The position numbers were made by a program, and so were the translations under genes. From Burkholderia sp. Bp8992 (lineage in GTDB: Bacteria; Pseudomonadota; Gammaproteobacteria; Burkholderiales; Burkholderiaceae), in assembly GCF_003853705.1 (NCBI RefSeq), contig NZ_QTQI01000029.1:1-64000 (forward strand): a stretch of 64,000 nucleotides of DNA. The letters are read 5' to 3'. Positions 1 through 64,000 of the stretch are shown piece after piece. Position 1 is the first letter of the stretch. Every line of letters begins with the position of its first letter. The notes under the pieces are model-generated. The model was not told the origin of the DNA. It saw nothing but the letters and a program-made list of their open reading frames with translations, and ran no database searches.

Positions 1-122
1 CCAACCCGGCACCCGGCCCGCGCCCCCCCCCGGGTCTCTCCCCCCCCGGGGCCCCCTTCGGGGGGGGGGGGGGCGGGCGGCCCCCCCCCCCCCCCCCCCC
101 CCCCCGCGACCGTTGGCGGTCC
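1..122. other. C/G homopolymer-rich contig edge
   Basis: Long uninterrupted C and G runs make up almost all of the first 105 bases, unlike anything else in the window. No coding frame, terminator or recognisable repeat unit is present. The most likely reading is a low-quality contig end or consensus artefact rather than biological sequence. Confidence 0.6.
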
Positions 123-887
123 TTACTGCGGACCGAGTTCCTGCGCGGACGTATCGGCGTCGTTGCCCTGCGCGACGAGCACGTGGATATCGTTCGGCGT
201 CACGTCGCCGACCCCGCCCGACGGAATCGTCAGCAGCAGCCAGTCGGCGTTGTTGTTGATGGTGACCGGCGCGGTCTTGAGGATCGGCGTCTTGCTGCCG
301 GCCGTCGTGACGATCACCTGGTAGCTGCCGCCGTTCAGGTAGTTCGAATCCTGCGTCGTGGCCGGCACCGCGTTCTGGTAGGCCGCGCCCGCCATCGTCG
401 GGCTTTGCGTCGTGATGTCGGTGCCGGGCGGGACGACGTACACGTCGACGTTCTGCGCGTTCGGCGACGCGTTGAAGCTGCGCACGCGCGCCTTGTCCGA
501 CAGCAGGCCCTTGTCGTACGGATCGTCGATCACGGAGATCAGCGACGTCGTGCTCGGCAGCGCGATCGTCGTGTAGTGATGGCCGTTCGCCGCGCTGAAC
601 GTCTGCGCGGCGACGGTTGTCGTCGTGCCTGAGACGTCGTAGCTCGCGTTCTGCGTGCCCGAATCGACGTCGTGATAGCGCGTCACGCCCTTGTACGCGA
701 CGCCGGCCTGGTCGAGCTTCGCGTTCAGGTAGTAGTCGAGATTCGGTCCGGCCGGCACCGCGTTGATGAAGCGCGCCTGCGGCTTCGAGATGCCGAGTAC
801 GGTGCCGACGTCGTTGCCGTCGCCGCCGCACGCCGCGAGCACGGAAACGGCGGAGCACAGGGCCACCAGCGTTCGTATTGATTTCAT
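123..887 (-). CDS. DUF4397 domain-containing lipoprotein
   Basis: The protein has 254 residues and starts MKSIRTLVALCSAVSVLAAC, a signal peptide ending in a lipobox (LAAC), so it should be lipid-anchored and face the periplasm or outer membrane. The body carries two related beta-rich stretches (FINAVPAGPNLDYYLN near residue 40 and FNASPNAQNVDVYVV near 150), the pattern of DUF4397 proteins. A much longer frame runs upstream through nicT in another phase. This ATG is preferred because it precedes the signal peptide and has GAGGAC about 5-10 bases before it. It lies downstream of nicT on the same strand, separated by about 300 bases with no gene, so co-transcription is doubtful. The biochemical role is unknown. 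Confidence 0.85.
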   Translation of the reverse strand: MKSIRTLVALCSAVSVLAACGGDGNDVGTVLGISKPQARFINAVPAGPNLDYYLNAKLDQAGVAYKGVTRYHDVDSGTQNASYDVSGTTTTVAAQTFSAANGHHYTTIALPSTTSLISVIDDPYDKGLLSDKARVRSFNASPNAQNVDVYVVPPGTDITTQSPTMAGAAYQNAVPATTQDSNYLNGGSYQVIVTTAGSKTPILKTAPVTINNNADWLLLTIPSGGVGDVTPNDIHVLVAQGNDADTSAQELGPQ

Positions 888-1183
888 GTTGTCCTCTCGT
901 TCAGGGAACCTGCTGACGATGCGGGACCGCCGCGCGAAGCGTCGCGCGGGGCGCAGCGCCGGTTGAGGGAAGGATGTTGACCGCCGCAGAGGCGGGCGCG
1001 GGGATGGCGCAAGCGTTGTGCCTGTGCGGCGGACGACGGCGTACGGCGGCCGGGAAGCGCGCACGCGCCGTTGCGGCGGCGTGCGCGGGACGAGGTAAAC
1101 GAAGTGCGGCGAAGCGGGCGCGGGGCGGATGCCCGCTCGGTGCGGTTGTAAAAAAGACAGCGTCGCGCGGGCGACGCGCCGTG

Positions 1184-2491
1184 TCAGCGGTTCACGAGCC
1201 TGGCCGGATACGCGAGCGCGAGGGCGCAGCCGATCACCATGCACGCGGCAAAGCCGTACAGTCCCGCGCTTTGCGAATGGAACGTGTCGCGCAGCCAGCC
1301 GATGAAGTAGGTGCTGCCGAACCCGCCGAGGTTCGCGATCGAGCACGCGAATGCGATCCCGCCGGCGGCGGCCGAGCCCTTCAGGAACGTCGACGGCAGC
1401 GCCCAGACGACCGGCATCGCGGCGGCCGCGCCTGCATTGATCAGCGAGAACAGCAGTACCGTCCCGAGCGTGCCGTGCGACGACGAAGCCGCGACCGCCA
1501 GCGCGACGGCCGACACCATGAACGGTACGACGATATGCCAGCGGCGTTCGCGTGCGCGATCGGAGCTCGCGCCGCAGTACAGCGTGGCGAGCACGGCGGC
1601 GGCATTCGGGATCACCATCAGCCAGCCGATGTGATAAGCGTCCTTCACACCGGTGTCGCGCAGGATCGTCGGCAGCCAGAAGCTCACCGCATACAGGCCG
1701 AGCAGCACGCACAGGTCGATCAGGCCGAGCGCCCACACCTTCGGGTCGGAGAATGCCTTGGCGAGCGCATGGCTCTTGTTGCCGGACGGATCGGCGTCGA
1801 GGTTCGCGCGCAGCGTGCGCTTCTCGTCGGCGTTCAGCCATTGCGCGGCTTCGATGTTGTTGGGCAGCCAGCGCAGCACGGCGAAGCCGAGCAGCACCGA
1901 CGGCAGCGCTTCGAGCAGGAACAGCCACTGCCAGCCGCCGAGCCCGTGCGCGCCGTCGAACGCGCGCATGATCCAGCCGGAGATCGGGCTGCCGATCATG
2001 CTCGACAGCGGCAGGCCGACCATGAACAGCGCGACGATCCGCGCACGGCGCGCATCGGGATACCACTGCGTCAGGTACAGCAGCACGCCCGGCAGGAAGC
2101 CGGCCTCGGCGGCACCGAGCAGGAAGCGCACGACGTAGAACTGCATCGGCGTATGCACGAACATCGTCGCACCCGACAGCAGGCCCCACGTGATCATGAT
2201 CCGCGCGATCCACAGTTTCGCGCCGACGCGTTGCAGCACCAGGTTGCTCGGGACTTCGAACAGGATGTAGCCGCCGAAGAACAGGCCGGCGCCGAGGCCG
2301 TACACGGTATCGCTGAACTTCAGTGCGTCGAGCATCTGGAGTTTCGCGAGGCCGATGTTGATGCGGTCGAGATAGGCCGCGAAGTAGCACAGGCAGAAGA
2401 GGGTGATGAGGCGCAGCGTGACCTTGCGATAGAGCTGGCCGTGCAACGCGTCGTCGGGGGAAACGGCGGCGCTCGGGTGTGCGGTAGACAT
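1184..2491 (-). CDS. nicT: MFS transporter, probable nicotinate/6-hydroxynicotinate uptake (NicT-like)
   Basis: A 435-residue inner-membrane carrier of the anion:cation symporter branch of the major facilitator superfamily, with about 12 hydrophobic segments. It opens with the LDRINIGLAKLQM motif in TM1, typical of the tartrate/phthalate/nicotinate transporters. AGGGG lies about 8 bases before the ATG. It stands at the edge of the nic cluster, divergent from nicR, and carries a NicR-type site (2592-2605) about 100 bases upstream. In Pseudomonas putida the cluster transporter NicT is an MFS protein of this class, so import of nicotinate or 6-hydroxynicotinate is inferred from context. Substrate could be another pyridine carboxylate. 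Confidence 0.8.
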   Translation of the reverse strand: MSTAHPSAAVSPDDALHGQLYRKVTLRLITLFCLCYFAAYLDRINIGLAKLQMLDALKFSDTVYGLGAGLFFGGYILFEVPSNLVLQRVGAKLWIARIMITWGLLSGATMFVHTPMQFYVVRFLLGAAEAGFLPGVLLYLTQWYPDARRARIVALFMVGLPLSSMIGSPISGWIMRAFDGAHGLGGWQWLFLLEALPSVLLGFAVLRWLPNNIEAAQWLNADEKRTLRANLDADPSGNKSHALAKAFSDPKVWALGLIDLCVLLGLYAVSFWLPTILRDTGVKDAYHIGWLMVIPNAAAVLATLYCGASSDRARERRWHIVVPFMVSAVALAVAASSSHGTLGTVLLFSLINAGAAAAMPVVWALPSTFLKGSAAAGGIAFACSIANLGGFGSTYFIGWLRDTFHSQSAGLYGFAACMVIGCALALAYPARLVNR

Positions 2492-2591
2492 GGGACTGCC
2501 CCTGTTCGAGTGTGACGGATGAATGGGTGGCTCGATCGACGCGCGCGGAGGTTCCGCTGCGCACTGGAGTCTGTATATCACGGCAATTAAA

Positions 2592-2605
2592 TAGCGTACA
2601 CACTA
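2592..2605 (-). promoter_or_regulatory. Putative NicR operator upstream of nicT
   Basis: On the minus strand it reads TAGTGTGTACGCTA. Thirteen of 14 bases match the site before nicC (9522-9535). It lies about 100 bases upstream of the nicT ATG. Operator function is inferred from recurrence within the cluster. Confidence 0.6.
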
Positions 2606-2973
2606 GAAAATACCGAATCGCACAGGCATGAATCCGACCATTCGAATGAAAGCGTTTGCGCGAGAAAATCCGTGTTTATGAAGGGGTTTTCGGTGATATG
2701 GAGTGCCCGCTGAAAAGGGTGGTCCGGGTACGGATGCATGCACGAAATTCGTGCGCATACGCTCAAAAAAGAAGTGTGTGCGCGGAAGCCTGCGACAGCG
2801 CGCGAATGCACGTGCGACAGTCGCCGCGAACGGGCCCGGCGGGCCCTCGCGCCGGCGTCGTGGCCGTGGCGCCCTGTCCATGGGGCAATCGCCAGGCGCG
2901 ATGCGTGCCCGGCGCCGCGCAACCTGATGCACCGCAATGACGCAGCGATCCGTTCGCCGATTGCGCCGATTTG

Positions 2974-2985
2974 AGGGTGTACACT
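2974..2985 (+). promoter_or_regulatory. Putative NicR operator upstream of nicR
   Basis: AGGGTGTACACT matches AGTGTGTACGCT at 10 of 12 positions and contains the perfect palindrome GTGTACAC. It sits 42 bases before the nicR ATG, where a bound repressor would block its own promoter, suggesting autorepression. Confidence 0.55.
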
Positions 2986-3026
2986 GCTTGTCTTTCACTT
3001 ACACCCGGCACGGGGCCTGCACTTTC

Positions 3027-3473
3027 ATGGCGTCTTCCAAGGATTCCTACGACTTTCACGACCAGGTCGGGCACCTGCTGCGCCGCGCGTATCAGCGGCA
3101 CGTATCGATCTTCCAGGAAGCGATTCCCGATTCGGACCTCACGGCCGCGCAGTTCGTGACGCTGTGCGCGGTCAAGGAGCGGCAGGCGTGCTCGCTGAAC
3201 GACATCGTCAAGGCGACCGCGATCGACCAGGCGACGATCCGCGGCGTCGTCGAGCGCCTGAAGGCGCGCGCGCTGATCGAGGTGCTGCCCGACCCGAACG
3301 ACGGCCGCAAGCTGATCGTGCGCGCCACCGCGCCCGGCCTCGCATTGATCGACCGCACGGTGCCGTTCGCACGGCAGGTGACGGAGCGTACGTATGGCGC
3401 GCTCAATCCCGGCGAGCGCGTCGCGCTGCAGTTCCTGCTGCGCAAGATGATGGAAGACGACGGCGACGCGTGA
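3027..3473 (+). CDS. nicR: MarR-family transcriptional regulator, probable NicR
   Basis: A 148-residue winged-helix protein of the MarR family. The recognition-helix region (SLNDIVKATAIDQATIRGVV, about residues 60-80) and the wing (DPNDGRKLIV, about 92-101) are clear. An upstream in-frame ATG at 2937 is less likely because it would put the palindromic operator (2974-2985) inside the gene. It is flanked by nicT and by the convergent nicB. In P. putida NicR is the MarR repressor of the aerobic nicotinate genes with 6-hydroxynicotinate as inducer. The same role here is inferred from position and from the repeated operator-like sites. Confidence 0.85.
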   Translation: MASSKDSYDFHDQVGHLLRRAYQRHVSIFQEAIPDSDLTAAQFVTLCAVKERQACSLNDIVKATAIDQATIRGVVERLKARALIEVLPDPNDGRKLIVRATAPGLALIDRTVPFARQVTERTYGALNPGERVALQFLLRKMMEDDGDA

Positions 3474-3485
3474 CGCGCGAGCGGC

Positions 3486-3511
3486 GCAGGTGCGGCCTAC
3501 GCCGCGCCTGC
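3486..3511. terminator. Convergent hairpin between nicR and nicB
   Basis: GCAGGTGCGGC pairs with GCCGCGCCTGC (11 bp, one G-T pair) around a 4-base loop that begins inside the nicB stop codon. There is no T-tract. Its place between two facing genes suggests bidirectional termination. Confidence 0.45.
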
Positions 3512-5782
3512 CGCGACGGAGGCGCCCGCTTCGTCGGCGTGCATCAGCCGGCCGGCGTCGCGTAGTGCGGCGCGCACTGTTTCGGGTGTAAACGGCGGCG
3601 CGTAGAACCGCACGCCGGTCGCATCGAACAGCGCGTTCGCGACGGCGGCGGGGCCCGGCACCGAGGCCGATTCGCCCGCGCCGAGCGGCGGTTCGCCTTG
3701 CCTCGGCATCAAGACCACATCGACGTCCGGGACTTCCGCGAAGGTCAGGATCGGATAGCTCGCCCATTCGCGCGACGCGACCTTGCCGTCCGCGAACCGC
3801 ACGCGTTCCTTCAGCGTGCGGCTCAATACCTGGATCACGTTGCCGTGGATCTGGTGGCGCACGCCATCCGGGTTGATCATCGTGCCCGTGTCCTGGCCGA
3901 CCGTCACGCGTTCGATGCGTATTTCGCCCGACACGCGGTCGACGCACAGGTCGACGATCCATGCCGACCACGCCGCGCCGAAGCCGGGGAAGCGGCTGTG
4001 CACGTAGCGCGCATAGGCGATGCCGCGGCCGCGTGCGAGCCGCGACCCGTCGTGCTCGCGAGGCGGGCGTGGCACGCGCGGCGTCCAGCCCGCGCGGTCG
4101 GCCACGGCCTGCAGCAGCGCGATCGCGCGCGCGTCCTGCAGATGGCGCAGCCGGAACGCGAGCGGGTCGACGCCCGTCAGCGCCGCGCATTCGTCGGCGA
4201 ACGCATCGTGCGCGAACGAGTTCGGCAACGCCGATACGCCGCGCAGCCACGATGCCCGCACGAGCGGCGCGAGATCCTCGCAGACGAAACGGCGATGCGG
4301 GCTCGCATACGGCGACACGGCCGTGCGATCGCCCATTTCGAACACGCGCGGCTCGGGCGCGAGCGTGCCGGTCAGCAGCGCCGCGAGCAGCGGCGCATCG
4401 TTCGACGGATAGCGTGTCGTGAAGTCGTAGCCGAGCAGGCGGCCGTCGCGCGTGACGGTGCCGGTTACCTGCATCAGCTGGCCCGTGCCTTTCGGTTCCC
4501 ACAGATGCTCGTCCGCGCGCGACAACTGCACGCGCACCGGGCGGCCGACCGCGCGCGACAGCAGCAGCGCGTCGCCGCACACGTCGTCCGCGCCGTTGCG
4601 GCCGTAGCAGCCGGCCGCTTCCATCCGCACGACGTCGAGATCGGCTTCGTCGCGTGCGACGAGCGTCGCGAGGTCATGGCGCAGCGACACGGGGTTCTGC
4701 GTGCCGGACCACACGGTGATCCGCCCGTCGCCCGGCTCCCGGTAGTCGGCGAGCGCGCAGGACGGGCCGATCGAGCCGTGCATCTGGAACGGCCATGCAT
4801 AGGTGCGCGACAGCGTGATCGTATCCGGTTGGGTTCGCGCGGCATCGACATCGCCTTCGTCGAGCAGCACGCGGCGCGTGGCCGGCGCGGCGGCGATCGC
4901 GGCGGCCGGATCGTCGAGCGGCGGCAGCGCGGGATGCGGCCGCCACGTCACGCGCAACTGGCGCGCCGCGCGGATCGCGTGTTCCTCGCGCTCGGCGACG
5001 ACGCCGACGAAATCGCCGAGCGCGACGACGGCCACGAGCCCCGGCACGTTGGCCACCGACGCGCGGTCGACCTCGACGAGCGACGTGCCGACGAATGCGC
5101 CGCTGTCGTGGCCCGCATACGGCGGCCGCACGACGCGGCCGTGCAGCATGTCCGGAACGCGCATGTCGTGCACGAACGTGAGCTGGCCGGTCGCCTTCGC
5201 GGGCAGGTCGACACGCGGCGCCGATTTGCCGACGATCCGGTAGTGCGCGGGATCCTTCGTGCGGATGTTCAGGTCGAGCGTCAGCGCGATCCGGTGCGCG
5301 GCGACGAGCGCGGCGAACGTGATCGCCTGCCCGTCGGCCGAAATCGTTCCATCGTCGACGGCCAGCCGTTCCGCATCGACGCCGAACCGCTCGGCGGCGA
5401 GCGCCAGCAACGTGTGACGCGCCTGCGCGGCCGCGCAGCGCAGCGGCGTCGCGGAAATCTGGATCGTCGCGCTCGCGATGGTCGGGCCCTGGTTCGGGGT
5501 CGCGGCCGTGTCGCCGAGCATCATCGTCACGCGCGCGGCCGGCACGTCGAGTTCCTCGGCGACGATCTGCGCGAGCGACGTGCGGATGCCGGTGCCGAGA
5601 TCGACGTGGCCGTTGAACGCGAGGATGCGGCCGTCGTCGAGAATCGCGACGAAGACTTCGGGCAGTGCCGGCACGTAGGACGACAGGCTGCCCGGCTGGC
5701 CGGGCGCCGGCTTGACGGGCGGCGCGGGTGGCCGGATGACGGTCAGGCAGCCGTCGCGCGCGAGCAGTTCGGAGCGATTCAC
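3497..5782 (-). CDS. nicB: Nicotinate dehydrogenase large subunit, molybdopterin domain only
   Basis: A 761-residue molybdenum-hydroxylase subunit of the xanthine dehydrogenase family. With NicA it should hydroxylate nicotinate at C6. Visible family features are GHVDLGTGIRT near residue 60, a Moco-contact segment GDTAATPNQGPTIASATIQ near 110, GQDTGTMINPDG near 625, and the C-terminal GAGESASVPGPAA whose Glu is the conserved catalytic base. P. putida NicB, as I recall it, is about 1190 residues because it continues into haem-c domains. This protein stops where those should begin, and the haem part is encoded separately at 11428-13821. It is the last gene of the minus-strand nicEDXFB run, with a 152-base gap after nicF. 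Confidence 0.85.
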   Translation of the reverse strand: MNRSELLARDGCLTVIRPPAPPVKPAPGQPGSLSSYVPALPEVFVAILDDGRILAFNGHVDLGTGIRTSLAQIVAEELDVPAARVTMMLGDTAATPNQGPTIASATIQISATPLRCAAAQARHTLLALAAERFGVDAERLAVDDGTISADGQAITFAALVAAHRIALTLDLNIRTKDPAHYRIVGKSAPRVDLPAKATGQLTFVHDMRVPDMLHGRVVRPPYAGHDSGAFVGTSLVEVDRASVANVPGLVAVVALGDFVGVVAEREEHAIRAARQLRVTWRPHPALPPLDDPAAAIAAAPATRRVLLDEGDVDAARTQPDTITLSRTYAWPFQMHGSIGPSCALADYREPGDGRITVWSGTQNPVSLRHDLATLVARDEADLDVVRMEAAGCYGRNGADDVCGDALLLSRAVGRPVRVQLSRADEHLWEPKGTGQLMQVTGTVTRDGRLLGYDFTTRYPSNDAPLLAALLTGTLAPEPRVFEMGDRTAVSPYASPHRRFVCEDLAPLVRASWLRGVSALPNSFAHDAFADECAALTGVDPLAFRLRHLQDARAIALLQAVADRAGWTPRVPRPPREHDGSRLARGRGIAYARYVHSRFPGFGAAWSAWIVDLCVDRVSGEIRIERVTVGQDTGTMINPDGVRHQIHGNVIQVLSRTLKERVRFADGKVASREWASYPILTFAEVPDVDVVLMPRQGEPPLGAGESASVPGPAAVANALFDATGVRFYAPPFTPETVRAALRDAGRLMHADEAGASVAAGAA

Positions 5783-5934
5783 GGGGGAGGGGTCCTGTCG
5801 GGAGCGGCGCGGCCGGCGGGCGGCGTCGGGGCGCGTTCGGGCGGCGGCGCGCGTGAAGCCAATCTAGGCCGCCAAAAGCGCAGCGTCAATCGCGGGCGGC
5901 ACGACACATGGGGCCGCCCGCGATCCGTCGCGAT

Positions 5935-6588
5935 TCAGCGCGCGCGGGCCTGTACCGCATCGATCGCCGCGATCGCGTCGTCGAGCGGCATCACGGCCGC
6001 ATATTTCTGCTGCATGTCGAACAGGTTCGCGTCGTGCGGCGCGATTGCACGATCGCCGACGCAATCGGCCAGCACGAGCGGGCGAAACCCGTGCGACATC
6101 GCGTCGACCACGCTCGCGCGCACGCAGCCGCTCGTCACGGCGCCCGCGACGAGCAGCGTCTGCACCGCGCGCTGGGCGAGCCACGGCGCCAGCTGCGTGC
6201 CGAAGAACGCCGACGGCACGGTCTTGCGCACGACGAGTTCGCCTGGCGCGGGCGTGAGTTCGGGCACGATCGCGCTGTTCGGGTGGTGCTCGGTCAGCGT
6301 CGCCATGCCGGGCACCTTCAGCGAGAACACGTTGTCGTCGCTGCCGTCGTCCGCATACACGATGCGGCTGTGCGCGACCGGCCAGCCGCGTTCGCGCGCG
6401 AGCGCGAGCGCACGCGTCGTGCGCGCGATCGCGGGCGCGATGTTGCCGCCGCCGAACGTCGCGGGATCGGCGAAGCCGACCACGAAATCGACGATCAGCA
6501 GGCCGATGTTGCCGTGCGGCGGCAGTGGCGTGCCGAAACCCTGCTGGCGATACACGTTCGCTTCGGCGTGACGGGAAAGATCGTTCAT
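5935..6588 (-). CDS. nicF: Maleamate amidohydrolase
   Basis: A 217-residue cysteine hydrolase of the isochorismatase family. It converts maleamate to maleate and ammonia, the fifth step of aerobic nicotinate degradation. The expected triad is visible: Asp34 (LLIVDFVVGF), Lys122 (VVRKTVPSAFFGT) and Cys155 (VTSGCVRASVVDAM). The gene is 18 bases downstream of nicX in the same operon, and its substrate is the product of NicD. Isochorismatase-fold proteins vary widely in substrate, but the neighbours make this assignment firm. Confidence 0.9.
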   Translation of the reverse strand: MNDLSRHAEANVYRQQGFGTPLPPHGNIGLLIVDFVVGFADPATFGGGNIAPAIARTTRALALARERGWPVAHSRIVYADDGSDDNVFSLKVPGMATLTEHHPNSAIVPELTPAPGELVVRKTVPSAFFGTQLAPWLAQRAVQTLLVAGAVTSGCVRASVVDAMSHGFRPLVLADCVGDRAIAPHDANLFDMQQKYAAVMPLDDAIAAIDAVQARAR

Positions 6589-6606
6589 GGTGCGGGTGCT
6601 CGTCGG

Positions 6607-7647
6607 TCAGGCGGGTTGATCGGTCACGCGGCCGTCGCGCACGACGGTCTCGCCGTCGAGTTCGACCGTGCAGCGGCGCAGCGGGATGTCGATGTGGCAG
6701 GTGGTCGTGCGGTTGCCGCCGCCTTCGTTGTTCGGGCCGAGCGAGAACAGGAAGTTGCCCTCGAATGCGCGCGCATCCATCCCGATCGTCGCCTCGCGGT
6801 CGTACAGCCCGAGCGTCGACCAGCGCGCACGCGGCTGCAGCCCCCAGCCGATATGCGAGATCGCATAGCCTTCCGGGTCGGTGAACGTTTCCATGTAGTC
6901 GCGCAGCAGGTCGGCGTCGACGCCGCCTTCGATGCGCGTCGCGTAGCCGCCTTCGACGGTCAGCACGATCGGTTCGCTCACGTAGTGCTTCTGCGGCAGC
7001 AGGATGTCGCCGCGATCGATGACGATCGTGCCGCGCGCGGTGCGGTCGTTCGGGTAGGTCAGCGCGAAGCCGCTCGGCCAGTGGTCCCAGCGGCCCGGCG
7101 CGTCGACGAAGCCGTATTCGGCCGTCGGCGGGAACTCGCCGAGCGGGCACACGAGCGCGGTGCCGGCCGCCGAGGTCACGCGCATCTCGCGGGCAGCCGC
7201 GATTTTTTTCGACGCGGCGAGCACGCGCGTGCGGTCGGCCGGCGTCGGCACCATCCGCACGAGCATCTCGGGCGGCTCGACCGCGAGCAGGATCTTCGTG
7301 CCGGACTTCAGGATCTCGTGCTGCTCGGGCGAGAACAGCAGCGTCATCAGGTCGAGCACGAGGTCGCTCTCGCGCAGCGCGGCGATCGCGGCCTTGTTGC
7401 CGGTCAGCGGCGTCGTGCCGAGATAGGCGAGCGGGTCGCGGCTGAACGCCTTGTCGCCGTTCACCGGCGGCAGGTCGAGCCGGTTGACGATCGCGCCCAT
7501 CGATTGCGTCGCGATCAGCGCGCACGACAGCGTCTGCGGGTGGGTGGCCGCGCTCGTCAGGATCGTGACGGTCTGGCCCGGTTCGAGGCGCGACAGCGTG
7601 AGGACCTGCTTCCACGCGTCGATCAGTTGGGTATCGCTGACTGGCAT
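6607..7647 (-). CDS. nicX: 2,5-dihydroxypyridine 5,6-dioxygenase
   Basis: A 346-residue Fe(II)-dependent extradiol-type dioxygenase that opens the ring of 2,5-dihydroxypyridine to give N-formylmaleamate. NicX belongs to a small family related to leucyl aminopeptidase-type folds rather than the classic extradiol enzymes. The whole length looks typical of the family, including candidate metal-ligand segments SHIGWGLQPRARW and GPNNEGGGNRTTTCHIDIPL in the C-terminal third. It lies between nicD and nicF with short gaps (48 and 18 bases). The assignment rests on family resemblance plus cluster context. Confidence 0.88.
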   Translation of the reverse strand: MPVSDTQLIDAWKQVLTLSRLEPGQTVTILTSAATHPQTLSCALIATQSMGAIVNRLDLPPVNGDKAFSRDPLAYLGTTPLTGNKAAIAALRESDLVLDLMTLLFSPEQHEILKSGTKILLAVEPPEMLVRMVPTPADRTRVLAASKKIAAAREMRVTSAAGTALVCPLGEFPPTAEYGFVDAPGRWDHWPSGFALTYPNDRTARGTIVIDRGDILLPQKHYVSEPIVLTVEGGYATRIEGGVDADLLRDYMETFTDPEGYAISHIGWGLQPRARWSTLGLYDREATIGMDARAFEGNFLFSLGPNNEGGGNRTTTCHIDIPLRRCTVELDGETVVRDGRVTDQPA

Positions 7648-7695
7648 CGTCGGCTCCGGTAAAGGCGTATGGGAAAGAGGGCGGGCGCCGTGCGA

Positions 7696-8526
7696 TCAGG
7701 CCGCGAGCGGTGCGCCGAGGAAGTCGCCGAACGCCGCGTAGAAGCCCGCGGCGTTGTCCCACGGAATCATGTGGCCGGCGTCGGGCACGCGCACGTGCCG
7801 CATCGACGGCGTCGCACGCTGCAGTTCGGCGACGTCGTCGTCGCGCACCACGTCGCCGCGCTCGGCCGTGATCAGCAGCGACGGCACGGCCAGTTGCGCG
7901 GCATCGGCGTGGAAATCGTCGGTATGGAATCCTTCGTACGACGCGCGCACCGCACGCTCGTCGCAGGTATGCAGCCATTCGGCGCGCAACTGCAGCTCGG
8001 CGTCGGTCCAGGTCGGGCAGAACGCGCGCATGCCTTCGGCGTCGGTGCCGGCGCGGGCGAGCGCCATCGAGTCGATGTACCACGGCAGCTTGCCCGGATA
8101 GTCGCGGCGGTTCGGGCCCGATACGGGCGGGTCGACGAGGACGACGGAGGCGAGCCCACGGATACCGTGCCGGGCCGCGCGCGCGGCGATCCGCGCGCCC
8201 ATCGAATGGCCGACGAGGCTCGTGCGCGGCAGGCCGAGCGCGGCGACGAGCGCCGCGATGTCGTCCGCCTGCGCATCGAGGCCGTAGTCGAGCGACGGCG
8301 ACGCGTCCGACAGCCCGCGGCCGCGCACGTCGAGCACGTAGGTGTCGAATGCCGCGCCGAACACTTCGCCGACGAAACCCCACGTGATCGCGGGGCTCGT
8401 GATGCCGGGGATCAGCACGATCGCCGAGCGCGACGCGCGCGCGCCGGTCGTGCCGCCGTAGCGCAGGTAGTGCTGGCGGATGCCGTTCGCGCGGATGTTC
8501 GCGCCGTACAGGAAAGTCGAGGACAT
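7696..8526 (-). CDS. nicD: N-formylmaleamate deformylase
   Basis: A 276-residue alpha/beta hydrolase that splits N-formylmaleamate into maleamate and formate. The nucleophile elbow is VGHSMGARI with Ser108. The acid is probably Asp132 (VLVDPP) and the base His252 (DAGHMIPWDN). The oxyanion segment is LIPGITSPAITWGFVG. It follows nicE by 27 bases and precedes nicX, consistent with one transcript. Generic alpha/beta hydrolases look similar, so context decides the substrate. Confidence 0.88.
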   Translation of the reverse strand: MSSTFLYGANIRANGIRQHYLRYGGTTGARASRSAIVLIPGITSPAITWGFVGEVFGAAFDTYVLDVRGRGLSDASPSLDYGLDAQADDIAALVAALGLPRTSLVGHSMGARIAARAARHGIRGLASVVLVDPPVSGPNRRDYPGKLPWYIDSMALARAGTDAEGMRAFCPTWTDAELQLRAEWLHTCDERAVRASYEGFHTDDFHADAAQLAVPSLLITAERGDVVRDDDVAELQRATPSMRHVRVPDAGHMIPWDNAAGFYAAFGDFLGAPLAA

Positions 8527-8553
8527 GAATGGACTCCGTCGGAAGGGCCGCGC

Positions 8554-9306
8554 TCAGTACGCGCCGGACAGCAGCGCGCCGGCGCCGGGCACGACGGGCT
8601 CGAGGTCGAGCTCGCGCAGCATCGCGTAGGTGGTCGCGATCGCGGCCGTGACGACCGGCTTGCCCGTCATCGCCTCGACCTTCGCGACGGCCGGCAGCGA
8701 CGGCATCTGCACGCAGGCGGACAGCACGATTGCGTCGGCGTCCTGGTACGGCAGCGTCTTCACGATGTCGGGCAGGCGTGCCGGATCGTGGCGGCCGACG
8801 TCGAGGTTGTCGGGAATCTCCAGCGCGCGATAGGCGAGTACGTCGAAGCCTTCGTTGCGGATGTAGCCGACCACGAGCTCGGTGAGCGGCAGCATGTAAG
8901 GCGCGACGACGACGATGCGCTTCGCGCCGATCACCTTCAGCGCGTCGACGAGCGCGCCCGCGCTAGTCAGCACGGGCGCCTGCGCGCCATTGTCGGCCGT
9001 GTGCTTCGTCAGGCGCGCCTGCGACACGCGGTGGTAGCCGTGGCCCATCGCCATGATCGCGACGAGGCACGCGTAGCCGAGCACGTCGACGCGCGCATCG
9101 CTCAGTTCCACCGCGCAGCGGTCGGATTCGGCATCCATTGCCGCGAGTTCTTCCTTGACGACCTTCTTCATCCGCATCCGGCTCGAGTGGTACGTGAAGC
9201 GCTCGGGACGGATCGTTTCGCGCAATCGCAGCATCGCGGGAATCTCGGTTTCCATCGTCGTGTTGGAACTCGGCACGATCTGGCCGATGCGGTAGGTCTT
9301 GCTCAT
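8554..9306 (-). CDS. nicE: Maleate cis-trans isomerase
   Basis: A 250-residue Asp/Glu racemase-superfamily enzyme that isomerises maleate to fumarate, the last step of the pathway. The two catalytic cysteines of the family are Cys80 (LGYACLVAIMAMGHG) and Cys198 (VLSACVQMPSL). The start MSKTYRIG is preferred over an upstream in-frame ATG at 9402, because that extension would run through the putative operator at 9378-9391. It is the first gene of the minus-strand operon nicE-D-X-F-B and diverges from nicC. Confidence 0.9.
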   Translation of the reverse strand: MSKTYRIGQIVPSSNTTMETEIPAMLRLRETIRPERFTYHSSRMRMKKVVKEELAAMDAESDRCAVELSDARVDVLGYACLVAIMAMGHGYHRVSQARLTKHTADNGAQAPVLTSAGALVDALKVIGAKRIVVVAPYMLPLTELVVGYIRNEGFDVLAYRALEIPDNLDVGRHDPARLPDIVKTLPYQDADAIVLSACVQMPSLPAVAKVEAMTGKPVVTAAIATTYAMLRELDLEPVVPGAGALLSGAY

Positions 9307-9377
9307 GACGGGAGGCTCCGTGTCGGTAAGGGTGGGGCGGCACGCGGGTGCGGGATCGCCGGATGTCGAGCAAAGTC

Positions 9378-9391
9378 TAGTGTGTACATTT
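9378..9391 (+). promoter_or_regulatory. Putative NicR operator upstream of nicE
   Basis: TAGTGTGTACATTT shares its first ten bases with the sites before nicT and nicC. It lies 72 bases from the nicE ATG, mirroring the 70-base distance of the other intergenic site from nicC. Function is inferred. Confidence 0.55.
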
Positions 9392-9521
9392 GAAAATGGC
9401 AATGAATCAAAATGAGGTGTAACGCAGCGAGTCCATTGGTGTGTGCGGGTTTTTGAGGAATTATCGGTATTTTCCCGAATGCAGTGACGACGCTCGATAA
9501 TCCGCTTGTCCTGAATAAATT

Positions 9522-10762
<1,241 letters not shown>

Positions 10763-10872
10763 CGCGCCCGCCGTGCCCGCGCCGGCCGGCGCCGGGCCGT
10801 CGCGGCGATCGACGTGCGCGGGTACGTGCGCATTTCGGCGTGTTATATGTCAGGCGCGCGCCGGCGGGTGCC

Positions 10873-10899
10873 GGCCGGCGGCAGTGCCCGCCGCCGGCC
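10873..10899 (+). other. GC hairpin between nicC and nicA
   Basis: GGCCGGCGG and CCGCCGGCC form a perfect stem around a 9-base loop in the 172-base nicC-nicA gap. There is no T-tract. It could stabilise the upstream message or attenuate nicA transcription. No function is shown. Confidence 0.35.
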
Positions 10900-10934
10900 G
10901 CTCCCGGCCCGCGCGCCGCATTCCGGAACCATTC

Positions 10935-11438
10935 ATGTCCCATCCCGCCTCTCCGTCGCGGCCGCTGGCGTTTCGCGTGAACGGCACGCCGCACACCTTC
11001 GACGTCGCCGCGCCCGACGCACCGCTGCTACTGGTCCTGCGCAACGACTGCGCGCTCAACGGCCCGAAATACGGCTGCGGGCTCGGGCAGTGCGGTGCGT
11101 GCACGGTGCTCGTCGACGGGCAAGCCACGCGTTCGTGCGTCGTGCCGGCCGCCGCCGCGAACGGGCGCGACGTCACGACGCTCGAAGGGCTCGGCTCGCG
11201 CGACGCGCTGCATCCGATCCAGCGCGCGTTCATCGACGAGCAGGCCGCGCAATGCGGCTATTGCCTGAACGGGATGATCATGAGCACGAAGGCGCTGCTC
11301 GACCGCCACCCCGCGCCGGACGATGCGGCGATCCGCGACGCGTTGCGCTTCAACCTGTGTCGTTGCGGCACGCATCTGGAGATCATCCGTGCGGTGCATC
11401 GCGCGGCACGCTATCTGCGAGACGGCGATGAAGCGTGA
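10935..11438 (+). CDS. nicA: Nicotinate dehydrogenase small [2Fe-2S] subunit
   Basis: A 167-residue iron-sulfur subunit of the molybdenum hydroxylase. The plant-type cluster ligands are Cys48, Cys53, Cys56 and Cys68. The second cluster ligands are Cys107, Cys110, Cys142 and Cys144 (QCGYC, LCRCG). It passes electrons from the molybdenum site in NicB to the c-type cytochrome encoded next, whose start overlaps this gene by 11 bases. In P. putida nicA and nicB are adjacent; here they are on opposite strands, more than 5 kb apart. Confidence 0.92.
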   Translation: MSHPASPSRPLAFRVNGTPHTFDVAAPDAPLLLVLRNDCALNGPKYGCGLGQCGACTVLVDGQATRSCVVPAAAANGRDVTTLEGLGSRDALHPIQRAFIDEQAAQCGYCLNGMIMSTKALLDRHPAPDDAAIRDALRFNLCRCGTHLEIIRAVHRAARYLRDGDEA

Positions 11439-13821
11439 CGCAAGCCTGCCTGCGCAGCCGGAGCGCGCCGAGGCGCCCGACACGCGCGACGATACCGCTG
11501 CAGGCGCATCGCACGCGCACCGTGCGCGCTACGAATGGCCGATCGGCGACGCGCACGCGCGCGCATCGTTCGACATCGAGACGCGCACCGCACCCGACGG
11601 GCGGATGACGGCCTGGCGCTATCGCGTGCAGGCGGCCGGTGCAGGCGCGCACGATGCGCGCGGAGCGGCGGCGGACCGGGCGCATGCCGGCGCGGCGTCG
11701 CCGTTCGTCTACCGGCACGCGCAGACCTCGATCGAGCTGGCCGATGCCGACGGTGCGATTCCCGGCCACGCGCACGCATTTGCCCGTGAATCCTTCGTCG
11801 ACGAACTCGCCAGCGCGTTGCGACGCGACCCGGTCGCGCTGCGGCTGCAGCACCTCGATGCCGCGCGGGACGCGGGGCCGCGCGAGACGATCCGGATGGT
11901 CAGCGAGCGCGCCGCATGGGGTGCGCCGGTCTCGGCCCGTACGAACACGCGTTCGACGGTCAGCGGACGCGGCTTCGCATTCGACGGCGATCCCGCGGCC
12001 GAATCCGACGCTGCCCGCCATGACGACGATCCGCGCTGGTCCGCATGGGTCGTCGATCTCGAAGTCGATCGCGCGACGGGCGACGTTGCGGTGCGGCGCG
12101 TCGTGGCCGGGCAGGGCAACGGCGAGCCGGGCGATGCGGCGCTGGCCGGCTTGCCCGCGTGGCAGATCGAGGCCGCGATTTCACGCGTGATGGGGGCCCG
12201 GTTGTCCGCGCGGCCCGCGCACGACGAGACCGGTGCCGGTGCGCAGCCGGACGCGATCGCACACGAACTGGTCGCACTCGACGCAGCGGCGCACCGCGCG
12301 CAGGGCGAGCTGTCCGTGCACGATGCGCGCCGGATCGAGCAGGCGGCGGCACCGGCCGCGGCGGCGATCGCGAATGCACTGTACGATGCGACGGGCGTGC
12401 GTTTTCGTGCGCCGCCATTCGATGCCGCGCACATTCGCGCGGCACTCGCGCAACCGGTGCCGGTTGGTGCCGGCGACGGGCTGCATGCGGCCCCGCGCCG
12501 TGCATCGCGCTGGCGCCGCTGGCTGGCCGGCGGCGGCGCGGGCGGCGTGGTCGGCGGGCTGATCGGGCTCGCATGCGCGATCCTGCCGGGGCCAGCGCCG
12601 ATCGCGCCCGTTGCGCCCGGCGGCGCGGACGGCGCGATGTGGAGCGCCGCGACGCTCGAACGCGGCCGCCAGGTCGCGCTTGCCGGCGATTGCGCGGTGT
12701 GCCACACGGCGCCCGGCGGCGCGACCAACGCGGGCGGGCTCGCGCTCGATACGCCGTTCGGCACGATCTACACGACGAACCTCACGCCCGATCCGGAAAC
12801 CGGCATCGGCACCTGGTCGTATCCGGCGTTCGCCCGCGCGATGCGCGAAGGCCTCTCGCGCGACGGTACGCACCTGTATCCGGCGTTCCCGTACACGGCG
12901 TTCGCGAAGCTGAGCGAGCCCGACCTGCTCGCGCTCTATGCGTACCTGATGTCGCAGCCACCGGTGAAGCACGTGCCGCCGAAGACGAAACTGCCGTTCC
13001 CGCTCGACCAGCGGCGCCTCGTCGCCGGCTGGAACTGGCTGTATCACGACGCACGGCCGTTTGCACCGGACCCGGCGCGCTCCGCGACGTGGAATCGCGG
13101 CAAGTATCTGGTCGACGGTGCCGGGCACTGCGGCGCCTGCCATACGCCGCGCAACGCGCTCGGTGCGGAGAAGGGCGGCCTGGCCTACCTGTCTGGCGGC
13201 GAAGCGGAGGGATGGGTCGCGCCGCCGCTCGTCGCGTCGCCGGCCTCGCCCGTGCCATGGACCGAAGGCGCGCTGTTCGACTATCTGCGCACAGGTTTCT
13301 CCGCGCAGCACGGCGTCGCGGCCGGACCGATGGCGCCCGTCGTCGCGGGGCTCGCGGCGCTGCCCGAGTCCGACGTCCGGGCGATCGCGCACTATCTGGC
13401 GTCGCTGTCGCCGCCGGTCGATGCCGCGGTCGCCGCGGACGCGGCAACCCGCCAGGCGCGCGGCGCGGAAACCGTCGCGACGCTCGGCCTCGAGAACGGC
13501 CGCCGCGCGTTCGACACGGCATGCGCGGTCTGTCATGCGGAATCGGGCGGCGTCGGGCATTTCGGCGTGCGTCCGCTGATGGGCGTCAACACGAGCGTCA
13601 GCCAGTCGACGCCGGACAACCTGCTGCGCGTGCTGCACCACGGGATCGACCAGCCGGCCACCGACCAGCTCGGCTACATGCCGGGTTTCGGCGCGGCCTT
13701 CGACGACCGCCAGATGGCCGAGCTTGCCGCCTACATCCGTGCGCGCTATGCACCGGGGCAGCCGGCGTGGCGGAACCTGGCGGAAGCATCGGCGAGGATC
13801 CGGCAGGCGGGCGAACCTTGA
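11428..13821 (+). CDS. Membrane triheme c-type cytochrome fused to a vestigial molybdopterin domain
   Basis: A 797-residue chimera. Residues 420-790 hold three haem-c motifs, CAVCH (422-426), CGACH (568-572) and CAVCH (699-703), as in the gluconate/alcohol dehydrogenase cytochrome family, so it should carry electrons from NicAB to the respiratory chain. A hydrophobic segment near residues 360-385 anchors it. Residues 40-345 align with the C-terminal half of NicB: WSAWVVDLEVDRATGDVAVRR against WSAWIVDLCVDRVSGEIRIER, and ALYDATGVRFRAPPFDAAHI against ALFDATGVRFYAPPFTPETV. The NicB GQDTG has become GQGNG, and the catalytic GAGES segment is replaced by RRIEQ. It therefore looks like a NicB paralogue that lost its catalytic half but kept its cytochrome. 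It is translationally coupled to nicA. Confidence 0.85.
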   Translation: MKRDASLPAQPERAEAPDTRDDTAAGASHAHRARYEWPIGDAHARASFDIETRTAPDGRMTAWRYRVQAAGAGAHDARGAAADRAHAGAASPFVYRHAQTSIELADADGAIPGHAHAFARESFVDELASALRRDPVALRLQHLDAARDAGPRETIRMVSERAAWGAPVSARTNTRSTVSGRGFAFDGDPAAESDAARHDDDPRWSAWVVDLEVDRATGDVAVRRVVAGQGNGEPGDAALAGLPAWQIEAAISRVMGARLSARPAHDETGAGAQPDAIAHELVALDAAAHRAQGELSVHDARRIEQAAAPAAAAIANALYDATGVRFRAPPFDAAHIRAALAQPVPVGAGDGLHAAPRRASRWRRWLAGGGAGGVVGGLIGLACAILPGPAPIAPVAPGGADGAMWSAATLERGRQVALAGDCAVCHTAPGGATNAGGLALDTPFGTIYTTNLTPDPETGIGTWSYPAFARAMREGLSRDGTHLYPAFPYTAFAKLSEPDLLALYAYLMSQPPVKHVPPKTKLPFPLDQRRLVAGWNWLYHDARPFAPDPARSATWNRGKYLVDGAGHCGACHTPRNALGAEKGGLAYLSGGEAEGWVAPPLVASPASPVPWTEGALFDYLRTGFSAQHGVAAGPMAPVVAGLAALPESDVRAIAHYLASLSPPVDAAVAADAATRQARGAETVATLGLENGRRAFDTACAVCHAESGGVGHFGVRPLMGVNTSVSQSTPDNLLRVLHHGIDQPATDQLGYMPGFGAAFDDRQMAELAAYIRARYAPGQPAWRNLAEASARIRQAGEP

Positions 13822-14045
13822 CCGTCATGCGCGCGTGAGCGCGCGGAACGCCATGCGGGCAGGGCGAAATGACCTGCCCGACGAAAATGAGCGCGGGCGA
13901 CGGCTGTAAATCTTGCCTGAAACGGCCATCGTTTAACCATTCGAAACAATGTGTTCACTGAAAGGGGCATGATCTCCGGCGATCGAGCAGGCATACTGTC
14001 GCCTATGTTGCTCAATGCACGTCGAACGGCGTGCGCCTGCCCCTC

Positions 14046-14378
14046 ATGTCCATTCCAGTCTCTTACCGAACCCTGCGATGGTTGACCGTCGCGGCTGTTG
14101 CATGCTTGCTCGCCGCGTGTTCGACCGCTTCCGACGTGACCGCGACGTCGAACCCGAACGTGTACACCGTGACGACGCGCACGGTCGGCGTGTCGACGAC
14201 GTGGGCCGATGCCCACGAGAAGGCCGTCAGCGAAGCCACCAACTACTGCACGCAGCGCGGGATGCGCGCGAGCATGAAGACGGAATCGCTGACCGGCGGC
14301 CGCCGTGTCGACGCGCGCTCCGAACTCGCATTCGAGTGCCATCCGACCTTCGAGACGGCATCGAACCCGCGCGGTTGA
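14046..14378 (+). CDS. Small conserved lipoprotein
   Basis: A 110-residue protein with a signal peptide and lipobox (LLAACS, Cys near residue 24). The rest resembles a small folded domain with two cysteines (NYCTQRG, FECHP). An in-frame GTG at 14031 would add five residues; the ATG is chosen for its better fit to the signal peptide. The alternation of THR/VAL-rich strands and one helix (WADAHEKAVSEATNYC) recalls small periplasmic YdgH/BhsA-like or DUF-type proteins, but I cannot name the family. It is separated from the nic operon by 224 bases and is probably independent. Confidence 0.75.
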   Translation: MSIPVSYRTLRWLTVAAVACLLAACSTASDVTATSNPNVYTVTTRTVGVSTTWADAHEKAVSEATNYCTQRGMRASMKTESLTGGRRVDARSELAFECHPTFETASNPRG

Positions 14379-14447
14379 ACGCACGGAGGTGCCGGCGCAC
14401 CGCCGGCGCCTGAAGCGACGCCTGCATTTCCCTCCCCCGCATGCAAA

Positions 14448-14484
14448 CCGACCCGCGATGCCGGACTGGCACATCGCGGGTCGG
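14448..14484. terminator. Convergent terminator hairpin
   Basis: CCGACCCGCGATG and CATCGCGGGTCGG form a perfect 13-bp stem with an 11-base loop, between the lipoprotein gene and the facing mmsB. No T-tract is present. Bidirectional termination is likely. Confidence 0.55.
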
Positions 14485-14510
14485 CGCACGTCCGGCGCTG
14501 GCCGTTCGGC

Positions 14511-15401
14511 TCAGGCCGGCCGTGCCTCGTACAGCTTCACGCACGCGGAGAAATCGAGCGTGCCGAGCCCCTGCTGGCTCATCGACTGATAGAGCTGCTG
14601 CGCGAGCGCGCCCATCCACACCGGCTGATGCGCGCTCCGGGCGGCTTCGGTCGCCAGCCCGAGATCCTTCAGCATCAGGTTCGCCGCGAAGCCGCCCGCA
14701 TAGCCGCGTGCGGCCGGCGCCGTGTCGCTCACGCCCGGATACGGGTTGTACGTGTCCGAGCTCCAGCAGCGGCCGGTCGACGTGTTGATGATGCCGGCCA
14801 GCACGGCCGGATCGATGCCGAGCGCGGCGCCGAGCGCCATGGCTTCCGACACGCCCATCATCGAGATCCCGAGCAGCAGGTTGTTGCAGATCTTCGCGAT
14901 CTGCCCGGTGCCCGTGCCGCCGCAATGCACGACGTTCCTGCCCATGTCGAGCAGCACGGGGCGGATGCGCTCGAAGAGCGCGGCGCTCGCGCCGACCATG
15001 AAGGTCAGCGTGCCGGCCTGCGCGCCGCCGGTGCCGCCCGACACGGGCGCATCGGCGAGCGGGAAGTCGCGTCGTGCGGCGGCGTCGGCCACCGCGCGCA
15101 CGGTGCCGGGATCGATCGTGCTGCAGTCGATCAGCAGTGCGCCCGCTCGCGCGCCGGCCAGCACGCCGTCGTCGCCGAGGTAGACCGCGCGCACGTGCTG
15201 CGCGGCCGGCAGCATCGTGATCGCGACAGCGCCGCGTGCGGCCGCTTCGCGCGGCGAGCCGGCCGCCGTCGCGCCTGCGCGCACCGCGGCGTCGACCGCA
15301 TGTGCGTCGAGGTCGAACACCGTCAGCGCGTGGCCGGCCTTGAGCAAATTGGCGGCCATGGGGCCGCCCATGTTGCCGAGTCCGATGAATGCAATGTCCA
15401 T
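14511..15401 (-). CDS. mmsB: 3-hydroxyisobutyrate dehydrogenase
   Basis: A 296-residue NAD(P)-dependent beta-hydroxyacid dehydrogenase that oxidises 3-hydroxyisobutyrate to methylmalonate semialdehyde in valine breakdown. The dinucleotide motif is at the N terminus (IAFIGLGNMGGPMAANLLKA), the substrate-binding loop is DAPVSGGTGGAQAGTL, and the catalytic lysine is in GTGQIAKICNN. It is 14 bases downstream of mmsA on the same strand. Related enzymes act on 3-hydroxypropionate, tartronate or glycerate, so substrate depends on the MmsA partnership. Confidence 0.9.
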   Translation of the reverse strand: MDIAFIGLGNMGGPMAANLLKAGHALTVFDLDAHAVDAAVRAGATAAGSPREAAARGAVAITMLPAAQHVRAVYLGDDGVLAGARAGALLIDCSTIDPGTVRAVADAAARRDFPLADAPVSGGTGGAQAGTLTFMVGASAALFERIRPVLLDMGRNVVHCGGTGTGQIAKICNNLLLGISMMGVSEAMALGAALGIDPAVLAGIINTSTGRCWSSDTYNPYPGVSDTAPAARGYAGGFAANLMLKDLGLATEAARSAHQPVWMGALAQQLYQSMSQQGLGTLDFSACVKLYEARPA

Positions 15402-15415
15402 GTGCGGGCCCTCAA

Positions 15416-16942
15416 TCAGCGCAGCGCGATCGTCGTGTTCACGCCGCCGGCCGTCGCGTCGTCGTCGAACCAGCGCGCGGTGACCGTCTTCGTCTGCGTG
15501 TAGAACTGCACGACCTGCTTGCCGTACGGGCCGAGATCGCCGAGCTTCGAGCCGCGCGAGCCCGTGAAGCTGAAGTAGGGCACCGGCACCGGAATCGGGA
15601 TGTTGATGCCGACCTGGCCGATGTCGATCTCGCTCTGGAACTTGCGTGCGGCCGCGCCGCTCTGCGTGAACAGGCCGACGCCGTTGCCCATCGGGTTGCG
15701 ATTGACGAGCGCGATCGCGTCGTCGAGCGTGTCGGCTTCGAGCACGACCACCACCGGCCCGAAGATTTCTTCCGTATAGATCGACATGTCGGTCGTCACG
15801 CCCGAGAAGATCGTCGGGCCGACGAAGTTGCCCTGCTCGTAGCCGGGCACCTTCACGTCGCGGCCGTCGAGTTCCAGCTTCGCGCCGGCCTTCACGCCTT
15901 CGTCGATCAGCGCGGTGATGCGCGCCTGCGCGGCCTTCGACACGACCGGGCCGACATCGGTGCCGGGCTCGTGGCCCGCGTTGATCTTCAGCACCTTCGC
16001 CTTCTCGACGAGATCGGGCAGCCAGTCGCGCGCCTTGCCGACCAGCACGACGACCGAGGTCGCCATGCAGCGCTGGCCGGCCGCGCCGAAGCCCGCGCCG
16101 ACGAGCGCGTTGATCGACTGCTCGCGGTGCGCATCGGGCAGCACAACCGCGTGGTTCTTCGCGCCCATCATCGACTGCACGCGCTTGCCGTGCTGGCTGC
16201 CGAGGTTGTACACGTGCGTGCCGACGCGCGTCGAACCGACGAACGAGATCGCCTTGATGTCCGGATGCGTGCACAGGCGGTCGACCACCGTCTTGCCGCC
16301 GTGCACGACGTTCAGCACGCCTTGCGGCACGCCGGCCTCGATCGCGAGTTCGACCAGCTGCATCGTCGACAGCGGGTCCTGCTCCGACGGCTTCAGCACG
16401 AACGTGTTGCCGCACACGATCGCCATCGGGAACATCCACAGCGGGATCATGCCGGGGAAGTTGAACGGCGTGATGCCCGCGCACACGCCGATCGGCTGGC
16501 GCAGCGTGTAGGTATCGACGCCGCCCGCGACGTTCTCCGCGAATTCGCCTTGCTGCAGCGTGCCGATCGAGCACGCATGCTCGACGACCTCGAGGCCGCG
16601 GAAGATGTCGCCCTGCGCGTCGGGCAGCGTCTTGCCTTGCTCGGCCGTCAGCGTGTGCGCGATCCGTTCGAGATTGCGGCGCACGAGGTCCTGGAACTTC
16701 AGCATGATGCGCAGCCGCGCGCCGATCGGCGTCGTCTTCCACGTCTGGAACGCGCGCTGCGCGGACGCGATCGCGGCGTCGACCTCGTCGAGCGTCGCAT
16801 ACGGCACGCGGCCGATCACGTCCTGCGTCGCGGGATTGACGATGTCGCTCCATTCGGCGCTCTGCGATTCGACGAATGCGCCGTCGATCAGCAGCTTGGC
16901 GGTGGGCACGGCGAGGGTGGTCTGGGGAACTGCGGCGTTCAT
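15416..16942 (-). CDS. mmsA: CoA-acylating methylmalonate-semialdehyde dehydrogenase
   Basis: A 508-residue aldehyde dehydrogenase that converts methylmalonate semialdehyde to propionyl-CoA, or malonate semialdehyde to acetyl-CoA. The catalytic Cys292 is in [14 protein letters not shown]. The NAD contact [16 protein letters not shown] (residues 157-172) and the [14 protein letters not shown] segment (258-271) are characteristic of MmsA rather than general aldehyde dehydrogenases. GGAGAG precedes the ATG. It lies between an MHS transporter and mmsB. Confidence 0.93.
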
Positions 16943-16988
16943 GGAACTCTCCGGGGAAACGGTGTGGCGATGACAAAGGGGGGCTGCT

Positions 16989-17014
16989 CCCGCCGCGCGT
17001 GCAGGCGCGGCGGG
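16989..17014 (-). terminator. Intercistronic hairpin between MHS transporter and mmsA
   Basis: CCCGCCGCGC and GCGCGGCGGG form a 10-bp perfect stem with a 6-base loop. There is no T-tract, so this may be partial attenuation or an mRNA-processing boundary rather than full termination. Confidence 0.35.
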
Positions 17015-17055
17015 CGGCAGGACGAACTGAAATCGATCGGATGCCGGCGGCGGGC

Positions 17056-18375
17056 TCACGCGCGCGCCGGGCGCATCAATGCGGTACACATGAGCGCGAA
17101 CACGCCGAAGCCGACGAGGTACGCGATCACGTAGTGCGGCTGGCCGCCGCCGGCCTTGAGCAGCGACGTCGCGATCATCGGCGCGAAGCCGCCGCCGATC
17201 ACGCCGGCGAGCTGCACCGACAGCGAGATGCCGCTGTAGCGGATTTCAGCGGGGAACTGCTGCGCGAACAGCAGCGATTCCGGCGCATAGAGGATCGGGA
17301 ACACGACGCCGAGGCCGAGCACGATCGCCCACCATGCGGTCGACGTCTGCTGCGTGCCGAGCATCATGAAGAACGGCGCGGCGAACGCGCACATCAGCAC
17401 GAGGCCGATCGCGAACATCCGGCGCTGTCCGATGCGGTCGCTCAGGTGGCCGCACAGCGGCATCGTCACGAGCGACAGCGCGGCGCCGGCCGTGATCGCG
17501 TGCAGCATCTCGGCCTTCGGCAGGTGCAGCTGCTGCGTCGCGTAGGCGAGCGCGAACGTGACGACCATGTAGAACCACGTGTTCTCCGCGGCGCGCGCGC
17601 CGACGATCGTCAGCACCTCGCGCGGATGGCGGCGCAGCGCGGTCGTTACCGGCGACTTCTCGGCCTTGCCCTGGCGCTGCATCTTCTCGAAGTCGGGCGA
17701 TTCGGGCACCTTCGCGCGGATGAACCAGCCGAGCCCGACGAGCGCGATGCTCGCGAGGAACGGCACGCGCCAGCCCCACGACAGCATGTCGGCTTCCGGC
17801 AGCGCGGCGACCGCGGCCATCGCGACCGACGACAGGATCAGGCCGAGTCCGACGCCCGTCTGCGGCAGGCTGCCGAACAGCCCCTTGCGGCCTTTCGGCG
17901 CGTGTTCGACGGCCATCAGCACCGCGCCGCCCCATTCGCCGCCCACCGCCATCCCCTGCAGGAAGCGCATCGCGATCAAGAGCGCCGCGGCCCAGTAGCC
18001 GATGCTGTCGTACGACGGGATCAGCCCGATGATCATGCTCGGCACGCCCATCAGCAGCAGCGTGATCATCAGCATCGACTTGCGGCCGATGCGGTCGCCG
18101 AAGTGGCCGAACACGATGCCGCCCATCGGCCGCCCGATGAAGCCGACCGCGAACGTGCCGAACGCCGCGAGCGTGCCGACGACGGGGTCCAGCGACGGGA
18201 AGAAGATGCGGTTGAACACGAGCGCGGCGGCCGTGCCGTAGAGGAAGAAGTCGTACCACTCGATCGTCGTGCCTGCCATGCTGGCCCAGCCGGCCAGCAG
18301 GTAATGCTTCGCGGTGCGCTCGGGCGCGGGTGTCGCGATGGTCGCATGCTCATCGAGGGTGGATCGGGTCTGCAT
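17056..18375 (-). CDS. MHS-family metabolite:H+ symporter
   Basis: A 439-residue, 12-segment MFS carrier of the metabolite:H+ symporter branch (ShiA/KgtP/ProP type). Hallmarks are [19 protein letters not shown] in TM1, the loop [13 protein letters not shown] and [18 protein letters not shown] near residue 150. It is the first gene of a minus-strand group with mmsA and mmsB. The neighbours suggest uptake of a C3-C4 hydroxy- or oxo-acid, or of a precursor, that feeds MmsB/MmsA. A divergent LysR gene begins 157 bases away and is the likely regulator. Confidence 0.85.
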
Positions 18376-18475
18376 GGTGTCTCCGTGGTGGTGCCGCGGC
18401 TCGTGGTCCGCAGGTCACGGTCGAGTATAGTTATGCGCAGATTCATCATGTACCGATAAAGAAACCGGTTGGATG

Positions 18476-18487
18476 TGCATTTATGCA
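18476..18487. promoter_or_regulatory. Inverted repeat in the MHS transporter/LysR divergent region
   Basis: TGCAT-TT-ATGCA is a perfect inverted repeat 45 bases before the LysR start, within an otherwise AT-richer interval. A LysR operator is inferred from position only. Confidence 0.4.
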
Positions 18488-18532
18488 TATCGACGGCCGG
18501 CCCGGAGACTCCAGCCCCTTTTTCCCTCGCCG

Positions 18533-19492
18533 ATGCGACATGCCACCGAGCCGGTTTCCGGCAACCTGAACTGGGACGACCTGCGCTTTTTCCTCGAAGT
18601 CGCGCGCACGCAGCGCGCAAGCGGCGCCGCGAAGCGGCTCGGCGTCGACTACACGACCGTCGCGCGGCGCATCCGTGCGCTCGAGGCCGCGATGGGCACG
18701 CTGCTGTTCGACAAGTCGCGCTCCGGCGGCTTCACGCTGACGGCCGAAGGGCAGCGGCTCGTCGCGTACGCGGACGCGATGGAGACGACCGTGCAGTCGG
18801 CATGCGACCAGGTCGCGAACACCGGCGAGGCGCTGTCGGGCCACGTGCGGATCGGGTCGACGGAAGGGTTCGGCTGCTTTTTCCTCGCGCCGCAGCTCGC
18901 GCAGTTTCGCGCCGAGCATCCGCACGTGACGGTCGACCTGCTGCCCGTGCCGCATTTCGTCAACCTGCCGAAGCGCGAGGCCGACCTCGCGATCACGCTC
19001 GAGCGGCCCGAGCGCGGGCCCTACGTGGTCACGAAGCTGTGCGATTACCGGTTGCGGCTCTACGCGACGCGCGACTACCTCGCGAGCCACGCGCCGATCA
19101 CCTGCACGGACGATCTCGCGCAGCACACGTTCATCAGCTACGTCGACGATCTCGCGTTCAGCAACGAGTTGCTGTACCTCGATCGCGCGGTGCCCGGTGC
19201 GACGGCCGGGCTGCGCACGACGAGCGTGATCGCGCAGTACTTCGCGGCGCTGCAGGGCGGCGGGCTCGCGATCCTGCCGTGCTTCATGGCGGCCACGCAG
19301 CCGGCGCTGGTGCCGGTGCTGCCGGACGACGTGGTCGTCACGCGGTGCTTCTGGCTGACGTGCCGCGAGGATCTGCGCAAGCTGCGGCGCGTGACCGCGC
19401 TGTGGGATTACCTGCGCGCGGCGGCGGACGCGAATCGCGCGCTGCTGTCGGGCGAATCGGGGACGCTGCGATTCGTCGGCGAGCCGGAATAG
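18533..19492 (+). CDS. LysR-family regulator of the mms/MHS operon
   Basis: A 319-residue LysR-type regulator. The N-terminal helix-turn-helix covers about residues 14-70 (WDDLRFFLEVARTQRASGAA, then LGVDYTTVARRIRALEA). The effector domain follows from about residue 95. The ATG at 18533 is preferred over an upstream in-frame ATG (18473) because the extension is arginine/proline-rich and crosses the inverted repeat at 18476-18487. Divergent orientation from the transporter-mmsA-mmsB group suggests it controls that operon in response to an intermediate. Confidence 0.85.
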   Translation: MRHATEPVSGNLNWDDLRFFLEVARTQRASGAAKRLGVDYTTVARRIRALEAAMGTLLFDKSRSGGFTLTAEGQRLVAYADAMETTVQSACDQVANTGEALSGHVRIGSTEGFGCFFLAPQLAQFRAEHPHVTVDLLPVPHFVNLPKREADLAITLERPERGPYVVTKLCDYRLRLYATRDYLASHAPITCTDDLAQHTFISYVDDLAFSNELLYLDRAVPGATAGLRTTSVIAQYFAALQGGGLAILPCFMAATQPALVPVLPDDVVVTRCFWLTCREDLRKLRRVTALWDYLRAAADANRALLSGESGTLRFVGEPE

Positions 19493-19586
19493 CGGGCCGC
19501 GTGCGCGTCGTGATGACGGGCCGCACGCTTCGGCATGGCGGCGGTTGTGCCATCATGTGCGCACCGACAGCCGCCAGGAGACGGTC

Positions 19587-20126
19587 GTGGAAATTCATTC
19601 GCAGTGGACGTTCGATTGCCGGCCCGAGCACGTGTGGCCGCATTTCCTGCATGCGCGGATGGACGACACGCGGCCGTTGCTGTTCCGCCTCGGCGTGCCG
19701 AAGCCGGTCAGCTGCCGCGTGCTCGAAGGCGTGCCGGCCGTCGGCAACACGCGGCAGTGCACGACCGATCGCGGCACCATCGACCAGCGGATTCTCGTGC
19801 TCGACGAGCATCGCCGGCTGCGTTACCGGATGGTGGCGTCGACGGTCTGGTGCCGCGACTGGGTCGGCCTGCTGGAAGACGAATTCACGCTGACGCCCGT
19901 GGAAGGCGGCAGGACACGCGTCGAGCGGCGCACCGTGTTCAGCGCGCGCGGTTTGTTCAGGCCGGTTCGGCAGATCGGTTTATGGCTCGCGTTGCAGCAG
20001 GCTCATCGATACGCGGCGCGCAACTGGCGGCGTCTCGCGATGGCGGCGCAGGGGCAGGCGGTCGCGACGGAGCCGGCATTCAACCCGGGCACTCGAGCCG
20101 ATCCGCGAGCTCGTTCAGGTCCCTGA
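19587..20126 (+). CDS. SRPBCC-fold (START/Bet v1-like) protein
   Basis: A 179-residue protein beginning at a GTG with AGGAG six bases upstream. The pattern of beta-strands and a final long helix, with opening VEIHSQWTFDCRPEHVWPHF, fits polyketide cyclase/SRPBCC proteins that bind hydrophobic ligands. No signal peptide is seen. The C terminus (about 15 residues, GTRADPRARSGP) overlaps the 3' end of the facing HAD gene by 47 bases and looks unconserved, so the functional protein may end earlier. No specific ligand can be named. Confidence 0.65.
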   Translation: MEIHSQWTFDCRPEHVWPHFLHARMDDTRPLLFRLGVPKPVSCRVLEGVPAVGNTRQCTTDRGTIDQRILVLDEHRRLRYRMVASTVWCRDWVGLLEDEFTLTPVEGGRTRVERRTVFSARGLFRPVRQIGLWLALQQAHRYAARNWRRLAMAAQGQAVATEPAFNPGTRADPRARSGP

Positions 20127-20802
20127 CGTCGAAGTCCCACGCATCGTCGGCTTTCAGGTCGGTCGTCTGGCCGGGCCCGTGCTCGGTCGGCCGCAGCACG
20201 AACGCGGTCGACAGCCCCTGTCGGCGCGCGGCGGCGAGGTCGCCGTTGTGGGCGGCGACCAGGCACAGCTCGGCCGGTGCGAGGCCGAGAATGTCGACGG
20301 TGTCGCTGTACACCTGCGGCGACGGCTTGTACGCGCGGACGACTTCCGCGCCGAGGATCGCGTCCCACGGCAGCCCCGCGCGCTTCGCGACGTCGACCAT
20401 CAGCCGGATGTTGCCGTTCGACAGCGGCGCGATGATGAAGCGCCGCTTCAGCCGGTGCAGCGCGGCGACGGCGTCGGGCCACGGGTCGAGGCTGTGCCAT
20501 GCGAGGTTGAGCGTGTCGATGTCGGCGTCGGGCACGTCGTCGATGCCGAAACGGTCGAGCGTGCGGACGAGGTTTTCGCGATGCAGCACGTCGAGCCGCA
20601 CGTAGCGGCGGCGCCCGCTGCGGATTTCCTCCATCGACGGCGAATATTCGGCGCGCCATGCGTCGGCGAACACGAACGGGTCGAGCGCGGGCGCGTGGCG
20701 GTCCAGGAACGCGGCAGCGCCGCGTGCGACACCGCTTCTCCAGTCGACGATCGTTCCGAAGACATCGAAAACGAGCGCCTTGATTTCGGCAGGGTTCGTC
20801 AT
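20080..20802 (-). CDS. Haloacid dehalogenase, type II
   Basis: A 240-residue HAD-superfamily hydrolase. The nucleophile Asp13 sits in LVFDVFGTIVDWRSG, which is the type II (S)-2-haloacid dehalogenase form of the motif rather than DxDxT. Motif II is APLSNGNI, motif III includes the lysine in YKPSPQVY, and motif IV is LVAAHNGDLAAARRQGL. These match L-2-haloacid dehalogenases that turn 2-haloalkanoates into 2-hydroxyacids. Natural substrates of chromosomal copies are usually unknown. The tail overlaps the convergent SRPBCC gene. Confidence 0.88.
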   Translation of the reverse strand: MTNPAEIKALVFDVFGTIVDWRSGVARGAAAFLDRHAPALDPFVFADAWRAEYSPSMEEIRSGRRRYVRLDVLHRENLVRTLDRFGIDDVPDADIDTLNLAWHSLDPWPDAVAALHRLKRRFIIAPLSNGNIRLMVDVAKRAGLPWDAILGAEVVRAYKPSPQVYSDTVDILGLAPAELCLVAAHNGDLAAARRQGLSTAFVLRPTEHGPGQTTDLKADDAWDFDVRDLNELADRLECPG

Positions 20803-21013
20803 GGTGATCCAGTGAAGGTCGTTCGATGAGGGCCTACGTCGCCGTGCCGCCGGAATGCGCGACACCGGTTCCATCGACATTGAATCACGGATACGAAAAC
20901 GCGGCCCGGCCGGCCGCGATCGCGTCCCGGTCGTGCCGGAACGGAGGGGAAGGCAACGGCCGCGCGCGGCCGCCGGCCGGAAACGCCAGCGGCGGCCGCG
21001 CGTGCCGTGCCGG

Positions 21014-21652
21014 TCAGCTCTTGTCGTACGAGAACTGGATGCCGGCCGTGCCGCCGGTTTCGATGAACAGGTCGATGAACGCCGGCACGGTGGCGCTGCG
21101 CGCCCAGTCGCGCTGCAGTTCGCAGAACAGCTGCGCGACACTGATCATCTTGCCGCCGGCCTGCTCGATGCGGCGCAGCGCGGCTTCGTGCGCGGCGACC
21201 GACGTGCCGCCGACCGCGTCGACGACCACGTATACCTCGTAGCCGGCCTTCAGCGCGTCGAGCGCCGGGAACGTCAGGCACGCTTCGGTCCACAGCGCGG
21301 TCATGATCAGTTTCTTGCGGCCGGTCGCCTCGACGGCCTGGCGGAATTCGACGTCTTCCCACGAGTTGATGCTCGTGCGGTCGTAGGTCGGATAGCCTTC
21401 GAGCGCATGGCGCAGTTGCGGGATCGGCGGCTTGTTCAGGCCCGTCTTCACGTTCACGGTCGAGTGGACGATCGGCAGGCCGTACGCGACGGCCGCCTTC
21501 GACGCGCCGACGATGTTGTTGATCAGCAGCTGGCGATCCATCGACGCGATGGAGTTCACCTGGACCGGCTGGTAATCGATGACGATGAACGCCGCGTTCT
21601 GCGGGGTGAGCAGGTGGTCGTTCGCGGGGTCGCGAACCGGTTCGCTTGCCAT
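21014..21652 (-). CDS. Isochorismatase-like (YcaC-type) hydrolase
   Basis: A 212-residue cysteine hydrolase. Asp26 (FIVIDYQPVQVNS) and Cys125 (MTALWTEACLTFPAL) are conserved. The residue usually filled by the catalytic lysine is Arg92 (YDRTSINSWED), as in some YcaC-like proteins. It therefore differs from NicF elsewhere in the window. A LysR gene diverges from it 198 bases upstream, a layout common for this hydrolase. Substrate unknown. Confidence 0.85.
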   Translation of the reverse strand: MASEPVRDPANDHLLTPQNAAFIVIDYQPVQVNSIASMDRQLLINNIVGASKAAVAYGLPIVHSTVNVKTGLNKPPIPQLRHALEGYPTYDRTSINSWEDVEFRQAVEATGRKKLIMTALWTEACLTFPALDALKAGYEVYVVVDAVGGTSVAAHEAALRRIEQAGGKMISVAQLFCELQRDWARSATVPAFIDLFIETGGTAGIQFSYDKS

Positions 21653-21829
21653 GGTTGCCTCCAGTGACGTGCGGAATGTGAAGGGGGGACTTCAAGCTTA
21701 GTGAATCGATCGGGCGGCCGATGGAGCCGGCCGGGACAATTTCCGACCGCCGCGACACGCTCGATCCACGTTGAAACAGAATGCTATGCGTGCAACAACC
21801 GGCGTTCCAGTCCCTTAAAATGCCGTCAG

Positions 21830-21847
21830 TGTTCTATGAATGGAACA
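21830..21847. promoter_or_regulatory. Inverted repeat before a LysR gene
   Basis: TGTTC-N8-GAACA ends three bases before the LysR ATG at 21851. A protein bound here would block translation-start-proximal transcription, suggesting autoregulation. It is inferred, not shown. Confidence 0.4.
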
Positions 21848-21850
21848 ATC

Positions 21851-22744
21851 ATGGATGACCTGAACGACCTCTACTATTTCGTGAAGGTGGTCGAGCACGG
21901 CGGGTTCACGCAGGCGGGGCGCGCGCTGGATGTGCCGAAATCGACGCTGAGCCGCCGCATCGCCGCGCTGGAAGCGAAGTACGACGTGCGGCTGCTGCAG
22001 CGCACGACGCGTCATTTCACGGTCACGGAAACCGGGCGCGAATTCTACGAGCGCTGCCTTGCCGTGCTGGTCGAGGCCGACGCCGCGCGCGAGGTGATCG
22101 AGCGGCGGCACGCGGAACCGCGCGGCGTCGTCCGCGTGAGTTGCCCGACCGCGCTGCTCGAATACCGCGTGAGCGAACTCGTCGCGCGCTTCATGGCGAT
22201 TCATCCGCAGGTGCAGGTGCATCTCGAGGCAACGAACCGCCGCGTCGACCTGCTGAGCGAAGGATTCGACCTCGCGCTGCGCGTGCGCTTCCCGCCGCTG
22301 GAGGACAGCGATCTCGTGATGCGCGTGCTGGCCGACAGCCCGCAGCGGCTGGTCGCCGCGCCGCAATGGCTGGACGGGCGAGGGGCGCTGTCGGATCCGG
22401 CCGAGCTGGCCGGCGCGCCGAGTCTCGACTGGGGGCCGGCACGGCATCATCTGTGGCAACTGGTCGGGCCGAACGGCGAGCACGCGCAGTTGCGCCATCA
22501 TCCGCGCTTCGTGACCGACGACATGCACGCGCTGCGCGACGCGGCGATTCATGGCGTCGGCATCGTGCAGCTGCCGTGCATGGTCGTCGAGGACGACCTG
22601 CGCGACGGCACGCTGGTCGACGTGCTGCCGGGCTGGGCGCCGAAGGGCGGCGTGGTGCACGCGGTGTTTCCGTCGCGGCGCGGGCTGCTGCCGCGCGTAC
22701 GGCTGCTGATCGACTTCCTGGCCGAACACATCCGGAAGGATTGA
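21851..22744 (+). CDS. LysR-family regulator, divergent from the YcaC-like hydrolase
   Basis: A 297-residue LysR-type regulator. The helix-turn-helix is in residues 3-60 (LNDLYYFVKVVEHGGFTQAG, VPKSTLSRRIAALE). The effector domain begins near residue 88. It belongs to the subgroup that often sits opposite oxidoreductases and isochorismatase-like hydrolases. The likely target is the adjacent hydrolase gene and itself. Confidence 0.88.
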   Translation: MDDLNDLYYFVKVVEHGGFTQAGRALDVPKSTLSRRIAALEAKYDVRLLQRTTRHFTVTETGREFYERCLAVLVEADAAREVIERRHAEPRGVVRVSCPTALLEYRVSELVARFMAIHPQVQVHLEATNRRVDLLSEGFDLALRVRFPPLEDSDLVMRVLADSPQRLVAAPQWLDGRGALSDPAELAGAPSLDWGPARHHLWQLVGPNGEHAQLRHHPRFVTDDMHALRDAAIHGVGIVQLPCMVVEDDLRDGTLVDVLPGWAPKGGVVHAVFPSRRGLLPRVRLLIDFLAEHIRKD

Positions 22745-23143
22745 CGGGCGGCGCGCTGCCTGCGACGTCCGCGCGCGTGTCGGTCGCTGCCGCGATCGAT
22801 GCGCTGAAAGCCGTGACGCGTCCGCTGCCGGGCGCGGAAGGCAGGGCAGGAACGGGGCCGGGCGCCGTCACAATCTGACGAACCGGTGTCGGCGAAGGGC
22901 TGCCTGTACTTTCGGCGGGCTGACCGCCGGGCCGCATGCGGCGGGGCAACCGCGCGTAACCCCTGATGCACGCGGATGCGCGGGTTGTCGCGGATTGGTG
23001 TTAAATATATTTCGGCGCGCCCCGACTCGGCGCGCAAAACGGGGCGCACCGGGCATCGGCGTAAACCCGGAGCGAAAACGGCACGAAAGATCGAAAACGA
23101 ATCGGGCGCATCAGACCCGATCGGACAGACGGCAGGATTCATC
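22745..23143. other. 399-bp upstream region of the GGDEF/EAL gene
   Basis: No gene is supported. The striking element is an AT-rich core at about 23001-23012 (TTAAATATATTT) in an otherwise GC-rich stretch, a good place for a promoter. The in-frame sequence between 22976 and the chosen TTG is open but reads as basic, low-similarity residues. Confidence 0.5.
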
Positions 23144-25393
23144 TTGAATACCGAACCGCAAAATTCTCGTTACAGCCTCGGCCTCGCGGCGGAAGTGCTC
23201 GCGTCCGAGCAAAGCGTGCTGAGGCTGATCACGCGCAACACACCGCTGCCGGAACTGTTGGTCGAGGTCTGCCGGCGTGCCGAGGCGTTGCTCGGCGACG
23301 GCGCGTCATGCACGATCCTGCTGCTCGATACGGACGGCGCGCACGTGCGCGTCGGCGCGGCGCCGTCGCTGCCCGCGCAGTACAGCGCGGCGATCGACGG
23401 CGCGCCGATCGGGCCGGCAGCCGGCTCGTGCGGCACGGCGATGTACGAGCGCCGGATGATCGCCGTCGAAGACATCGAAACCGATCCACTGTGGGCCGAC
23501 TACCGTTCCGTCGCATTGCCGTTGGGCCTGCGCGCGTGCTGGTCGGTGCCGTTTCTCGACGACACGGGCGCCGTGCTCGGCGCATTCGCCGTCTATCACC
23601 GCACACCGTGCCGGCCAAGCGATGAGGAAACCGAACTGCTGCGCGACATCGGCAACAGCGTCGGCCTCGCGGTGCACCAGGACCGGATCGCACGGCAGCT
23701 CGTGCGCAGCGAGGAGCATCACCGGCTCGTCGTCAACAGCCTGAACGAAGGAATCCTCGTCGTGTCGCGCGACGGCGTCGTGGTCGCGAGCAACCCGAGC
23801 GCGAACCGGATGATGCGCGTGAAGGGCGATCTCGTCGGCCGGCGGCTGTCCACGGTGATCCTGCGCAAGCTGCGCGAGGACGGCACACCGATCGCGCCCG
23901 ACGCGTGGCCGAGCCGGCTCGCGCTCGAGACGGCCACGCCGATGCTCGACTACACGGTCGGCTTCGGCCTCGCGGACGGCGACATCATCTGGGTGCGCGG
24001 CAATGCGGTGCCGATCGTGAGGCCCGGCGAGACGCGGGCCGATTCCGTGCTCGTGTCGTTCAACGACATCGGCCCCGTGCGCGAAGCGCAGCAGCAACTG
24101 CGCTACCTGGCGACGCGCGATGCGCTGACGGGCCTCTACAACCGCCGCTGGCTCGCCGACCGCATGCGCGAGCTGTTCGGCGGGCACGATGCGGCGGGCG
24201 GGCCCGCGCGCGTCGCGATCCTGTTCATCGATCTCGTCGGTTTCAAGAAGGTCAACGACACGGCCGGCCACGACGCGGGCGACGCGCTGCTGCGCAGCGT
24301 CGCGGCGCGGCTCGCGGCCTGCGCGGGCGGCCGCTACGCGCTCACGCGCGTCGGCGGCGACGAGTTCGTGATCCTCGTCGACGACTGCGACGATCCCGAC
24401 CGCCTCGCGGTGCTCGCGCGCGAGGTGATCGACGCGATCGCGAAGCCGTTCGCGATCGCGAACAACGAGTACTGGCTCGGCGTGTCGATCGGGATCAGCG
24501 TGGCGCCCCGTGACGGCGACGATGCGGTCACGCTGATGCGCAACGCCGATTCGGCGATGTACGACGCGAAGCAGCGCGGCCGCAACCATTTCACGTTCTT
24601 CACCGCGCAGCTCAACCTGCGGCTGCAGCGCCGCTTCGCGGTCGAGCAGTCGCTGCGGCGCGCGCTGACGTCGGACATGCTGCGGCTCGCGTATCAGCCC
24701 GTCGTCGATGCGCGCAGCGGCCGCACGGTCGGTGCGGAAGCGCTGCTGCGCTGGACCAGCCCGGAGCTCGGGCCGATGTCGCCGGCGGAATTCATTCCGG
24801 TCGCGGAAGATACGGGGCTGATCGTCGCGATCGGCCAGTGGGTGCTCGAAACGGCCTGCAGGCAGGCGGCCGAATGGCGCCGCACGATCGCCCCCGACCT
24901 GATGCTGGCCGTCAACCTGTCGCCCCGGCAGTTCCACGAAGGGCTCGTCGAATCGGTCGGCCGCTGTCTCGCGCAAACGCAGCTCGATCCGTCCGCGCTC
25001 GAACTCGAGATCACCGAAGGACTGCTGATGAACGACACGGACACCGTGCTGCCGATGCTCGAAGCGCTCACGGACATGAACGTGCGGATCTCGGTCGACG
25101 ATTTCGGTACCGGCTATTCGTCGCTCGCCTACCTGAAGCGCTTTCCGCTGCACAACCTGAAAGTCGACCGCTCGTTCGTGTCGGGCGTGCCCGATCATCA
25201 CGACTCGGTCGCGATCACGCAGGCCGTCGTCGCGATGGCGCATTCGCTCGGCATGAAGGTCACGGCGGAGGGCGTCGAGACGCAGGCGCAGTCGTGGTTC
25301 CTGCAGCAGATCGGCTGCGACATGCAGCAGGGCTACCTGTTCAGCCGCCCGCTGGACCCGAACGACTACGCGCGCCGGCTCGGCGCCGCGTAA
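23144..25393 (+). CDS. GAF-PAS-GGDEF-EAL cyclic di-GMP enzyme
   Basis: A 749-residue cytosolic protein. Order: GAF (about 20-180, starting VLRLITRNTPLPELLVEVC), PAS (about 195-315), GGDEF (about 325-485) with an intact GGDEF at 404-408, and EAL (about 500-749) with EAL at 532-534 and DDFGTGYSSL intact. Both synthase and phosphodiesterase centres look functional by motif. No RxxD inhibitory site precedes GGDEF. The start is a TTG with AGGA six bases before it; an ATG far upstream (22976) gives a poor extension. It faces the WspR-like cyclase gene. Confidence 0.9.
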   Translation: MNTEPQNSRYSLGLAAEVLASEQSVLRLITRNTPLPELLVEVCRRAEALLGDGASCTILLLDTDGAHVRVGAAPSLPAQYSAAIDGAPIGPAAGSCGTAMYERRMIAVEDIETDPLWADYRSVALPLGLRACWSVPFLDDTGAVLGAFAVYHRTPCRPSDEETELLRDIGNSVGLAVHQDRIARQLVRSEEHHRLVVNSLNEGILVVSRDGVVVASNPSANRMMRVKGDLVGRRLSTVILRKLREDGTPIAPDAWPSRLALETATPMLDYTVGFGLADGDIIWVRGNAVPIVRPGETRADSVLVSFNDIGPVREAQQQLRYLATRDALTGLYNRRWLADRMRELFGGHDAAGGPARVAILFIDLVGFKKVNDTAGHDAGDALLRSVAARLAACAGGRYALTRVGGDEFVILVDDCDDPDRLAVLAREVIDAIAKPFAIANNEYWLGVSIGISVAPRDGDDAVTLMRNADSAMYDAKQRGRNHFTFFTAQLNLRLQRRFAVEQSLRRALTSDMLRLAYQPVVDARSGRTVGAEALLRWTSPELGPMSPAEFIPVAEDTGLIVAIGQWVLETACRQAAEWRRTIAPDLMLAVNLSPRQFHEGLVESVGRCLAQTQLDPSALELEITEGLLMNDTDTVLPMLEALTDMNVRISVDDFGTGYSSLAYLKRFPLHNLKVDRSFVSGVPDHHDSVAITQAVVAMAHSLGMKVTAEGVETQAQSWFLQQIGCDMQQGYLFSRPLDPNDYARRLGAA

Positions 25394-25399
25394 GCGACG

Positions 25400-25417
25400 C
25401 GCGCGATCAGTCGCGCG
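25400..25417. terminator. Short convergent hairpin
   Basis: CGCGCGA-N4-TCGCGCG lies in and across the 13-base gap between the GGDEF/EAL gene and the facing WspR-like gene. It may separate the two transcripts. Confidence 0.35.
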
Positions 25418-26471
25418 GCGCGCCGAACTCGCCGGCGCCGGGCGGCGTCGGCGACGTATCGATCTCGACGCGGTTCTTGCCTTCGTGCTTCGCGCGATAC
25501 AGCGCGCGGTCGGCCGCTTCGATCAGCACGGTCGTCGGCAGGCCGGGCGCGGGCACGATGCTCGCGCCGCCGATGCTGATCGTCACGGTGTTGCCGGTCG
25601 ACGAATGCGCGTGCCGCAGCCGCAGCGCCTCGATGGCGAGCCGGATCTTCTCGCCGAGCAGCCGCGCCGCGCCCGGCGACGTGGCCGGCATCACGACCGC
25701 GAACTCCTCGCCGCCGAAGCGCGCGGCGAGATCGCCCGATTGCCCGAGGCAGCGCTCGATGGTCGACGCGATCTGCTTGAGCACGCTGTCGCCCGACACG
25801 TGTCCGTACGTGTCGTTGTACAGCTTGAAATTGTCGACGTCGATCATCAGCAGCGACAGCTCGCTGCGCTCGCGCGTGCCGCGGCGCCATTCGGCGGCCA
25901 GGTATTCGTCGAGATAGCGCCGGTTCGACAGCCCCGTCAGGCCGTCGGAATGCGTGAGGCGCCGCAGTTCGAGATTGGCTTCGAGCAGTTGCTGCTGCGA
26001 CTGCCGCAGCGCGCGATAGGCCTCGTCGCGCTGCAGCAGGTTCATATATGAACGCGAGTGGTAGCGGATGCGCGCGACGAGCTCGATGCGATCGGGCAGC
26101 TTCACGAGATAGTCGTTCGCACCGGCCGCGAACGCGGCGCTCTTGATCACCGGTTCTTCCTGCGTCGACAGCACGATGATCGGCACGTCGCGTGTCGCCG
26201 GGTTCGCGCGGTACGACTTCACGAGGCTCAGCCCGTCGATGCCGGGCATCACGAGGTCCTGCAGGATCACGGTCGGCCGCGTGTCGATCGCGGTGGCCAT
26301 CGCGTCGTCCGAGCGCGGGCAGTAGTGGAAGTCGATGCCTTCCTCGTCGACGAGCGCGCGCCGTACGGCTTCCGCGACGATCGTCTGGTCGTCGACCAGC
26401 AGCACCATGGCCGGCACGTCGGCGGTCGGCGTGATCGGGCTGCCCGGCGGGCGGGTCAGGTCGCTAGTCAT
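25407..26471 (-). CDS. WspR-like response-regulator diguanylate cyclase
   Basis: A 354-residue protein with a receiver domain (residues 20-140; phosphoacceptor Asp72 in VILQDLVMPGIDG, Thr/Ser in IIVLSTQ, Lys in YLVKLPD), a coiled linker (about 145-172), and GGDEF with GGEEF at 253-257. The layout equals WspR. The product-inhibition motif RxxD five residues before GGEEF reads QSGD here, so the Arg is lost. It is 55 bases downstream of a CheB/WspF-like gene on the same strand. The upstream in-frame ATG (26513) is less likely. Predicted to make c-di-GMP when phosphorylated. Confidence 0.88.
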   Translation of the reverse strand: MTSDLTRPPGSPITPTADVPAMVLLVDDQTIVAEAVRRALVDEEGIDFHYCPRSDDAMATAIDTRPTVILQDLVMPGIDGLSLVKSYRANPATRDVPIIVLSTQEEPVIKSAAFAAGANDYLVKLPDRIELVARIRYHSRSYMNLLQRDEAYRALRQSQQQLLEANLELRRLTHSDGLTGLSNRRYLDEYLAAEWRRGTRERSELSLLMIDVDNFKLYNDTYGHVSGDSVLKQIASTIERCLGQSGDLAARFGGEEFAVVMPATSPGAARLLGEKIRLAIEALRLRHAHSSTGNTVTISIGGASIVPAPGLPTTVLIEAADRALYRAKHEGKNRVEIDTSPTPPGAGEFGAPRD

Positions 26472-26526
26472 GATCGATGCGGCGTGTTGCGAGGGCAGGC
26501 ATGGGTGTTGCACGTGTTCATCGGGC

Positions 26527-27531
26527 TCAGATCCGTGCGAGCGCCGCCAGCTCGCCCGCGATGCGTCCGAGCGGCAGGATCGCGCGCGCCGCGCCGAGCG
26601 TCGCGGCTGCCTTCGGCATGCCGTACACGGCGCTGGTCGCCTCGTCCTGCGCGATCGTATGGTAGCCCTTCATCCGCAGCGCCTTCAGGCCGATCGCACC
26701 GTCGCGCCCCATCCCCGTCAGCAGCACGCCGATCACGCGGCCGGGCCAGTGCTCGGTCAGGCTGTTGAAGAACACGTCGACCGATGGACGATACGGCGTG
26801 GCGGCCGGCTCGCGCGTGTATTCGAGCGTGCCGGTGCGCGTGATGCGCAGATGATCGTCGGTCGCGGCGAGCAGCGCGACGCCCGGCTGCGGGCGGTCGC
26901 CTTCGCGCGCGACGCGCACGGCGAGCGGCGTCTGGCCGTCGAGCCATTGCGCCATGCCTTCCGCGAACGCGCGGTCGACGTGCTGCACGATCACGATCGG
27001 CGCGCTGAAATCGGCTGGCAGGCCGCCGAGGATCGATGCGAGCGCGCCCGGGCCGCCGGCCGACGCACCGATCGCGATCAGCGGGCCGCCGCCGGCGCGG
27101 GCGGCCGTGCCGGCGAGGCGCGTGCCGCCCGGCGCGTCGAGCAGCCGGCCGATCTGGTCGATCTTCGCGAGCAGGAGTCGGGTCGTGTCGCCGGCCGCGC
27201 CGTCGCCGAGCCGCGGCGTATCGACCGCGTCGAGCGCACCGGCGCCCATCGCCTCGAATACGCGCCACGCATTCGCGCCGATGCAGCTCGTCACGATCAG
27301 GATCGCGCACGGTCGTTCGGATCGCATGATCCGCCGCGTCGCTTCGATCCCGTCGAATTTCGGCATGACCAGGTCCATCAGCACGACGTCGGGCGGCTGC
27401 GCGGCGCACAGTTCGACGGCCTGCGCGCCGTCGGTCGCGACCCACAGCACGCGGTGCTCGGGCCGGCGCGCGATCGCACGGCGCATCGCCTCGACGGCAA
27501 GCGGGAGGTCGTTGACGATGCCGATGTTCAC
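26527..27531 (-). CDS. CheB/WspF-like protein-glutamate methylesterase
   Basis: A 334-residue response regulator with an N-terminal receiver (Asp53 in VVLMDLVMPKFDG) and a C-terminal CheB methylesterase domain. The catalytic Ser is in IGASAGGPGAL (about residue 155), His in IVQHVD (about 182), and Asp in TGMGRDGAIG (about 278). Paired with a WspR-like cyclase it matches WspF, which resets the Wsp surface-sensing receptor. The usual partners (WspA, B, C, D, E) are absent next to it: the upstream DNA holds a 346-base gap then a divergent gene. Confidence 0.87.
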   Translation of the reverse strand: MNIGIVNDLPLAVEAMRRAIARRPEHRVLWVATDGAQAVELCAAQPPDVVLMDLVMPKFDGIEATRRIMRSERPCAILIVTSCIGANAWRVFEAMGAGALDAVDTPRLGDGAAGDTTRLLLAKIDQIGRLLDAPGGTRLAGTAARAGGGPLIAIGASAGGPGALASILGGLPADFSAPIVIVQHVDRAFAEGMAQWLDGQTPLAVRVAREGDRPQPGVALLAATDDHLRITRTGTLEYTREPAATPYRPSVDVFFNSLTEHWPGRVIGVLLTGMGRDGAIGLKALRMKGYHTIAQDEATSAVYGMPKAAATLGAARAILPLGRIAGELAALARI

Positions 27532-27877
27532 AAGCGGAATTCTCCGGTCGGTTCGTAGTGTTGGAGGATGGCCGGGTTCATGGAAGGGGCTGCCTGTCCG
27601 GTGCCGCCGGGTGGCATCGGCGGCCGGACGGCACGGTTTTCTTTTGGGTTGACGACGCCCCGCATGCTGTCATGCGGCGCGGACGGCGGCAATCGAAAAA
27701 TTTGCCCATTGTGCCGTTTCAGTGCGTTTCCTCCATGACTGCACGGTGTTTCCGGGCGATACGGGGCGGCGGGCCGGTGCATCCGCGCCTGCCGGGCCGT
27801 CGAACCGTGCCGGCGCAGGCCGCGCTAGCGGGCATGTTACCGTGCCGGCGTCGACAAACAGGAAGGGGGAGAACCGG
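27532..27877. other. 346-bp divergent intergenic region
   Basis: Lies between the minus-strand wspF-like gene and the plus-strand hypothetical at 27878. I see no supported gene or clear inverted repeat. AT-richer bases around 27635-27720 could serve the wspF/wspR promoter. Confidence 0.4.
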
Positions 27878-28201
27878 ATGACCGTGCCCGATACCGTACT
27901 CGTCAGCCGCGATCCGTACGCGCCGGCCGTGATCGAGCGCGACGGCCGGTTGCCGTACCGGATCGCCATCGTGAGCGGGCATGCGTCGTTCCACCGCGAA
28001 TTTCCGGTCGATCCGGACGCGGTGCACGTGCTGCGCGACGACGCCGAACGCGACTACTTCCTGTTCGCGGTGCTTCACCATCCGTACCGGCCGAGCGCGA
28101 CGAACCTGTCCGACGCGGCGCGCGAACGCTACTTCGGCACGATCCTGTTTGCCGGCCGCGCAGCGGATGCGCGGCCGCGTCGTCAATGGCTGCGCGCGTA
28201 G
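27878..28201 (+). CDS. Hypothetical protein
   Basis: A 107-residue protein that I do not recognise. A strong purine-rich site (GGAAGGGGGA, 7 bases before ATG) supports the start. Sequence features: many aromatic/acidic residues (DDAERDYFLFAVLHHPYRPS), no signal peptide and no membrane segment. Its last 19 bases overlap the end of the facing gene at 28183. Confidence 0.6.
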   Translation: MTVPDTVLVSRDPYAPAVIERDGRLPYRIAIVSGHASFHREFPVDPDAVHVLRDDAERDYFLFAVLHHPYRPSATNLSDAARERYFGTILFAGRAADARPRRQWLRA

Positions 28202-28407
28202 CCCTGGATCAGCGCGCGCATCATCCCCTCGACCGTCGCGTCGCGCAGGTCGCCTTCCTGCTCGGCTTCCTCGACGAGCGCGGCATAGGCCGTCGCGAGC
28301 GTCACGCGGTCGACTTCATGGCGTTGCTCCATCAGCGTCACCATCCCGTCCTTCGCCAGATGAGCCGAGAACGCGCGGCTGCCGATGGTCTGGAATACGT
28401 CAATCAT
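28183..28407 (-). CDS. Hypothetical small protein
   Basis: A 74-residue, mostly helical acidic protein (MIDVFQTIGSRAFSAHLAKD at the start), unrecognised. GGGAGAG lies about 6-12 bases before the ATG. A longer frame to 28551 is basic and low-complexity and is not used. It overlaps the convergent gene at 27878-28201 by 19 bases. Confidence 0.55.
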   Translation of the reverse strand: MIDVFQTIGSRAFSAHLAKDGMVTLMEQRHEVDRVTLATAYAALVEEAEQEGDLRDATVEGMMRALIQGYARSH

Positions 28408-28583
28408 GGCGGCTCTCCCGTCCGTTGCCGATGCTTTCCAGTGTAGTCGGCGGCCCAGGGCTCCGCCACGCACCGCGGCCGGTCGACCAGCCGGCCGCTG
28501 TTTCCTCCGATGAAACACCGTCGACACACGGCCGGGGCACGGTATCCGCACACTTCAACGTTTACCCGAACCCGCAAATTGTC

Positions 28584-28603
28584 GACTTTTTATCGATAAA
28601 GTC
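28584..28603. promoter_or_regulatory. Inverted repeat before the DUF969 operon
   Basis: GACTTT-N8-AAAGTC, with the inner palindrome TATCGATA, lies 90 bases before the DUF969 start in an AT-rich patch. A GntR- or LysR-type operator is possible; no adjacent regulator gene is seen. Confidence 0.45.
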
Positions 28604-28692
28604 TCGTGTTAGATTTCGCCGTCCGAGCCCGATGCAAACCGGGCCGGCAGCGTGCGGCCGGCGTGCCGCGCGTCCAGACACAAGGAGGGGAA

Positions 28693-29382
28693 ATGCTGGT
28701 GCTGATTGGGGTGCCGATCGTCGTGATCGGTTTCGCGCTGCGCTTCAACGCGCTGCTGGTGGTCACGATCGCGGGGCTCGCGACGGGGCTCGCGGGCGGG
28801 CTGAATCTCGTCGACATCGTCAGTGCGTTCGGCAAGGCGTTTACCGAAAACCGCTACATGGGGCTGATCTGGCTGACGCTGCCGGTGATCGCGCTGCTCG
28901 AGCGCAACGGGCTCAAGGAGCAGGCGAGGCGGATGATCTCGCGCGTGCAGGCGGCCACCACGGGCCGCGTGCTGATGCTGTACTTCGTGCTGCGCCAGGC
29001 CACGGCCGCGCTCGGCCTCACGTCGCTCGGCGGCCACGCGCAGATGGTGCGGCCGCTGATCGCGCCGATGGCCGAAGCCGCCGCCGTCAGCCGGCACGGC
29101 GAACTGCCCGAGGCCGTGCGCCAGCAGATTCGCGCGCATGCGTCGGGCGCCGACAACGTCGCCGTGTTCTTCGGCGAGGACATCTTCATCGCGATCCAGT
29201 CGATCCTGCTGATCAAGGGCTTTCTCGAACAGAACGGGATCTCGATCGAGCCGCTGCACCTGTCGGTGTGGGCGATCCCGACCGCGATCGCCGCGCTGCT
29301 GATCCACTGCACGCGCCTCGCGCTGCTCGACCGCCGGTTGACGCGCGGCTTCGGCCTGGTGAAGCAGGAGGGCGCGCGATGA
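28693..29382 (+). CDS. DUF969 membrane protein, putative 5-oxoproline transporter subunit
   Basis: A 229-residue membrane protein with about five to six hydrophobic segments, beginning MLVLIGVPIVVIGFALRFNA. AGGAGG precedes the ATG. It overlaps the DUF979 gene by four bases (ATGA), the constant partner of this family. Comparative genomics links DUF969/DUF979 pairs to 5-oxoproline (pyroglutamate) uptake next to the PxpABC oxoprolinase genes. Here PxpABC are not adjacent; a DUF2891 gene follows instead. Confidence 0.85.
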   Translation: MLVLIGVPIVVIGFALRFNALLVVTIAGLATGLAGGLNLVDIVSAFGKAFTENRYMGLIWLTLPVIALLERNGLKEQARRMISRVQAATTGRVLMLYFVLRQATAALGLTSLGGHAQMVRPLIAPMAEAAAVSRHGELPEAVRQQIRAHASGADNVAVFFGEDIFIAIQSILLIKGFLEQNGISIEPLHLSVWAIPTAIAALLIHCTRLALLDRRLTRGFGLVKQEGAR

Positions 29383-30329
29383 TCGGCCTGGAATCGCTGT
29401 ACACGCTCGCGGGGCTGATGTTCGCCGCGTTCGCATGCTTCAACCTGACGGACCGCACGAACCCGCGCCGCGTCTTCAATTTCGCGTTCTGGGCGATCTA
29501 CGCGGCCACGTTTCTGTTCGGCGCGCTACTGCCGCACTTCGTGACGGGCTGCCTCGCGATCGCGCTGGCGGTGATCGCGGGCTCCGGCAAGCTCGGGCGC
29601 GGCAAGTCCGACGAAGCGGGCGAAGCGGCGGCCGTGCGGCGCGAGACGCTCGCGCAGCGTTTCGGCAACCGGCTGTTCCTGCCCGCGCTGCTGATTCCGC
29701 TCGTCACGTTGATCGGCACGTTCGCGCTGAAGCACGTGCCGTTCGTCGATCCGAAGAGCGTGACGCTGATTTCGCTCGTGCTCGGCACGATCGTCGCGTT
29801 CGTCGTCGCGCTCGCGATGCTGCGCGATTCGCCCGTGCATGCGTTGAAGGAAGCACGCCACACGATGGACGCGGTCGGCTGGGCCGCGATCCTGCCGCAG
29901 ATGCTCGCGGCGCTCGGCGCGCTGTTCGCGGTCGCGGGCGTCGGCGGCGTGGTGTCGGGGCTCGTGAGGGAGTGGGTGCCGATCGATTCGCCGTTCGCGG
30001 TGGTGGCGGCGTACACCGTCGGCATGGCGCTGTTCACGATGATCATGGGCAACGGCTTCGCCGCGTTTCCGGTGATGACGGCCGGCATCGGCCTGCCGCT
30101 GATCGTCCACCAGTTCCACGGCAACCCGGCGATCGTCGGCGCGATCGGGATGCTGAGCGGCTTCTGCGGTACGCTGATGACGCCGATGGCCGCGAACTTC
30201 AACATCGTGCCGGCGGCGCTGCTCGAACTGAAGGACAAGAACGGCGTGATCAAGACGCAGTGGCCGACAGCCTTGCTGCTGCTCGCCGTGAACACGCTGC
30301 TGATGTATGCGTTCGCATTCCGCTTCTGA
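29379..30329 (+). CDS. DUF979 membrane protein, putative 5-oxoproline transporter subunit
   Basis: A 316-residue membrane protein with about nine to ten hydrophobic segments. A family-typical conserved loop is GNGFAAFPVMTAGIGLPLIV near residue 230, followed by GFCGTLMTPMAANFNIVPAALLE-type sequence around residues 266-287. It is translationally coupled to DUF969 and is followed 12 bases later by DUF2891. Together the two proteins probably form one permease. Confidence 0.85.
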   Translation: MIGLESLYTLAGLMFAAFACFNLTDRTNPRRVFNFAFWAIYAATFLFGALLPHFVTGCLAIALAVIAGSGKLGRGKSDEAGEAAAVRRETLAQRFGNRLFLPALLIPLVTLIGTFALKHVPFVDPKSVTLISLVLGTIVAFVVALAMLRDSPVHALKEARHTMDAVGWAAILPQMLAALGALFAVAGVGGVVSGLVREWVPIDSPFAVVAAYTVGMALFTMIMGNGFAAFPVMTAGIGLPLIVHQFHGNPAIVGAIGMLSGFCGTLMTPMAANFNIVPAALLELKDKNGVIKTQWPTALLLLAVNTLLMYAFAFRF

Positions 30330-30341
30330 CGAGAGACGCAC

Positions 30342-31364
30342 ATGACCGACCGACTCACCCCCGAACTCGCCTCGAAATTCGCATCGCTCGCGCTCGCGCA
30401 CCTGACCCGCGAATATCCGAACAAGCTCACGCATTCGCTCGAAGGCCCGCACGACGTACAGGGCCCGCGTGCGCTGCACCCGATCTTCTACGGCAGCTAC
30501 GACTGGCACTCGTGCGTGCACGGCTACTGGCTCGTGCTGCGCGTGCTCGAACGCTACCCGGCGTTGCCGGAAGCCGAGCGCATCGTCGCGACCGTCGATG
30601 CGCACTTCACCGACGCGAACGTCGCCGGCGAGCGCGCGTATCTCGCGCTGCCGCACAACAGCGGCTTCGAGCGGCCCTACGGCTGGGCGTGGCTGCTCGC
30701 GCTTTCCGCTCAGCTCGAGCGACTCGCGCTGAAGGGTGTGCTGCCGCAGGCCGCGCGCTGGGCGAAGACGATGGCGCCGCTCACCGAGCTGTTCGTGTCG
30801 CGTTTCGAAACCTTCCTGCCGAAAGCGACCTATCCGCTGCGCGTGGGCACGCATTTCAACACTGCGTTCGCGCTGGCGCTCACGCTCGACTTCGCGCGCG
30901 ACACGCAGCGCGACGGGCTCGCGGCATTGATCGTCGATACCGCGCGGCGCTGGCACCTGAACGACGTCGCGTGCCAGGCGTGGGAGCCGTCGGGCGACGA
31001 ATTCCTGTCGCCTGCACTGATGGAAGCCGAGCTGATGCGGCGCGTGCTGCCGGCCGCCGAATTCGACGGCTGGTTCGCGCGCTTCCTGCCCGATCTCGCG
31101 CGCGGCGAGCCGGCGACGCTGTTCGAGCCGGCGACGGTCAGCGACCGCAGCGACGGCAAGATCGCGCACCTCGACGGGCTGAACCTGAGCCGCGCGTGGT
31201 GCCAGCGCGCGCTGGCCGGCGCGCTGCCGGAAGGCGACGCGCGGCGCGCGAAGCTGCTCGACGCGGCCGACCGGCATCTCGCGAGCGCGCTCGCGCACGT
31301 GGCCGGCGACTACATGGGCGAGCACTGGCTCGCGACGTTCGCGCTGCTCGCGCTGGACGCGTAG
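30342..31364 (+). CDS. DUF2891 domain-containing protein
   Basis: A 340-residue soluble protein spanning the whole DUF2891 family length. Conserved histidine/aromatic segments include FYGSYDWHSCVHGYWLVLR (about residue 48-66), LPHNSGFERPYGWAWLLAL and CQAWEPSGDEFLSP. The helical repeats resemble alpha/alpha-barrel glycoside-processing folds, but no enzyme activity is established that I know of. It is the third gene of the DUF969-DUF979 operon, so it probably acts on the imported compound. Confidence 0.85.
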   Translation: MTDRLTPELASKFASLALAHLTREYPNKLTHSLEGPHDVQGPRALHPIFYGSYDWHSCVHGYWLVLRVLERYPALPEAERIVATVDAHFTDANVAGERAYLALPHNSGFERPYGWAWLLALSAQLERLALKGVLPQAARWAKTMAPLTELFVSRFETFLPKATYPLRVGTHFNTAFALALTLDFARDTQRDGLAALIVDTARRWHLNDVACQAWEPSGDEFLSPALMEAELMRRVLPAAEFDGWFARFLPDLARGEPATLFEPATVSDRSDGKIAHLDGLNLSRAWCQRALAGALPEGDARRAKLLDAADRHLASALAHVAGDYMGEHWLATFALLALDA

Positions 31365-31479
31365 CGCGCGAAACCCCGCCGGCGGCAAGGTCTTCGGCGC
31401 GCGGCTATACTCGCCGCTCGGGCCGTTTCGCGCAGCATGCGTTGCACGAAACGGCCATCCGCCAGTTCGCCGCCTCGCC

Positions 31480-31803
31480 ATGGACAAGCTGATTTCCTAC
31501 GTTGCCGCGATCCACGGGCTCGCCGGCCCGGTGCAGATCGTGTCGCATGCTACGTCGCACGACCGCTGGACCGACGACGATGTCGAGGTCACGCGTGCCG
31601 AAACCGAATACCGCTTCGACAACGGCGCGATCGTGCGCCGCTCGGTCGAGCAGGACCGCGCACCGTCCGACCTGCTGTGCGCGGAATGCTGGATCGACTA
31701 CGACGTGCTCCACCATCCCGATGCGCAGCCGATCAGCCCGTCGCGGCTGACGTTCGACAACGCGTGCCGCGAAACCTTCTGGCTGCGCTACCACCTCGCG
31801 TGA
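31480..31803 (+). CDS. Hypothetical protein
   Basis: A 107-residue soluble protein, unrecognised. It has a beta-rich middle (VEVTRAETEYRFDNGAIVRR) and two cysteines (LLCAECWIDYD). No close ribosome site is obvious. It lies 115 bases after the DUF2891 gene and may be separately transcribed. Confidence 0.6.
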   Translation: MDKLISYVAAIHGLAGPVQIVSHATSHDRWTDDDVEVTRAETEYRFDNGAIVRRSVEQDRAPSDLLCAECWIDYDVLHHPDAQPISPSRLTFDNACRETFWLRYHLA

Positions 31804-31811
31804 ACGAGCGA

Positions 31812-31931
31812 ATGCGCACGGTCGTCCCGGCCCAAAGCGGTATGAAGGATTCGGAGCGGGGATACAAGAAAGGCATGCAGCAAGCGATGAAGTGCTTCAC
31901 GAACGTGAAGACGGATTCGCTGCCGTGGTGA
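31812..31931 (+). CDS. Possible 39-residue peptide
   Basis: A short frame (MRTVVPAQSGMKDSERGYKK at the start) begins eight bases after the preceding stop. AACGAGCGA is a weak ribosome site. Lysine/serine content differs from shadow frames here. Support is thin. Confidence 0.25.
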   Translation: MRTVVPAQSGMKDSERGYKKGMQQAMKCFTNVKTDSLPW

Positions 31932-31943
31932 GCGAAGCGGGGA

Positions 31944-31960
31944 AGGGCGTGTCACGCCCT
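31944..31960 (-). terminator. Palindrome downstream of the siderophore receptor gene
   Basis: AGGGCGTG-T-CACGCCCT is an uninterrupted palindrome 17 bases past the receptor stop codon. Stem stability suits termination, although no T-tract follows. Confidence 0.4.
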
Positions 31961-31976
31961 CCCGCCGCCCTGGGCG

Positions 31977-34202
31977 TTACTGGTAGAAGTTGAGCGTGAC
32001 CATCGCCGAACGACCCGGCGCCCACGTCGCGTAGATCGGGTACGCGCTCGCGTAATACTTCTTGTCGAACAGGTTCTGCACGTTGAGCTGCACGTCCATC
32101 GTCTTGTTCACGCGCCACGTCGCGGCCGCGTCGAAGCGTGCATAGCCGGGCGTCCACTTCCTGGTCGTCGCCGACACCGACGCGTAGGTCTGGCTCATCA
32201 CCGTCGCACCCGCGCCGAGCGTGAGCTTCGGCATCACGTCGTAGCTCGTCCACAGCGTGAAGTTGTGCTTCGGCACCATCACCATCGGCAGGCCCGATGC
32301 GCCCGGGCTGCCGGGGCCGGCGTCGGTCGTGATCGCGTTCAGGTACGAGTAGCCGCCGAACACGTGCCACTTCGGCGTCAGGTTGCCCGCGAAGCCGAAT
32401 TCGAAACCGCGCACGCGCTGCTTGCCCGCGTTGACCGTGTGACCGAGGCCGTCGCTCACGCGCGCGTTGGTCTTTTCGGTCTGGAACAGGGCCGACGTCA
32501 GCGACAGCTGATCCTGCAGCACGTCCCACTTCGCGCCGATCTCGATGTTGCGCGAGCGCTCGGGCGCGAGGTCCTGGTTCGTCGCGGTGATCTGGTCGGT
32601 GCCGCCGCCGAGGCCGCCGTTCGAGCCCGGCGGGTTCGACGACGTGCCGTACGACGCGTACAGGCTCACGTTGGTCACCGGCTTGAACACGAGGCCGAAC
32701 TGGTAGCTGAACAGGTTCGACGTGTTCGACAGGTCGGCGACGCCGGCCTGCTTGCCGGTCGTGTCGTAACGGTCGAAACGCAGCCCCGTGTTGAACTGCC
32801 AGCGCTCGGACAGTTTCACGGTGTCGAAGAGGTACGCGGATACCGTATCGGTGCGCGTGTTCGTCGTCGCACCGGGGAAGCCCTTGTCGCCGTTCAGCAC
32901 GATGTTGCCGGTCCACGCCATGTTCGGGTTCCAGCCGCCGGCAAGCGGCGTGCAGTTGCCGGCCACCGAGCACGGGCCGCCCGAGCGGATGTTGTTGCCG
33001 GCCGAATCCGACACGAGATAGCCCTCGTAGCGCGCCTGTTCATGGCTGAACTCGACCCCGGCCGTCATCGTGTGCCTCATGCCGAACAGGCTGGCGCTGC
33101 CGGTGACTTCGGTCTGGTTCGAGAAGCCGTTGAGCGCGTACTTGCCGCTCTTCGCCTGCAGGCCCAGCAGGTTCGGGTTCGATGCGAGGATCTGCGGATT
33201 CGTCGCCACGTAGTCGAGCGTCGAGCGGCCGAACATCGTCGTGTTCCTCAGCTTCCAGTCGTCGTTGATCTTGTGCTCGATGCGCACTTCGCCGGTGTCG
33301 GTCTGCCCGTAGCGGTAATCGCGCGTGTTCAGCCCGAAGAACTGCCCGCGATCGGTCGGCACCGGCGTGCCGCCCGACGCGCGGAACGGCACGCTGAAGT
33401 CCGGCATGTCGTACGAGTTCATGTGGTAGTAGCTGATCGTCACCGTGGTCGGCGTGTTCAGCCCGAACACGATCGACGGCGCGACGCCCCAGCGCTTGTT
33501 GTACACGTCGTTGCGGCCGGCCTGGTTCGCGTCGTGACCCATCACGTTCAGGCGCACGGCCGTCGTGTCGTTGATCTTGCGGTTCGCGTCGACCGTCGCG
33601 CGCTTGTAGCCGTCGGTGCCGAAGCCGATGCTGCTGTTGATGAAGTTGTCGTTCTTCGGCGTCTTCGTGACGATGTCGATGCTGCCGCCCACCGAGCCGC
33701 GGCCCGCGTAGACCGAATCGGGGCCCTTGATCACGCTGATCTGCTCGACCGCGAACGTCTCGCGGTTCTGCAGCCCCGAGTCGCGCATCCCGTCGACGAA
33801 GATCGAGTTGCGCGATTCGAAGCCGCGGATCACCGGGCGGTCGGCCGACGGGTTCGCGGCCGCGTCGCCGCCGAGGAACGTGATGCCGGGCACCGAGCGC
33901 AGCGCGTCCGCGAACGACGTGACGTTCTTTTCCTTGATCAACTGCTCGGGAATCACGGTAACCGAGCGCGGCGTGTCGAGCAGCGGCGCGGTGAACTTGT
34001 ACGACGGCGAGCGCTTCACCTGCATGTCCGACAGCGCCGACGACTGGACCTCGATCGTCGGCAGCGCCGCCGGGACGTCGGCGGCAGGGGCGGGAACGGT
34101 AGCGGGAGCGGTTGCGGCGGAAGCGAGCAGCGGCGTCAGGAAAACGGAGCAGGTCAGCGCCGACACGAGGGCGCGAGGCCTCGTCTTGAACTGGGCAGGC
34201 AT
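31977..34202 (-). CDS. TonB-dependent catecholate-type siderophore receptor
   Basis: A 741-residue outer-membrane barrel. The signal peptide is residues 1-30 (ending LLASAA). The TonB box region is near ALPTIEVQSSAL, and the plug domain runs to about residue 200 (TPRSVTVIPEQLIKEKNV, VIRGFESRNSIFVDGMRD). The barrel ends in the aromatic C terminus MVTLNFYQ. The plug style resembles Fiu/BfrA catecholate receptors. A Fur-like palindrome lies 84 bases upstream, consistent with iron control. No siderophore synthesis genes adjoin, so it probably takes up xenosiderophores. Confidence 0.9.
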   Translation of the reverse strand: MPAQFKTRPRALVSALTCSVFLTPLLASAATAPATVPAPAADVPAALPTIEVQSSALSDMQVKRSPSYKFTAPLLDTPRSVTVIPEQLIKEKNVTSFADALRSVPGITFLGGDAAANPSADRPVIRGFESRNSIFVDGMRDSGLQNRETFAVEQISVIKGPDSVYAGRGSVGGSIDIVTKTPKNDNFINSSIGFGTDGYKRATVDANRKINDTTAVRLNVMGHDANQAGRNDVYNKRWGVAPSIVFGLNTPTTVTISYYHMNSYDMPDFSVPFRASGGTPVPTDRGQFFGLNTRDYRYGQTDTGEVRIEHKINDDWKLRNTTMFGRSTLDYVATNPQILASNPNLLGLQAKSGKYALNGFSNQTEVTGSASLFGMRHTMTAGVEFSHEQARYEGYLVSDSAGNNIRSGGPCSVAGNCTPLAGGWNPNMAWTGNIVLNGDKGFPGATTNTRTDTVSAYLFDTVKLSERWQFNTGLRFDRYDTTGKQAGVADLSNTSNLFSYQFGLVFKPVTNVSLYASYGTSSNPPGSNGGLGGGTDQITATNQDLAPERSRNIEIGAKWDVLQDQLSLTSALFQTEKTNARVSDGLGHTVNAGKQRVRGFEFGFAGNLTPKWHVFGGYSYLNAITTDAGPGSPGASGLPMVMVPKHNFTLWTSYDVMPKLTLGAGATVMSQTYASVSATTRKWTPGYARFDAAATWRVNKTMDVQLNVQNLFDKKYYASAYPIYATWAPGRSAMVTLNFYQ

Positions 34203-34285
34203 ATCGGGAAGCAGCGGAGGATTCGGTGATCGGGTGCGTTTTCGCGATGCGGGCAGCACTGCCCGAAACATCGGAGAACGTCAAT

Positions 34286-34310
34286 GCAAATGCGTATGAT
34301 TCGCGTTTGC
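34286..34310. promoter_or_regulatory. Putative Fur box upstream of the siderophore receptor
   Basis: GCAAATGCG-N7-CGCGTTTGC is an inverted repeat (8 of 9 pairs) around TATGATT. It resembles Fur sites (AATGATAATCATT-like core) and sits where the receptor promoter should be, in AT-rich DNA. Assignment as Fur is by position and partial match. Confidence 0.5.
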
Positions 34311-34523
34311 GGTCGCAATTGTACGGATTGGTATTGAATATGTAAACGATTGAATGGTTTTTGTACTAATCCGGTCAGGCTTTCGTGGGCGCGATTGCCT
34401 TTGCGTCGTGTGCAACACCGCTTTCCATCGCCTGGCCGGCGCGCGGCGGCGGCGACTCGCTACACTGCCGTACCGGTTGGACGGGCCCCGGCAGTCAGGC
34501 CCCGAGCAAGGAGACAAAACACG

Positions 34524-35585
34524 ATGGACATCCAACGCGCAGCGGTCGTCACGTACCGTGGCAACGCGATCGAGAACACGCACGTCGCCCATGTGGCGGT
34601 GGTCGATGCACGCGGCAGGTTGCTGGCCCGGTTCGGCGATCCGTTCCGGATGACGCTGGCGCGGTCGGCGGCCAAGCCGGCGCAGGCGCTGTCGGTGATC
34701 GAGACGGGCGCGCCCGAGCGCTTCGGCTTCGACGATGCGGACATCGCGCTGATGTGCGCGTCGCACAGCAGCGAGGACCGCCACATCGAACGCACGCGGG
34801 CGATGCTCGCGAAGGTCGCCGCACACGAATCGGACCTGCGTTGCGGCGGCCATCCGCCGCTGTCCGATGCGGTGTACCGGTCGTGGATCAAGCGCGACTA
34901 CACGCCGACCGGCGTGTGCAGCAACTGTTCGGGCAAGCATGTGGGGATGCTGGCCGGCGCGCAGGCGATCGGCGCGGCGATCGCCGACTACCATCTGCCC
35001 GACCATCCGATGCAGGTGCGCGTGAAGCATGTGGTGGCCGATGCATGCGGGTTGCGCGACGACGAAGTCGACTGGGGCATCGACGGGTGCAACCTGCCGA
35101 CGCCGGCGTTTTCGCTGGATCGCCTCGCGCGTCTTTACGCGTCGCTGGCCGACGGTGCCGATGCGGTGGAGGCAGGCGGTGCGATCACTGATCGCGTCCG
35201 TGCACTGGCGCGCATTCATCGTGCGATGACGGCCCATCCGGAACTCGTCGCCGGCGACGGACGCTACTGCACCGTGCTGATGAACGCGTTCGACGGGCAG
35301 GTGGTCGGCAAGCTCGGCGCCGATGCGTGCTACGGGATCGGCGTGCGCGCGTCGGAACGCACGCGGCAGCTCGGTGCGGACGGCGCGCTCGGCATCTCGG
35401 TGAAGATCGAGGACGGCAATCTCGACGTGCTCTACATGGTCGTCAGCGAAGTCCTCGAGCGGCTGCAGATCGGCACGGCCGCGCAGCGCGCGCAACTGGC
35501 CGGCTTCCACCGGCCGCGGATGCTCAACACGCAGGGCGTCGAGTTCGGGCACGCCACGTTCCCGTTCGAATTGCAGGCGGCCTGA
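34524..35585 (+). CDS. L-asparaginase II family amidohydrolase
   Basis: A 353-residue enzyme of the Rhizobium etli-type asparaginase II family, converting L-asparagine to aspartate and ammonia. Family motifs are LARSAAKPAQALSVIETGA, ASHSSEDRHI, and CSNCSGKHVGML with the conserved Ser/Cys/Lys. AGGAG lies ten bases before ATG. It is adjacent to a LysR gene, AspA and AnsP, which together form an asparagine-to-fumarate route. The protein lacks a signal peptide and so is cytoplasmic. Confidence 0.88.
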   Translation: MDIQRAAVVTYRGNAIENTHVAHVAVVDARGRLLARFGDPFRMTLARSAAKPAQALSVIETGAPERFGFDDADIALMCASHSSEDRHIERTRAMLAKVAAHESDLRCGGHPPLSDAVYRSWIKRDYTPTGVCSNCSGKHVGMLAGAQAIGAAIADYHLPDHPMQVRVKHVVADACGLRDDEVDWGIDGCNLPTPAFSLDRLARLYASLADGADAVEAGGAITDRVRALARIHRAMTAHPELVAGDGRYCTVLMNAFDGQVVGKLGADACYGIGVRASERTRQLGADGALGISVKIEDGNLDVLYMVVSEVLERLQIGTAAQRAQLAGFHRPRMLNTQGVEFGHATFPFELQAA

Positions 35586-35602
35586 GCGCCATCGCCGCAC
35601 CG

Positions 35603-35631
35603 GCGCGCGGCCCGCGATCCGGGCCGCGCGC
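35603..35631. terminator. Convergent terminator hairpin
   Basis: GCGCGCGGCCC and GGGCCGCGCGC form a perfect 11-bp stem with a 7-base loop between the asparaginase gene and the LysR gene. It reaches the last base of the LysR stop codon. Confidence 0.55.
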
Positions 35632-36605
35632 TACGTGCGTGCGCCGCGGATCTTCGCGAGTTCGAGTTCCGACAGCTCGCCGATATGGGCGAGGTGCTCC
35701 GCGAGAAAATCCTTCAGCACGCGCAGCTTTGCCGAGCTGCGCCGGTTCGCCAGATATGCGATGTAGATGTAGTCGCCCGTCAGCCGGTTCTGCAGCCGGT
35801 AGCGCGGCAACACGGCTTCGAGCCGGCCGCTCGCGAGCAGGTCGCGCACCAGCCAGATCTCGAACTCCGCGATGCCGAGCCCCGCGCAGGTCGCTTCGAG
35901 CAGCAGCTCCGAATGATCGGTGACGAGATTGCCGGCCGGCAGCACGCTGTGCCGCGCGTCGCCGTTCACGAATTCCCAGCGCGGATCGCCTTCCGGGTGC
36001 ACGTAGCGCAGGCAGTTGTGGTGCTTCAGGTCGTCGGGTGACGCCGGGCGCCCGCAGCGGTCGAGATAGCCGGGCGTCGCGCACAGGATGCTGTCGTTGC
36101 GCGACAGCCGGTGGACGACCAGGTTGTCCAGGTAGTTCTCGCCTTCGTGGATGTCGAGGTCGAAGCCGCCGGCCACGAGGTCGTTGTGGTTGTCGGTGAG
36201 CCGCACGTCGAGCTGGATCGTCGGGTAGCGCGCGAGAAACGGCGGGACCAGCGGCGCGAGATGACGGCGGCCGAACGCGACCGGCGCGGTGAGCTTCAGC
36301 GGGCCGCTCGGTTGCGCATTCAGCTCGGCGACGACGCGCAGCGTGTCGTCGAGATCGGCGATCAGCGTGACCGCTCGCTCCAGGTAGATGTGACCGGCTT
36401 CGGTGAGCGTCACGCTGTGCGTCGACCGGTGCAGCAGCGCGACGCCCAGGGCCTCCTCGATTGCCGTGACCTTGCGCGCGACGGTCGACGTCGACACGTG
36501 CATCTCCTTCGCGACTGCCGAAAAACTCCCCGTTTCGACCACTCTCACGAACGCACGCATCGCGCCCAGGTGATCGACGCCGGTTTCTCTCGCGCCTTTT
36601 TTCAT
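35631..36605 (-). CDS. LysR-family regulator of the asparagine/aspartate genes
   Basis: A 324-residue LysR-type regulator. The helix-turn-helix is in residues 12-70 (MRAFVRVVETGSFSAVAKEM, VSTSTVARKVTAIEE). The start MKKGARETG is preferred over 36734, which would extend through the divergent promoter. It lies between the asparaginase and aspA genes and diverges from aspA by 142 bases, so both are likely targets. Confidence 0.87.
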   Translation of the reverse strand: MKKGARETGVDHLGAMRAFVRVVETGSFSAVAKEMHVSTSTVARKVTAIEEALGVALLHRSTHSVTLTEAGHIYLERAVTLIADLDDTLRVVAELNAQPSGPLKLTAPVAFGRRHLAPLVPPFLARYPTIQLDVRLTDNHNDLVAGGFDLDIHEGENYLDNLVVHRLSRNDSILCATPGYLDRCGRPASPDDLKHHNCLRYVHPEGDPRWEFVNGDARHSVLPAGNLVTDHSELLLEATCAGLGIAEFEIWLVRDLLASGRLEAVLPRYRLQNRLTGDYIYIAYLANRRSSAKLRVLKDFLAEHLAHIGELSELELAKIRGART

Positions 36606-36645
36606 TTTGATTCTCGCTGTTGCGTCCCACGCAAAACCGCTTTCG

Positions 36646-36674
36646 ATAATACAGAAGCAAGCTTGTTTTTGCAA
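36646..36674 (-). promoter_or_regulatory. Promoter of the asparagine-island LysR gene, with internal palindrome
   Basis: On the minus strand TTGCAA and TATTAT are 17 bases apart, a good sigma-70 match. The spacer contains the palindrome CAAGCTTG (36658-36665), a plausible LysR binding core. The expected transcript start is about 35 bases before the ATG. Confidence 0.6.
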
Positions 36675-36747
36675 AGGCATAGAATGCGAACCCGTTGCGT
36701 CGGGAAGCGGTGGACGACGGGCGGCACGAGACATTCAGGAGGGCACG

Positions 36748-38154
36748 ATGACAGAACACGGCTTCCGCGTCGAAGCGGATCTTTTAGGTAAGCGAAGTAT
36801 TCCGGCGGACGCCTATTACGGCGTCCATACGCAGCGTGCGAAAGAGAATTTCGACATCACGGGCCGCACCATTGCGTCGCTGCCGTACCTCGTGATGGCG
36901 CTCGCGGCCGTGAAGGAAGCGGCGGCCGACGCCAACTGCGAGCTCGGGCTGCTGCCGCGGCCGTATCGCGATGCGATCGCCGCCGCGTGCGTCGAGATCC
37001 GCGAAGGGCGCCTGCACGACCAGTTCGTCGTCGACATCATCCAGGGCGGCGCCGGCACGTCGACCAACATGAACGCGAACGAGGTGATCTGCAACCGCGC
37101 ACTCGAGATCATGGGGCATGCGCGCGGGCAGTACGAATACCTGCACCCGAACGAGCACGTCAATCTCGCGCAGAGCACCAACGACGTCTATCCGACCGCG
37201 ATCCGCGTCGCGACGTGCTTCGCGGTCGAGCACCTGCTCGAAGCGATGGCGCGGCTGCGCGATGCATTCGCCGAACGGGCCGACGCGTTCGCCGGCCTGC
37301 TGAAGCTCGGCCGCACGCAGTTGCAGGACGCGGTGCCGATGACGCTCGGCCAGGAATTCTCGACCTACGCGGTGATGCTGACGGAAGACATTGCGCGGCT
37401 TCAGGAAGCCGGCTGGCTGATTCGCGAGATCAATCTCGGGGCGACCGCGATCGGCACGGGGATCACCGCGCATCCGGAGTACGCGGAGAAGGCGCTGGCC
37501 GCGCTGCGGCGCATCACCGGGCTCGACCTGAGCACCGCGCCGAACCTGATCGAGGCGACGCAGGATTGCGGCGCGTTCGTGCAGGTGTCGGGCGTGCTCA
37601 AGCGGATCGCCGTCAAGCTGTCGAAGATCTGCAACGACCTGCGGCTGCTGTCGAGCGGCCCGCGCGCCGGGTTCGGCGAGATCAACCTGCCGCCCGTGCA
37701 GGCCGGCTCGTCGATCATGCCCGGCAAGGTGAATCCGGTGATTCCTGAAGTCGTCAACCAGGTCGCGTTCGAGGTGTTCGGCAACGACCTGACCGTGACC
37801 TTCGCGGCCGAGGCCGGCCAGCTTCAGCTCAACGCGTTCGAGCCGGTGATCGCCAGCGCGCTGTTCCGCAGCTTCAGCCACCTGACGGCCGCCTGCACGA
37901 CGCTTGCGCAGCGCTGCGTGAGCGGCATCACCGCGAATCCCGAGCGGCTGCGCGAAACGATGGAGCGCTCGGTTGCGCTCGCCACCGCATTGAATCCGTA
38001 CATCGGCTACAAGCGTGCGACCGACGTCGCCGCCGAAGCGCACGCAACCGGCAAGTCGATCCGCGAGGTCGTGCTGGAACGCGAACTGATGACCGCCGCG
38101 CAACTCGACGAAGCGCTGCAGCCCGAAGCGCTGATCCGCCCGCGCGTGTTCTGA
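36748..38154 (+). CDS. aspA: Aspartate ammonia-lyase
   Basis: A 468-residue fumarase/aspartase-superfamily enzyme releasing ammonia from L-aspartate to give fumarate. The signature [12 protein letters not shown] with the catalytic Ser is at about residues 315-326. [18 protein letters not shown] and [17 protein letters not shown] are typical of AspA. AGGAGG lies about 8 bases before the ATG. The permease gene follows by 77 bases. Aspartase rather than fumarase fits both sequence and neighbours. Confidence 0.93.
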
Positions 38155-38231
38155 CACCGGCCGCGCTCGCGGCCGTACCGAAAGCGCCCCCCAGCGGGGC
38201 GCGACATATCGACAAACAACGGAGACTCACG

Positions 38232-39737
38232 ATGAAACACCCCAGCGAGCGCCCGGCCGGTCCGGCCGGCGGCGCGGATTCCCGCCATGCCGATCCCGAT
38301 GCGATGTTCGCGTCGCACGAAGCCGGTTATGCGAAACAGTTGAAGCCGCGGCACGTGCAGATGATCGCCATGGGCGGCGCGATCGGCACGGGCCTCTTTC
38401 TCGGCGCGGGCGGGCGCCTGCAAAGCGCGGGGCCCGCGCTGGCGCTGGTGTATCTCGTGTGCGGCGTGTTCGCGTTCCTGATCATGCGCGCGCTCGGCGA
38501 ACTCGTGATGCACCGGCCGACCAGCGGCAGCTTCGTGTCGTATGCACGCGAGTTCATGGGCGAGCGCGCATCGTTCGTCGCCGGCTGGATGTACTACCTG
38601 AACTGGGCGACGACCGGCATCGTCGACATTACCGCGGTCGCGATCTACATGAAGTACTGGGCCGTGTTCACCGACGTGCCGCAATGGGTGTTCGCGCTCG
38701 GCGCACTCGGGATCGTGTCGGTCATGAACATGATCGGCGTGAAGGTATTCGGCGAGATGGAGTTCTGGTTCTCGCTCGTCAAGGTCGGCACGCTCGCGGT
38801 GTTCCTCGCGGTCGGCGCCGTGTTTCTCGCGAGCGGCCATCCGGTCGCCGGCCAGATGCCGGGGCTGCATCTCGTTGCGGATCACGGCGGGATCTTTCCG
38901 CACGGTATCCTGCCGGCCGTGCTGATCGTGCAGGGCGTCGTGTTCGCGTACGCGAGCATCGAGCTCGTCGGCGTCGCGGCGGGCGAGACCGCCGATGCGC
39001 GCAAGGTGCTGCCGAAGGCGATCAACAGCGTGATGTGGCGCATCGCGCTGTTCTACGTCGGCTCGGTCGTGCTGTTGACGATGCTGCTGCCGTGGACCGC
39101 GTACAGCTCGCACGAAAGCCCGTTCGTCACGTTCTTCAGCAAGCTCGGCGTGCCGTACGTCGGTACCGTGATGAACGTCGTGGTGCTGACGGCCGCGCTG
39201 TCGAGCCTGAATTCCGGCCTCTATTCGACCGGCCGCGTGCTGCGTTCGCTCGCGATGGGCGGCTCGGCGCCGCGCTTCGTGTCGCGGATGAATGCGCGCG
39301 GCGTGCCGTATGGCGGGATCCTGATCACGGTCGCGATCAATGCGATCGGCGTGCCGCTGAACTACATCGTCCCGGCGCAGGCGTTCGAGATCGTGCTGAA
39401 CATGGCGTCGCTCGGGATCATCACGACGTGGGGCTTCATCGTGATGTGCCAGATCCTGTTCCGCCGCAAGGTCAATCGCGGCGAGCTGAAGGACGTGTCG
39501 TTCCGGATGCCCGGCGCGCCGTTCACGTCGTGGCTCACGCTCGCGTTCCTCGTCGGCGTGCTGGTGCTGATGGCGTTCGACTATCCGGGCGGCACGTGGA
39601 CGATCGCGATGATTCCGGTGGTCGTGCTCGCGCTGGTGGTCGGCTGGAAGCTCGCGAAGCGCGGTGCCGAGCGCGAGCGGGCGGTTGCCGCGCCTGTCTC
39701 CGCGCACGCCGTTGCGGATCCCGCACGCAACGCGTGA
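38232..39737 (+). CDS. ansP: Amino-acid permease, probable L-asparagine transporter (AnsP-like)
   Basis: A 501-residue APC-superfamily permease with about 12 membrane segments. The first segment holds [20 protein letters not shown], the substrate-binding unwound helix of the AAT family. The second has the [20 protein letters not shown] motif. The length and the neighbours (asparaginase, aspA) favour asparagine uptake, but a related amino acid is possible. GGAGAC lies about six bases before the ATG. Confidence 0.82.
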
Positions 39738-39751
39738 CGGCATGCGCCGGG

Positions 39752-39779
39752 GGCGCCGGTCCGTTCTCGGGCCGGCGCC
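39752..39779. terminator. Convergent terminator hairpin
   Basis: GGCGCCGGTCC pairs with GGGCCGGCGCC (11 bp, one G-T pair) around a 6-base loop, between the ansP-like gene and the facing esterase gene. Confidence 0.55.
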
Positions 39780-39789
39780 TCCGGCGCGG

Positions 39790-40473
39790 TCAGTTCAGCC
39801 CGGTGCGCTCGCCGACCCAGCGGGCGAAATCGCCGGCCATTTCCGCAGTCAGTTCGTGCCCGGCCGCGTACAGCCGCGTATCGTGCGCGACGCCGAGCGC
39901 CGTGAGCTTCGCGTCGGCCGTGTCGGCCCAGGCGACGGGCAGCTTGTCGTCGAAGCGGCCGTGGACGATCAGCGCATGGAGCGGACGAAGCGCATCGCGC
40001 GGCGCGATCAGCGGATCGATTTCCGGCAGGATGCGCCCGCACAGCACGGCGAACGCGCTCACGTCTTCCGGTGACGTGAGGCCGACGCCGGCGCTCATGA
40101 TGCCGCCCTGGCTGAAGCCGGCGATCACGGTCGGCAACGCGGAATCCGCGCCGTCCTGCGCACGGAACGCGCGCAGCAGCGCGATCAGCTGCACGCGGCT
40201 GGCGTCCGCGCGGGCCGCATCGATTTCGGGGCCGTTCGGGCCGAAGCGCACCGGAAACCACGCATGCTGATTGGGCCCGAACGTGAGCGGCCCGCGCAGG
40301 AACGCGATTTCGATGCGCGGATCGATCGCGTCGGCCACGTTCAGCAGGTTGGTTTCGTTGCCGCCGACGCCGTGCAGCAGCAACAGGCGTGCGGCGGGGC
40401 GGCCGGCAGCCGGGCGCAGCCGGTACTGGAGGCCCGAATCGGGATCGGTGGTCAGCGGCAGGACGTCGGTCAT
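39790..40473 (-). CDS. Carboxylesterase/phospholipase-type alpha/beta hydrolase
   Basis: A 227-residue cytoplasmic serine hydrolase of the short esterase (YpfH/acyl-protein thioesterase-like) family. The nucleophile Ser is in VIAGFSQGGIMSAG, the acid in VHGRFDDKLPV and the base in YAAGHELTAEM. The oxyanion region is LLLHGVGGNETNL. Such enzymes hydrolyse short esters. It stands alone, with a small interval upstream before the vapC remnant. Confidence 0.82.
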   Translation of the reverse strand: MTDVLPLTTDPDSGLQYRLRPAAGRPAARLLLLHGVGGNETNLLNVADAIDPRIEIAFLRGPLTFGPNQHAWFPVRFGPNGPEIDAARADASRVQLIALLRAFRAQDGADSALPTVIAGFSQGGIMSAGVGLTSPEDVSAFAVLCGRILPEIDPLIAPRDALRPLHALIVHGRFDDKLPVAWADTADAKLTALGVAHDTRLYAAGHELTAEMAGDFARWVGERTGLN

Positions 40474-40540
40474 CGCGTGGGTCCGGAAAGGGGAACGATG
40501 CGACAGTCTAGAGCGTGCGGACGGGGAGGTGAATCGCCGG

Positions 40541-40921
40541 ATGGCGATTGATTGTTTCCTGGTCGGAATGAATCGGGCTGCGGTTCCTGCCGGGGACAGA
40601 TCGCCGATATCGCGAAGGACGGCGCAGGCCTGCGGACGCCATTACGGCGCATACAAGAGCCAGCGAGCCGCCGCGAACGTGGCGCGCGTCGAGGCACTGC
40701 AGTTCGAGGTCGTCACGTTCGATGTCGAGGATGCGCAGCATGCCGGCGAAATCCGTGCGTATCTGACTGCCGCTGGTACGCCGATAGGCCCTTACGACGC
40801 GTTGATTGCAGGGCAGGCACGTGCCCGGCAGCTGGTGCTTGTCACGCACAATGTCCGTGAGTTCGAACGTGTCCCGCGGCTGCAAGTCGAAGACTGGCTC
40901 GTCGAGCCGAACGAAGGCTGA
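40541..40921 (+). pseudogene. vapC-type PIN-domain toxin remnant
   Basis: The last 85 codons or so read as the C-terminal two-thirds of a VapC ribonuclease: YGAYKSQRAAANVARVEALQ, then PIGPYDALIAGQARA and LVTHNVREFERVPRL with late acidic residues. The N-terminal part, which should give the first catalytic Asp (LLDTN-type), is unrecognisable, and the segment from ATG to YGAYKS is about 20 residues too short, pointing to deletion and frame loss. No vapB antitoxin is visible upstream. Confidence 0.6.
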
Positions 40922-41323
40922 ACGGCCGATCATGCCGGTTCGACCTTGACGAACCCGCAGGGTGTACGCCGCACCAATTATAAAAATGATGCCAAAACAA
41001 ACGGGCTCGCCGATAATGCGCAAACGTTTTACCGGCATTGAATAAAACCGGTTTTGCGGATCATGAATAAACCAATGAATATCCGCTGTTTCGCCGATCC
41101 TGCAATCTCCGCAGCCGCGCCAGCCCTGGAAGCCAGGAGTTAACGGCCAATCCGCGAAAAACTTTAGAGTTTTTCCACCGCAATTATTCATTTCATTTTT
41201 GTCAATGACCGATTGATTTTCGGTCATCGGACAGTCATACACCATCCCCGATAATTCGGCGCTCACATTCTTTCAATAGACCAAAGGGCGATCGAAGCCG
41301 GATCGCTGCGGGGAGCTGTACTC
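40922..41323. other. 402-bp AT-richer leader of the chemosensory-like operon
   Basis: No gene is supported. GC content is clearly below the surroundings. GCCGATAA at 41009-41016 equals the -10 element of flagellar sigma-28 promoters, but the -35 match is poor. A hairpin-like repeat lies at 41205-41227. Another GATAATTC-like patch is at 41250-41257. Confidence 0.45.
41205..41227. promoter_or_regulatory. Inverted repeat upstream of the chemosensory-like operon
   Basis: ATGACCGA-N7-TCGGTCAT is a perfect 8-bp inverted repeat 97 bases before the kinase gene. It may be an operator or an mRNA hairpin. Confidence 0.4.
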
Positions 41324-43711
41324 ATGACCATCCGTCATCGCATTACGCTGCTAGTCGTCCTGACGTTCTTCGCGCTGTCCGCGATCGGCATCTATGCCGT
41401 GTACCAGACACGCAAGAGCGCGTCCGAGGTGCGTCAGGTCACCCAGGGCATCGTGCCGAGCGCGCTCGCGTCGGCCGACCTCGTCGCCGATGTGAAGAAC
41501 ATCCAGATCGCGACGATGACGCTCGTCTATGCGCCCGACGCGAACACCGCCGCGCAGGCGCGCGACGAGCTGAAGGCGAAGCAGGCCGCGCTGCGCGCCG
41601 CACTCGACGTGCAGGCGAAATCGGCGGTCGGCCGCGCGCAGGAAGGCCTCGTCGCGCAGGCGAAGGACAGCGTCGCGAACTATTTCGCGGCGATCGACGA
41701 CACCGTGAAGATGAAGGCGGACGGCAAGGCCGAGATGGCGCAGGCCTACCTGTTCGCGAACGTCGCGCAGTATCGCGACGAACTCGAGAGCATCGTCGAC
41801 ACGCTGCGCGTCGAGAAGAACCGCCAGAAGGACGACGCGATCAGCGCGCTGAACGGGATGCTCGCCACGACGGCGACCGCGATCGCGGGTGTCGCCGGCA
41901 CGGTGATCGTGCTGCTGACCGCCCTCGGCTTCGTGTTGTATCGCCAGATCACGCGCCCGCTGATCGGGATGCAGACGGCGATGAGCGAGATCGCGACGAG
42001 CCAGGATTTCACGCGCCGCGTGCCGGTGGGCCGGATGGACGAAATCGGCCATTCGATCGTCGCGTTCAACGGGATGATCGAGAAGATCCAGGAGAACGCC
42101 GCGCAGCTCAAGCAGAAGACGGCCGACATCCAGGCGATGCTGCAGAACATGCAGCAGGGCATCCTGACCGTCGTCGAGGGCGGTGTCGTGCATGCGGAAT
42201 ATTCGGCGTACCTCGAAACCATCTTCGAGACGAACGACATCGCCGGCCGCGACCTGATGGCGCTCGTGTTCGACGATTCGGCGATCGGCGCCGACGCGCG
42301 TTCGCAGGTCGATGCGGCCGTGCACGCGTGTCTCGGCGAAGACAGCATGAACTTCGAATTCAACGAGCACCTGCTCGTCAACGAAGTCGCGAAGCGGATG
42401 CCGGACGGCCGCGAGAAGTGGCTCGACCTGAGCTGGTCGGCGATCACCGACGAGACCGACACGGTCGTGCGCCTGATGCTGTGCGTGCGCGACGTGACCG
42501 AGATCCGCGAGCTGACCGCGCAGGCCGGCGAGCAGCAGCGCCGCCTCGAGATGATCGGCGAGATCCTGTCGATCAGCCAGGACAAGTTCCACGACTTCGT
42601 GCACAGCGCGAAGGGCTTCCTCAGCGAGAACGAGCGGATGATCCGCCAGCACGAACGCGCCGATCACTCGATCGTCGCGGCGCTGTTCCGCAACATGCAC
42701 ACGATCAAGGGCAATGCACGCACGTACAGCCTGCAGCACCTGACGAACATCGTCCACGAAGCGGAGCAGGCGTACGAATCGCTGCGTCGTGCGGACGGCG
42801 GCCCCGAGTGGAACCGCGACGCGCTGATGGACGACCTGGCGCGCGTGCGCGACGCCGTCGAACACTACGCGACGATCAATGCGGTCACGCTCGGTCGCAG
42901 CGGCGAAGCGGCGCAGGGCGGCGCCGACTTCCTGATGGTCGAACGTGCGCATATCAGCGAAAGCCTGCGCGTGCTCGACGGCGCCGATCCGGCGAACGTG
43001 TCCGACTGGCACGCGGCCCGCGATGCCGTGCGCCGCATGCTGAGCCAGCTCGGCACGCAGGGCATCGGCGATGCGCTCGGCGGCGTGATCGAGTCGCTGC
43101 CGTCGCTCGCGGCCGAACTCGGCAAGCCGGCGCCCGTCGTGCATATCGACAGCCACGGCCATCGCGTGCGCAGCGAGATCGTCGCGACGCTGAAGAACGT
43201 GTTCATGCACCTGCTGCGCAATGCGATCGACCATGGCATCGAATCGTCGGAAGAGCGGCGCGCGGCCGGCAAGGCGGCGTCCGGCACGATCGACATCGCG
43301 GTCGGCGTGGGCGGCGGCGAGCTGTGGTTCGTGCTCGGCGACGACGGCCGCGGCCTGGCGCTCGACCGGATTCGCCGCATCGCGCGCGAGCGCGGCTGGA
43401 TCGAGGCGGGCAACGAAGCGGCGCTGTCCGACGAGGATGTCGCCGAGCTGATTTTCCGGCCGGGCTTCTCGACCGCGCAAGCGGTGACCGAAGTGTCGGG
43501 CCGCGGCGTCGGCATGGACGCGGTGCGCAACTTCCTGAAACGCGACGGCGGCAATATCGCGCTGCGTTTCACCGACGATCGCGCCGGCGCACCGTATCGC
43601 ACGTTCGAGACGATCGTGTCGCTGCCGGCGCGCTTCGCGGCGGACGCTGCCGTCGACGGCGCCGGGCATGAGCAGCGTGCGCGCATCGCGGATATCGGCG
43701 CAGCGGAGTGA
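41324..43711 (+). CDS. Membrane CheA-like histidine kinase (HAMP-PAS-Hpt-HATPase)
   Basis: A 795-residue inner-membrane sensor. TM1 is residues 7-27, an MCP-like four-helix periplasmic sensor domain follows, and TM2 is 183-206. Then HAMP (207-259), a PAS-like domain (270-395), and an Hpt domain with phosphoacceptor His459 (MHTIKGNART). The HATPase has N box LRNAIDHGIE (about 631), G1 DDGRG (673-677), F box FRPGFST and G2 GRGVGMD (726-732). This is the P1-P4 plan of CheA, but there is no CheW-like P5 domain at the C terminus; the protein ends about 40 residues after the ATPase. It should phosphorylate the CheY at 46049. First gene of a five-gene operon. Confidence 0.85.
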   Translation: MTIRHRITLLVVLTFFALSAIGIYAVYQTRKSASEVRQVTQGIVPSALASADLVADVKNIQIATMTLVYAPDANTAAQARDELKAKQAALRAALDVQAKSAVGRAQEGLVAQAKDSVANYFAAIDDTVKMKADGKAEMAQAYLFANVAQYRDELESIVDTLRVEKNRQKDDAISALNGMLATTATAIAGVAGTVIVLLTALGFVLYRQITRPLIGMQTAMSEIATSQDFTRRVPVGRMDEIGHSIVAFNGMIEKIQENAAQLKQKTADIQAMLQNMQQGILTVVEGGVVHAEYSAYLETIFETNDIAGRDLMALVFDDSAIGADARSQVDAAVHACLGEDSMNFEFNEHLLVNEVAKRMPDGREKWLDLSWSAITDETDTVVRLMLCVRDVTEIRELTAQAGEQQRRLEMIGEILSISQDKFHDFVHSAKGFLSENERMIRQHERADHSIVAALFRNMHTIKGNARTYSLQHLTNIVHEAEQAYESLRRADGGPEWNRDALMDDLARVRDAVEHYATINAVTLGRSGEAAQGGADFLMVERAHISESLRVLDGADPANVSDWHAARDAVRRMLSQLGTQGIGDALGGVIESLPSLAAELGKPAPVVHIDSHGHRVRSEIVATLKNVFMHLLRNAIDHGIESSEERRAAGKAASGTIDIAVGVGGGELWFVLGDDGRGLALDRIRRIARERGWIEAGNEAALSDEDVAELIFRPGFSTAQAVTEVSGRGVGMDAVRNFLKRDGGNIALRFTDDRAGAPYRTFETIVSLPARFAADAAVDGAGHEQRARIADIGAAE

Positions 43712-43715
43712 CGAA

Positions 43716-44459
43716 GTGATCGTGCAGGCGTGGATGATTCAGGTGGCCGCCGCGCTGGCGGGCGGTGCGGTCGTCGCGGTGGCGGCGGTCGTGTTTCGCG
43801 TGACGCGCCGGCGGCGCGTCGCGGCGATGGCGCACGACGCGGATACGTTGCGCGGCGCGCTCGCCGCGGCCGACGCACGCGCGAAAGAGGCGGCGTCCGC
43901 GCATGCGGCGGCGGCCGACGCCTGGGCGCAACGCGAGGCGCAGCTCGAGGAGGCGCTGGCGCGCGAGGCGTCCGCGGCCGGCACGCAGCGCGATGCGCTG
44001 CAGGCGCTGTCGGCCGACCGCGCGGCGCTCGCGCAGCATGCGATGAAGATCGCCGACGAAGCGGCGCGCCTGCGCGGCCTCGCCGGCACGTTCGAGCGCT
44101 GGCACGAGCAGATGATCTCGCTGACCACGCAGAACCAGGACATGCGCGTGAAGAACCAGGAGCTGTCGGCGATCGTCGCGCACGTGTCGATCGTGTCGCT
44201 GAACGCGTCGATCGAAGCCGCCCGCGCGGGGTCGGCCGGGCGCGGCTTCTCGATCGTCGCGAGCGAGGTGCGCGGGCTGGCCGCGCGCTCGCAGCAATTG
44301 TCGAATAGCTATCGCGACAGCCTGAACCGCAACGATCTCGTGACGGCCGCCACGTTCCAGGACATCCAGGCCGGCGGCAAGATGATCACGGCCGCGCTCG
44401 CGACCGTCGAGACGCTGGCCGGGCAGCTGCACGCACGCATCGAAGGAGAGGCGGCGTGA
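43716..44459 (+). CDS. Minimal methyl-accepting-chemotaxis-like signalling protein
   Basis: A 247-residue protein with one membrane segment (about residues 7-29), a long alanine-rich coiled coil, and a short MCP hairpin tip (SIVSLNASIEAARAGSAGRG, about 158-177, then FSIVASEVRGLAARSQ). There is no periplasmic domain and the coiled arms are much shorter than in a full receptor. The start is GTG at 43716 with GGAG seven bases before it, four bases after the kinase stop; an ATG at 43668 would overlap that gene. Methylation sites cannot be confirmed. Confidence 0.75.
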   Translation: MIVQAWMIQVAAALAGGAVVAVAAVVFRVTRRRRVAAMAHDADTLRGALAAADARAKEAASAHAAAADAWAQREAQLEEALAREASAAGTQRDALQALSADRAALAQHAMKIADEAARLRGLAGTFERWHEQMISLTTQNQDMRVKNQELSAIVAHVSIVSLNASIEAARAGSAGRGFSIVASEVRGLAARSQQLSNSYRDSLNRNDLVTAATFQDIQAGGKMITAALATVETLAGQLHARIEGEAA

Positions 44460-45037
44460 TCAGCGCGCAGGCGAAGGCCGGCTTCGAGCGGATCTTCTTC
44501 GACGCGGCGCGCACGCGGCTCGCGTCCGGCGGCGCGTGCGACATCCGGCCGTCCGCCGGCCACGAGCATGGCGGGCACGATCGCTCGCATGCGCGGTCGC
44601 GGTCGATGCCGAAGGTGCCCGAGCATGTCGCGGTGCTGACGATCTCGGCGCTGCATTTCCGCCTGCTGCTCGCGCTGCGCTTCAGCGACGACGACGCGAC
44701 GCGCCGCCGTTTCGCCGGCGCGAGTGCCGGCACCAGCAGCCAGCGGCCGCTGCCCGAGGCATTCATGGAAGTCGCGAACCTGTGCTGCGGCGCGATCAAC
44801 CAGGCGCTGACCGTGCCGTTTCCCGATCTCGGGATGTCGACGCCGACCCTGCTGAGCGGCGCGAGCATCGACTACCTGCCGGCGCTCGCACCCGATCACG
44901 TGGCCGCGTACGACCTGACGCTCGACGGCGACGTGCGGGTCGGCGCGACGCTGTGCGTGTGCGCGAACGCGCCGGTCGATTTCCATGTGCCGGAAACGGC
45001 CGCCGTGGATACCGGCGGCGAGCTCGAACTGTTCTGA
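44456..45037 (+). CDS. CheX-like phosphatase-family protein
   Basis: A 193-residue protein starting at a GTG that overlaps the previous stop. The C-terminal 130 residues fit the CheX/CheC fold, with ExxNxxxG at 105-112 (EVANLCCG); the fourth residue upstream is Glu101, where Asp or Ser is usual. A histidine-rich segment (GHEHGGHDRSHARSRS) is near residues 35-50. It ends in GGELELF, a tail shared with the next protein. Likely dephosphorylates CheY; not proven. Confidence 0.65.
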   Translation: MISAQAKAGFERIFFDAARTRLASGGACDIRPSAGHEHGGHDRSHARSRSMPKVPEHVAVLTISALHFRLLLALRFSDDDATRRRFAGASAGTSSQRPLPEAFMEVANLCCGAINQALTVPFPDLGMSTPTLLSGASIDYLPALAPDHVAAYDLTLDGDVRVGATLCVCANAPVDFHVPETAAVDTGGELELF

Positions 45038-45059
45038 CCGACCATCAGGAATCCATGAG

Positions 45060-46019
45060 ATGACCGAAGACCAACCCGTCAGCAAGGTGCTCGTCCTCGA
45101 CGACAGCCGCGCACACGCCGATGCGATCAAGCGCTTCTGCGACGAGCACAACCTGGTCGGCCTGACCGTGCGGCGCAGCCGGCTGCTGAAGGTGCTGCGC
45201 TCGAACATCGACCTCGGCGCGATCCTGCTGGCCGAGGATTACGGCGGCTCGCCGGCCGAGAGCGCGATCATCGCGACGCAGATCGATGCGCTGCGCCCCG
45301 AGCTGCCGATCATCCTGCGCCGCGAATCGCTCGCGTCGCGCGACGGGCTGCCCGATGCGCTCGCGCGCGTCGCGTGCGCGGCCTACGTCGCGGACGACAT
45401 GACGCCGCTCGCGCGTGCGATCGACGAATACCTGTTCGGCCGCGACTATCCGAACGCGCTCGTGCGCGGCATCTCGGAGATCACCGAGGCGCGCATCGAC
45501 AGCCTGTTCCCGGGCATGGCGATCGAGCACGAGACGCCGTGCATCGTCCGCGACCAGATCATCTTCGGCGAAGTGTTCAGCCTGATCGCGCTTGAAAGCG
45601 CGTGGTGCCGCGGCTACATGCTGCTGCAGACGAGCGAGCAGCCGCTGCTCGACATGATCGGCGGCACGCGCGAGGGCGGCCGCGCGCCGGATTTCCGCGA
45701 CGTGAACAGTGTGCTCGGCGAACTGACGAACCTCGTGTGGGGCGCGTTCAAGAACCGCTATCTCGGCGATGCGGAGGCACTGGCGCGCCATCCGGTGCAG
45801 GTGCCGCTCGTCGTCAATCACAAGCAGAAGTTCATCTCGTTCGGCGGCGACTGTCCGCAGCTCTGCTTCAAGTACCGGATGACCGACCCGGCTTCGGGAC
45901 GCTCGGTCCGTCTCGACCAGCGTTTCGTGTTCAGCCTGAGCTGGTCGCCGGAGGATTTCCGCGAATCGGTGCAGGACGTCGGGCCGATGGTCGAATCGGG
46001 CGAACTCGAACTGTTTTGA
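45060..46019 (+). CDS. Degenerate receiver fused to a CheX-like domain
   Basis: A 319-residue protein. Residues 8-128 resemble a receiver (KVLVLDDSRAHADAIKRF) but the Thr and Lys of the switch are missing (IILRRES, YVADDMTP), so it is probably a pseudoreceiver. Residues 135-319 hold a CheX-like domain with the full phosphatase signature SxxxExxNxxxG: Ser217, Glu221, Asn224, Gly228. The C terminus is SGELELF. It lies between the shorter CheX-like gene and cheY. Confidence 0.7.
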   Translation: MTEDQPVSKVLVLDDSRAHADAIKRFCDEHNLVGLTVRRSRLLKVLRSNIDLGAILLAEDYGGSPAESAIIATQIDALRPELPIILRRESLASRDGLPDALARVACAAYVADDMTPLARAIDEYLFGRDYPNALVRGISEITEARIDSLFPGMAIEHETPCIVRDQIIFGEVFSLIALESAWCRGYMLLQTSEQPLLDMIGGTREGGRAPDFRDVNSVLGELTNLVWGAFKNRYLGDAEALARHPVQVPLVVNHKQKFISFGGDCPQLCFKYRMTDPASGRSVRLDQRFVFSLSWSPEDFRESVQDVGPMVESGELELF

Positions 46020-46048
46020 AGTCAGCAACAAGGAAAGGGGAATACGAC

Positions 46049-46414
46049 ATGGCAAAGATTCTGGTGGTCGACGATTCGGGCACGGTGCGCGACGAAGTCG
46101 CGGGCTTCCTGCGCAACAACGGGCTCGACGTCGCGACGGCCGTCGACGGCAAGGACGGGCTCGCGAAGCTCAAGGCGACGCCCGGCGTGCGCCTCGTGAT
46201 CAGCGACGTGAACATGCCGAACATGGACGGCCTGACGATGGTCGAGAAGATCCGCGGCGAACTGGCGAACACGGCGGTCAACGTCGTGATGCTGACGACG
46301 GAAAGCAGCCCGGCGATGAAGGAGCGCGGCAAGGCGGCCGGCGTGAAGGGCTGGATCGTGAAGCCGTTCAAGGGCGACGCGGTGCTCGACGCGCTGAAGA
46401 AGCTCGCGGGCTGA
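46049..46414 (+). CDS. CheY-like single-domain response regulator
   Basis: A 121-residue receiver only. Asp8/Asp9 bind metal, the phosphoacceptor is Asp53 (VISDVNMPNMDG), and the switch residues Thr83 (VVMLTTESS) and Lys105 (WIVKPF) are intact. AGGAAAGGGG precedes the ATG. There is no output domain, so it must act by binding a partner protein. It is the last gene of the operon and the expected substrate of both the kinase at 41324 and the CheX-like phosphatases. Confidence 0.85.
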   Translation: MAKILVVDDSGTVRDEVAGFLRNNGLDVATAVDGKDGLAKLKATPGVRLVISDVNMPNMDGLTMVEKIRGELANTAVNVVMLTTESSPAMKERGKAAGVKGWIVKPFKGDAVLDALKKLAG

Positions 46415-46600
46415 CGCGCAGCGGACCATGGCGGGCCCGTCGATCGCGCGCGTCGCGAGCGGCGGGTGGCGACATGGCGTGGCTGACAGCGCGCGCAATT
46501 TACAGCGCGCGGCGATGTCCGTATCCTGCCCGATGCCGAGGGCGGCGTGCCTGCGTGTCACGCCCGGCATCCACAACAATCAGGAACGGGACACCTCCCC

Positions 46601-46810
46601 ATGAAAATCACAATCGACCGGGCCGCGCTCGCGCGCATTCCGGTGCTGGTCCGGCCGACGGACGGCAAGCGCATTCCGTTCGCGCAATACAAGGTCACGG
46701 GCTGCCACGGCTCGTACGAAGGCGTGACCGAAGAAACGGGCCGCGGCGTGATGTATCGCTGCAAGACACAGTCGAGGATCGACGTGTCGTTCCATCAGTC
46801 GCGTCCCTGA
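46601..46810 (+). CDS. Hypothetical small basic protein
   Basis: A 69-residue protein beginning MKITIDRAALARIPVLVRP, unrecognised. It contains two cysteines (TGCHGSYEG, YRCKTQ) and no membrane segment. The next gene follows directly, so the two are probably co-transcribed. Confidence 0.55.
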   Translation: MKITIDRAALARIPVLVRPTDGKRIPFAQYKVTGCHGSYEGVTEETGRGVMYRCKTQSRIDVSFHQSRP

Positions 46811-46811
46811 C

Positions 46812-47279
46812 ATGAGCGGGAGCGTGCCCGAATCCGGCCGCGCGGCGGCGCGGCGCATGGAGATGCTGTTCGCGAAAGGCATCTTTTTCACCTTGGTCGG
46901 CGCGGGTTTGCTGACCGGCGTCGCGCTGTATGCGCAGTCGACGCGCGAATTCCTGCGGACGTCGGTCGTCGTGCCGGGCCGCGTCGTCAAGCTCAATGCC
47001 GGCCCGCATCACCCTGAGATCGCGTTCACGACGCTCGCGGGCGAGCATGTCGAGTACCCGCAGGGCGGTGCGGTCAGCGAGCCGGACGGCGCGACGGTCG
47101 AGGTCCGCTATGCGCCGGACGCGCCTGAGATGACCGCGCGGCTGAATACGTTCGGTGCGATCTGGGGCGACGTGCTGAGCTTCGGTGTGATGGGCACCTT
47201 TTTCTTCGGCGCGGGCGTCGGGCACCTGTGGATCGGCGTGCGCACGTGGCGCAGCGGGCGCCGGCCGGCCGCGCGCTGA
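46812..47279 (+). CDS. DUF3592 membrane protein
   Basis: A 155-residue protein with two membrane segments (about residues 22-42 and 118-140) and a periplasmic beta domain between them, containing GRVVKL and VEVRYAPDAPEM-type strands typical of DUF3592. One base separates it from the preceding gene. Function unknown. Confidence 0.75.
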   Translation: MSGSVPESGRAAARRMEMLFAKGIFFTLVGAGLLTGVALYAQSTREFLRTSVVVPGRVVKLNAGPHHPEIAFTTLAGEHVEYPQGGAVSEPDGATVEVRYAPDAPEMTARLNTFGAIWGDVLSFGVMGTFFFGAGVGHLWIGVRTWRSGRRPAAR

Positions 47280-47288
47280 CACACCGCG

Positions 47289-48182
47289 TTAGCTGGCCGC
47301 CGCCGTCGCGAATTCGTCGACGACGGCTTCGATCACGGCCTGCACGCGCGCGGTCTTGTAGAGATCGGCATGGGCGACGAGCCACACGTCGAAATGATTG
47401 CAGCGCTGCGGCATGAGTCGCACCAGTTCCGGCTCGGTATCTGCGCGGAAGCACGGCAGCTCCGCGACGCCCAGCCCCGCCAGCGCGGCTTCCACCAGCA
47501 TCATCGTCGACGAGGTCTGGAACATCACGCGGCCGCGCGACGTCGGCTCGCCGCACAGCGCGTCCCACATCGAGGGCACCACCGGCTGCTGGTACATCAC
47601 CAGATCGTGCCCGTCGAACGCGCTGCCCGCGACCGGTTCGCCCCGTTCGGCCAGGTAGCGGCGCGACGCATAGATGCCCGTTTCGAGATGCCCGAGCCGC
47701 CTGGCGATCAGGTCCGGCGATTCCGGCCGCAACGTGCGAATCGCGAGATCCGCTTCGCGGCGCGTGAGGTTGGTGATTTGCGCTGACGTCACGCACACGA
47801 CGTCGATGCCGGCATGCCTGCGCCGCAAGTTGGCGATCGCGGGCACCACGAAGCGCTTGCCGAGCGTGTCGGTCGTCGCGATGCGCACGGACCCGGCCAG
47901 TTGCTCGTCGAGCCCCATCACGCGGCGCTCGATCGTGAGCGACGCGCGCTCCATCGTTTCGGCCGGTTCGAGCAGTGCTTCGCCCGCGGTCGTCAGCACA
48001 TAGAGGGACGGGGTGCGGAGAAACAGCCGGGCCGATAGCTCGTCCTCGAGCGCGGCGATCCGGCGTCCGACCGTCGCCTGGTCGACATTCAGCTGCGCCG
48101 CGGCGCCGCGCAGCGTGCCGGTGCGCGCCAGCGCAAGGAAGAAGCGGGCGTTGTCCCAGTTCATGCGGATTGATTGTGTCAT
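47289..48182 (-). CDS. LysR-family regulator of the DHA2 efflux gene
   Basis: A 297-residue LysR-type regulator; HTH in residues 7-65 (MNWDNARFFLALARTGTLRG, LNVDQATVGRRIAALED). The ATG at 48182 is chosen over 48227, which lies inside the operator-like palindrome at 48212-48229. ATG 48164 is another candidate. It diverges from the efflux gene by 119 bases and probably controls it. Confidence 0.82.
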   Translation of the reverse strand: MTQSIRMNWDNARFFLALARTGTLRGAAAQLNVDQATVGRRIAALEDELSARLFLRTPSLYVLTTAGEALLEPAETMERASLTIERRVMGLDEQLAGSVRIATTDTLGKRFVVPAIANLRRRHAGIDVVCVTSAQITNLTRREADLAIRTLRPESPDLIARRLGHLETGIYASRRYLAERGEPVAGSAFDGHDLVMYQQPVVPSMWDALCGEPTSRGRVMFQTSSTMMLVEAALAGLGVAELPCFRADTEPELVRLMPQRCNHFDVWLVAHADLYKTARVQAVIEAVVDEFATAAAS

Positions 48183-48211
48183 CGGGCGGGCGGCGACGGG
48201 CGGGAAAGGGG

Positions 48212-48229
48212 TGATGCAAATCTGCATCA
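48212..48229. promoter_or_regulatory. LysR operator-like palindrome
   Basis: TGATGCA-N4-TGCATCA is a perfect 7-bp inverted repeat midway between the LysR and DHA2 transporter genes, the expected place for a shared operator. Confidence 0.6.
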
Positions 48230-48301
48230 GATGGATGCGAAATTACCACTTTTCTGCATTGCGTACCGTTCCTAGACTTCCGGCATCTGCCTGGAGGTGT
48301 C

Positions 48302-49732
48302 ATGTCCGATTGCCAATCTGTCTCCGCCCACGTTTCCCCCGTCGCGCTGGCGGCCCCGAGCCGCGCGACGGCGCGCGAGCAGCGTCTGACGCTGGCGCTC
48401 GTCGCGATCGGGATGTTCATGGCCGTCCTCGATTCGACGATCGTCAACGTGGCGCTGCCCGCGATGCGCACGAGCCTCGGCGCGACGGTTGCCGAGCTCG
48501 CGTGGATCGTCGACGCCTACACGCTCAGCTTCGCCGCGCTGATCCTCGCGGGCGGCGCGTTGTCCGACCGGTTCGGCGCGAAGCACGTGTACCTCGCCGG
48601 GTTGGCGCTGTTCGTCGGCGCATCGGCCGCGTGCGGCGTCGCGTCATCGGTGGCGATCCTCGTGGTCGCGCGCTTCGTGCAGGGCATGGGCGCCGCGCTC
48701 TTCTTGCCCGCATCGCTCGCGGTCGTGCGCAGTACCTTCGACGTGCCCGCCGAGCGCGCGCGGGCGATTGCGGTCTGGGCCGGCATCGCGTCGGTCGCGG
48801 TTGCCGTCGGACCGGTGCTGGGCGGCATCCTGGTCGACGATTTCGGCTGGCGCAGCGCGTTCCTGATCAACGTGCCGACCGGCGCGGTCGCCTTTGCCGG
48901 CGCGGCCGCGCTCGTTCGGGCATCGATCGCGCGCGACGTGCGCCACTTCGACTGGGCCGGCCAGTGCGTCGGGGCGGCGGCGCTCGGCGCGCTGTGTTTC
49001 GCGGTGATCGAATTGCCGACGCGCGGTGCAGGCGCCACGGAGGTCCGTGCCGCGTTGCTGGTTGCCGCGCTCGCCGCCGCCGTGCTGGTCGTCGTCGAGC
49101 GGCGTGCCCGCCATCCGATGGTGCCGCTCGCGTGGTTTCGCAACCGCGTGTTCGTCGCGATGAACCTGATGGGGAGCCTCGTCTATGTCGGCTACTTCGG
49201 GCTGCTGTTCGTGCTGAGCCTGTACCTGCACGGGCGCTTCGGCATGAGCGCGCGGCAGATCGGGCTGACGCTGTTGCCGTTCGCGCTGAGCCTGTCGCTC
49301 GGCAATCTGTTGTCGGGGAAACTGCATGGACGCGTTCGTCCGGTCACACTGATGGCGAACGGCCTCGCGATGGCCGCGCTGGCCATTCCGGCGATCGCGG
49401 TCGCGCTCACGCTGCGTGCACCGTGGCCGGTGGTCTGGGCCGCCATGGCCGCATTCGGCACCGGGACCGCGTTGTCGGTCGCGCCGATGATCGCGACCGT
49501 GCTCGAACAGGTGCCTGCGGATGCGGCGGGCGTGGCGTCCGGATTCCTCAACGCGGCGCGGCAGGCCGGCAGCCTGCTTGGCGTGGCCATCGCAGGCGCG
49601 GCGACGATACTGTTGCCGGACCTGACCGACGCGCTGTGGGCGGTCGCGGCGCTCGGGTGTGCCGCCTACGCGATTGCCGCGCTGGCCGCGAGGACGGCAG
49701 GCCGCGCGGAGGCCGCACGAGGGCGCCGTTGA
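48302..49732 (+). CDS. DHA2-family MFS multidrug efflux transporter
   Basis: A 476-residue, 14-segment drug:H+ antiporter. The motif MAVLDSTIVNVALPAM in TM1 and the loop A sequence GALSDRFGAKHVYL are clear. Motif C GPVLGGILVDDFGWRSAF is near residue 168. GGAGG lies about 5 bases before the ATG. Substrate unknown; the divergent LysR suggests inducible export of a small organic compound. Confidence 0.88.
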   Translation: MSDCQSVSAHVSPVALAAPSRATAREQRLTLALVAIGMFMAVLDSTIVNVALPAMRTSLGATVAELAWIVDAYTLSFAALILAGGALSDRFGAKHVYLAGLALFVGASAACGVASSVAILVVARFVQGMGAALFLPASLAVVRSTFDVPAERARAIAVWAGIASVAVAVGPVLGGILVDDFGWRSAFLINVPTGAVAFAGAAALVRASIARDVRHFDWAGQCVGAAALGALCFAVIELPTRGAGATEVRAALLVAALAAAVLVVVERRARHPMVPLAWFRNRVFVAMNLMGSLVYVGYFGLLFVLSLYLHGRFGMSARQIGLTLLPFALSLSLGNLLSGKLHGRVRPVTLMANGLAMAALAIPAIAVALTLRAPWPVVWAAMAAFGTGTALSVAPMIATVLEQVPADAAGVASGFLNAARQAGSLLGVAIAGAATILLPDLTDALWAVAALGCAAYAIAALAARTAGRAEAARGRR

Positions 49733-49928
49733 CGCGCGACCGGCAGGGTCGTTGCGCAGTGGCCGGCAGGCCGCCGCACGCGTGCATGCGCGTGCGCGTG
49801 CGTCGCCGCGGCTGGACGTGGTGCGGAATGCGGAGGACCATTTAGCCACGATGCCGCGCACGGACGGACATGATTTTCGTCCGGTCGCGCCGCATCGAAT
49901 CCCGCCGAACCCCGTCGAGCGAAACACC

Positions 49929-50723
49929 ATGGAACCCGATCAAGAGACCGCCGAGCCCATCCTGCTGCGCGACGCGCACGACGGTGTCGTCACGCTGAGG
50001 TTGAACCGCCCGCAGCAGTTCAACGCGTTGTCCGAAGCGATGCTCACGAGCCTGCACGACGCGTTCGATACGCTGGCGGCCGATCCGCACGTGCGCTGCG
50101 TTGTGCTGGCCGCCGAAGGCCGGGCGTTCTGCGCGGGCCACGACCTGCGGCAGATGCGCAGCAAGCCCGAACTCGACTACTACCGCACGCTGTTCGCGCA
50201 GTGCAGCCGCGTGATGCTCGCGATGCGCGCGTTGCCGGTGCCGGTGATCGCGCGCGTGCACGGCATCGCGACAGCGGCCGGCTGCCAGCTCGTCGCCGCA
50301 TGCGACCTCGCGATCGCCGCCGATACCGCGCGCTTCGCGGTATCGGGCATCAACGTCGGGCTGTTCTGCTCGACGCCGGCCGTCGCGCTGAGCCGCAACG
50401 TCGCCGCGAAGCGCGCGTTCGACATGCTCGTGACCGGACGATTCGTCGATGCGGCGACGGCCGCCGCGTGGGGGCTCGTCAACGAGGCCGTGCCCGAGGA
50501 CGCGCTCGATGCGGCCGTCGCGCGCAAGGTCGCGGAGATCGTCGCGAAGAGCCCTGCCGCGGTGCGGTATGGCAAGCAGATGTTCTATCGGCAGCGCGAG
50601 TTGCCGCTCGACGAAGCCTATGCGTATGCGGGCGACGTGATGGCGCGCAACATGATGGAGGAGGATGCGGGCGAGGGGATCGACGCGTTTCTCGAGAAGC
50701 GCAAGCCGACGTGGCGTTCGTAG
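49929..50723 (+). CDS. Enoyl-CoA hydratase/isomerase-family protein (ECHDC3-like)
   Basis: A 264-residue crotonase-fold protein. The oxyanion loop GRAFCAGHDLRQM is near residue 60. The second loop reads AVSGINVGLFCSTPAVAL (about 135-152), the pattern of the ECHDC3 group, in which the Glu of classical hydratases is absent. So it may not be a standard enoyl-CoA hydratase. It stands alone and is followed by a strong convergent hairpin. Upstream ATGs in frame precede a poorly conserved stretch. Confidence 0.8.
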   Translation: MEPDQETAEPILLRDAHDGVVTLRLNRPQQFNALSEAMLTSLHDAFDTLAADPHVRCVVLAAEGRAFCAGHDLRQMRSKPELDYYRTLFAQCSRVMLAMRALPVPVIARVHGIATAAGCQLVAACDLAIAADTARFAVSGINVGLFCSTPAVALSRNVAAKRAFDMLVTGRFVDAATAAAWGLVNEAVPEDALDAAVARKVAEIVAKSPAAVRYGKQMFYRQRELPLDEAYAYAGDVMARNMMEEDAGEGIDAFLEKRKPTWRS

Positions 50724-50765
50724 CGCGTTCCCGTCGACTCACGCTCCGGTTCGCCGGACAGCAAA

Positions 50766-50786
50766 CGGGCCGCCCGAGGCGGCCCG
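50766..50786. terminator. Convergent terminator hairpin
   Basis: CGGGCCGCC-CGA-GGCGGCCCG is a perfect 9-bp stem with a 3-base loop between the crotonase gene and the facing alr. Confidence 0.6.
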
Positions 50787-50816
50787 CAACCAAAACGGCA
50801 TGTGCAGCGACGCCGG

Positions 50817-51938
50817 TCAGCGCCCGTAGCTGCCCGTGCGCAGCGCCGGCTGCACGGTCGACGCGCCCGGCGGCACGATGACGACCGGCACGCGCGGCGC
50901 GAGCGCGCACATCAGCTCGTAGCCGATCGTGCCGCTGGCTTGCGCGACATCGTCCACCTTCACCTGGTCGCCCCACAGCTCGACGCGCGATCCGATACCC
51001 GCGTTCGGGCACGGCGTCAGGTCGACGGTCAGCATGTCCATCGACACGCGGCCGACGATGCGCGTCATCACGCCGTCCACCGCGATCGGCGTGCCGGTCG
51101 GCGCGTGGCGCGGATAGCCGTCCGCATAGCCGCACGCGACGACGCCGATCCGCATCGGCTGGTCGGCCGTGAAGCGACGGCCGTAGCCGACGGTTTCTTC
51201 CGGCGACAGCGTCTGCACGCCGATGAGCTTGCTCGTCAGCGTCATCGCGGCCGTGAGCGGCGTGTCGGCGATATGGCGTGACGCGCCCGTCGGCGACGCA
51301 CCGTACAGGATCGTGCCGGGCCGCACCCAGTCGCGGTGCGCACGCGGGTGCCACAGCACGGCTGCCGAATTCGACACCGAGCGCTCGCCCGGAATCCCGG
51401 CCGTGGTCGCGTCGAACTGGTCGAGCTGCCAGTCGACTTCACCTTCGTCGGCGTTCGCGAAATGCATCATCAGCGTGATCTTGCCGATCGACGGCGCGCT
51501 CGCCGCGCGCTCCCATGCCGCACGGAACACGGCGGGGCGATAGCCGAGCCGGTTCATCCCGGAATTCATCTTGAGCTGGATGTCGATCGGCTGTTGCGGC
51601 TTCGCGGCGATCAGCAGGTCGAGCTGTTCGTCGCAATGGACGCTCACCGTCAGCCGATGGCGATCGGCCAGTTCGACGTCGGCCGGCTCGAAGATCCCTT
51701 CGAGCAGCAGCACGGGCTTGTCCCAGCCGAGTTCGCGCACGCGCACGGCTTCGTCGAGATCGAGCAGCGCGATGCCGTCGGCGGCCGCGAGACCGGGGTA
51801 GATCCTGTCGATGCCGTGGCCGTACGCGTTGGCCTTGATCACGGCCCACACGCGCGATTGCGCGGCGGTGCGGCGAATGAAGTCGAGGTTGTGGCGGACG
51901 GCGTCAGGGCGGATATGGGCGACGATGGGACGGGGCAT
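50817..51938 (-). CDS. alr: Alanine racemase
   Basis: A 373-residue PLP enzyme interconverting L- and D-alanine for peptidoglycan. Lys35 ([11 protein letters not shown]) binds PLP. The tyrosine base is probably Tyr252 (VGYGRRF). [12 protein letters not shown] is also characteristic. The sequence runs from about residue 5 to 360 with the usual two-domain layout. It is the only peptidoglycan gene here and may be catabolic or biosynthetic (alr/dadX cannot be told apart without a second copy). It diverges from the MAPEG gene. Confidence 0.92.
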
Positions 51939-52243
51939 GGTGATGGCTCGGGTCGGATGTCGTGCGGCGCGCGGCGGCGCGGATCGAAACGGCGGTCTGG
52001 CGCGATAGTGCGTCAGGCCAGTGTTGAGCGCTATCTTATTGGTGTTCGACCAGTTTTAATTAACGTATTTATCGACGATTTGGTGGAAATTTTGGCGATC
52101 AAGCGTGCCGCCCGCAACTGCCCATGGCCTGTGCGGCGGCCGAGTCTCCCGTCTAGAAAACCGGTGCGCGAACAGCGCGGCGCAATGCTAAGCTCTCGGC
52201 GATCTTGCCATTGATCAATGTAATCATAACGGAGGAGACTTGG
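51939..52243. other. 305-bp divergent alr/MAPEG region
   Basis: No gene. An AT-rich stretch at about 52030-52092 faces alr and probably contains its promoter. No clear inverted repeat is seen. Confidence 0.4.
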
Positions 52244-52615
52244 ATGACGACGTCCCAGCTGTGCTTGTTCATCGTGGCGCTGTTGCCGTTCCCGATGACG
52301 TTTCTTGCCAAGGCCCGCAAGGGCTACGACAACCGTACGCCGCGCGATTATCTGGCGAAGCTCGACGGCTGGCGCGCCCGCGCGCAGGCCGTGCATCAGA
52401 ATTCATGGGAAGCGTTCGCGCTGTTCACGGCCGCGCTGGTGGTGGCGTGGCACAACGGCGCGAACGTGCATCGCGTCGACCAGCTCGCGATGGCGTTCGT
52501 CGCCATCCGTGTCGTCTATGCGTTGATGTACCTGCTGAACTGGGCGTCGCTGCGTTCGCTCGTGTGGACTGGCGGGATGGCGTGCGTCGTCGCGCTGTTC
52601 TTCGCCGCGCCGTAA
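52244..52615 (+). CDS. MAPEG-family membrane protein
   Basis: A 123-residue four-segment membrane protein of the MAPEG (eicosanoid/glutathione metabolism) family, with RARAQAVHQNSWEAFALFTA as the family-typical helix. GGAGGAG lies about 7 bases before the ATG. Bacterial members are mostly uncharacterised. Confidence 0.82.
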   Translation: MTTSQLCLFIVALLPFPMTFLAKARKGYDNRTPRDYLAKLDGWRARAQAVHQNSWEAFALFTAALVVAWHNGANVHRVDQLAMAFVAIRVVYALMYLLNWASLRSLVWTGGMACVVALFFAAP

Positions 52616-52654
52616 GCGGCCGGTGAGCCGGGGCGCCGGCCGCGAATGCCGGCG

Positions 52655-53605
52655 CTACGACGCGCCGCCCGCGCCCCGTGCGTGACTGTCGTTGGATGCG
52701 GGCGCAACCCGCTTGGCGACGAACGGCGGTGCTTCCGCTTCGCTGCGCAGGAACGCGATCAACGGATCGAGCAGCCGGTGCCGCGTCGACGGATGGCGGC
52801 GCAGCACGAAACGCCACGACGCATCGCGTGCGAGGCCCGGCACCAGCGGCACCAGGCGCCCGCTGCGCAGTTCGGGTTCGATCAGCGGCACGCGGCCGAG
52901 CGCGATGCCCGCACCGCCGAGCGCCGCACCGATCACCTGGCTGAAGCTGCTGTAACGCACGATCTTCGTCTCGAAGTCGTCCGGCAAGCCGAAGTGCACC
53001 GCCCAGTTGCGCCAGTCGATCTCGGGGCTGTCCTCGTGCATCTCCTGCAGCAGCCGCGAGCGGCACACGTACCCCGATGCGTACGGAAACAGTTCGGGGC
53101 TGCACACCGGGAACACGGTCTCCCGCATCAGTACGTCGTCGTCTGCGCGCAGCCGGTGCGCGGGCACGTGCACGATCGCGAGGTCGACGCCGCTGCGCGC
53201 GAAATCCGGCTCGTCGTCGAGCACGATCGCATGCAGCGGGGTGTCGGGATGCAGTGAAGAGAATTCCGCAAGACGGCGCGCGAGCCACATCGACGAAAAC
53301 GGTGCGTTGGCGGACACGGTCAGCCGTTGCGCGGTGCCGCGAATCTCGGCACAGGCGTCGGTCAGGCGCGATAGTGCGTCGCTGACGGCCGGCAGCAGGC
53401 GTGTACCGGCCGGTGTGAGGCTGATGCCGCCGAGCCCCGTGCTGCGTTCGAGCAGCCTTGCGCCCAGCGATTCCTCGAGCGAGCGGATCTGGTGACTGAC
53501 CGCGCTGGTCGACACGTTCAGCTCGACCGCCGCGCGCGCGAACCCGCCGAGGCGGACGGCCGCCTCGAAAGCACGCAGCGCGCTAAGGGGAGGAAGGTGC
53601 GACAT
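52655..53605 (-). CDS. LysR-family regulator (GcvA-like)
   Basis: A 316-residue LysR-type regulator with a GcvA-like opening (LPPLSALRAFEAAVRLGGFA, then VSTSAVSHQIRSLEE). Effector domain from about residue 90. It diverges from the tandem ABC exporter gene by 119 bases and may regulate it. Confidence 0.85.
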   Translation of the reverse strand: MSHLPPLSALRAFEAAVRLGGFARAAVELNVSTSAVSHQIRSLEESLGARLLERSTGLGGISLTPAGTRLLPAVSDALSRLTDACAEIRGTAQRLTVSANAPFSSMWLARRLAEFSSLHPDTPLHAIVLDDEPDFARSGVDLAIVHVPAHRLRADDDVLMRETVFPVCSPELFPYASGYVCRSRLLQEMHEDSPEIDWRNWAVHFGLPDDFETKIVRYSSFSQVIGAALGGAGIALGRVPLIEPELRSGRLVPLVPGLARDASWRFVLRRHPSTRHRLLDPLIAFLRSEAEAPPFVAKRVAPASNDSHARGAGGAS

Positions 53606-53624
53606 GGCGGGTATTGTAGTTGAC

Positions 53625-53638
53625 TCAACACCCGTTGA
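53625..53638. promoter_or_regulatory. LysR-type inverted repeat in the LysR/ABC divergent region
   Basis: TCAAC-N4-GTTGA is a T-N12-A palindrome typical of LysR boxes, 19 bases before the regulator's ATG. Function is inferred. Confidence 0.45.
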
Positions 53639-53724
53639 AAAATCATCTTTTGCCGCGCGCGGGCGGTGCGGGTAGCCTCGATCCGGTCAAGAAAAAAGCA
53701 ACGAATCACCGACCGGAGGGCTTC

Positions 53725-56700
53725 ATGTATTTCGACCGACGACTATGGGCAATGATGGCGGGACTGCGCTGGCGCGTGGCGGCAGCCGTCGCGCTCGGGC
53801 TGCTCGCGATGGGTGTCGGCATCCTGCGTTTCGTCTTTCTCGGCCGCGTGCTGGCGCTGGTTTTTGCCGGTGCGCCCGCACGCAGCATCGGCGAAGCCGT
53901 CGCTGCAACGGCCGCTTGCGTGCTGCTGCGCGCATGGCTCGACCATCGCCGCACGGTGCTCGCGCAACACACGGCCGGACGCGTGCAGGCCACGCTGCGC
54001 GCGCGGCTGTTCGACCGGATCGCGGCGCTCGGCCCCGCGTGGTTCAGCGGCGAGCGCACGGGCGGCGTGATGCTGGCCGTCGTCGACGGCGTCGAGCAGT
54101 TGCAGACCTTCTTCGGCGTCTACCTGCCGCAGCTCGTGATCGCCGCGTGCGCGCCGGTGATGATCTTCGCGGTGCTTGCATGGTGGGACGTGCCGACGGC
54201 CGCGATCCTGCTGGTCGCGGCGCTCGTCACGCTCGCGCTGCCGCAGCTCGTGCATCGCGCCGACAAGCGTGCGGCGCTCGCACGTTCGGCCGCGTTCAAG
54301 GCGTTCGGCGAGGAGTTTCTCGACGCGGTGCAGGGCCTGCCGACGCTGAAGGCGTTCGGGCAGGGCACCGCGTTCGGCGCGAAGCTCGCCGCGAAGGCGC
54401 GCGCGCTGTCGGACAGCACGTTCTGGGTGCTCGCGCTCGGCCTGCTGACGCGGTTCTTCACCGATCTCGGCACGGGCCTCGGCGCGGCCGCGGCGATCGT
54501 GGTGGGTGCGTGGCGCGTGCGGCACGGCGACATGAGCCTCGAGGCATTGCTGATCGTGCTGATGGCCGGCAGCGAAATCTTCCGGCCGCTGCGCGACCTG
54601 CGGGCGGTGTTGCACCAGGGGATGATCGGCCAGTCGGCGGCGAATGCGATCCATGCGCTGCTCGACGCGGGCAGCCACGCGCCTTCCGCCGACGCGCCGC
54701 GCGTAGCGGGCCTGCGGCCGGAGATTGCGTTCGACGACGTCAGTTTCGCGTATCCGGGGCGCCGCGCGGATGCGCACGCCGCGTTGAGCTTTACGGTTCG
54801 CGAAGGCGAAACGGTCGCCATCGTCGGGCCGAGCGGCGCGGGCAAGTCGACGATCGTGCGCCTGTTGCTGCGCCAGCACGATGCGCAGGGCGGTGCGGTA
54901 CGCATCGGCGGCCACGACGTGCGCGCGCTCGACGCCGACCAGGTACGCGGCATGATCGCGGTGGTCGCGCAGGATGCGACGCTGTTCGACGGCAGCGTGG
55001 CCGACAACCTGCGGCTCGGCCGCCCCGATGCGAGCGACGCCGAGATGATCGCGGCCGCGCGCGCCGCCAACGCGCACGATTTCATCTCGGCGCTGCCGGA
55101 CGGCTATGCGACGCGCATCGGCGAACGCGGCCTCACGCTGTCGGGCGGCCAGCGCCAGCGCATCGCGATTGCCCGCGCGCTGCTGCGCGATGCGCCGATC
55201 CTGCTGCTCGACGAGGCGCTGTCGTCGGTCGACGCGGAGAACGAAGCGCTGATCCAGCAGGCGCTCGACCGGCTCACGCGCGGGCGGACGACGCTCGTGC
55301 TCGCACACCGGCTGTCCAGCGTGATCGGGGCCGATCGCATTCTCGTGCTCGACCAGGGGCGGGTGGTCGACGAAGGCACGCACGCGGCGCTGATCGCGCG
55401 CGACGGCCCGTATCGCCGGCTGATGGGGCCGCAGCTGGAGGCCGTCGCCGAATCCGTCGGCACGGCGGCGACGGCCGGCGCGACCGCGCGTGCGTCGTCG
55501 GGCCCGCAGGTGCGGCCGCTGAACGACGATGCAGCGACCATCGGCTGGCCGGAGACATGGCAGACGCTGCTGCGCTTCGTGCAGCCGTGGAAGGGCAAGG
55601 TCGTGCTGACCGTGCTGTTCGGGATCGGCCGCGTGCTCGCGTTCATCGGCGTCGGCGTGATCGGCGCGCTGGTGGTCGGCGCGGTGTCCTCCGGCCGCGT
55701 GAGCACCGCGCTCGTCGTCGCGCTGCTCGTGATCGCGCCGGTGGCGGCCGTGCTGCACTGGCTCGAATCGTGGCTCGCGCACGACATGGCGTACCGGCTG
55801 CTCGCGGAAATGCGCATCGCGCTGTTCGCGACGCTCGAACGCCTCGCGCCGGCCGGGCTGCTGCGCCGCCGTTCCGGCGATCTCGTATCGCTCGCGACGC
55901 AGGACGTCGAGACCGTCGAATATTTCTACGCGCACACGCTGGCGCCCGCGTTCGTCGCGGTATTGGTGCCGGCCGGCGTGCTGGTGTTGCTTGCTTCGAT
56001 CGCGTGGCCGCTCGCGCTCGTGCTGCTGCCGTTCCTGCTGTGGGCCGGACTGGCGCCCGTGCTCGCGCGGCGCGACGTCGACCGGCTCGGCACCGGCGCG
56101 CGCGAAGCGCTCGGCCAGCTCGGCGCGCACCTGACCGAAACGATCCAGGGGCTCGCGGAACTGACCGCGTTCCAGGCGATCGTGCGCCGTCGCGCGGCGT
56201 TCGTGGCCGAGGTCGACGCGTACCGCCGGCAGCGCGCGAAACTGCTCGACGACCTGTCGGCGCAAAGCGCCGCGCTGGAAGTCGCGAGCGGGCTCGGCGG
56301 GCTGGCGGTCGCGGCGCTCGGCGCGCTGTTGTGCGCACGCGGCTGGTTCCCGCATGAGTCGTTGCCGCTGCTGGTGCTGGTTGCCGTGGCCGCGTTCATG
56401 CCGGTGGCCGAAATCGGCCAGGTCGCGCGCCAGCTTGCCGACACGATCGCGTCGACGCGCCGCTTGCGTGCACTGGAGAAGGAGCCCGTGCCAGTGACGG
56501 ACGGCACGCATGCGATGCCCGGCAATCCGGCCGTGCGTTTCGAAACCGCGTCGTTCACGTATCCGGGCCGCAGCGTGCCCGCGATCGACCGCGTGAGCTT
56601 CGACGTGCCGCCGGGCAGCACGGTCGCGCTGGTCGGCGCATCGGGCGCCGGCAAGTCGACGGTCGCGAGCCTGCTGCTGCGCTTCTGGGATCCGCAGCAG

Positions 56701-57264
56701 GGCCGCGTGACGCTCGGCGGCGTCGATCTGCGCGACCTGCGGCTCGACGACCTGCGACAGCACATCGCGCTGGTTGCGCAGGATACCTACCTGTTCAACG
56801 ACACGCTCGAAGCGAACATCCGGCTTGCCGCGAACGACGCGTCCGACGCGGACGTGCAGCGCGCGATCGACCATGCGGCGCTCGGCGACTTCGTCGCGCG
56901 GCTGCCGGACGGGCTCGCGACGCGCGTCGGCGAGCGCGGCGTGCAGCTGTCGGGCGGCCAGCGCCAGCGGGTCGCGATCGCGCGCGCCTTCCTGAAGGAC
57001 GCGCCGGTGCTGATCCTCGACGAGGCGACGTCCCATCTGGATACGATCAGCGAGCAGCAGATCCGCGCGGCGCTGGAAGACCTGATGACGCAGCGCACGT
57101 CGATCATCATCGCGCACCGGCTGTCGACCGTGCGCAATGCCGACCTGATCCTCGTGATCGAACGGGGCAGCGTGATCGAGGCGGGAAGCCACGTGGACCT
57201 GATGGCGCGACAGGGCGCGTATGCGCGGCTCGTGTCGCATCAGGCGAGCGGGGTGGCGGCGTGA
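53725..57264 (+). CDS. Tandem ABC exporter: two complete permease-ATPase halves (CydDC-like fusion)
   Basis: A 1179-residue inner-membrane protein equal to two ABC half-exporters joined. Half 1: six helices, Walker A GPSGAGKST (368-376), LSGGQ (472-476), Walker B ILLLDEALSSVD, His-loop LAHRLSS. Half 2: Walker A GASGAGKST (971-979), LSGGQ (1075-1079), Walker B VLILDEATSHLD, His-loop IAHRLST. Half 1 has CydD-like segments (TLKAFGQG, DLGTGLGAAAAIVVG). Both ATP sites look intact. GGAGG is about 5 bases before the ATG. CydDC exports cysteine/glutathione and aids cytochrome bd, but no cyd genes are near, so the substrate is unknown. Confidence 0.85.
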   Translation: MYFDRRLWAMMAGLRWRVAAAVALGLLAMGVGILRFVFLGRVLALVFAGAPARSIGEAVAATAACVLLRAWLDHRRTVLAQHTAGRVQATLRARLFDRIAALGPAWFSGERTGGVMLAVVDGVEQLQTFFGVYLPQLVIAACAPVMIFAVLAWWDVPTAAILLVAALVTLALPQLVHRADKRAALARSAAFKAFGEEFLDAVQGLPTLKAFGQGTAFGAKLAAKARALSDSTFWVLALGLLTRFFTDLGTGLGAAAAIVVGAWRVRHGDMSLEALLIVLMAGSEIFRPLRDLRAVLHQGMIGQSAANAIHALLDAGSHAPSADAPRVAGLRPEIAFDDVSFAYPGRRADAHAALSFTVREGETVAIVGPSGAGKSTIVRLLLRQHDAQGGAVRIGGHDVRALDADQVRGMIAVVAQDATLFDGSVADNLRLGRPDASDAEMIAAARAANAHDFISALPDGYATRIGERGLTLSGGQRQRIAIARALLRDAPILLLDEALSSVDAENEALIQQALDRLTRGRTTLVLAHRLSSVIGADRILVLDQGRVVDEGTHAALIARDGPYRRLMGPQLEAVAESVGTAATAGATARASSGPQVRPLNDDAATIGWPETWQTLLRFVQPWKGKVVLTVLFGIGRVLAFIGVGVIGALVVGAVSSGRVSTALVVALLVIAPVAAVLHWLESWLAHDMAYRLLAEMRIALFATLERLAPAGLLRRRSGDLVSLATQDVETVEYFYAHTLAPAFVAVLVPAGVLVLLASIAWPLALVLLPFLLWAGLAPVLARRDVDRLGTGAREALGQLGAHLTETIQGLAELTAFQAIVRRRAAFVAEVDAYRRQRAKLLDDLSAQSAALEVASGLGGLAVAALGALLCARGWFPHESLPLLVLVAVAAFMPVAEIGQVARQLADTIASTRRLRALEKEPVPVTDGTHAMPGNPAVRFETASFTYPGRSVPAIDRVSFDVPPGSTVALVGASGAGKSTVASLLLRFWDPQQGRVTLGGVDLRDLRLDDLRQHIALVAQDTYLFNDTLEANIRLAANDASDADVQRAIDHAALGDFVARLPDGLATRVGERGVQLSGGQRQRVAIARAFLKDAPVLILDEATSHLDTISEQQIRAALEDLMTQRTSIIIAHRLSTVRNADLILVIERGSVIEAGSHVDLMARQGAYARLVSHQASGVAA

Positions 57265-57624
57265 TTGATACGACATCGGCGCGTCGCCGGTAAACACATT
57301 CCGCAACATCCGTCGAATCGCGCTGACGGTTGGCGGCACGCGCGTGGTTGAACCGCTGACCGTCCGCGCGGACGAACGCGCGGGCGGCGCATGGCGCGCC
57401 GCCTTCCGTTGGCGGTTGGCGCCCGCCGTTGTCCGCAACCCGCGCCCGCCGCCACGCCCCTTTCTGCACGCGCCCGTCTTCCGCATACCCGCAAGCCGTG
57501 CGCCGGTCTGCCTGCCTCGCCGGACCCTTTCCCCGTTTCCTCCGATCAATCCGGCCCCGCGCGGCTCGGGTTTGTCTCGATGAATTTACCCGTTGCGGAC
57601 TTTTTTGTTGTCGTAGTATCGCGA

Positions 57625-57654
57625 TTGACAACACTTGTTGCACTAATGTCTAAT
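57625..57654 (+). promoter_or_regulatory. Sigma-70-like promoter of the ABC/C45 operon
   Basis: TTGACA and TCTAAT (5 of 6 to TATAAT) are separated by 18 bases. The expected start point near 57661 gives a leader of about 80 bases to the binding-protein ATG. Confidence 0.6.
57629..57640. promoter_or_regulatory. Inverted repeat CAACA-N2-TGTTG
   Basis: It overlaps the -35 box of the promoter at 57625-57654. Shares the CAACA half-site with the repeat at 57656-57670, so both may bind one repressor. Confidence 0.45.
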
Positions 57655-57655
57655 T

Positions 57656-57670
57656 CAACATCGCATGTTG
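57656..57670. promoter_or_regulatory. Inverted repeat CAACAT-N3-ATGTTG
   Basis: A perfect 6-bp inverted repeat at the expected transcription start. Together with the site at 57629 it brackets the promoter. Confidence 0.45.
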
Positions 57671-57742
57671 CGGTGCGGCTTGATGTCGTCGTTCCGCCGG
57701 CCCGTTGGCCGGTTACATCGCTCAATCATGCGGAGAGAAACC

Positions 57743-58495
57743 ATGAGTCGCCGTTCCTTCCTGAAAGTCATCGCGGTCGTCGCCGCGCTCGGCGCCAGCC
57801 TCGCACACGCGGATACCAAGACGCTCGTCGTCGGCACCGATACGTCGTTCATGCCGTTCGAGTTCAAGCAGGGCGACAAGTACGTCGGCTTCGATCTCGA
57901 CCTGTGGGCCGAGATCGCGAAGGACCAGGGCTGGAAATACACGATCCAGCCGATGGATTTCGCGGGCCTGATCCCGGCGCTGCAGACGCAGAACATCGAC
58001 GTCGCGCTGTCGGGGATGACGATCAAGGAGGAGCGCAAGAAGGCGATCGACTTCTCCGCGCCGTATTACGACAGCGGCCTCGCGGCGATGGTGCAGGCGG
58101 GCAACACGTCGATCAAGTCGATCGACGACCTGAACGGCAAGGTGATCGCCGCGAAGACGGGCACCGCGACGATCGACTGGATCAAGGCGCACCTGAAGCC
58201 GAAGGAGATCCGCCAGTTCCCGAACATCGACCAGGCCTACCTCGCGCTCGAAGCCGGCCGCGTCGACGCGGCGATGCACGACACGCCGAACGTGCTGTTC
58301 TTCGTGAACAACGAAGGCAAGGGCAAGGTGCAGGTCGCGGGCCAGCCGGTCAGCGGCGACAAGTATGGAATCGGCTTCCCGAAGGGCAGCGCGCTCGTGC
58401 CGAAGGTAAATGCGTCGCTCGTGAAGATCAAGGCCGACGGCCGCTACGCGCAGATCTACAAGAAGTGGTTCGGCGCCGAGCCGCCGAAGATGTGA
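57743..58495 (+). CDS. Glutamine/polar amino-acid ABC transporter binding protein (GlnH-like)
   Basis: A 250-residue periplasmic binding protein with a Sec signal peptide (MSRRSFLKV to SLAHA, about 23 residues). The family motif FEFKQGDKYVGFDLDLWAEI is near residue 40. The binding segments AGLIPALQTQNIDVALSGMT and the C-terminal IYKKWFG are typical. GGAGAG lies about 6 bases before ATG. The ligand is a polar amino acid or related amide; the downstream genes make glutamine alone uncertain. Confidence 0.85.
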   Translation: MSRRSFLKVIAVVAALGASLAHADTKTLVVGTDTSFMPFEFKQGDKYVGFDLDLWAEIAKDQGWKYTIQPMDFAGLIPALQTQNIDVALSGMTIKEERKKAIDFSAPYYDSGLAAMVQAGNTSIKSIDDLNGKVIAAKTGTATIDWIKAHLKPKEIRQFPNIDQAYLALEAGRVDAAMHDTPNVLFFVNNEGKGKVQVAGQPVSGDKYGIGFPKGSALVPKVNASLVKIKADGRYAQIYKKWFGAEPPKM

Positions 58496-58512
58496 GCGTG
58501 ACCGCGCGCCAT

Positions 58513-58534
58513 GGCGCGGCCGGGTGGCCGCGCC
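58513..58534 (+). other. Hairpin between the binding-protein and permease genes
   Basis: GGCGCGGCC-N4-GGCCGCGCC is a 9-bp stem 17 bases after the binding-protein stop. Such hairpins usually keep the binding-protein message more abundant than the rest of the operon. Confidence 0.5.
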
Positions 58535-58561
58535 GGTCTTGAATCGAACGGGGAGCAACAA

Positions 58562-59218
58562 GTGAATTTCGATTGGTCGGCGATATGGGCGGCGTTGCCG
58601 GACCTGATGGACGGGGTCCGGTTGACGGTGTTCATCGCATTTTTCGGGCTGGTGGGCGGGTTCATCGTCGGGATGGTCGCGGGGATGTTCCGCGCGTACG
58701 GACCGAAGGCGATGAACGTGCTCGCACAGGTTTATATTGAACTGATCCGCGGCACGCCGATCGTCGTGCAGGTGATGTTCCTGTATTTCGCGCTGCCGCT
58801 GCTCGCGCATATCCGCATCGACGGCCTGACGGCCGCGATCATCGCGATCACGGTGAATTCGGGCGCGTATCTGGCGGAAGTCGTGCGCGGCGCGCTGCTG
58901 TCGATCCCGAAGGGGCTGACGGAAGCGGGGCTCGCGATGGGGCTGTCGATGCCGCGCGTGCTGCTGAAGATCGTCGGGCCGCTGGCGTTCCGGCGGCTGA
59001 TTCCGCCGCTCGGCAACCAGTGCATCGTGAGCCTGAAGGACACGTCGCTGTTCATCGTGATCGGCGTCGGCGAACTGACGCGCAAGGGGCAGGAAATCAT
59101 CGCGGGCAATTTCCAGGCGGTCGAGATCTGGAGTGCGGTGGCCGTCATTTACCTGATATTGACCGGCGTGATGACGCTGACGCTTCGGCTCGTCGAAAAG
59201 CGGATGAGAATCTTATGA
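58562..59218 (+). CDS. Polar amino-acid ABC transporter permease (GlnP-like)
   Basis: A 218-residue membrane permease with about five segments. The EAA motif that contacts the ATPase is [20 protein letters not shown]. The start is GTG with GGGGAG about seven bases upstream. It overlaps the next gene by four bases. Only one permease gene is present, so the transporter should use a homodimer. Confidence 0.87.
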
Positions 59219-59943
59219 GCATGATCGAATTCCAGAACGTGTCGAAGAGCTTCGGCCACGTACCGGTGCTGAAGCATATCGACCTGAAGATCGACGCGGG
59301 CGAGGTGGTCGTCGTGATCGGTCCGTCGGGCTCGGGCAAGTCGACGATGTTGCGCTGTATCAACGCGCTCGAGAAAATCACGGGCGGCGAGCTGCTCGTC
59401 GACGGCCAGAGCGTGCGCGGCAACGCGACGACGATCCGCAACATCCGGCTCGAGGCCGGCATGGTGTTCCAGCAATTCAACCTGTTTCCGCAAATGACCG
59501 CGCTCGAGAACGTGATGTTCGGGCCGATGCAGGTGCGCGGTGCGTCGCGCGCCGAAGCACGCGACCAGGCGATGGCGCTGCTCGACAAGGTCGGCCTCGA
59601 ATCGCGCGCGAATCATTATCCGTCGGAGCTGTCGGGCGGCCAGCAGCAGCGCGTCGCGATCGCGCGAGCGCTCGCGATCCGGCCGCGGCTGATGCTGTTC
59701 GACGAGCCGACGTCGGCACTCGATCCGGAGTTGCGTCACGAAGTGCTGAAAGTGATGCAGGATCTCGCGACCGAAGGCATGACGATGATCGTCGTCACGC
59801 ACGAGATCGGCTTCGCGAAACGGGTCGGTACGCGGCTGCTGTTCATGGATCAGGGCGGCATTGCCGAGGACGGCCATCCGGTCGACCTGATCGACCGGCC
59901 GCCGACGCCGCGCCTGAAGGAATTCCTGAAACACGTCTCCTGA
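59215..59943 (+). CDS. Polar amino-acid ABC transporter ATPase (GlnQ-like)
   Basis: A 242-residue ATPase. Walker A is GPSGSGKST, the Q-loop [11 protein letters not shown], the signature LSGGQQQR, Walker [13 protein letters not shown] and the His switch VTHEIG. The fit to the PAO/GlnQ family is complete. It overlaps the permease gene (ATGA) and is followed by the C45 hydrolase gene 20 bases later. Confidence 0.92.
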
Positions 59944-59963
59944 ACGGAACCGAACCCGCCGAC

Positions 59964-61013
59964 ATGCCGCTTTCCCTTTCTCCCGTCATCGCCGGTGCGC
60001 CGTTCGACATCGGCGTGCGCCTCGGCGAGCTTGCCCGCCCCGTATTCGACGCGTACATGCAGCAGAGCAGCGCATGGCAGGCCGTGCGCCGCTGGCGCGG
60101 CCATCCGTTCGTCGCCGCGCTGCGGCAGGCCGCGCTGGCCGCGTACCCCGATCTCGTCGCGGAACTGGACGGAATCGCGGCGGGCGTCGGCTGGCCGGCC
60201 GAGGACATCTTTTTGTGGAACTGCCGCGGCGAGTTGATCCACAACGCGCCGGACGGCTGCACGACGCTTGCCGCGCGCGATGCGAACGGCACGCGCTGGA
60301 TCGCGCACAACGAGGACGGCGATCCGTTCCTGCGCGAGCGTTGCCTGCTCGTCGACGTGCAGCCGGCGGGCAAGCCGGGCTTCATCAGTTTCTATTACCC
60401 CGGTTCGCTGCCGGGCCATACGTTCGCCGCGAATCACGCGGGCATCGCGCAGGCGATCAACAACCTGCGGATCCGTACGCCGGCGCCGGGCGTGCCGCGC
60501 ATGATCCTCGCGCGTGCGGTGCTCGACGCGACGTCGCTCGACGCGGCCGCCGACGTGCTGCGCGTGCATGCGCGAGCGAGCGGTTTTCATCACACGCTCG
60601 GCGCGACCGGCGATGAGCGCTTGCTGAGCATCGAGGCGAGCGTCGCGCGCTGTTCGGTCGTCGACGTCGCGCACCTCAGCGGGCACGCGAATCATCTCGT
60701 GCATCCCGGTTGCGAGGCGGAAGCGCAGATCGTCACGCAATCGTCGGCCGACCGCCAGCGCCGCGTCGACGCGTTGACGCCCGGCATCGACACGGTCGAC
60801 GCAGCCGCGCTGCTGCGCGTGCTCGGCGATCGCGCGCCCGAAGGGCTGCCGATCTATCGCGACGATCCGGCCGATCCCGACGACGAGAACACGCTCGCGA
60901 CCGCGGTGTTCGAGATTCATGACACCGCGATCGATTTCACCGTCCATCAACACGGCACGCAGCGTTTCGCGACGCGCATCGTGCCGACCGGACGCGCGCA
61001 CGACGCGTCCTGA
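59964..61013 (+). CDS. C45-family N-terminal-nucleophile acyltransferase/amidohydrolase
   Basis: A 349-residue protein of the C45 family (acyl-CoA:6-aminopenicillanic acid acyltransferase type). Self-cleavage should occur before Cys99 (APDGCTTLAAR), exposing the Cys as nucleophile of the larger fragment. The AHNEDGDPF and FAANHAGIAQAINNL stretches match the family. No signal peptide, so it acts in the cytoplasm. It is transcribed with an amino-acid ABC importer and a class III aminotransferase, suggesting hydrolysis of an imported N-acyl amino compound to a free amine. The actual substrate is unknown. Confidence 0.8.
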   Translation: MPLSLSPVIAGAPFDIGVRLGELARPVFDAYMQQSSAWQAVRRWRGHPFVAALRQAALAAYPDLVAELDGIAAGVGWPAEDIFLWNCRGELIHNAPDGCTTLAARDANGTRWIAHNEDGDPFLRERCLLVDVQPAGKPGFISFYYPGSLPGHTFAANHAGIAQAINNLRIRTPAPGVPRMILARAVLDATSLDAAADVLRVHARASGFHHTLGATGDERLLSIEASVARCSVVDVAHLSGHANHLVHPGCEAEAQIVTQSSADRQRRVDALTPGIDTVDAAALLRVLGDRAPEGLPIYRDDPADPDDENTLATAVFEIHDTAIDFTVHQHGTQRFATRIVPTGRAHDAS

Positions 61014-61028
61014 TCCATGAGGCAACGC

Positions 61029-62363
61029 ATGACGACCGTTTTCCATCGCGCCCCGCGCGCCACCTTGCCCGTCGCCGTCGCAGGCGACGGCATCGAGATC
61101 GTCGATTCGACCGGCAAACGCTATATCGACGCGTGCGGCGGTGCGGCCGTGTCGTGTCTCGGCCACAGCAACCAGCGCGTGATCGATGCGATCAAGCGGC
61201 AGGCGCAGCAACTGGCGTATGCACATACGTCGTTCTTCACGACCGACGTGGCCGAGGAACTGGCCGACCGGCTCGTCGACGCCGCGCCGGCCGGCCTCGA
61301 GCACGTGTACTTCGTGTCGGGCGGCTCCGAGGCGATCGAGGCCGCGCTGAAGCTCGCGCGCCAGTATTTCGTCGAGAAGGGCGAGCCGCAGCGCCGGCAT
61401 TTCATCGCGCGGCGGCAGAGCTATCATGGCAACACGCTCGGCGCACTTGCGATCGGCGGCAATGCCTGGCGGCGCGAGCCGTTCCTGCCGCTGCTGATCG
61501 AAGCGCACCACGTGAGCCCGTGCTATGCGTATCGCGACCAGCAGGCGGGCGAAACCGACGAGGCGTATGCGCAGCGCCTCGCGGACGAGCTCGAACGGAA
61601 GATCGTCGAACTCGGCGCGGAAAGCGTCGCGGCGTTCGTCGCGGAGACGGTTGTGGGCGCAACGGCCGGCGCGGTGCCGCCGGTGCGCACGTACCTGAAG
61701 AAGATTCGCGCGGTGTGCGACAAGTACGGCGTGCTGCTGATCCTCGACGAGATCATGTCAGGGATGGGGCGTACGGGTTATCTGTACGCGTGCGAAGAAG
61801 ACGACGTCGCGCCCGACCTGCTGACGATCGCGAAAGGCCTCGGCGCAGGCTACCAGCCGATCGGCGCGACGCTCGTCAGCGACCGCATCTACCGGACGAT
61901 CGTCGACGGCTCGGGTTTCTTCCAGCATGGCCATACGTATCTTGGCCATGCGACTGCGTGTGCGGCCGCGCTGGAAGTACAGCGCGTGATCGCCGAAGAG
62001 AAGCTGCTCGACAACGTGAAGGCGCGCGGCGAGCAACTGCGTGCATCGTTGCGCGAGCACTACGGCGCGCATCCGCATGTCGGCGATGTGCGCGGCCGCG
62101 GGCTGTTCGTCGGCGTCGAACTCGTGCGCGATCGCGAGACCAAGGCGACGTTCGATCCCGCGCTGAAGCTGCATGCAGCGGTCAAGCGCGAAGCGATGCA
62201 GCGCGGGCTGATGGTGTATCCGATGGGCGGCACGATCGACGGCGTCCACGGCGATCACATCCTGATTGCGCCGCCGTTCATCAGCACCGCGCAGCAGATC
62301 GACACGATCGTCGAGCGGCTGTCCGGCGCGATCGGCGCGGCGCTCGCGTCGGCCGGCGCGTGA
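61029..62363 (+). CDS. Class III aminotransferase
   Basis: A 444-residue PLP transaminase of the omega-amino-acid/diamine group. PLP Lys269 lies in LLTIAKGLGAGYQPIG, and the preceding segment ILDEIMSGMGRTGYLYACEE provides the cofactor Asp. SFFTTDVAEELADRL and SGGSEAIEAALKLARQYF are also typical. The start MTTVFHR is chosen because GAGG is six bases upstream; an earlier ATG at 61017 is possible. It is 15 bases downstream of the C45 gene and probably deaminates the product. Confidence 0.88.
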   Translation: MTTVFHRAPRATLPVAVAGDGIEIVDSTGKRYIDACGGAAVSCLGHSNQRVIDAIKRQAQQLAYAHTSFFTTDVAEELADRLVDAAPAGLEHVYFVSGGSEAIEAALKLARQYFVEKGEPQRRHFIARRQSYHGNTLGALAIGGNAWRREPFLPLLIEAHHVSPCYAYRDQQAGETDEAYAQRLADELERKIVELGAESVAAFVAETVVGATAGAVPPVRTYLKKIRAVCDKYGVLLILDEIMSGMGRTGYLYACEEDDVAPDLLTIAKGLGAGYQPIGATLVSDRIYRTIVDGSGFFQHGHTYLGHATACAAALEVQRVIAEEKLLDNVKARGEQLRASLREHYGAHPHVGDVRGRGLFVGVELVRDRETKATFDPALKLHAAVKREAMQRGLMVYPMGGTIDGVHGDHILIAPPFISTAQQIDTIVERLSGAIGAALASAGA

Positions 62364-62379
62364 ACCCCGACCTCACTGC

Positions 62380-62943
62380 ATGCTCACCATGACAAACAGA
62401 CTGCCACCGTTCGATCCCGCATCGGCCACCGATGAACAGAAGGCCGTGCTGGCCGACATCCTCAGCGGCCCGCGCGGCAACCTGAACGGGCCGTTTCTCG
62501 GCTGGATCGCGAGCCCCGAGCTGGCCCAGCACGCGCAGAAGCTCGGCGCGTTCTGCCGCTATCGCACGGGCCTGCCGCTGCGGCTGTCGGAGCTCGCGAT
62601 CCTCGTGACGGCCGCGCGCTGGCGCTCACAGGCCGAGTGGCACATCCATCATCCGATCGCGCTCGACGCAGGCGTGCCGGCCGCGACGGCCGACGCGATC
62701 CGGCTCGGCGTCGCGCCCGCATTCGAATCGGACGACGATGCGCTGATCCATGCGTTCGCGAGCGAGTTGTACGACACGCGCCGCGTGAGCGATGCGACGT
62801 TCGCGCGTGCGCAGGCACGCTTCGGCCACGAGACCGTCGTGAACCTCGTTGCGCTGCTCGGCTATTACGCGCTCGTCGCGATGACGCTGAACACGTTCGG
62901 CATGCGTGCGGACGGACAAACTGATTTGCCGTTTCCGGAGTGA
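62380..62943 (+). CDS. Carboxymuconolactone decarboxylase/AhpD-family protein
   Basis: A 187-residue helical protein of the CMD/AhpD superfamily (LSELAILVTAARWRSQAEWH is the typical core). The redox Cys-x-x-Cys of AhpD is not seen, so a peroxidase role is unlikely; it fits the 4-carboxymuconolactone decarboxylase-like group. ATG 62380 or 62389 could be the start; neither has a strong ribosome site. Last gene of the ABC-C45-aminotransferase operon; role unknown. Confidence 0.75.
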   Translation: MLTMTNRLPPFDPASATDEQKAVLADILSGPRGNLNGPFLGWIASPELAQHAQKLGAFCRYRTGLPLRLSELAILVTAARWRSQAEWHIHHPIALDAGVPAATADAIRLGVAPAFESDDDALIHAFASELYDTRRVSDATFARAQARFGHETVVNLVALLGYYALVAMTLNTFGMRADGQTDLPFPE

Positions 62944-63103
62944 CGATTGTGCGTTGATCGTGCCGGAACCGGGGTGGCGAACCGTCCGACGAATGCCCGC
63001 CGACGTGTTGCCGTCAGCAATGCAACCAAATGTATTCGTACGAGATCAACGCGCATTGGCCGCGTATGATGGCTTGTTCACATCGATAGGTCGGTGAGCA
63101 AGC

Positions 63104-63886
63104 ATGACGAGTACCCGTAAAACCATGATGATTGCCGGCGGGCTCCTGGTAGCCGCGGCCGGCACTGCCTACGTGATGCTTCTGCGCGCGGACCACCGTG
63201 CGATCGAAGACGCCGGTATCGGCGATTCGGCCGCACCGGTTGCCGCGGCGCCCGCGAGCAACGATCACGCGGTGCAGGGCGCAATCGCGCCGCCGGCACC
63301 GGCCGCCGCGACGGCGCCGAAGCAGGCGGCTGCCGCGCCGCCTCCCGCACCAACCGCACCCACGCCCGCGCCGGCCGCAACCGCGCGCGTCGACGCCGCG
63401 CCTGCGCCGGTTCCGGTCGTCAGCGACAAGCCGCAACCGGTGACGAAGCCGGCCGCGCCGCCGCCGAAGGTCAACGTCGTGACGGTGGAGGCGCAGGATT
63501 CGACCCCACCAGCGCCCGCTCCGGCACCGGCTGCCAAATCCGCTCAATCGACTGCGCCCGCGCAGGTCACGCAACGGGCGCCGCGCAAGCGCGATGGCCT
63601 CGAACGCCACGCAGCCGCCGCGCCGCCGACTGCGACGAAATCCGAAACGCCGGAGACGGCCGCGCTCGTCAGGGAATCGGCGAAGCTCGATCCGTCGTTG
63701 CCGCCCCCGTCGATGTCATCGGTGTCGTCGATGCCGACGAGCACCGGTTCGTATCGGCAGGGCGGTTCGTCGTCCGGCGCGAATCCGGTGGCGGCCGCGA
63801 TGACCGAGCAACTGGTCAGGCAGTCGAGCAGTTTCAAGTCGACGGCGCCCGCGCCGGCGGACGGCGGCCCGAGCGCGACCAAGTAA
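63104..63886 (+). CDS. Membrane-anchored proline/alanine-rich hypothetical protein
   Basis: A 260-residue protein with one N-terminal membrane segment (about residues 8-27, IAGGLLVAAAGTAYVMLL) and a long Pro/Ala-rich periplasmic linker (about 45-170), ending in a Ser-rich tail. There is no recognisable folded domain. Such architecture often spans the periplasm (compare TonB-like linkers), but the TonB C-terminal domain is not seen. Confidence 0.65.
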   Translation: MTSTRKTMMIAGGLLVAAAGTAYVMLLRADHRAIEDAGIGDSAAPVAAAPASNDHAVQGAIAPPAPAAATAPKQAAAAPPPAPTAPTPAPAATARVDAAPAPVPVVSDKPQPVTKPAAPPPKVNVVTVEAQDSTPPAPAPAPAAKSAQSTAPAQVTQRAPRKRDGLERHAAAAPPTATKSETPETAALVRESAKLDPSLPPPSMSSVSSMPTSTGSYRQGGSSSGANPVAAAMTEQLVRQSSSFKSTAPAPADGGPSATK

Positions 63887-63911
63887 CCGCGCACGCCTTC
63901 GGCATAAAAAG

Positions 63912-63943
63912 GGCCCCGCATGCCGACCAAAGCATGCGGGGCC
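63912..63943 (-). terminator. Intrinsic terminator oriented for the minus strand
   Basis: GGCCCCGCATGC and GCATGCGGGGCC form a perfect 12-bp stem with an 8-base loop. An A-tract on its left (63906-63910) becomes a T-tract on the minus strand, the standard intrinsic terminator. It should end a transcript entering from beyond 64000, and may also end the gene at 63104. Confidence 0.8.
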
Positions 63944-63981
63944 AAGAGAGACAAACTTTGATGTCTGCGGGCTGACGTCCG

Positions 63982-64000
63982 TTATGCGGCAACCGCTTCT
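63982..64000 (-). CDS. Possible 3' end of a minus-strand gene entering the window
   Basis: A minus-strand TAA stop at 63982-63984 is preceded by codons reading E-A-V-A-A. It lies about 40 bases before the minus-oriented terminator at 63912-63943. Only five codons are visible, so identity cannot be told. Confidence 0.4.

Follow-up and report, generated by a model that had tools for sequence, protein, structure and literature searches.

Kinases of the CheA type are generally held to require CheW and receptor arrays, and the locus described here raises the question of how such a kinase may operate when it is encoded in a compact set of chemotaxis-like genes that holds no CheW. The set lies in a stretch of 64,000 nucleotides from Burkholderia sp. 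Bp8992 (the window), and a sequence-only reading had proposed it to be a five-gene chemosensory-like operon without CheW, CheR, CheB or a full receptor, built around a kinase that senses directly.

A conserved five-gene block

Five tightly packed same-strand ORFs span positions 41324–46414 (Table 1), with junctions consisting, in order, of a 4-nt gap, a 4-nt overlap, a 22-nt gap and a 29-nt gap when the mini-MCP is taken to begin at GTG 43716. This codon, 4 nt past the kinase stop, may be the true start rather than 43668, because relatives align from there and two relatives that were checked also start with GTG. Pfam searches of the five proteins recovered the predicted parts (4HB_MCP, HAMP, Hpt and HATPase in the kinase, MCPsignal in the mini-MCP and Response_reg in the last protein) and gave no match to CheW, CheR or CheB and no full receptor, in agreement with the earlier reading; Rfam and tRNA scans of the whole 64-kb window gave no match.

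Table 1. Positions of the block genes and of the upstream promoter-like site in the window.
Feature	Position	Strand	Basis or remark
Membrane kinase, 795 aa	41324..43711	+	ORF, Pfam domains, structure model
Mini-MCP	43716..44459	+	GTG start chosen; ORF open from 43668
CheX-like protein 1 (ExxN = E105/N108, C-terminal GELELF)	44456..45037	+	Pfam, alignment
RecX, degenerate receiver + CheX (C-terminal GELELF)	45060..46019	+	Pfam, structure model, alignment
CheY-type single receiver (Asp53, Trp102)	46049..46414	+	Pfam, alignment
FliA (sigma-28)-type site, TAAAGTTT-N11-GCCGTTAA	41140..41166	-	near-perfect; directed away from operon

Of 315 genome loci with a gene for the fourth protein (RecX), the best 80 served to count conservation. 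The order kinase, mini-MCP, CheX-like protein, RecX (receiver-like plus CheX) and CheY is exact in 78 of these 80 loci and, because the whole order is kept to this extent, the five genes form a genuine operon-like block and not a chance arrangement. All five are also unbroken in 16 of 20 further loci, three of which have a fourth protein without the receiver part, and carriers of the block include many Betaproteobacteria, such as Paraburkholderia xenovorans LB400 with the block on chromosome 2 (L097), as well as two methanotroph assemblies; the ORFs are real, and the conserved neighborhood that the earlier reading had named as its test was found. The family alignments comprised the window together with representatives, defined as 75–80% identity clusters of the 80 loci (37 for the kinase, 38 for RecX, 37 of 47 for the mini-MCP and 35 of 39 for the first CheX-like protein). 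Among 37 representatives the mean divergence is 43–59% per protein (18% for CheY), and the five genes are correlated in their protein distances, with r of 0.35–0.79, a level reached in none of 500 shuffles.

Incomplete sets also occur. A Gallionellales locus (L088) has the kinase, RecX and CheY and lacks the mini-MCP and the first CheX-like protein; an MCP-like ORF of 777 aa adjoins it and a CheW-like ORF lies about 6 kb off, and therefore ordinary array parts may serve there. Broken or partial copies of the block were seen in G012, G032 and G565, and RecX stands alone in Caballeronia sordidicola (L142) and in G249, and as a second, lone copy in G566.

The membrane kinase

The N-terminal part of the kinase consists of a transmembrane segment (residues ~7–25), a 4HB_MCP sensor (7e-11), a second transmembrane segment (~187–205) and a HAMP domain (205–257; 1e-8). 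These are followed by an Hpt (P1) domain at ~419–522 containing His459 (6e-7), a short P3-like helix pair at ~541–574 in the structure model, and a CheA-type P4 ATPase at ~592–768 (HATPase_c, 5e-9). A PAS domain, also claimed beforehand, fell below the Pfam cut-off, although the structure model has a PAS-like pattern of strands and helices at ~278–390. Against a CheA profile, the match covers P1 and P3–P4 (P3 in part) and ends where P4 ends; the best solved matches are CheA chains, and hhalign gave a probability of 100%. The Hpt domain, His459 and the P4 residues Asn633 and Asp673 are each present in 38 of 38 kinases, and no HisKA/DHp domain was matched in these at E<=0.01. The sensor module is variable, with Pfam finding 4HB_MCP in 17 of the 38, TarH in one and 7TMR-DISM in one, counts for the sensor and HAMP that are lowered by N-terminally short rows (contig ends or start choice; L078, L091 and L134 have 409–590 aa).

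Twenty-five high-scoring kinase matches from the class sample, whose CheA label rests on their domain matches, served as controls. The Pfam CheW domain is present in 24 of these 25 and in none of the 38 block kinases, and H-kinase_dim is present in 25 of 25 and in none of the 38. In all 79 sequences measured, no more than 43 residues of the kinase follow the profile match, and the structure model stops at P4 with no additional beta domain; a hidden CheW domain, which would have undermined the earlier proposal, is rejected on these grounds. As judged from profiles and model, the kinase is a CheA P1-(P3)-P4 core on a membrane sensor/HAMP/PAS chassis. In a tree, block and orphan kinases separate from the 25 CheAs with 100/100 support, from a bootstrap that had not converged. 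Among the matches listed for the class sample (three candidates scored per genome), kinases spanning Hpt and ATPase occur only in the four RecX-bearing genomes, one of which (G572) has two solitary kinases and, at another place, a four-gene core without kinase.

The mini-MCP

The second protein proved to be what had been described as a one-segment MCP tip, with one transmembrane segment, a coiled coil, an MCP hairpin tip (MCPsignal, 1e-14) and then a family-specific TATFQDIQAGGKM helix. The MCPsignal match was obtained for all 38 family members, in which the tip residues N179, A180, I182, E183, A184, A185, R186, G188, R192, G193 and F194 are invariant. Ahead of the tip, where MCPs usually carry the triplet QTN, most members have His/Gln/Asn, Val and an aliphatic residue instead. 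A CheZ-like reading of the FQDIQAGGK stretch was considered and set aside, the usual CheZ spacing, Asp-xxx-Gln, being absent.

Two CheX-like proteins with a common tail

The earlier description of the third and fourth proteins as CheX-like holds in that both keep the ExxN pair, which we take to be the catalytic pair of CheX, but it had overlooked that the fourth is a fusion. RecX matches CheX in Pfam (4.5e-9; ExxN = E221/N224) and its N-terminus (~1–124) is a degenerate receiver domain with Glu59 at the place of the phospho-Asp; the CheX half of its structure model is partly of low confidence, with 10-residue blocks down to pLDDT 37. The CheX match was found in 39 of 39 RecX proteins, and solved CheX/CheC-like structures are among the relatives. 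The first CheX-like protein lies below the Pfam cut-off (0.016), and 10 of 36 members of its family match at E<=0.01. ExxN is present in all 39 RecX and all 36 first CheX-like proteins, and since it stands in every row although identity to the window's proteins falls as low as 47% and 27%, respectively, catalysis is favored. Both proteins also end in a common tail, G[EA]L[EDQ][LF]F, found in 68 of 78 first CheX-like proteins and 77 of 80 RecX proteins, versus 0/78, 0/79 and 0/79 for the other three block proteins. A mini-MCP with the C-terminus ELDF (L052) indicates that such a tail is not exclusive to CheX-like proteins everywhere.

The CheY-type receiver

The last protein is a receiver (Response_reg, 2e-23) without an output domain; Asp53 and Trp102 are kept in 74 of 74 rows, counted in the 121-aa rows (74 of 79). 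Its best solved match is Vibrio cholerae CheY4 (PDB 4H60 and 4HNR; 1.7e-25), these entries being CheY4 by the table codes and the matching residues of Table 3 in PMC3774744. Relative to that table, K91, K92, I95 and K119 of Escherichia coli CheY are Ser, Pro, Lys and Ala in the operon CheY. Because the operon CheY resembles CheY4, for which the pull-downs reported in PMC3774744 showed no binding to FliM, direct control of the flagellar motor looks unlikely.

Upstream region, neighborhood and genome context

Scanning 75 upstream stretches for a sigma-28 promoter on the operon's own strand gave no clear case (score >=10 in 5 versus 3.6 in shuffles; score 9 in 30 versus 19.2). The reverse strand, used as the control, carried a conserved FliA-type site instead; in 37 of 73 loci, the window included, such a site with at most two mismatches lies 184–250 nt ahead of the kinase gene. 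That it might serve a conserved divergent ORF or a small RNA was considered and rejected, the leftward sequence being unconserved in a 16-locus alignment.

A CheW profile made from 24 CheAs, applied to the sequence stretch around each locus, found a CheW-like ORF near the block in one of 80 loci (L088) and none in the window, versus 24 of 25 CheA loci. Elsewhere in the genome, all 45 block-genome handles examined encode CheW and 40 of them FliM; the 45 handles are 44 genomes (G340 and G607 have identical hits and are one genome). In a family sample, FliM is present in 96 of 96 block genomes versus 136 of 203 block-less ones, a difference confounded by kinship and genome size. No recurrent output gene emerged from 86 flanking ORFs at 25 loci (the nearest two per side, one ORF of >1300 aa left out), in that no family was matched by more than three among the 25 of 98 families listed; two of the 86 matched MCPsignal, and single CheR or CheB neighbors may exist outside that listing.

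Discussion

The results described above suggest, with a probability that we put at roughly 0.6, that the block is a self-contained phosphotransfer module assembled from chemotaxis parts, in which a sensor kinase would act on CheY, twin CheX phosphatases would oppose it, and the output would not be FliM. The parts, their order and conservation, the absence of a CheW domain from the kinase and the invariant catalytic residues are read directly from the sequences, and we infer from there dimerization, each phosphotransfer and dephosphorylation step, docking by the tail, the role of the mini-MCP and the output. It is most likely that the kinase phosphorylates CheY and that the CheX pair reverses this. 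In the predicted mechanism, a dimer of the membrane kinase would sense via its swappable N-terminal module, and the signal would pass through HAMP and PAS to the CheA-type P4 domain, which would phosphorylate His459 in the kinase's own Hpt domain; the phosphoryl group would then be transferred to Asp53 of the operon CheY. The two CheX-type phosphatases would strip it from CheY-P, both probably docking by their common C-terminal GELELF peptide, and the inactive receiver of RecX, with Glu at the phospho-Asp place, may dock on Hpt or mimic CheY-P. For the mini-MCP, anchored in the membrane, a methylation-free role as scaffold or tuner of the kinase is probable, and in these flagellated bacteria CheY-P would act on a target that is not FliM. 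We entertain only tentatively the fuller version, a free-standing, CheW-independent system with receptor and CheA core in one polypeptide, a methylation-free MCP hairpin as regulator, and an active CheX and a pseudo-receiver–CheX docking by the common peptide and setting the lifetime of a CheY-P whose target is not the flagellar switch. Direct sensing with phosphatase control and a lone receiver, as first proposed, fits the parts; the independence from arrays proposed with it is no more than a possibility, the MCP tip being kept in 38 of 38 and CheW being encoded elsewhere in every block-genome handle tested.

These last two observations would suit an accessory of the cell's ordinary chemoreceptor array. 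In that case the tip of the mini-MCP would contact CheW/CheA encoded elsewhere in the genome and so link the membrane kinase with the array, allowing cross-talk between the two pathways. The identity of the eleven tip residues, the presence of CheW and FliM in the block genomes and the excess of FliM over block-less genomes speak for such coupling, as does L088, which lacks the mini-MCP and has MCP-like and CheW-like ORFs close by. However, the kinase has no P5, the QTN ahead of the tip is replaced in most mini-MCPs, a CheW-like ORF accompanies the block almost nowhere and the FliM association is confounded as stated; we regard this explanation as unlikely. We give little credence to an ordinary sensor kinase/response regulator pair, with the CheX-like proteins and mini-MCP as scaffolds and CheY as a phosphate sink or feeder of another pathway: the Gallionellales variant, a CheY without output domain and the divergent first CheX (0.016 in Pfam) would agree with it, whereas the invariance of ExxN throughout both CheX families despite divergence and the retention of all five genes in 78 of 80 loci would not. 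A decaying or accidental block without joint function, to which the broken, partial and lone copies might point, is hardly credible and is largely refuted already by the intact order despite the divergence of the representatives, by the invariant catalytic residues and by the correlated distances of the five genes.

The self-contained module, if correctly read, would be of interest because a CheA-type core is kept without a CheW domain under a lineage-variable sensor, within a five-gene set preserved across Betaproteobacteria, and because an MCP hairpin is retained beside such a kinase. It may serve as a natural experiment on the contribution of the array to a CheA core, and is possibly an intermediate between two-component and chemosensory systems. 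The survey in PMC10782961 gives CheW in 100% of 13,673 CheAs and calls it a core domain of all CheAs; the figure holds partly by construction, because possession of a CheW domain was used to collect at least the archaeal CheAs. No description of the operon was found in the open-licence PMC literature, as judged mostly from search listings.

It is worth comparing the block with the systems from which its parts are known. Compared with CheA (P1–P5), the kinase has the same domain order of Hpt (P1), P3-like linker and P4 ATPase, but is without P5/CheW and without the Pfam H-kinase_dim match (0/38 each), and brings a membrane sensor, HAMP and PAS of its own; unlike a classical chemosensory system, the block has no cheW, cheR, cheB or full receptor among its five genes, and a CheW-like ORF is near one of 80 block loci as against 24 of 25 CheA loci. 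The hairpin tip of the mini-MCP matches solved MCP structures, but the protein differs from MCPs in its single transmembrane segment, in that no ligand domain was found by Pfam, and in a short C-arm ending ahead of the usual methylation site (whose position we presume from Tsr numbering), with no CheR/CheB in the block. The resemblance to CheX/CheC-type CheY phosphatases lies in the CheX domain and the kept ExxN, whereas here two are encoded per operon, one fused with a degenerate receiver, and the GELELF tail common to both lies outside the CheX profile match. Finally, the operon CheY has the TTE-S/T-SP and GW(I/L)VKPF stretches in common with Vibrio cholerae CheY4.

Domain architecture of the kinase

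The kinase is a protein of 795 residues bearing two membrane segments (~7-25 and ~187-205), in which the 4HB_MCP sensor is followed in turn by a HAMP domain, a region with a PAS-like fold, the four-helix Hpt domain, and an ATPase of the CheA type, as assigned by Pfam and the structure model. The Hpt and ATPase domains are constant among the 38 kinases examined by Pfam (38/38), as are His459, Asn633, and Asp673 (38/38); the sensor domain is variable (4HB in 17, TarH in one, 7TMR-DISM in one, others unmatched or cut short). The sequence-only reading held that the kinase has no CheW-like domain, and all four lines of evidence agree on this point: CheW was detected by Pfam in 0/38 diverse members, as compared with 24 of 25 ordinary CheAs from the same bacterial class serving as control; at most 43 residues extend beyond the kinase profile match in 79/79 kinases from 80 loci; the profile-profile alignment with CheA stops where P4 ends; and the structure model (mean pLDDT 81, pTM 0.43) contains no beta domain beyond residue 768. 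The H-kinase_dim domain was also found by Pfam in none of the 38, versus 25/25 ordinary CheAs. Because the profile alignment with CheA covers part of P3, and because the model places two short helices in this region, a reduced P3 is more likely than a missing one. A P4 tree sets the block kinases (38) and two stand-alone ones apart from the 25 CheAs (support 100/100, the bootstrap being not fully settled).

Conservation and genomic setting of the five-gene set

A profile search of the genome collection with RecX, the fourth protein, gave 315 stretches with relatives, the best 80 of which were used. The order kinase, mini-MCP, CheX, RecX, CheY on one strand was found in 78 of these best 80 of 315 loci, establishing that the five genes are conserved together elsewhere; the exceptions are a Gallionellales locus (L088; kinase, RecX, and CheY only) and one of Caballeronia sordidicola (RecX alone). 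Represented among the best 80 are Propionivibrio, Dechloromonas, Azonexus, Sulfuritalea, Rhodoferax, Janthinobacterium, Noviherbaspirillum, Pandoraea, Trinickia, Caballeronia, Paraburkholderia, and Burkholderia, together with two metagenome assemblies that bear the labels Methylobacter and Methylovulum. A whole block also occurs in a record titled Akkermansia muciniphila MAG (L144), whose title is probably wrong or whose bin is mixed. Counting the nearest genome, G001, RecX is present in 96/299 genomes and 6/25 genera of the family sample, and in 4/274 genomes of the class sample. Twenty RecX loci were read from these samples: 16 have all five genes unbroken (three of them with a receiver-less RecX), in another the five are present but RecX is broken, and the remaining three comprise a four-gene locus and two with RecX only. 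Across 37 loci, the distances measured for the five proteins are correlated with one another (r from 0.35 to 0.79, higher than in any of 500 shuffles), as would be expected of joint inheritance, and such a correlation alone is no proof of interaction.

Some loci are altered. The RecX gene is broken in two Burkholderia genomes (G012, locus L069, and G032), the receiver-like domain is lost from the second CheX in all three loci (L054, L063, and L064) that were read in genus g35, and in a decayed block of G565 a truncated kinase, mini-MCP, and CheX are followed by transposase-like ORFs.

The window is from a Burkholderia near the B. cepacia complex; plasmid-collection records named B. cenocepacia and B. 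arboris match the 16 kb around the block with 92% identity over 93% and 94% over 82%, respectively. The five genes lie tightly packed on one strand, with successive junctions of a 4-nt gap (assuming a mini-MCP start at 43716), a 4-nt overlap, a 22-nt gap, and a 29-nt gap.

Coordinates of the features in the window and in the other loci
Feature	Sequence	Position	Strand	Remark
Five-gene block	window	41324-46414		
Carboxylesterase-like gene	window			upstream of block
PIN-domain (VapC-like) gene	window	40571-40918	+	immediately upstream of block; Pfam 1.2e-8
AAAACGTTTGCGCATTATC patch	window	~41012-41035		minus-strand reading
FliA-type site	window	41140-41166	-	near-perfect; points away from operon
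GTCATCG-N5-GTCATA-like patch	window	~41220-41240		between FliA-type site and kinase
Small ORF, ORF without Pfam match, LysR regulator, MFS transporter	window			downstream of block
Stand-alone kinase of G572	L180	6720-10004		
Stand-alone kinase of G572	L181	6467-9745		
777-aa ORF, Gallionellales	L088	7663-9993	-	
RecX alone, C. sordidicola	L142	6947-7936		
Decayed block	L182	7719-11283		
Broken RecX gene	G032:C3	757075-758036		

The FliA-type site lies 184-250 nt before the kinase and was found with up to two mismatches in 37/73 loci (Burkholderia, most Paraburkholderia, and Caballeronia), compared with four matches at other places in these loci (1.09 Mb). Four whole Burkholderia genomes contain seven matches with up to one mismatch, four of which are this site by coordinates. 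No conserved transcript was found behind it, the sequence that would be transcribed varying among the aligned loci. One possibility is a divergent promoter of the flagellar class; another is that the site is read in some other way. Of the two other upstream patches, the GTCATCG-N5-GTCATA-like one is conserved in Burkholderia loci and less fully in Paraburkholderia, and the AAAACGTTTGCGCATTATC patch, which we take to resemble a LacI/PurR-type operator, is common to several Burkholderia loci.

Mini-MCP, CheX-like proteins, and CheY

The mini-MCP has a single membrane segment and a hairpin tip with eleven invariant residues (38/38). The triplet preceding the tip, QTN by consensus in MCPs, is in most members His/Gln/Asn, Val, then Val/Ile/Leu, and in the TATFQDIQAGGKM stretch beyond the tip F230, Q231, Q234, G237, and K238 are invariant (38/38). 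The protein presumably ends ~30 residues short of the C-arm methylation site, by Tsr numbering. We read the hairpin as retained for a partner that would differ from the usual CheW/P5 pair; the alternative is that it may contact the array, and CheW is encoded in each of the 45 block-genome handles examined (45/45, two of which are one genome).

The third protein is CheX-like. In RecX, residues 1-124 are modeled as a receiver fold of five alternating strands and helices (pLDDT 79-92 in the blocks covering residues 11-120), followed by a CheX domain. By reading against CheY, the phospho-Asp place is Glu in 33/39 relatives (Asp in three, other in three) and the Thr/Ser place is Arg in 37/39. The ExxN pair is invariant in RecX (39/39) and the first CheX (36/36). 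Both also have the C-terminal tail G-E-L-(E/D)-(L/F)-F (strict pattern; 68/78 first CheX, 77/80 RecX), which is absent from the other three block proteins of those loci; outside this set, locus L052 has a mini-MCP that ends in ELDF. Since the tail of CheZ binds CheY, we infer by analogy that the two CheX tails may have one docking partner in common.

The block CheY has Asp53 (74/74 rows counted) and Trp102. Its best solved relatives, 4H60 and 4HNR, are V. cholerae CheY4 according to PMC3774744, in which pull-downs showed no FliM binding by that protein. At the positions of the FliM-facing E. coli CheY residues Lys91, Lys92, Ile95, and Lys119, the block protein has, by reading, Ser, Pro, Lys, and Ala. 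This likeness and these changes make a role as direct motor switch unlikely. The block genomes are mostly flagellated: FliM is found in 40/45 handles, the five lacking it all being titled MAG, and in 96/96 block genomes of the family sample versus 136/203 others (Fisher p ~1e-13, confounded by kinship and genome size). A motility suppressor of V. cholerae carried a secondary mutation in a CheX-family gene, VC0377, whose role was left untested in that study (PMC8789113).

Discussion

The five-gene observation holds, and its interpretation as a direct-sensing, array-independent module is partly supported. In G572, a kinase-less four-gene core is at one place and, at other sites, there are two solitary kinases of the same subfamily whose sensors are longer; in the class sample, with three candidates per genome scored, kinases spanning Hpt and ATPase were, among the matches listed, restricted to the four RecX genomes. 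Together these link the kinase to the core and suggest that the kinases are exchangeable inputs. A CheW-like ORF was found within the analysed stretch in 1/80 block loci, versus 24/25 CheA loci. That one is L088, where an ORF of 777 aa bearing an MCP-like tip adjoins the set lacking mini-MCP and first CheX, and the CheW-like ORF (6.7e-24) is ~6 kb off at the far end of the locus, an arrangement that counts against the stand-alone reading. We favor a mechanism running from the kinase to CheY to CheX, with a probability of roughly 0.6. No description of a CheA-type core with a built-in sensor and without a CheW domain, in a five-gene set, was found in the literature searched. Each part belongs to a known kind, and their combination is that of a CheA-type core with its own sensor, lacking the CheW domain, within a well conserved five-gene set.
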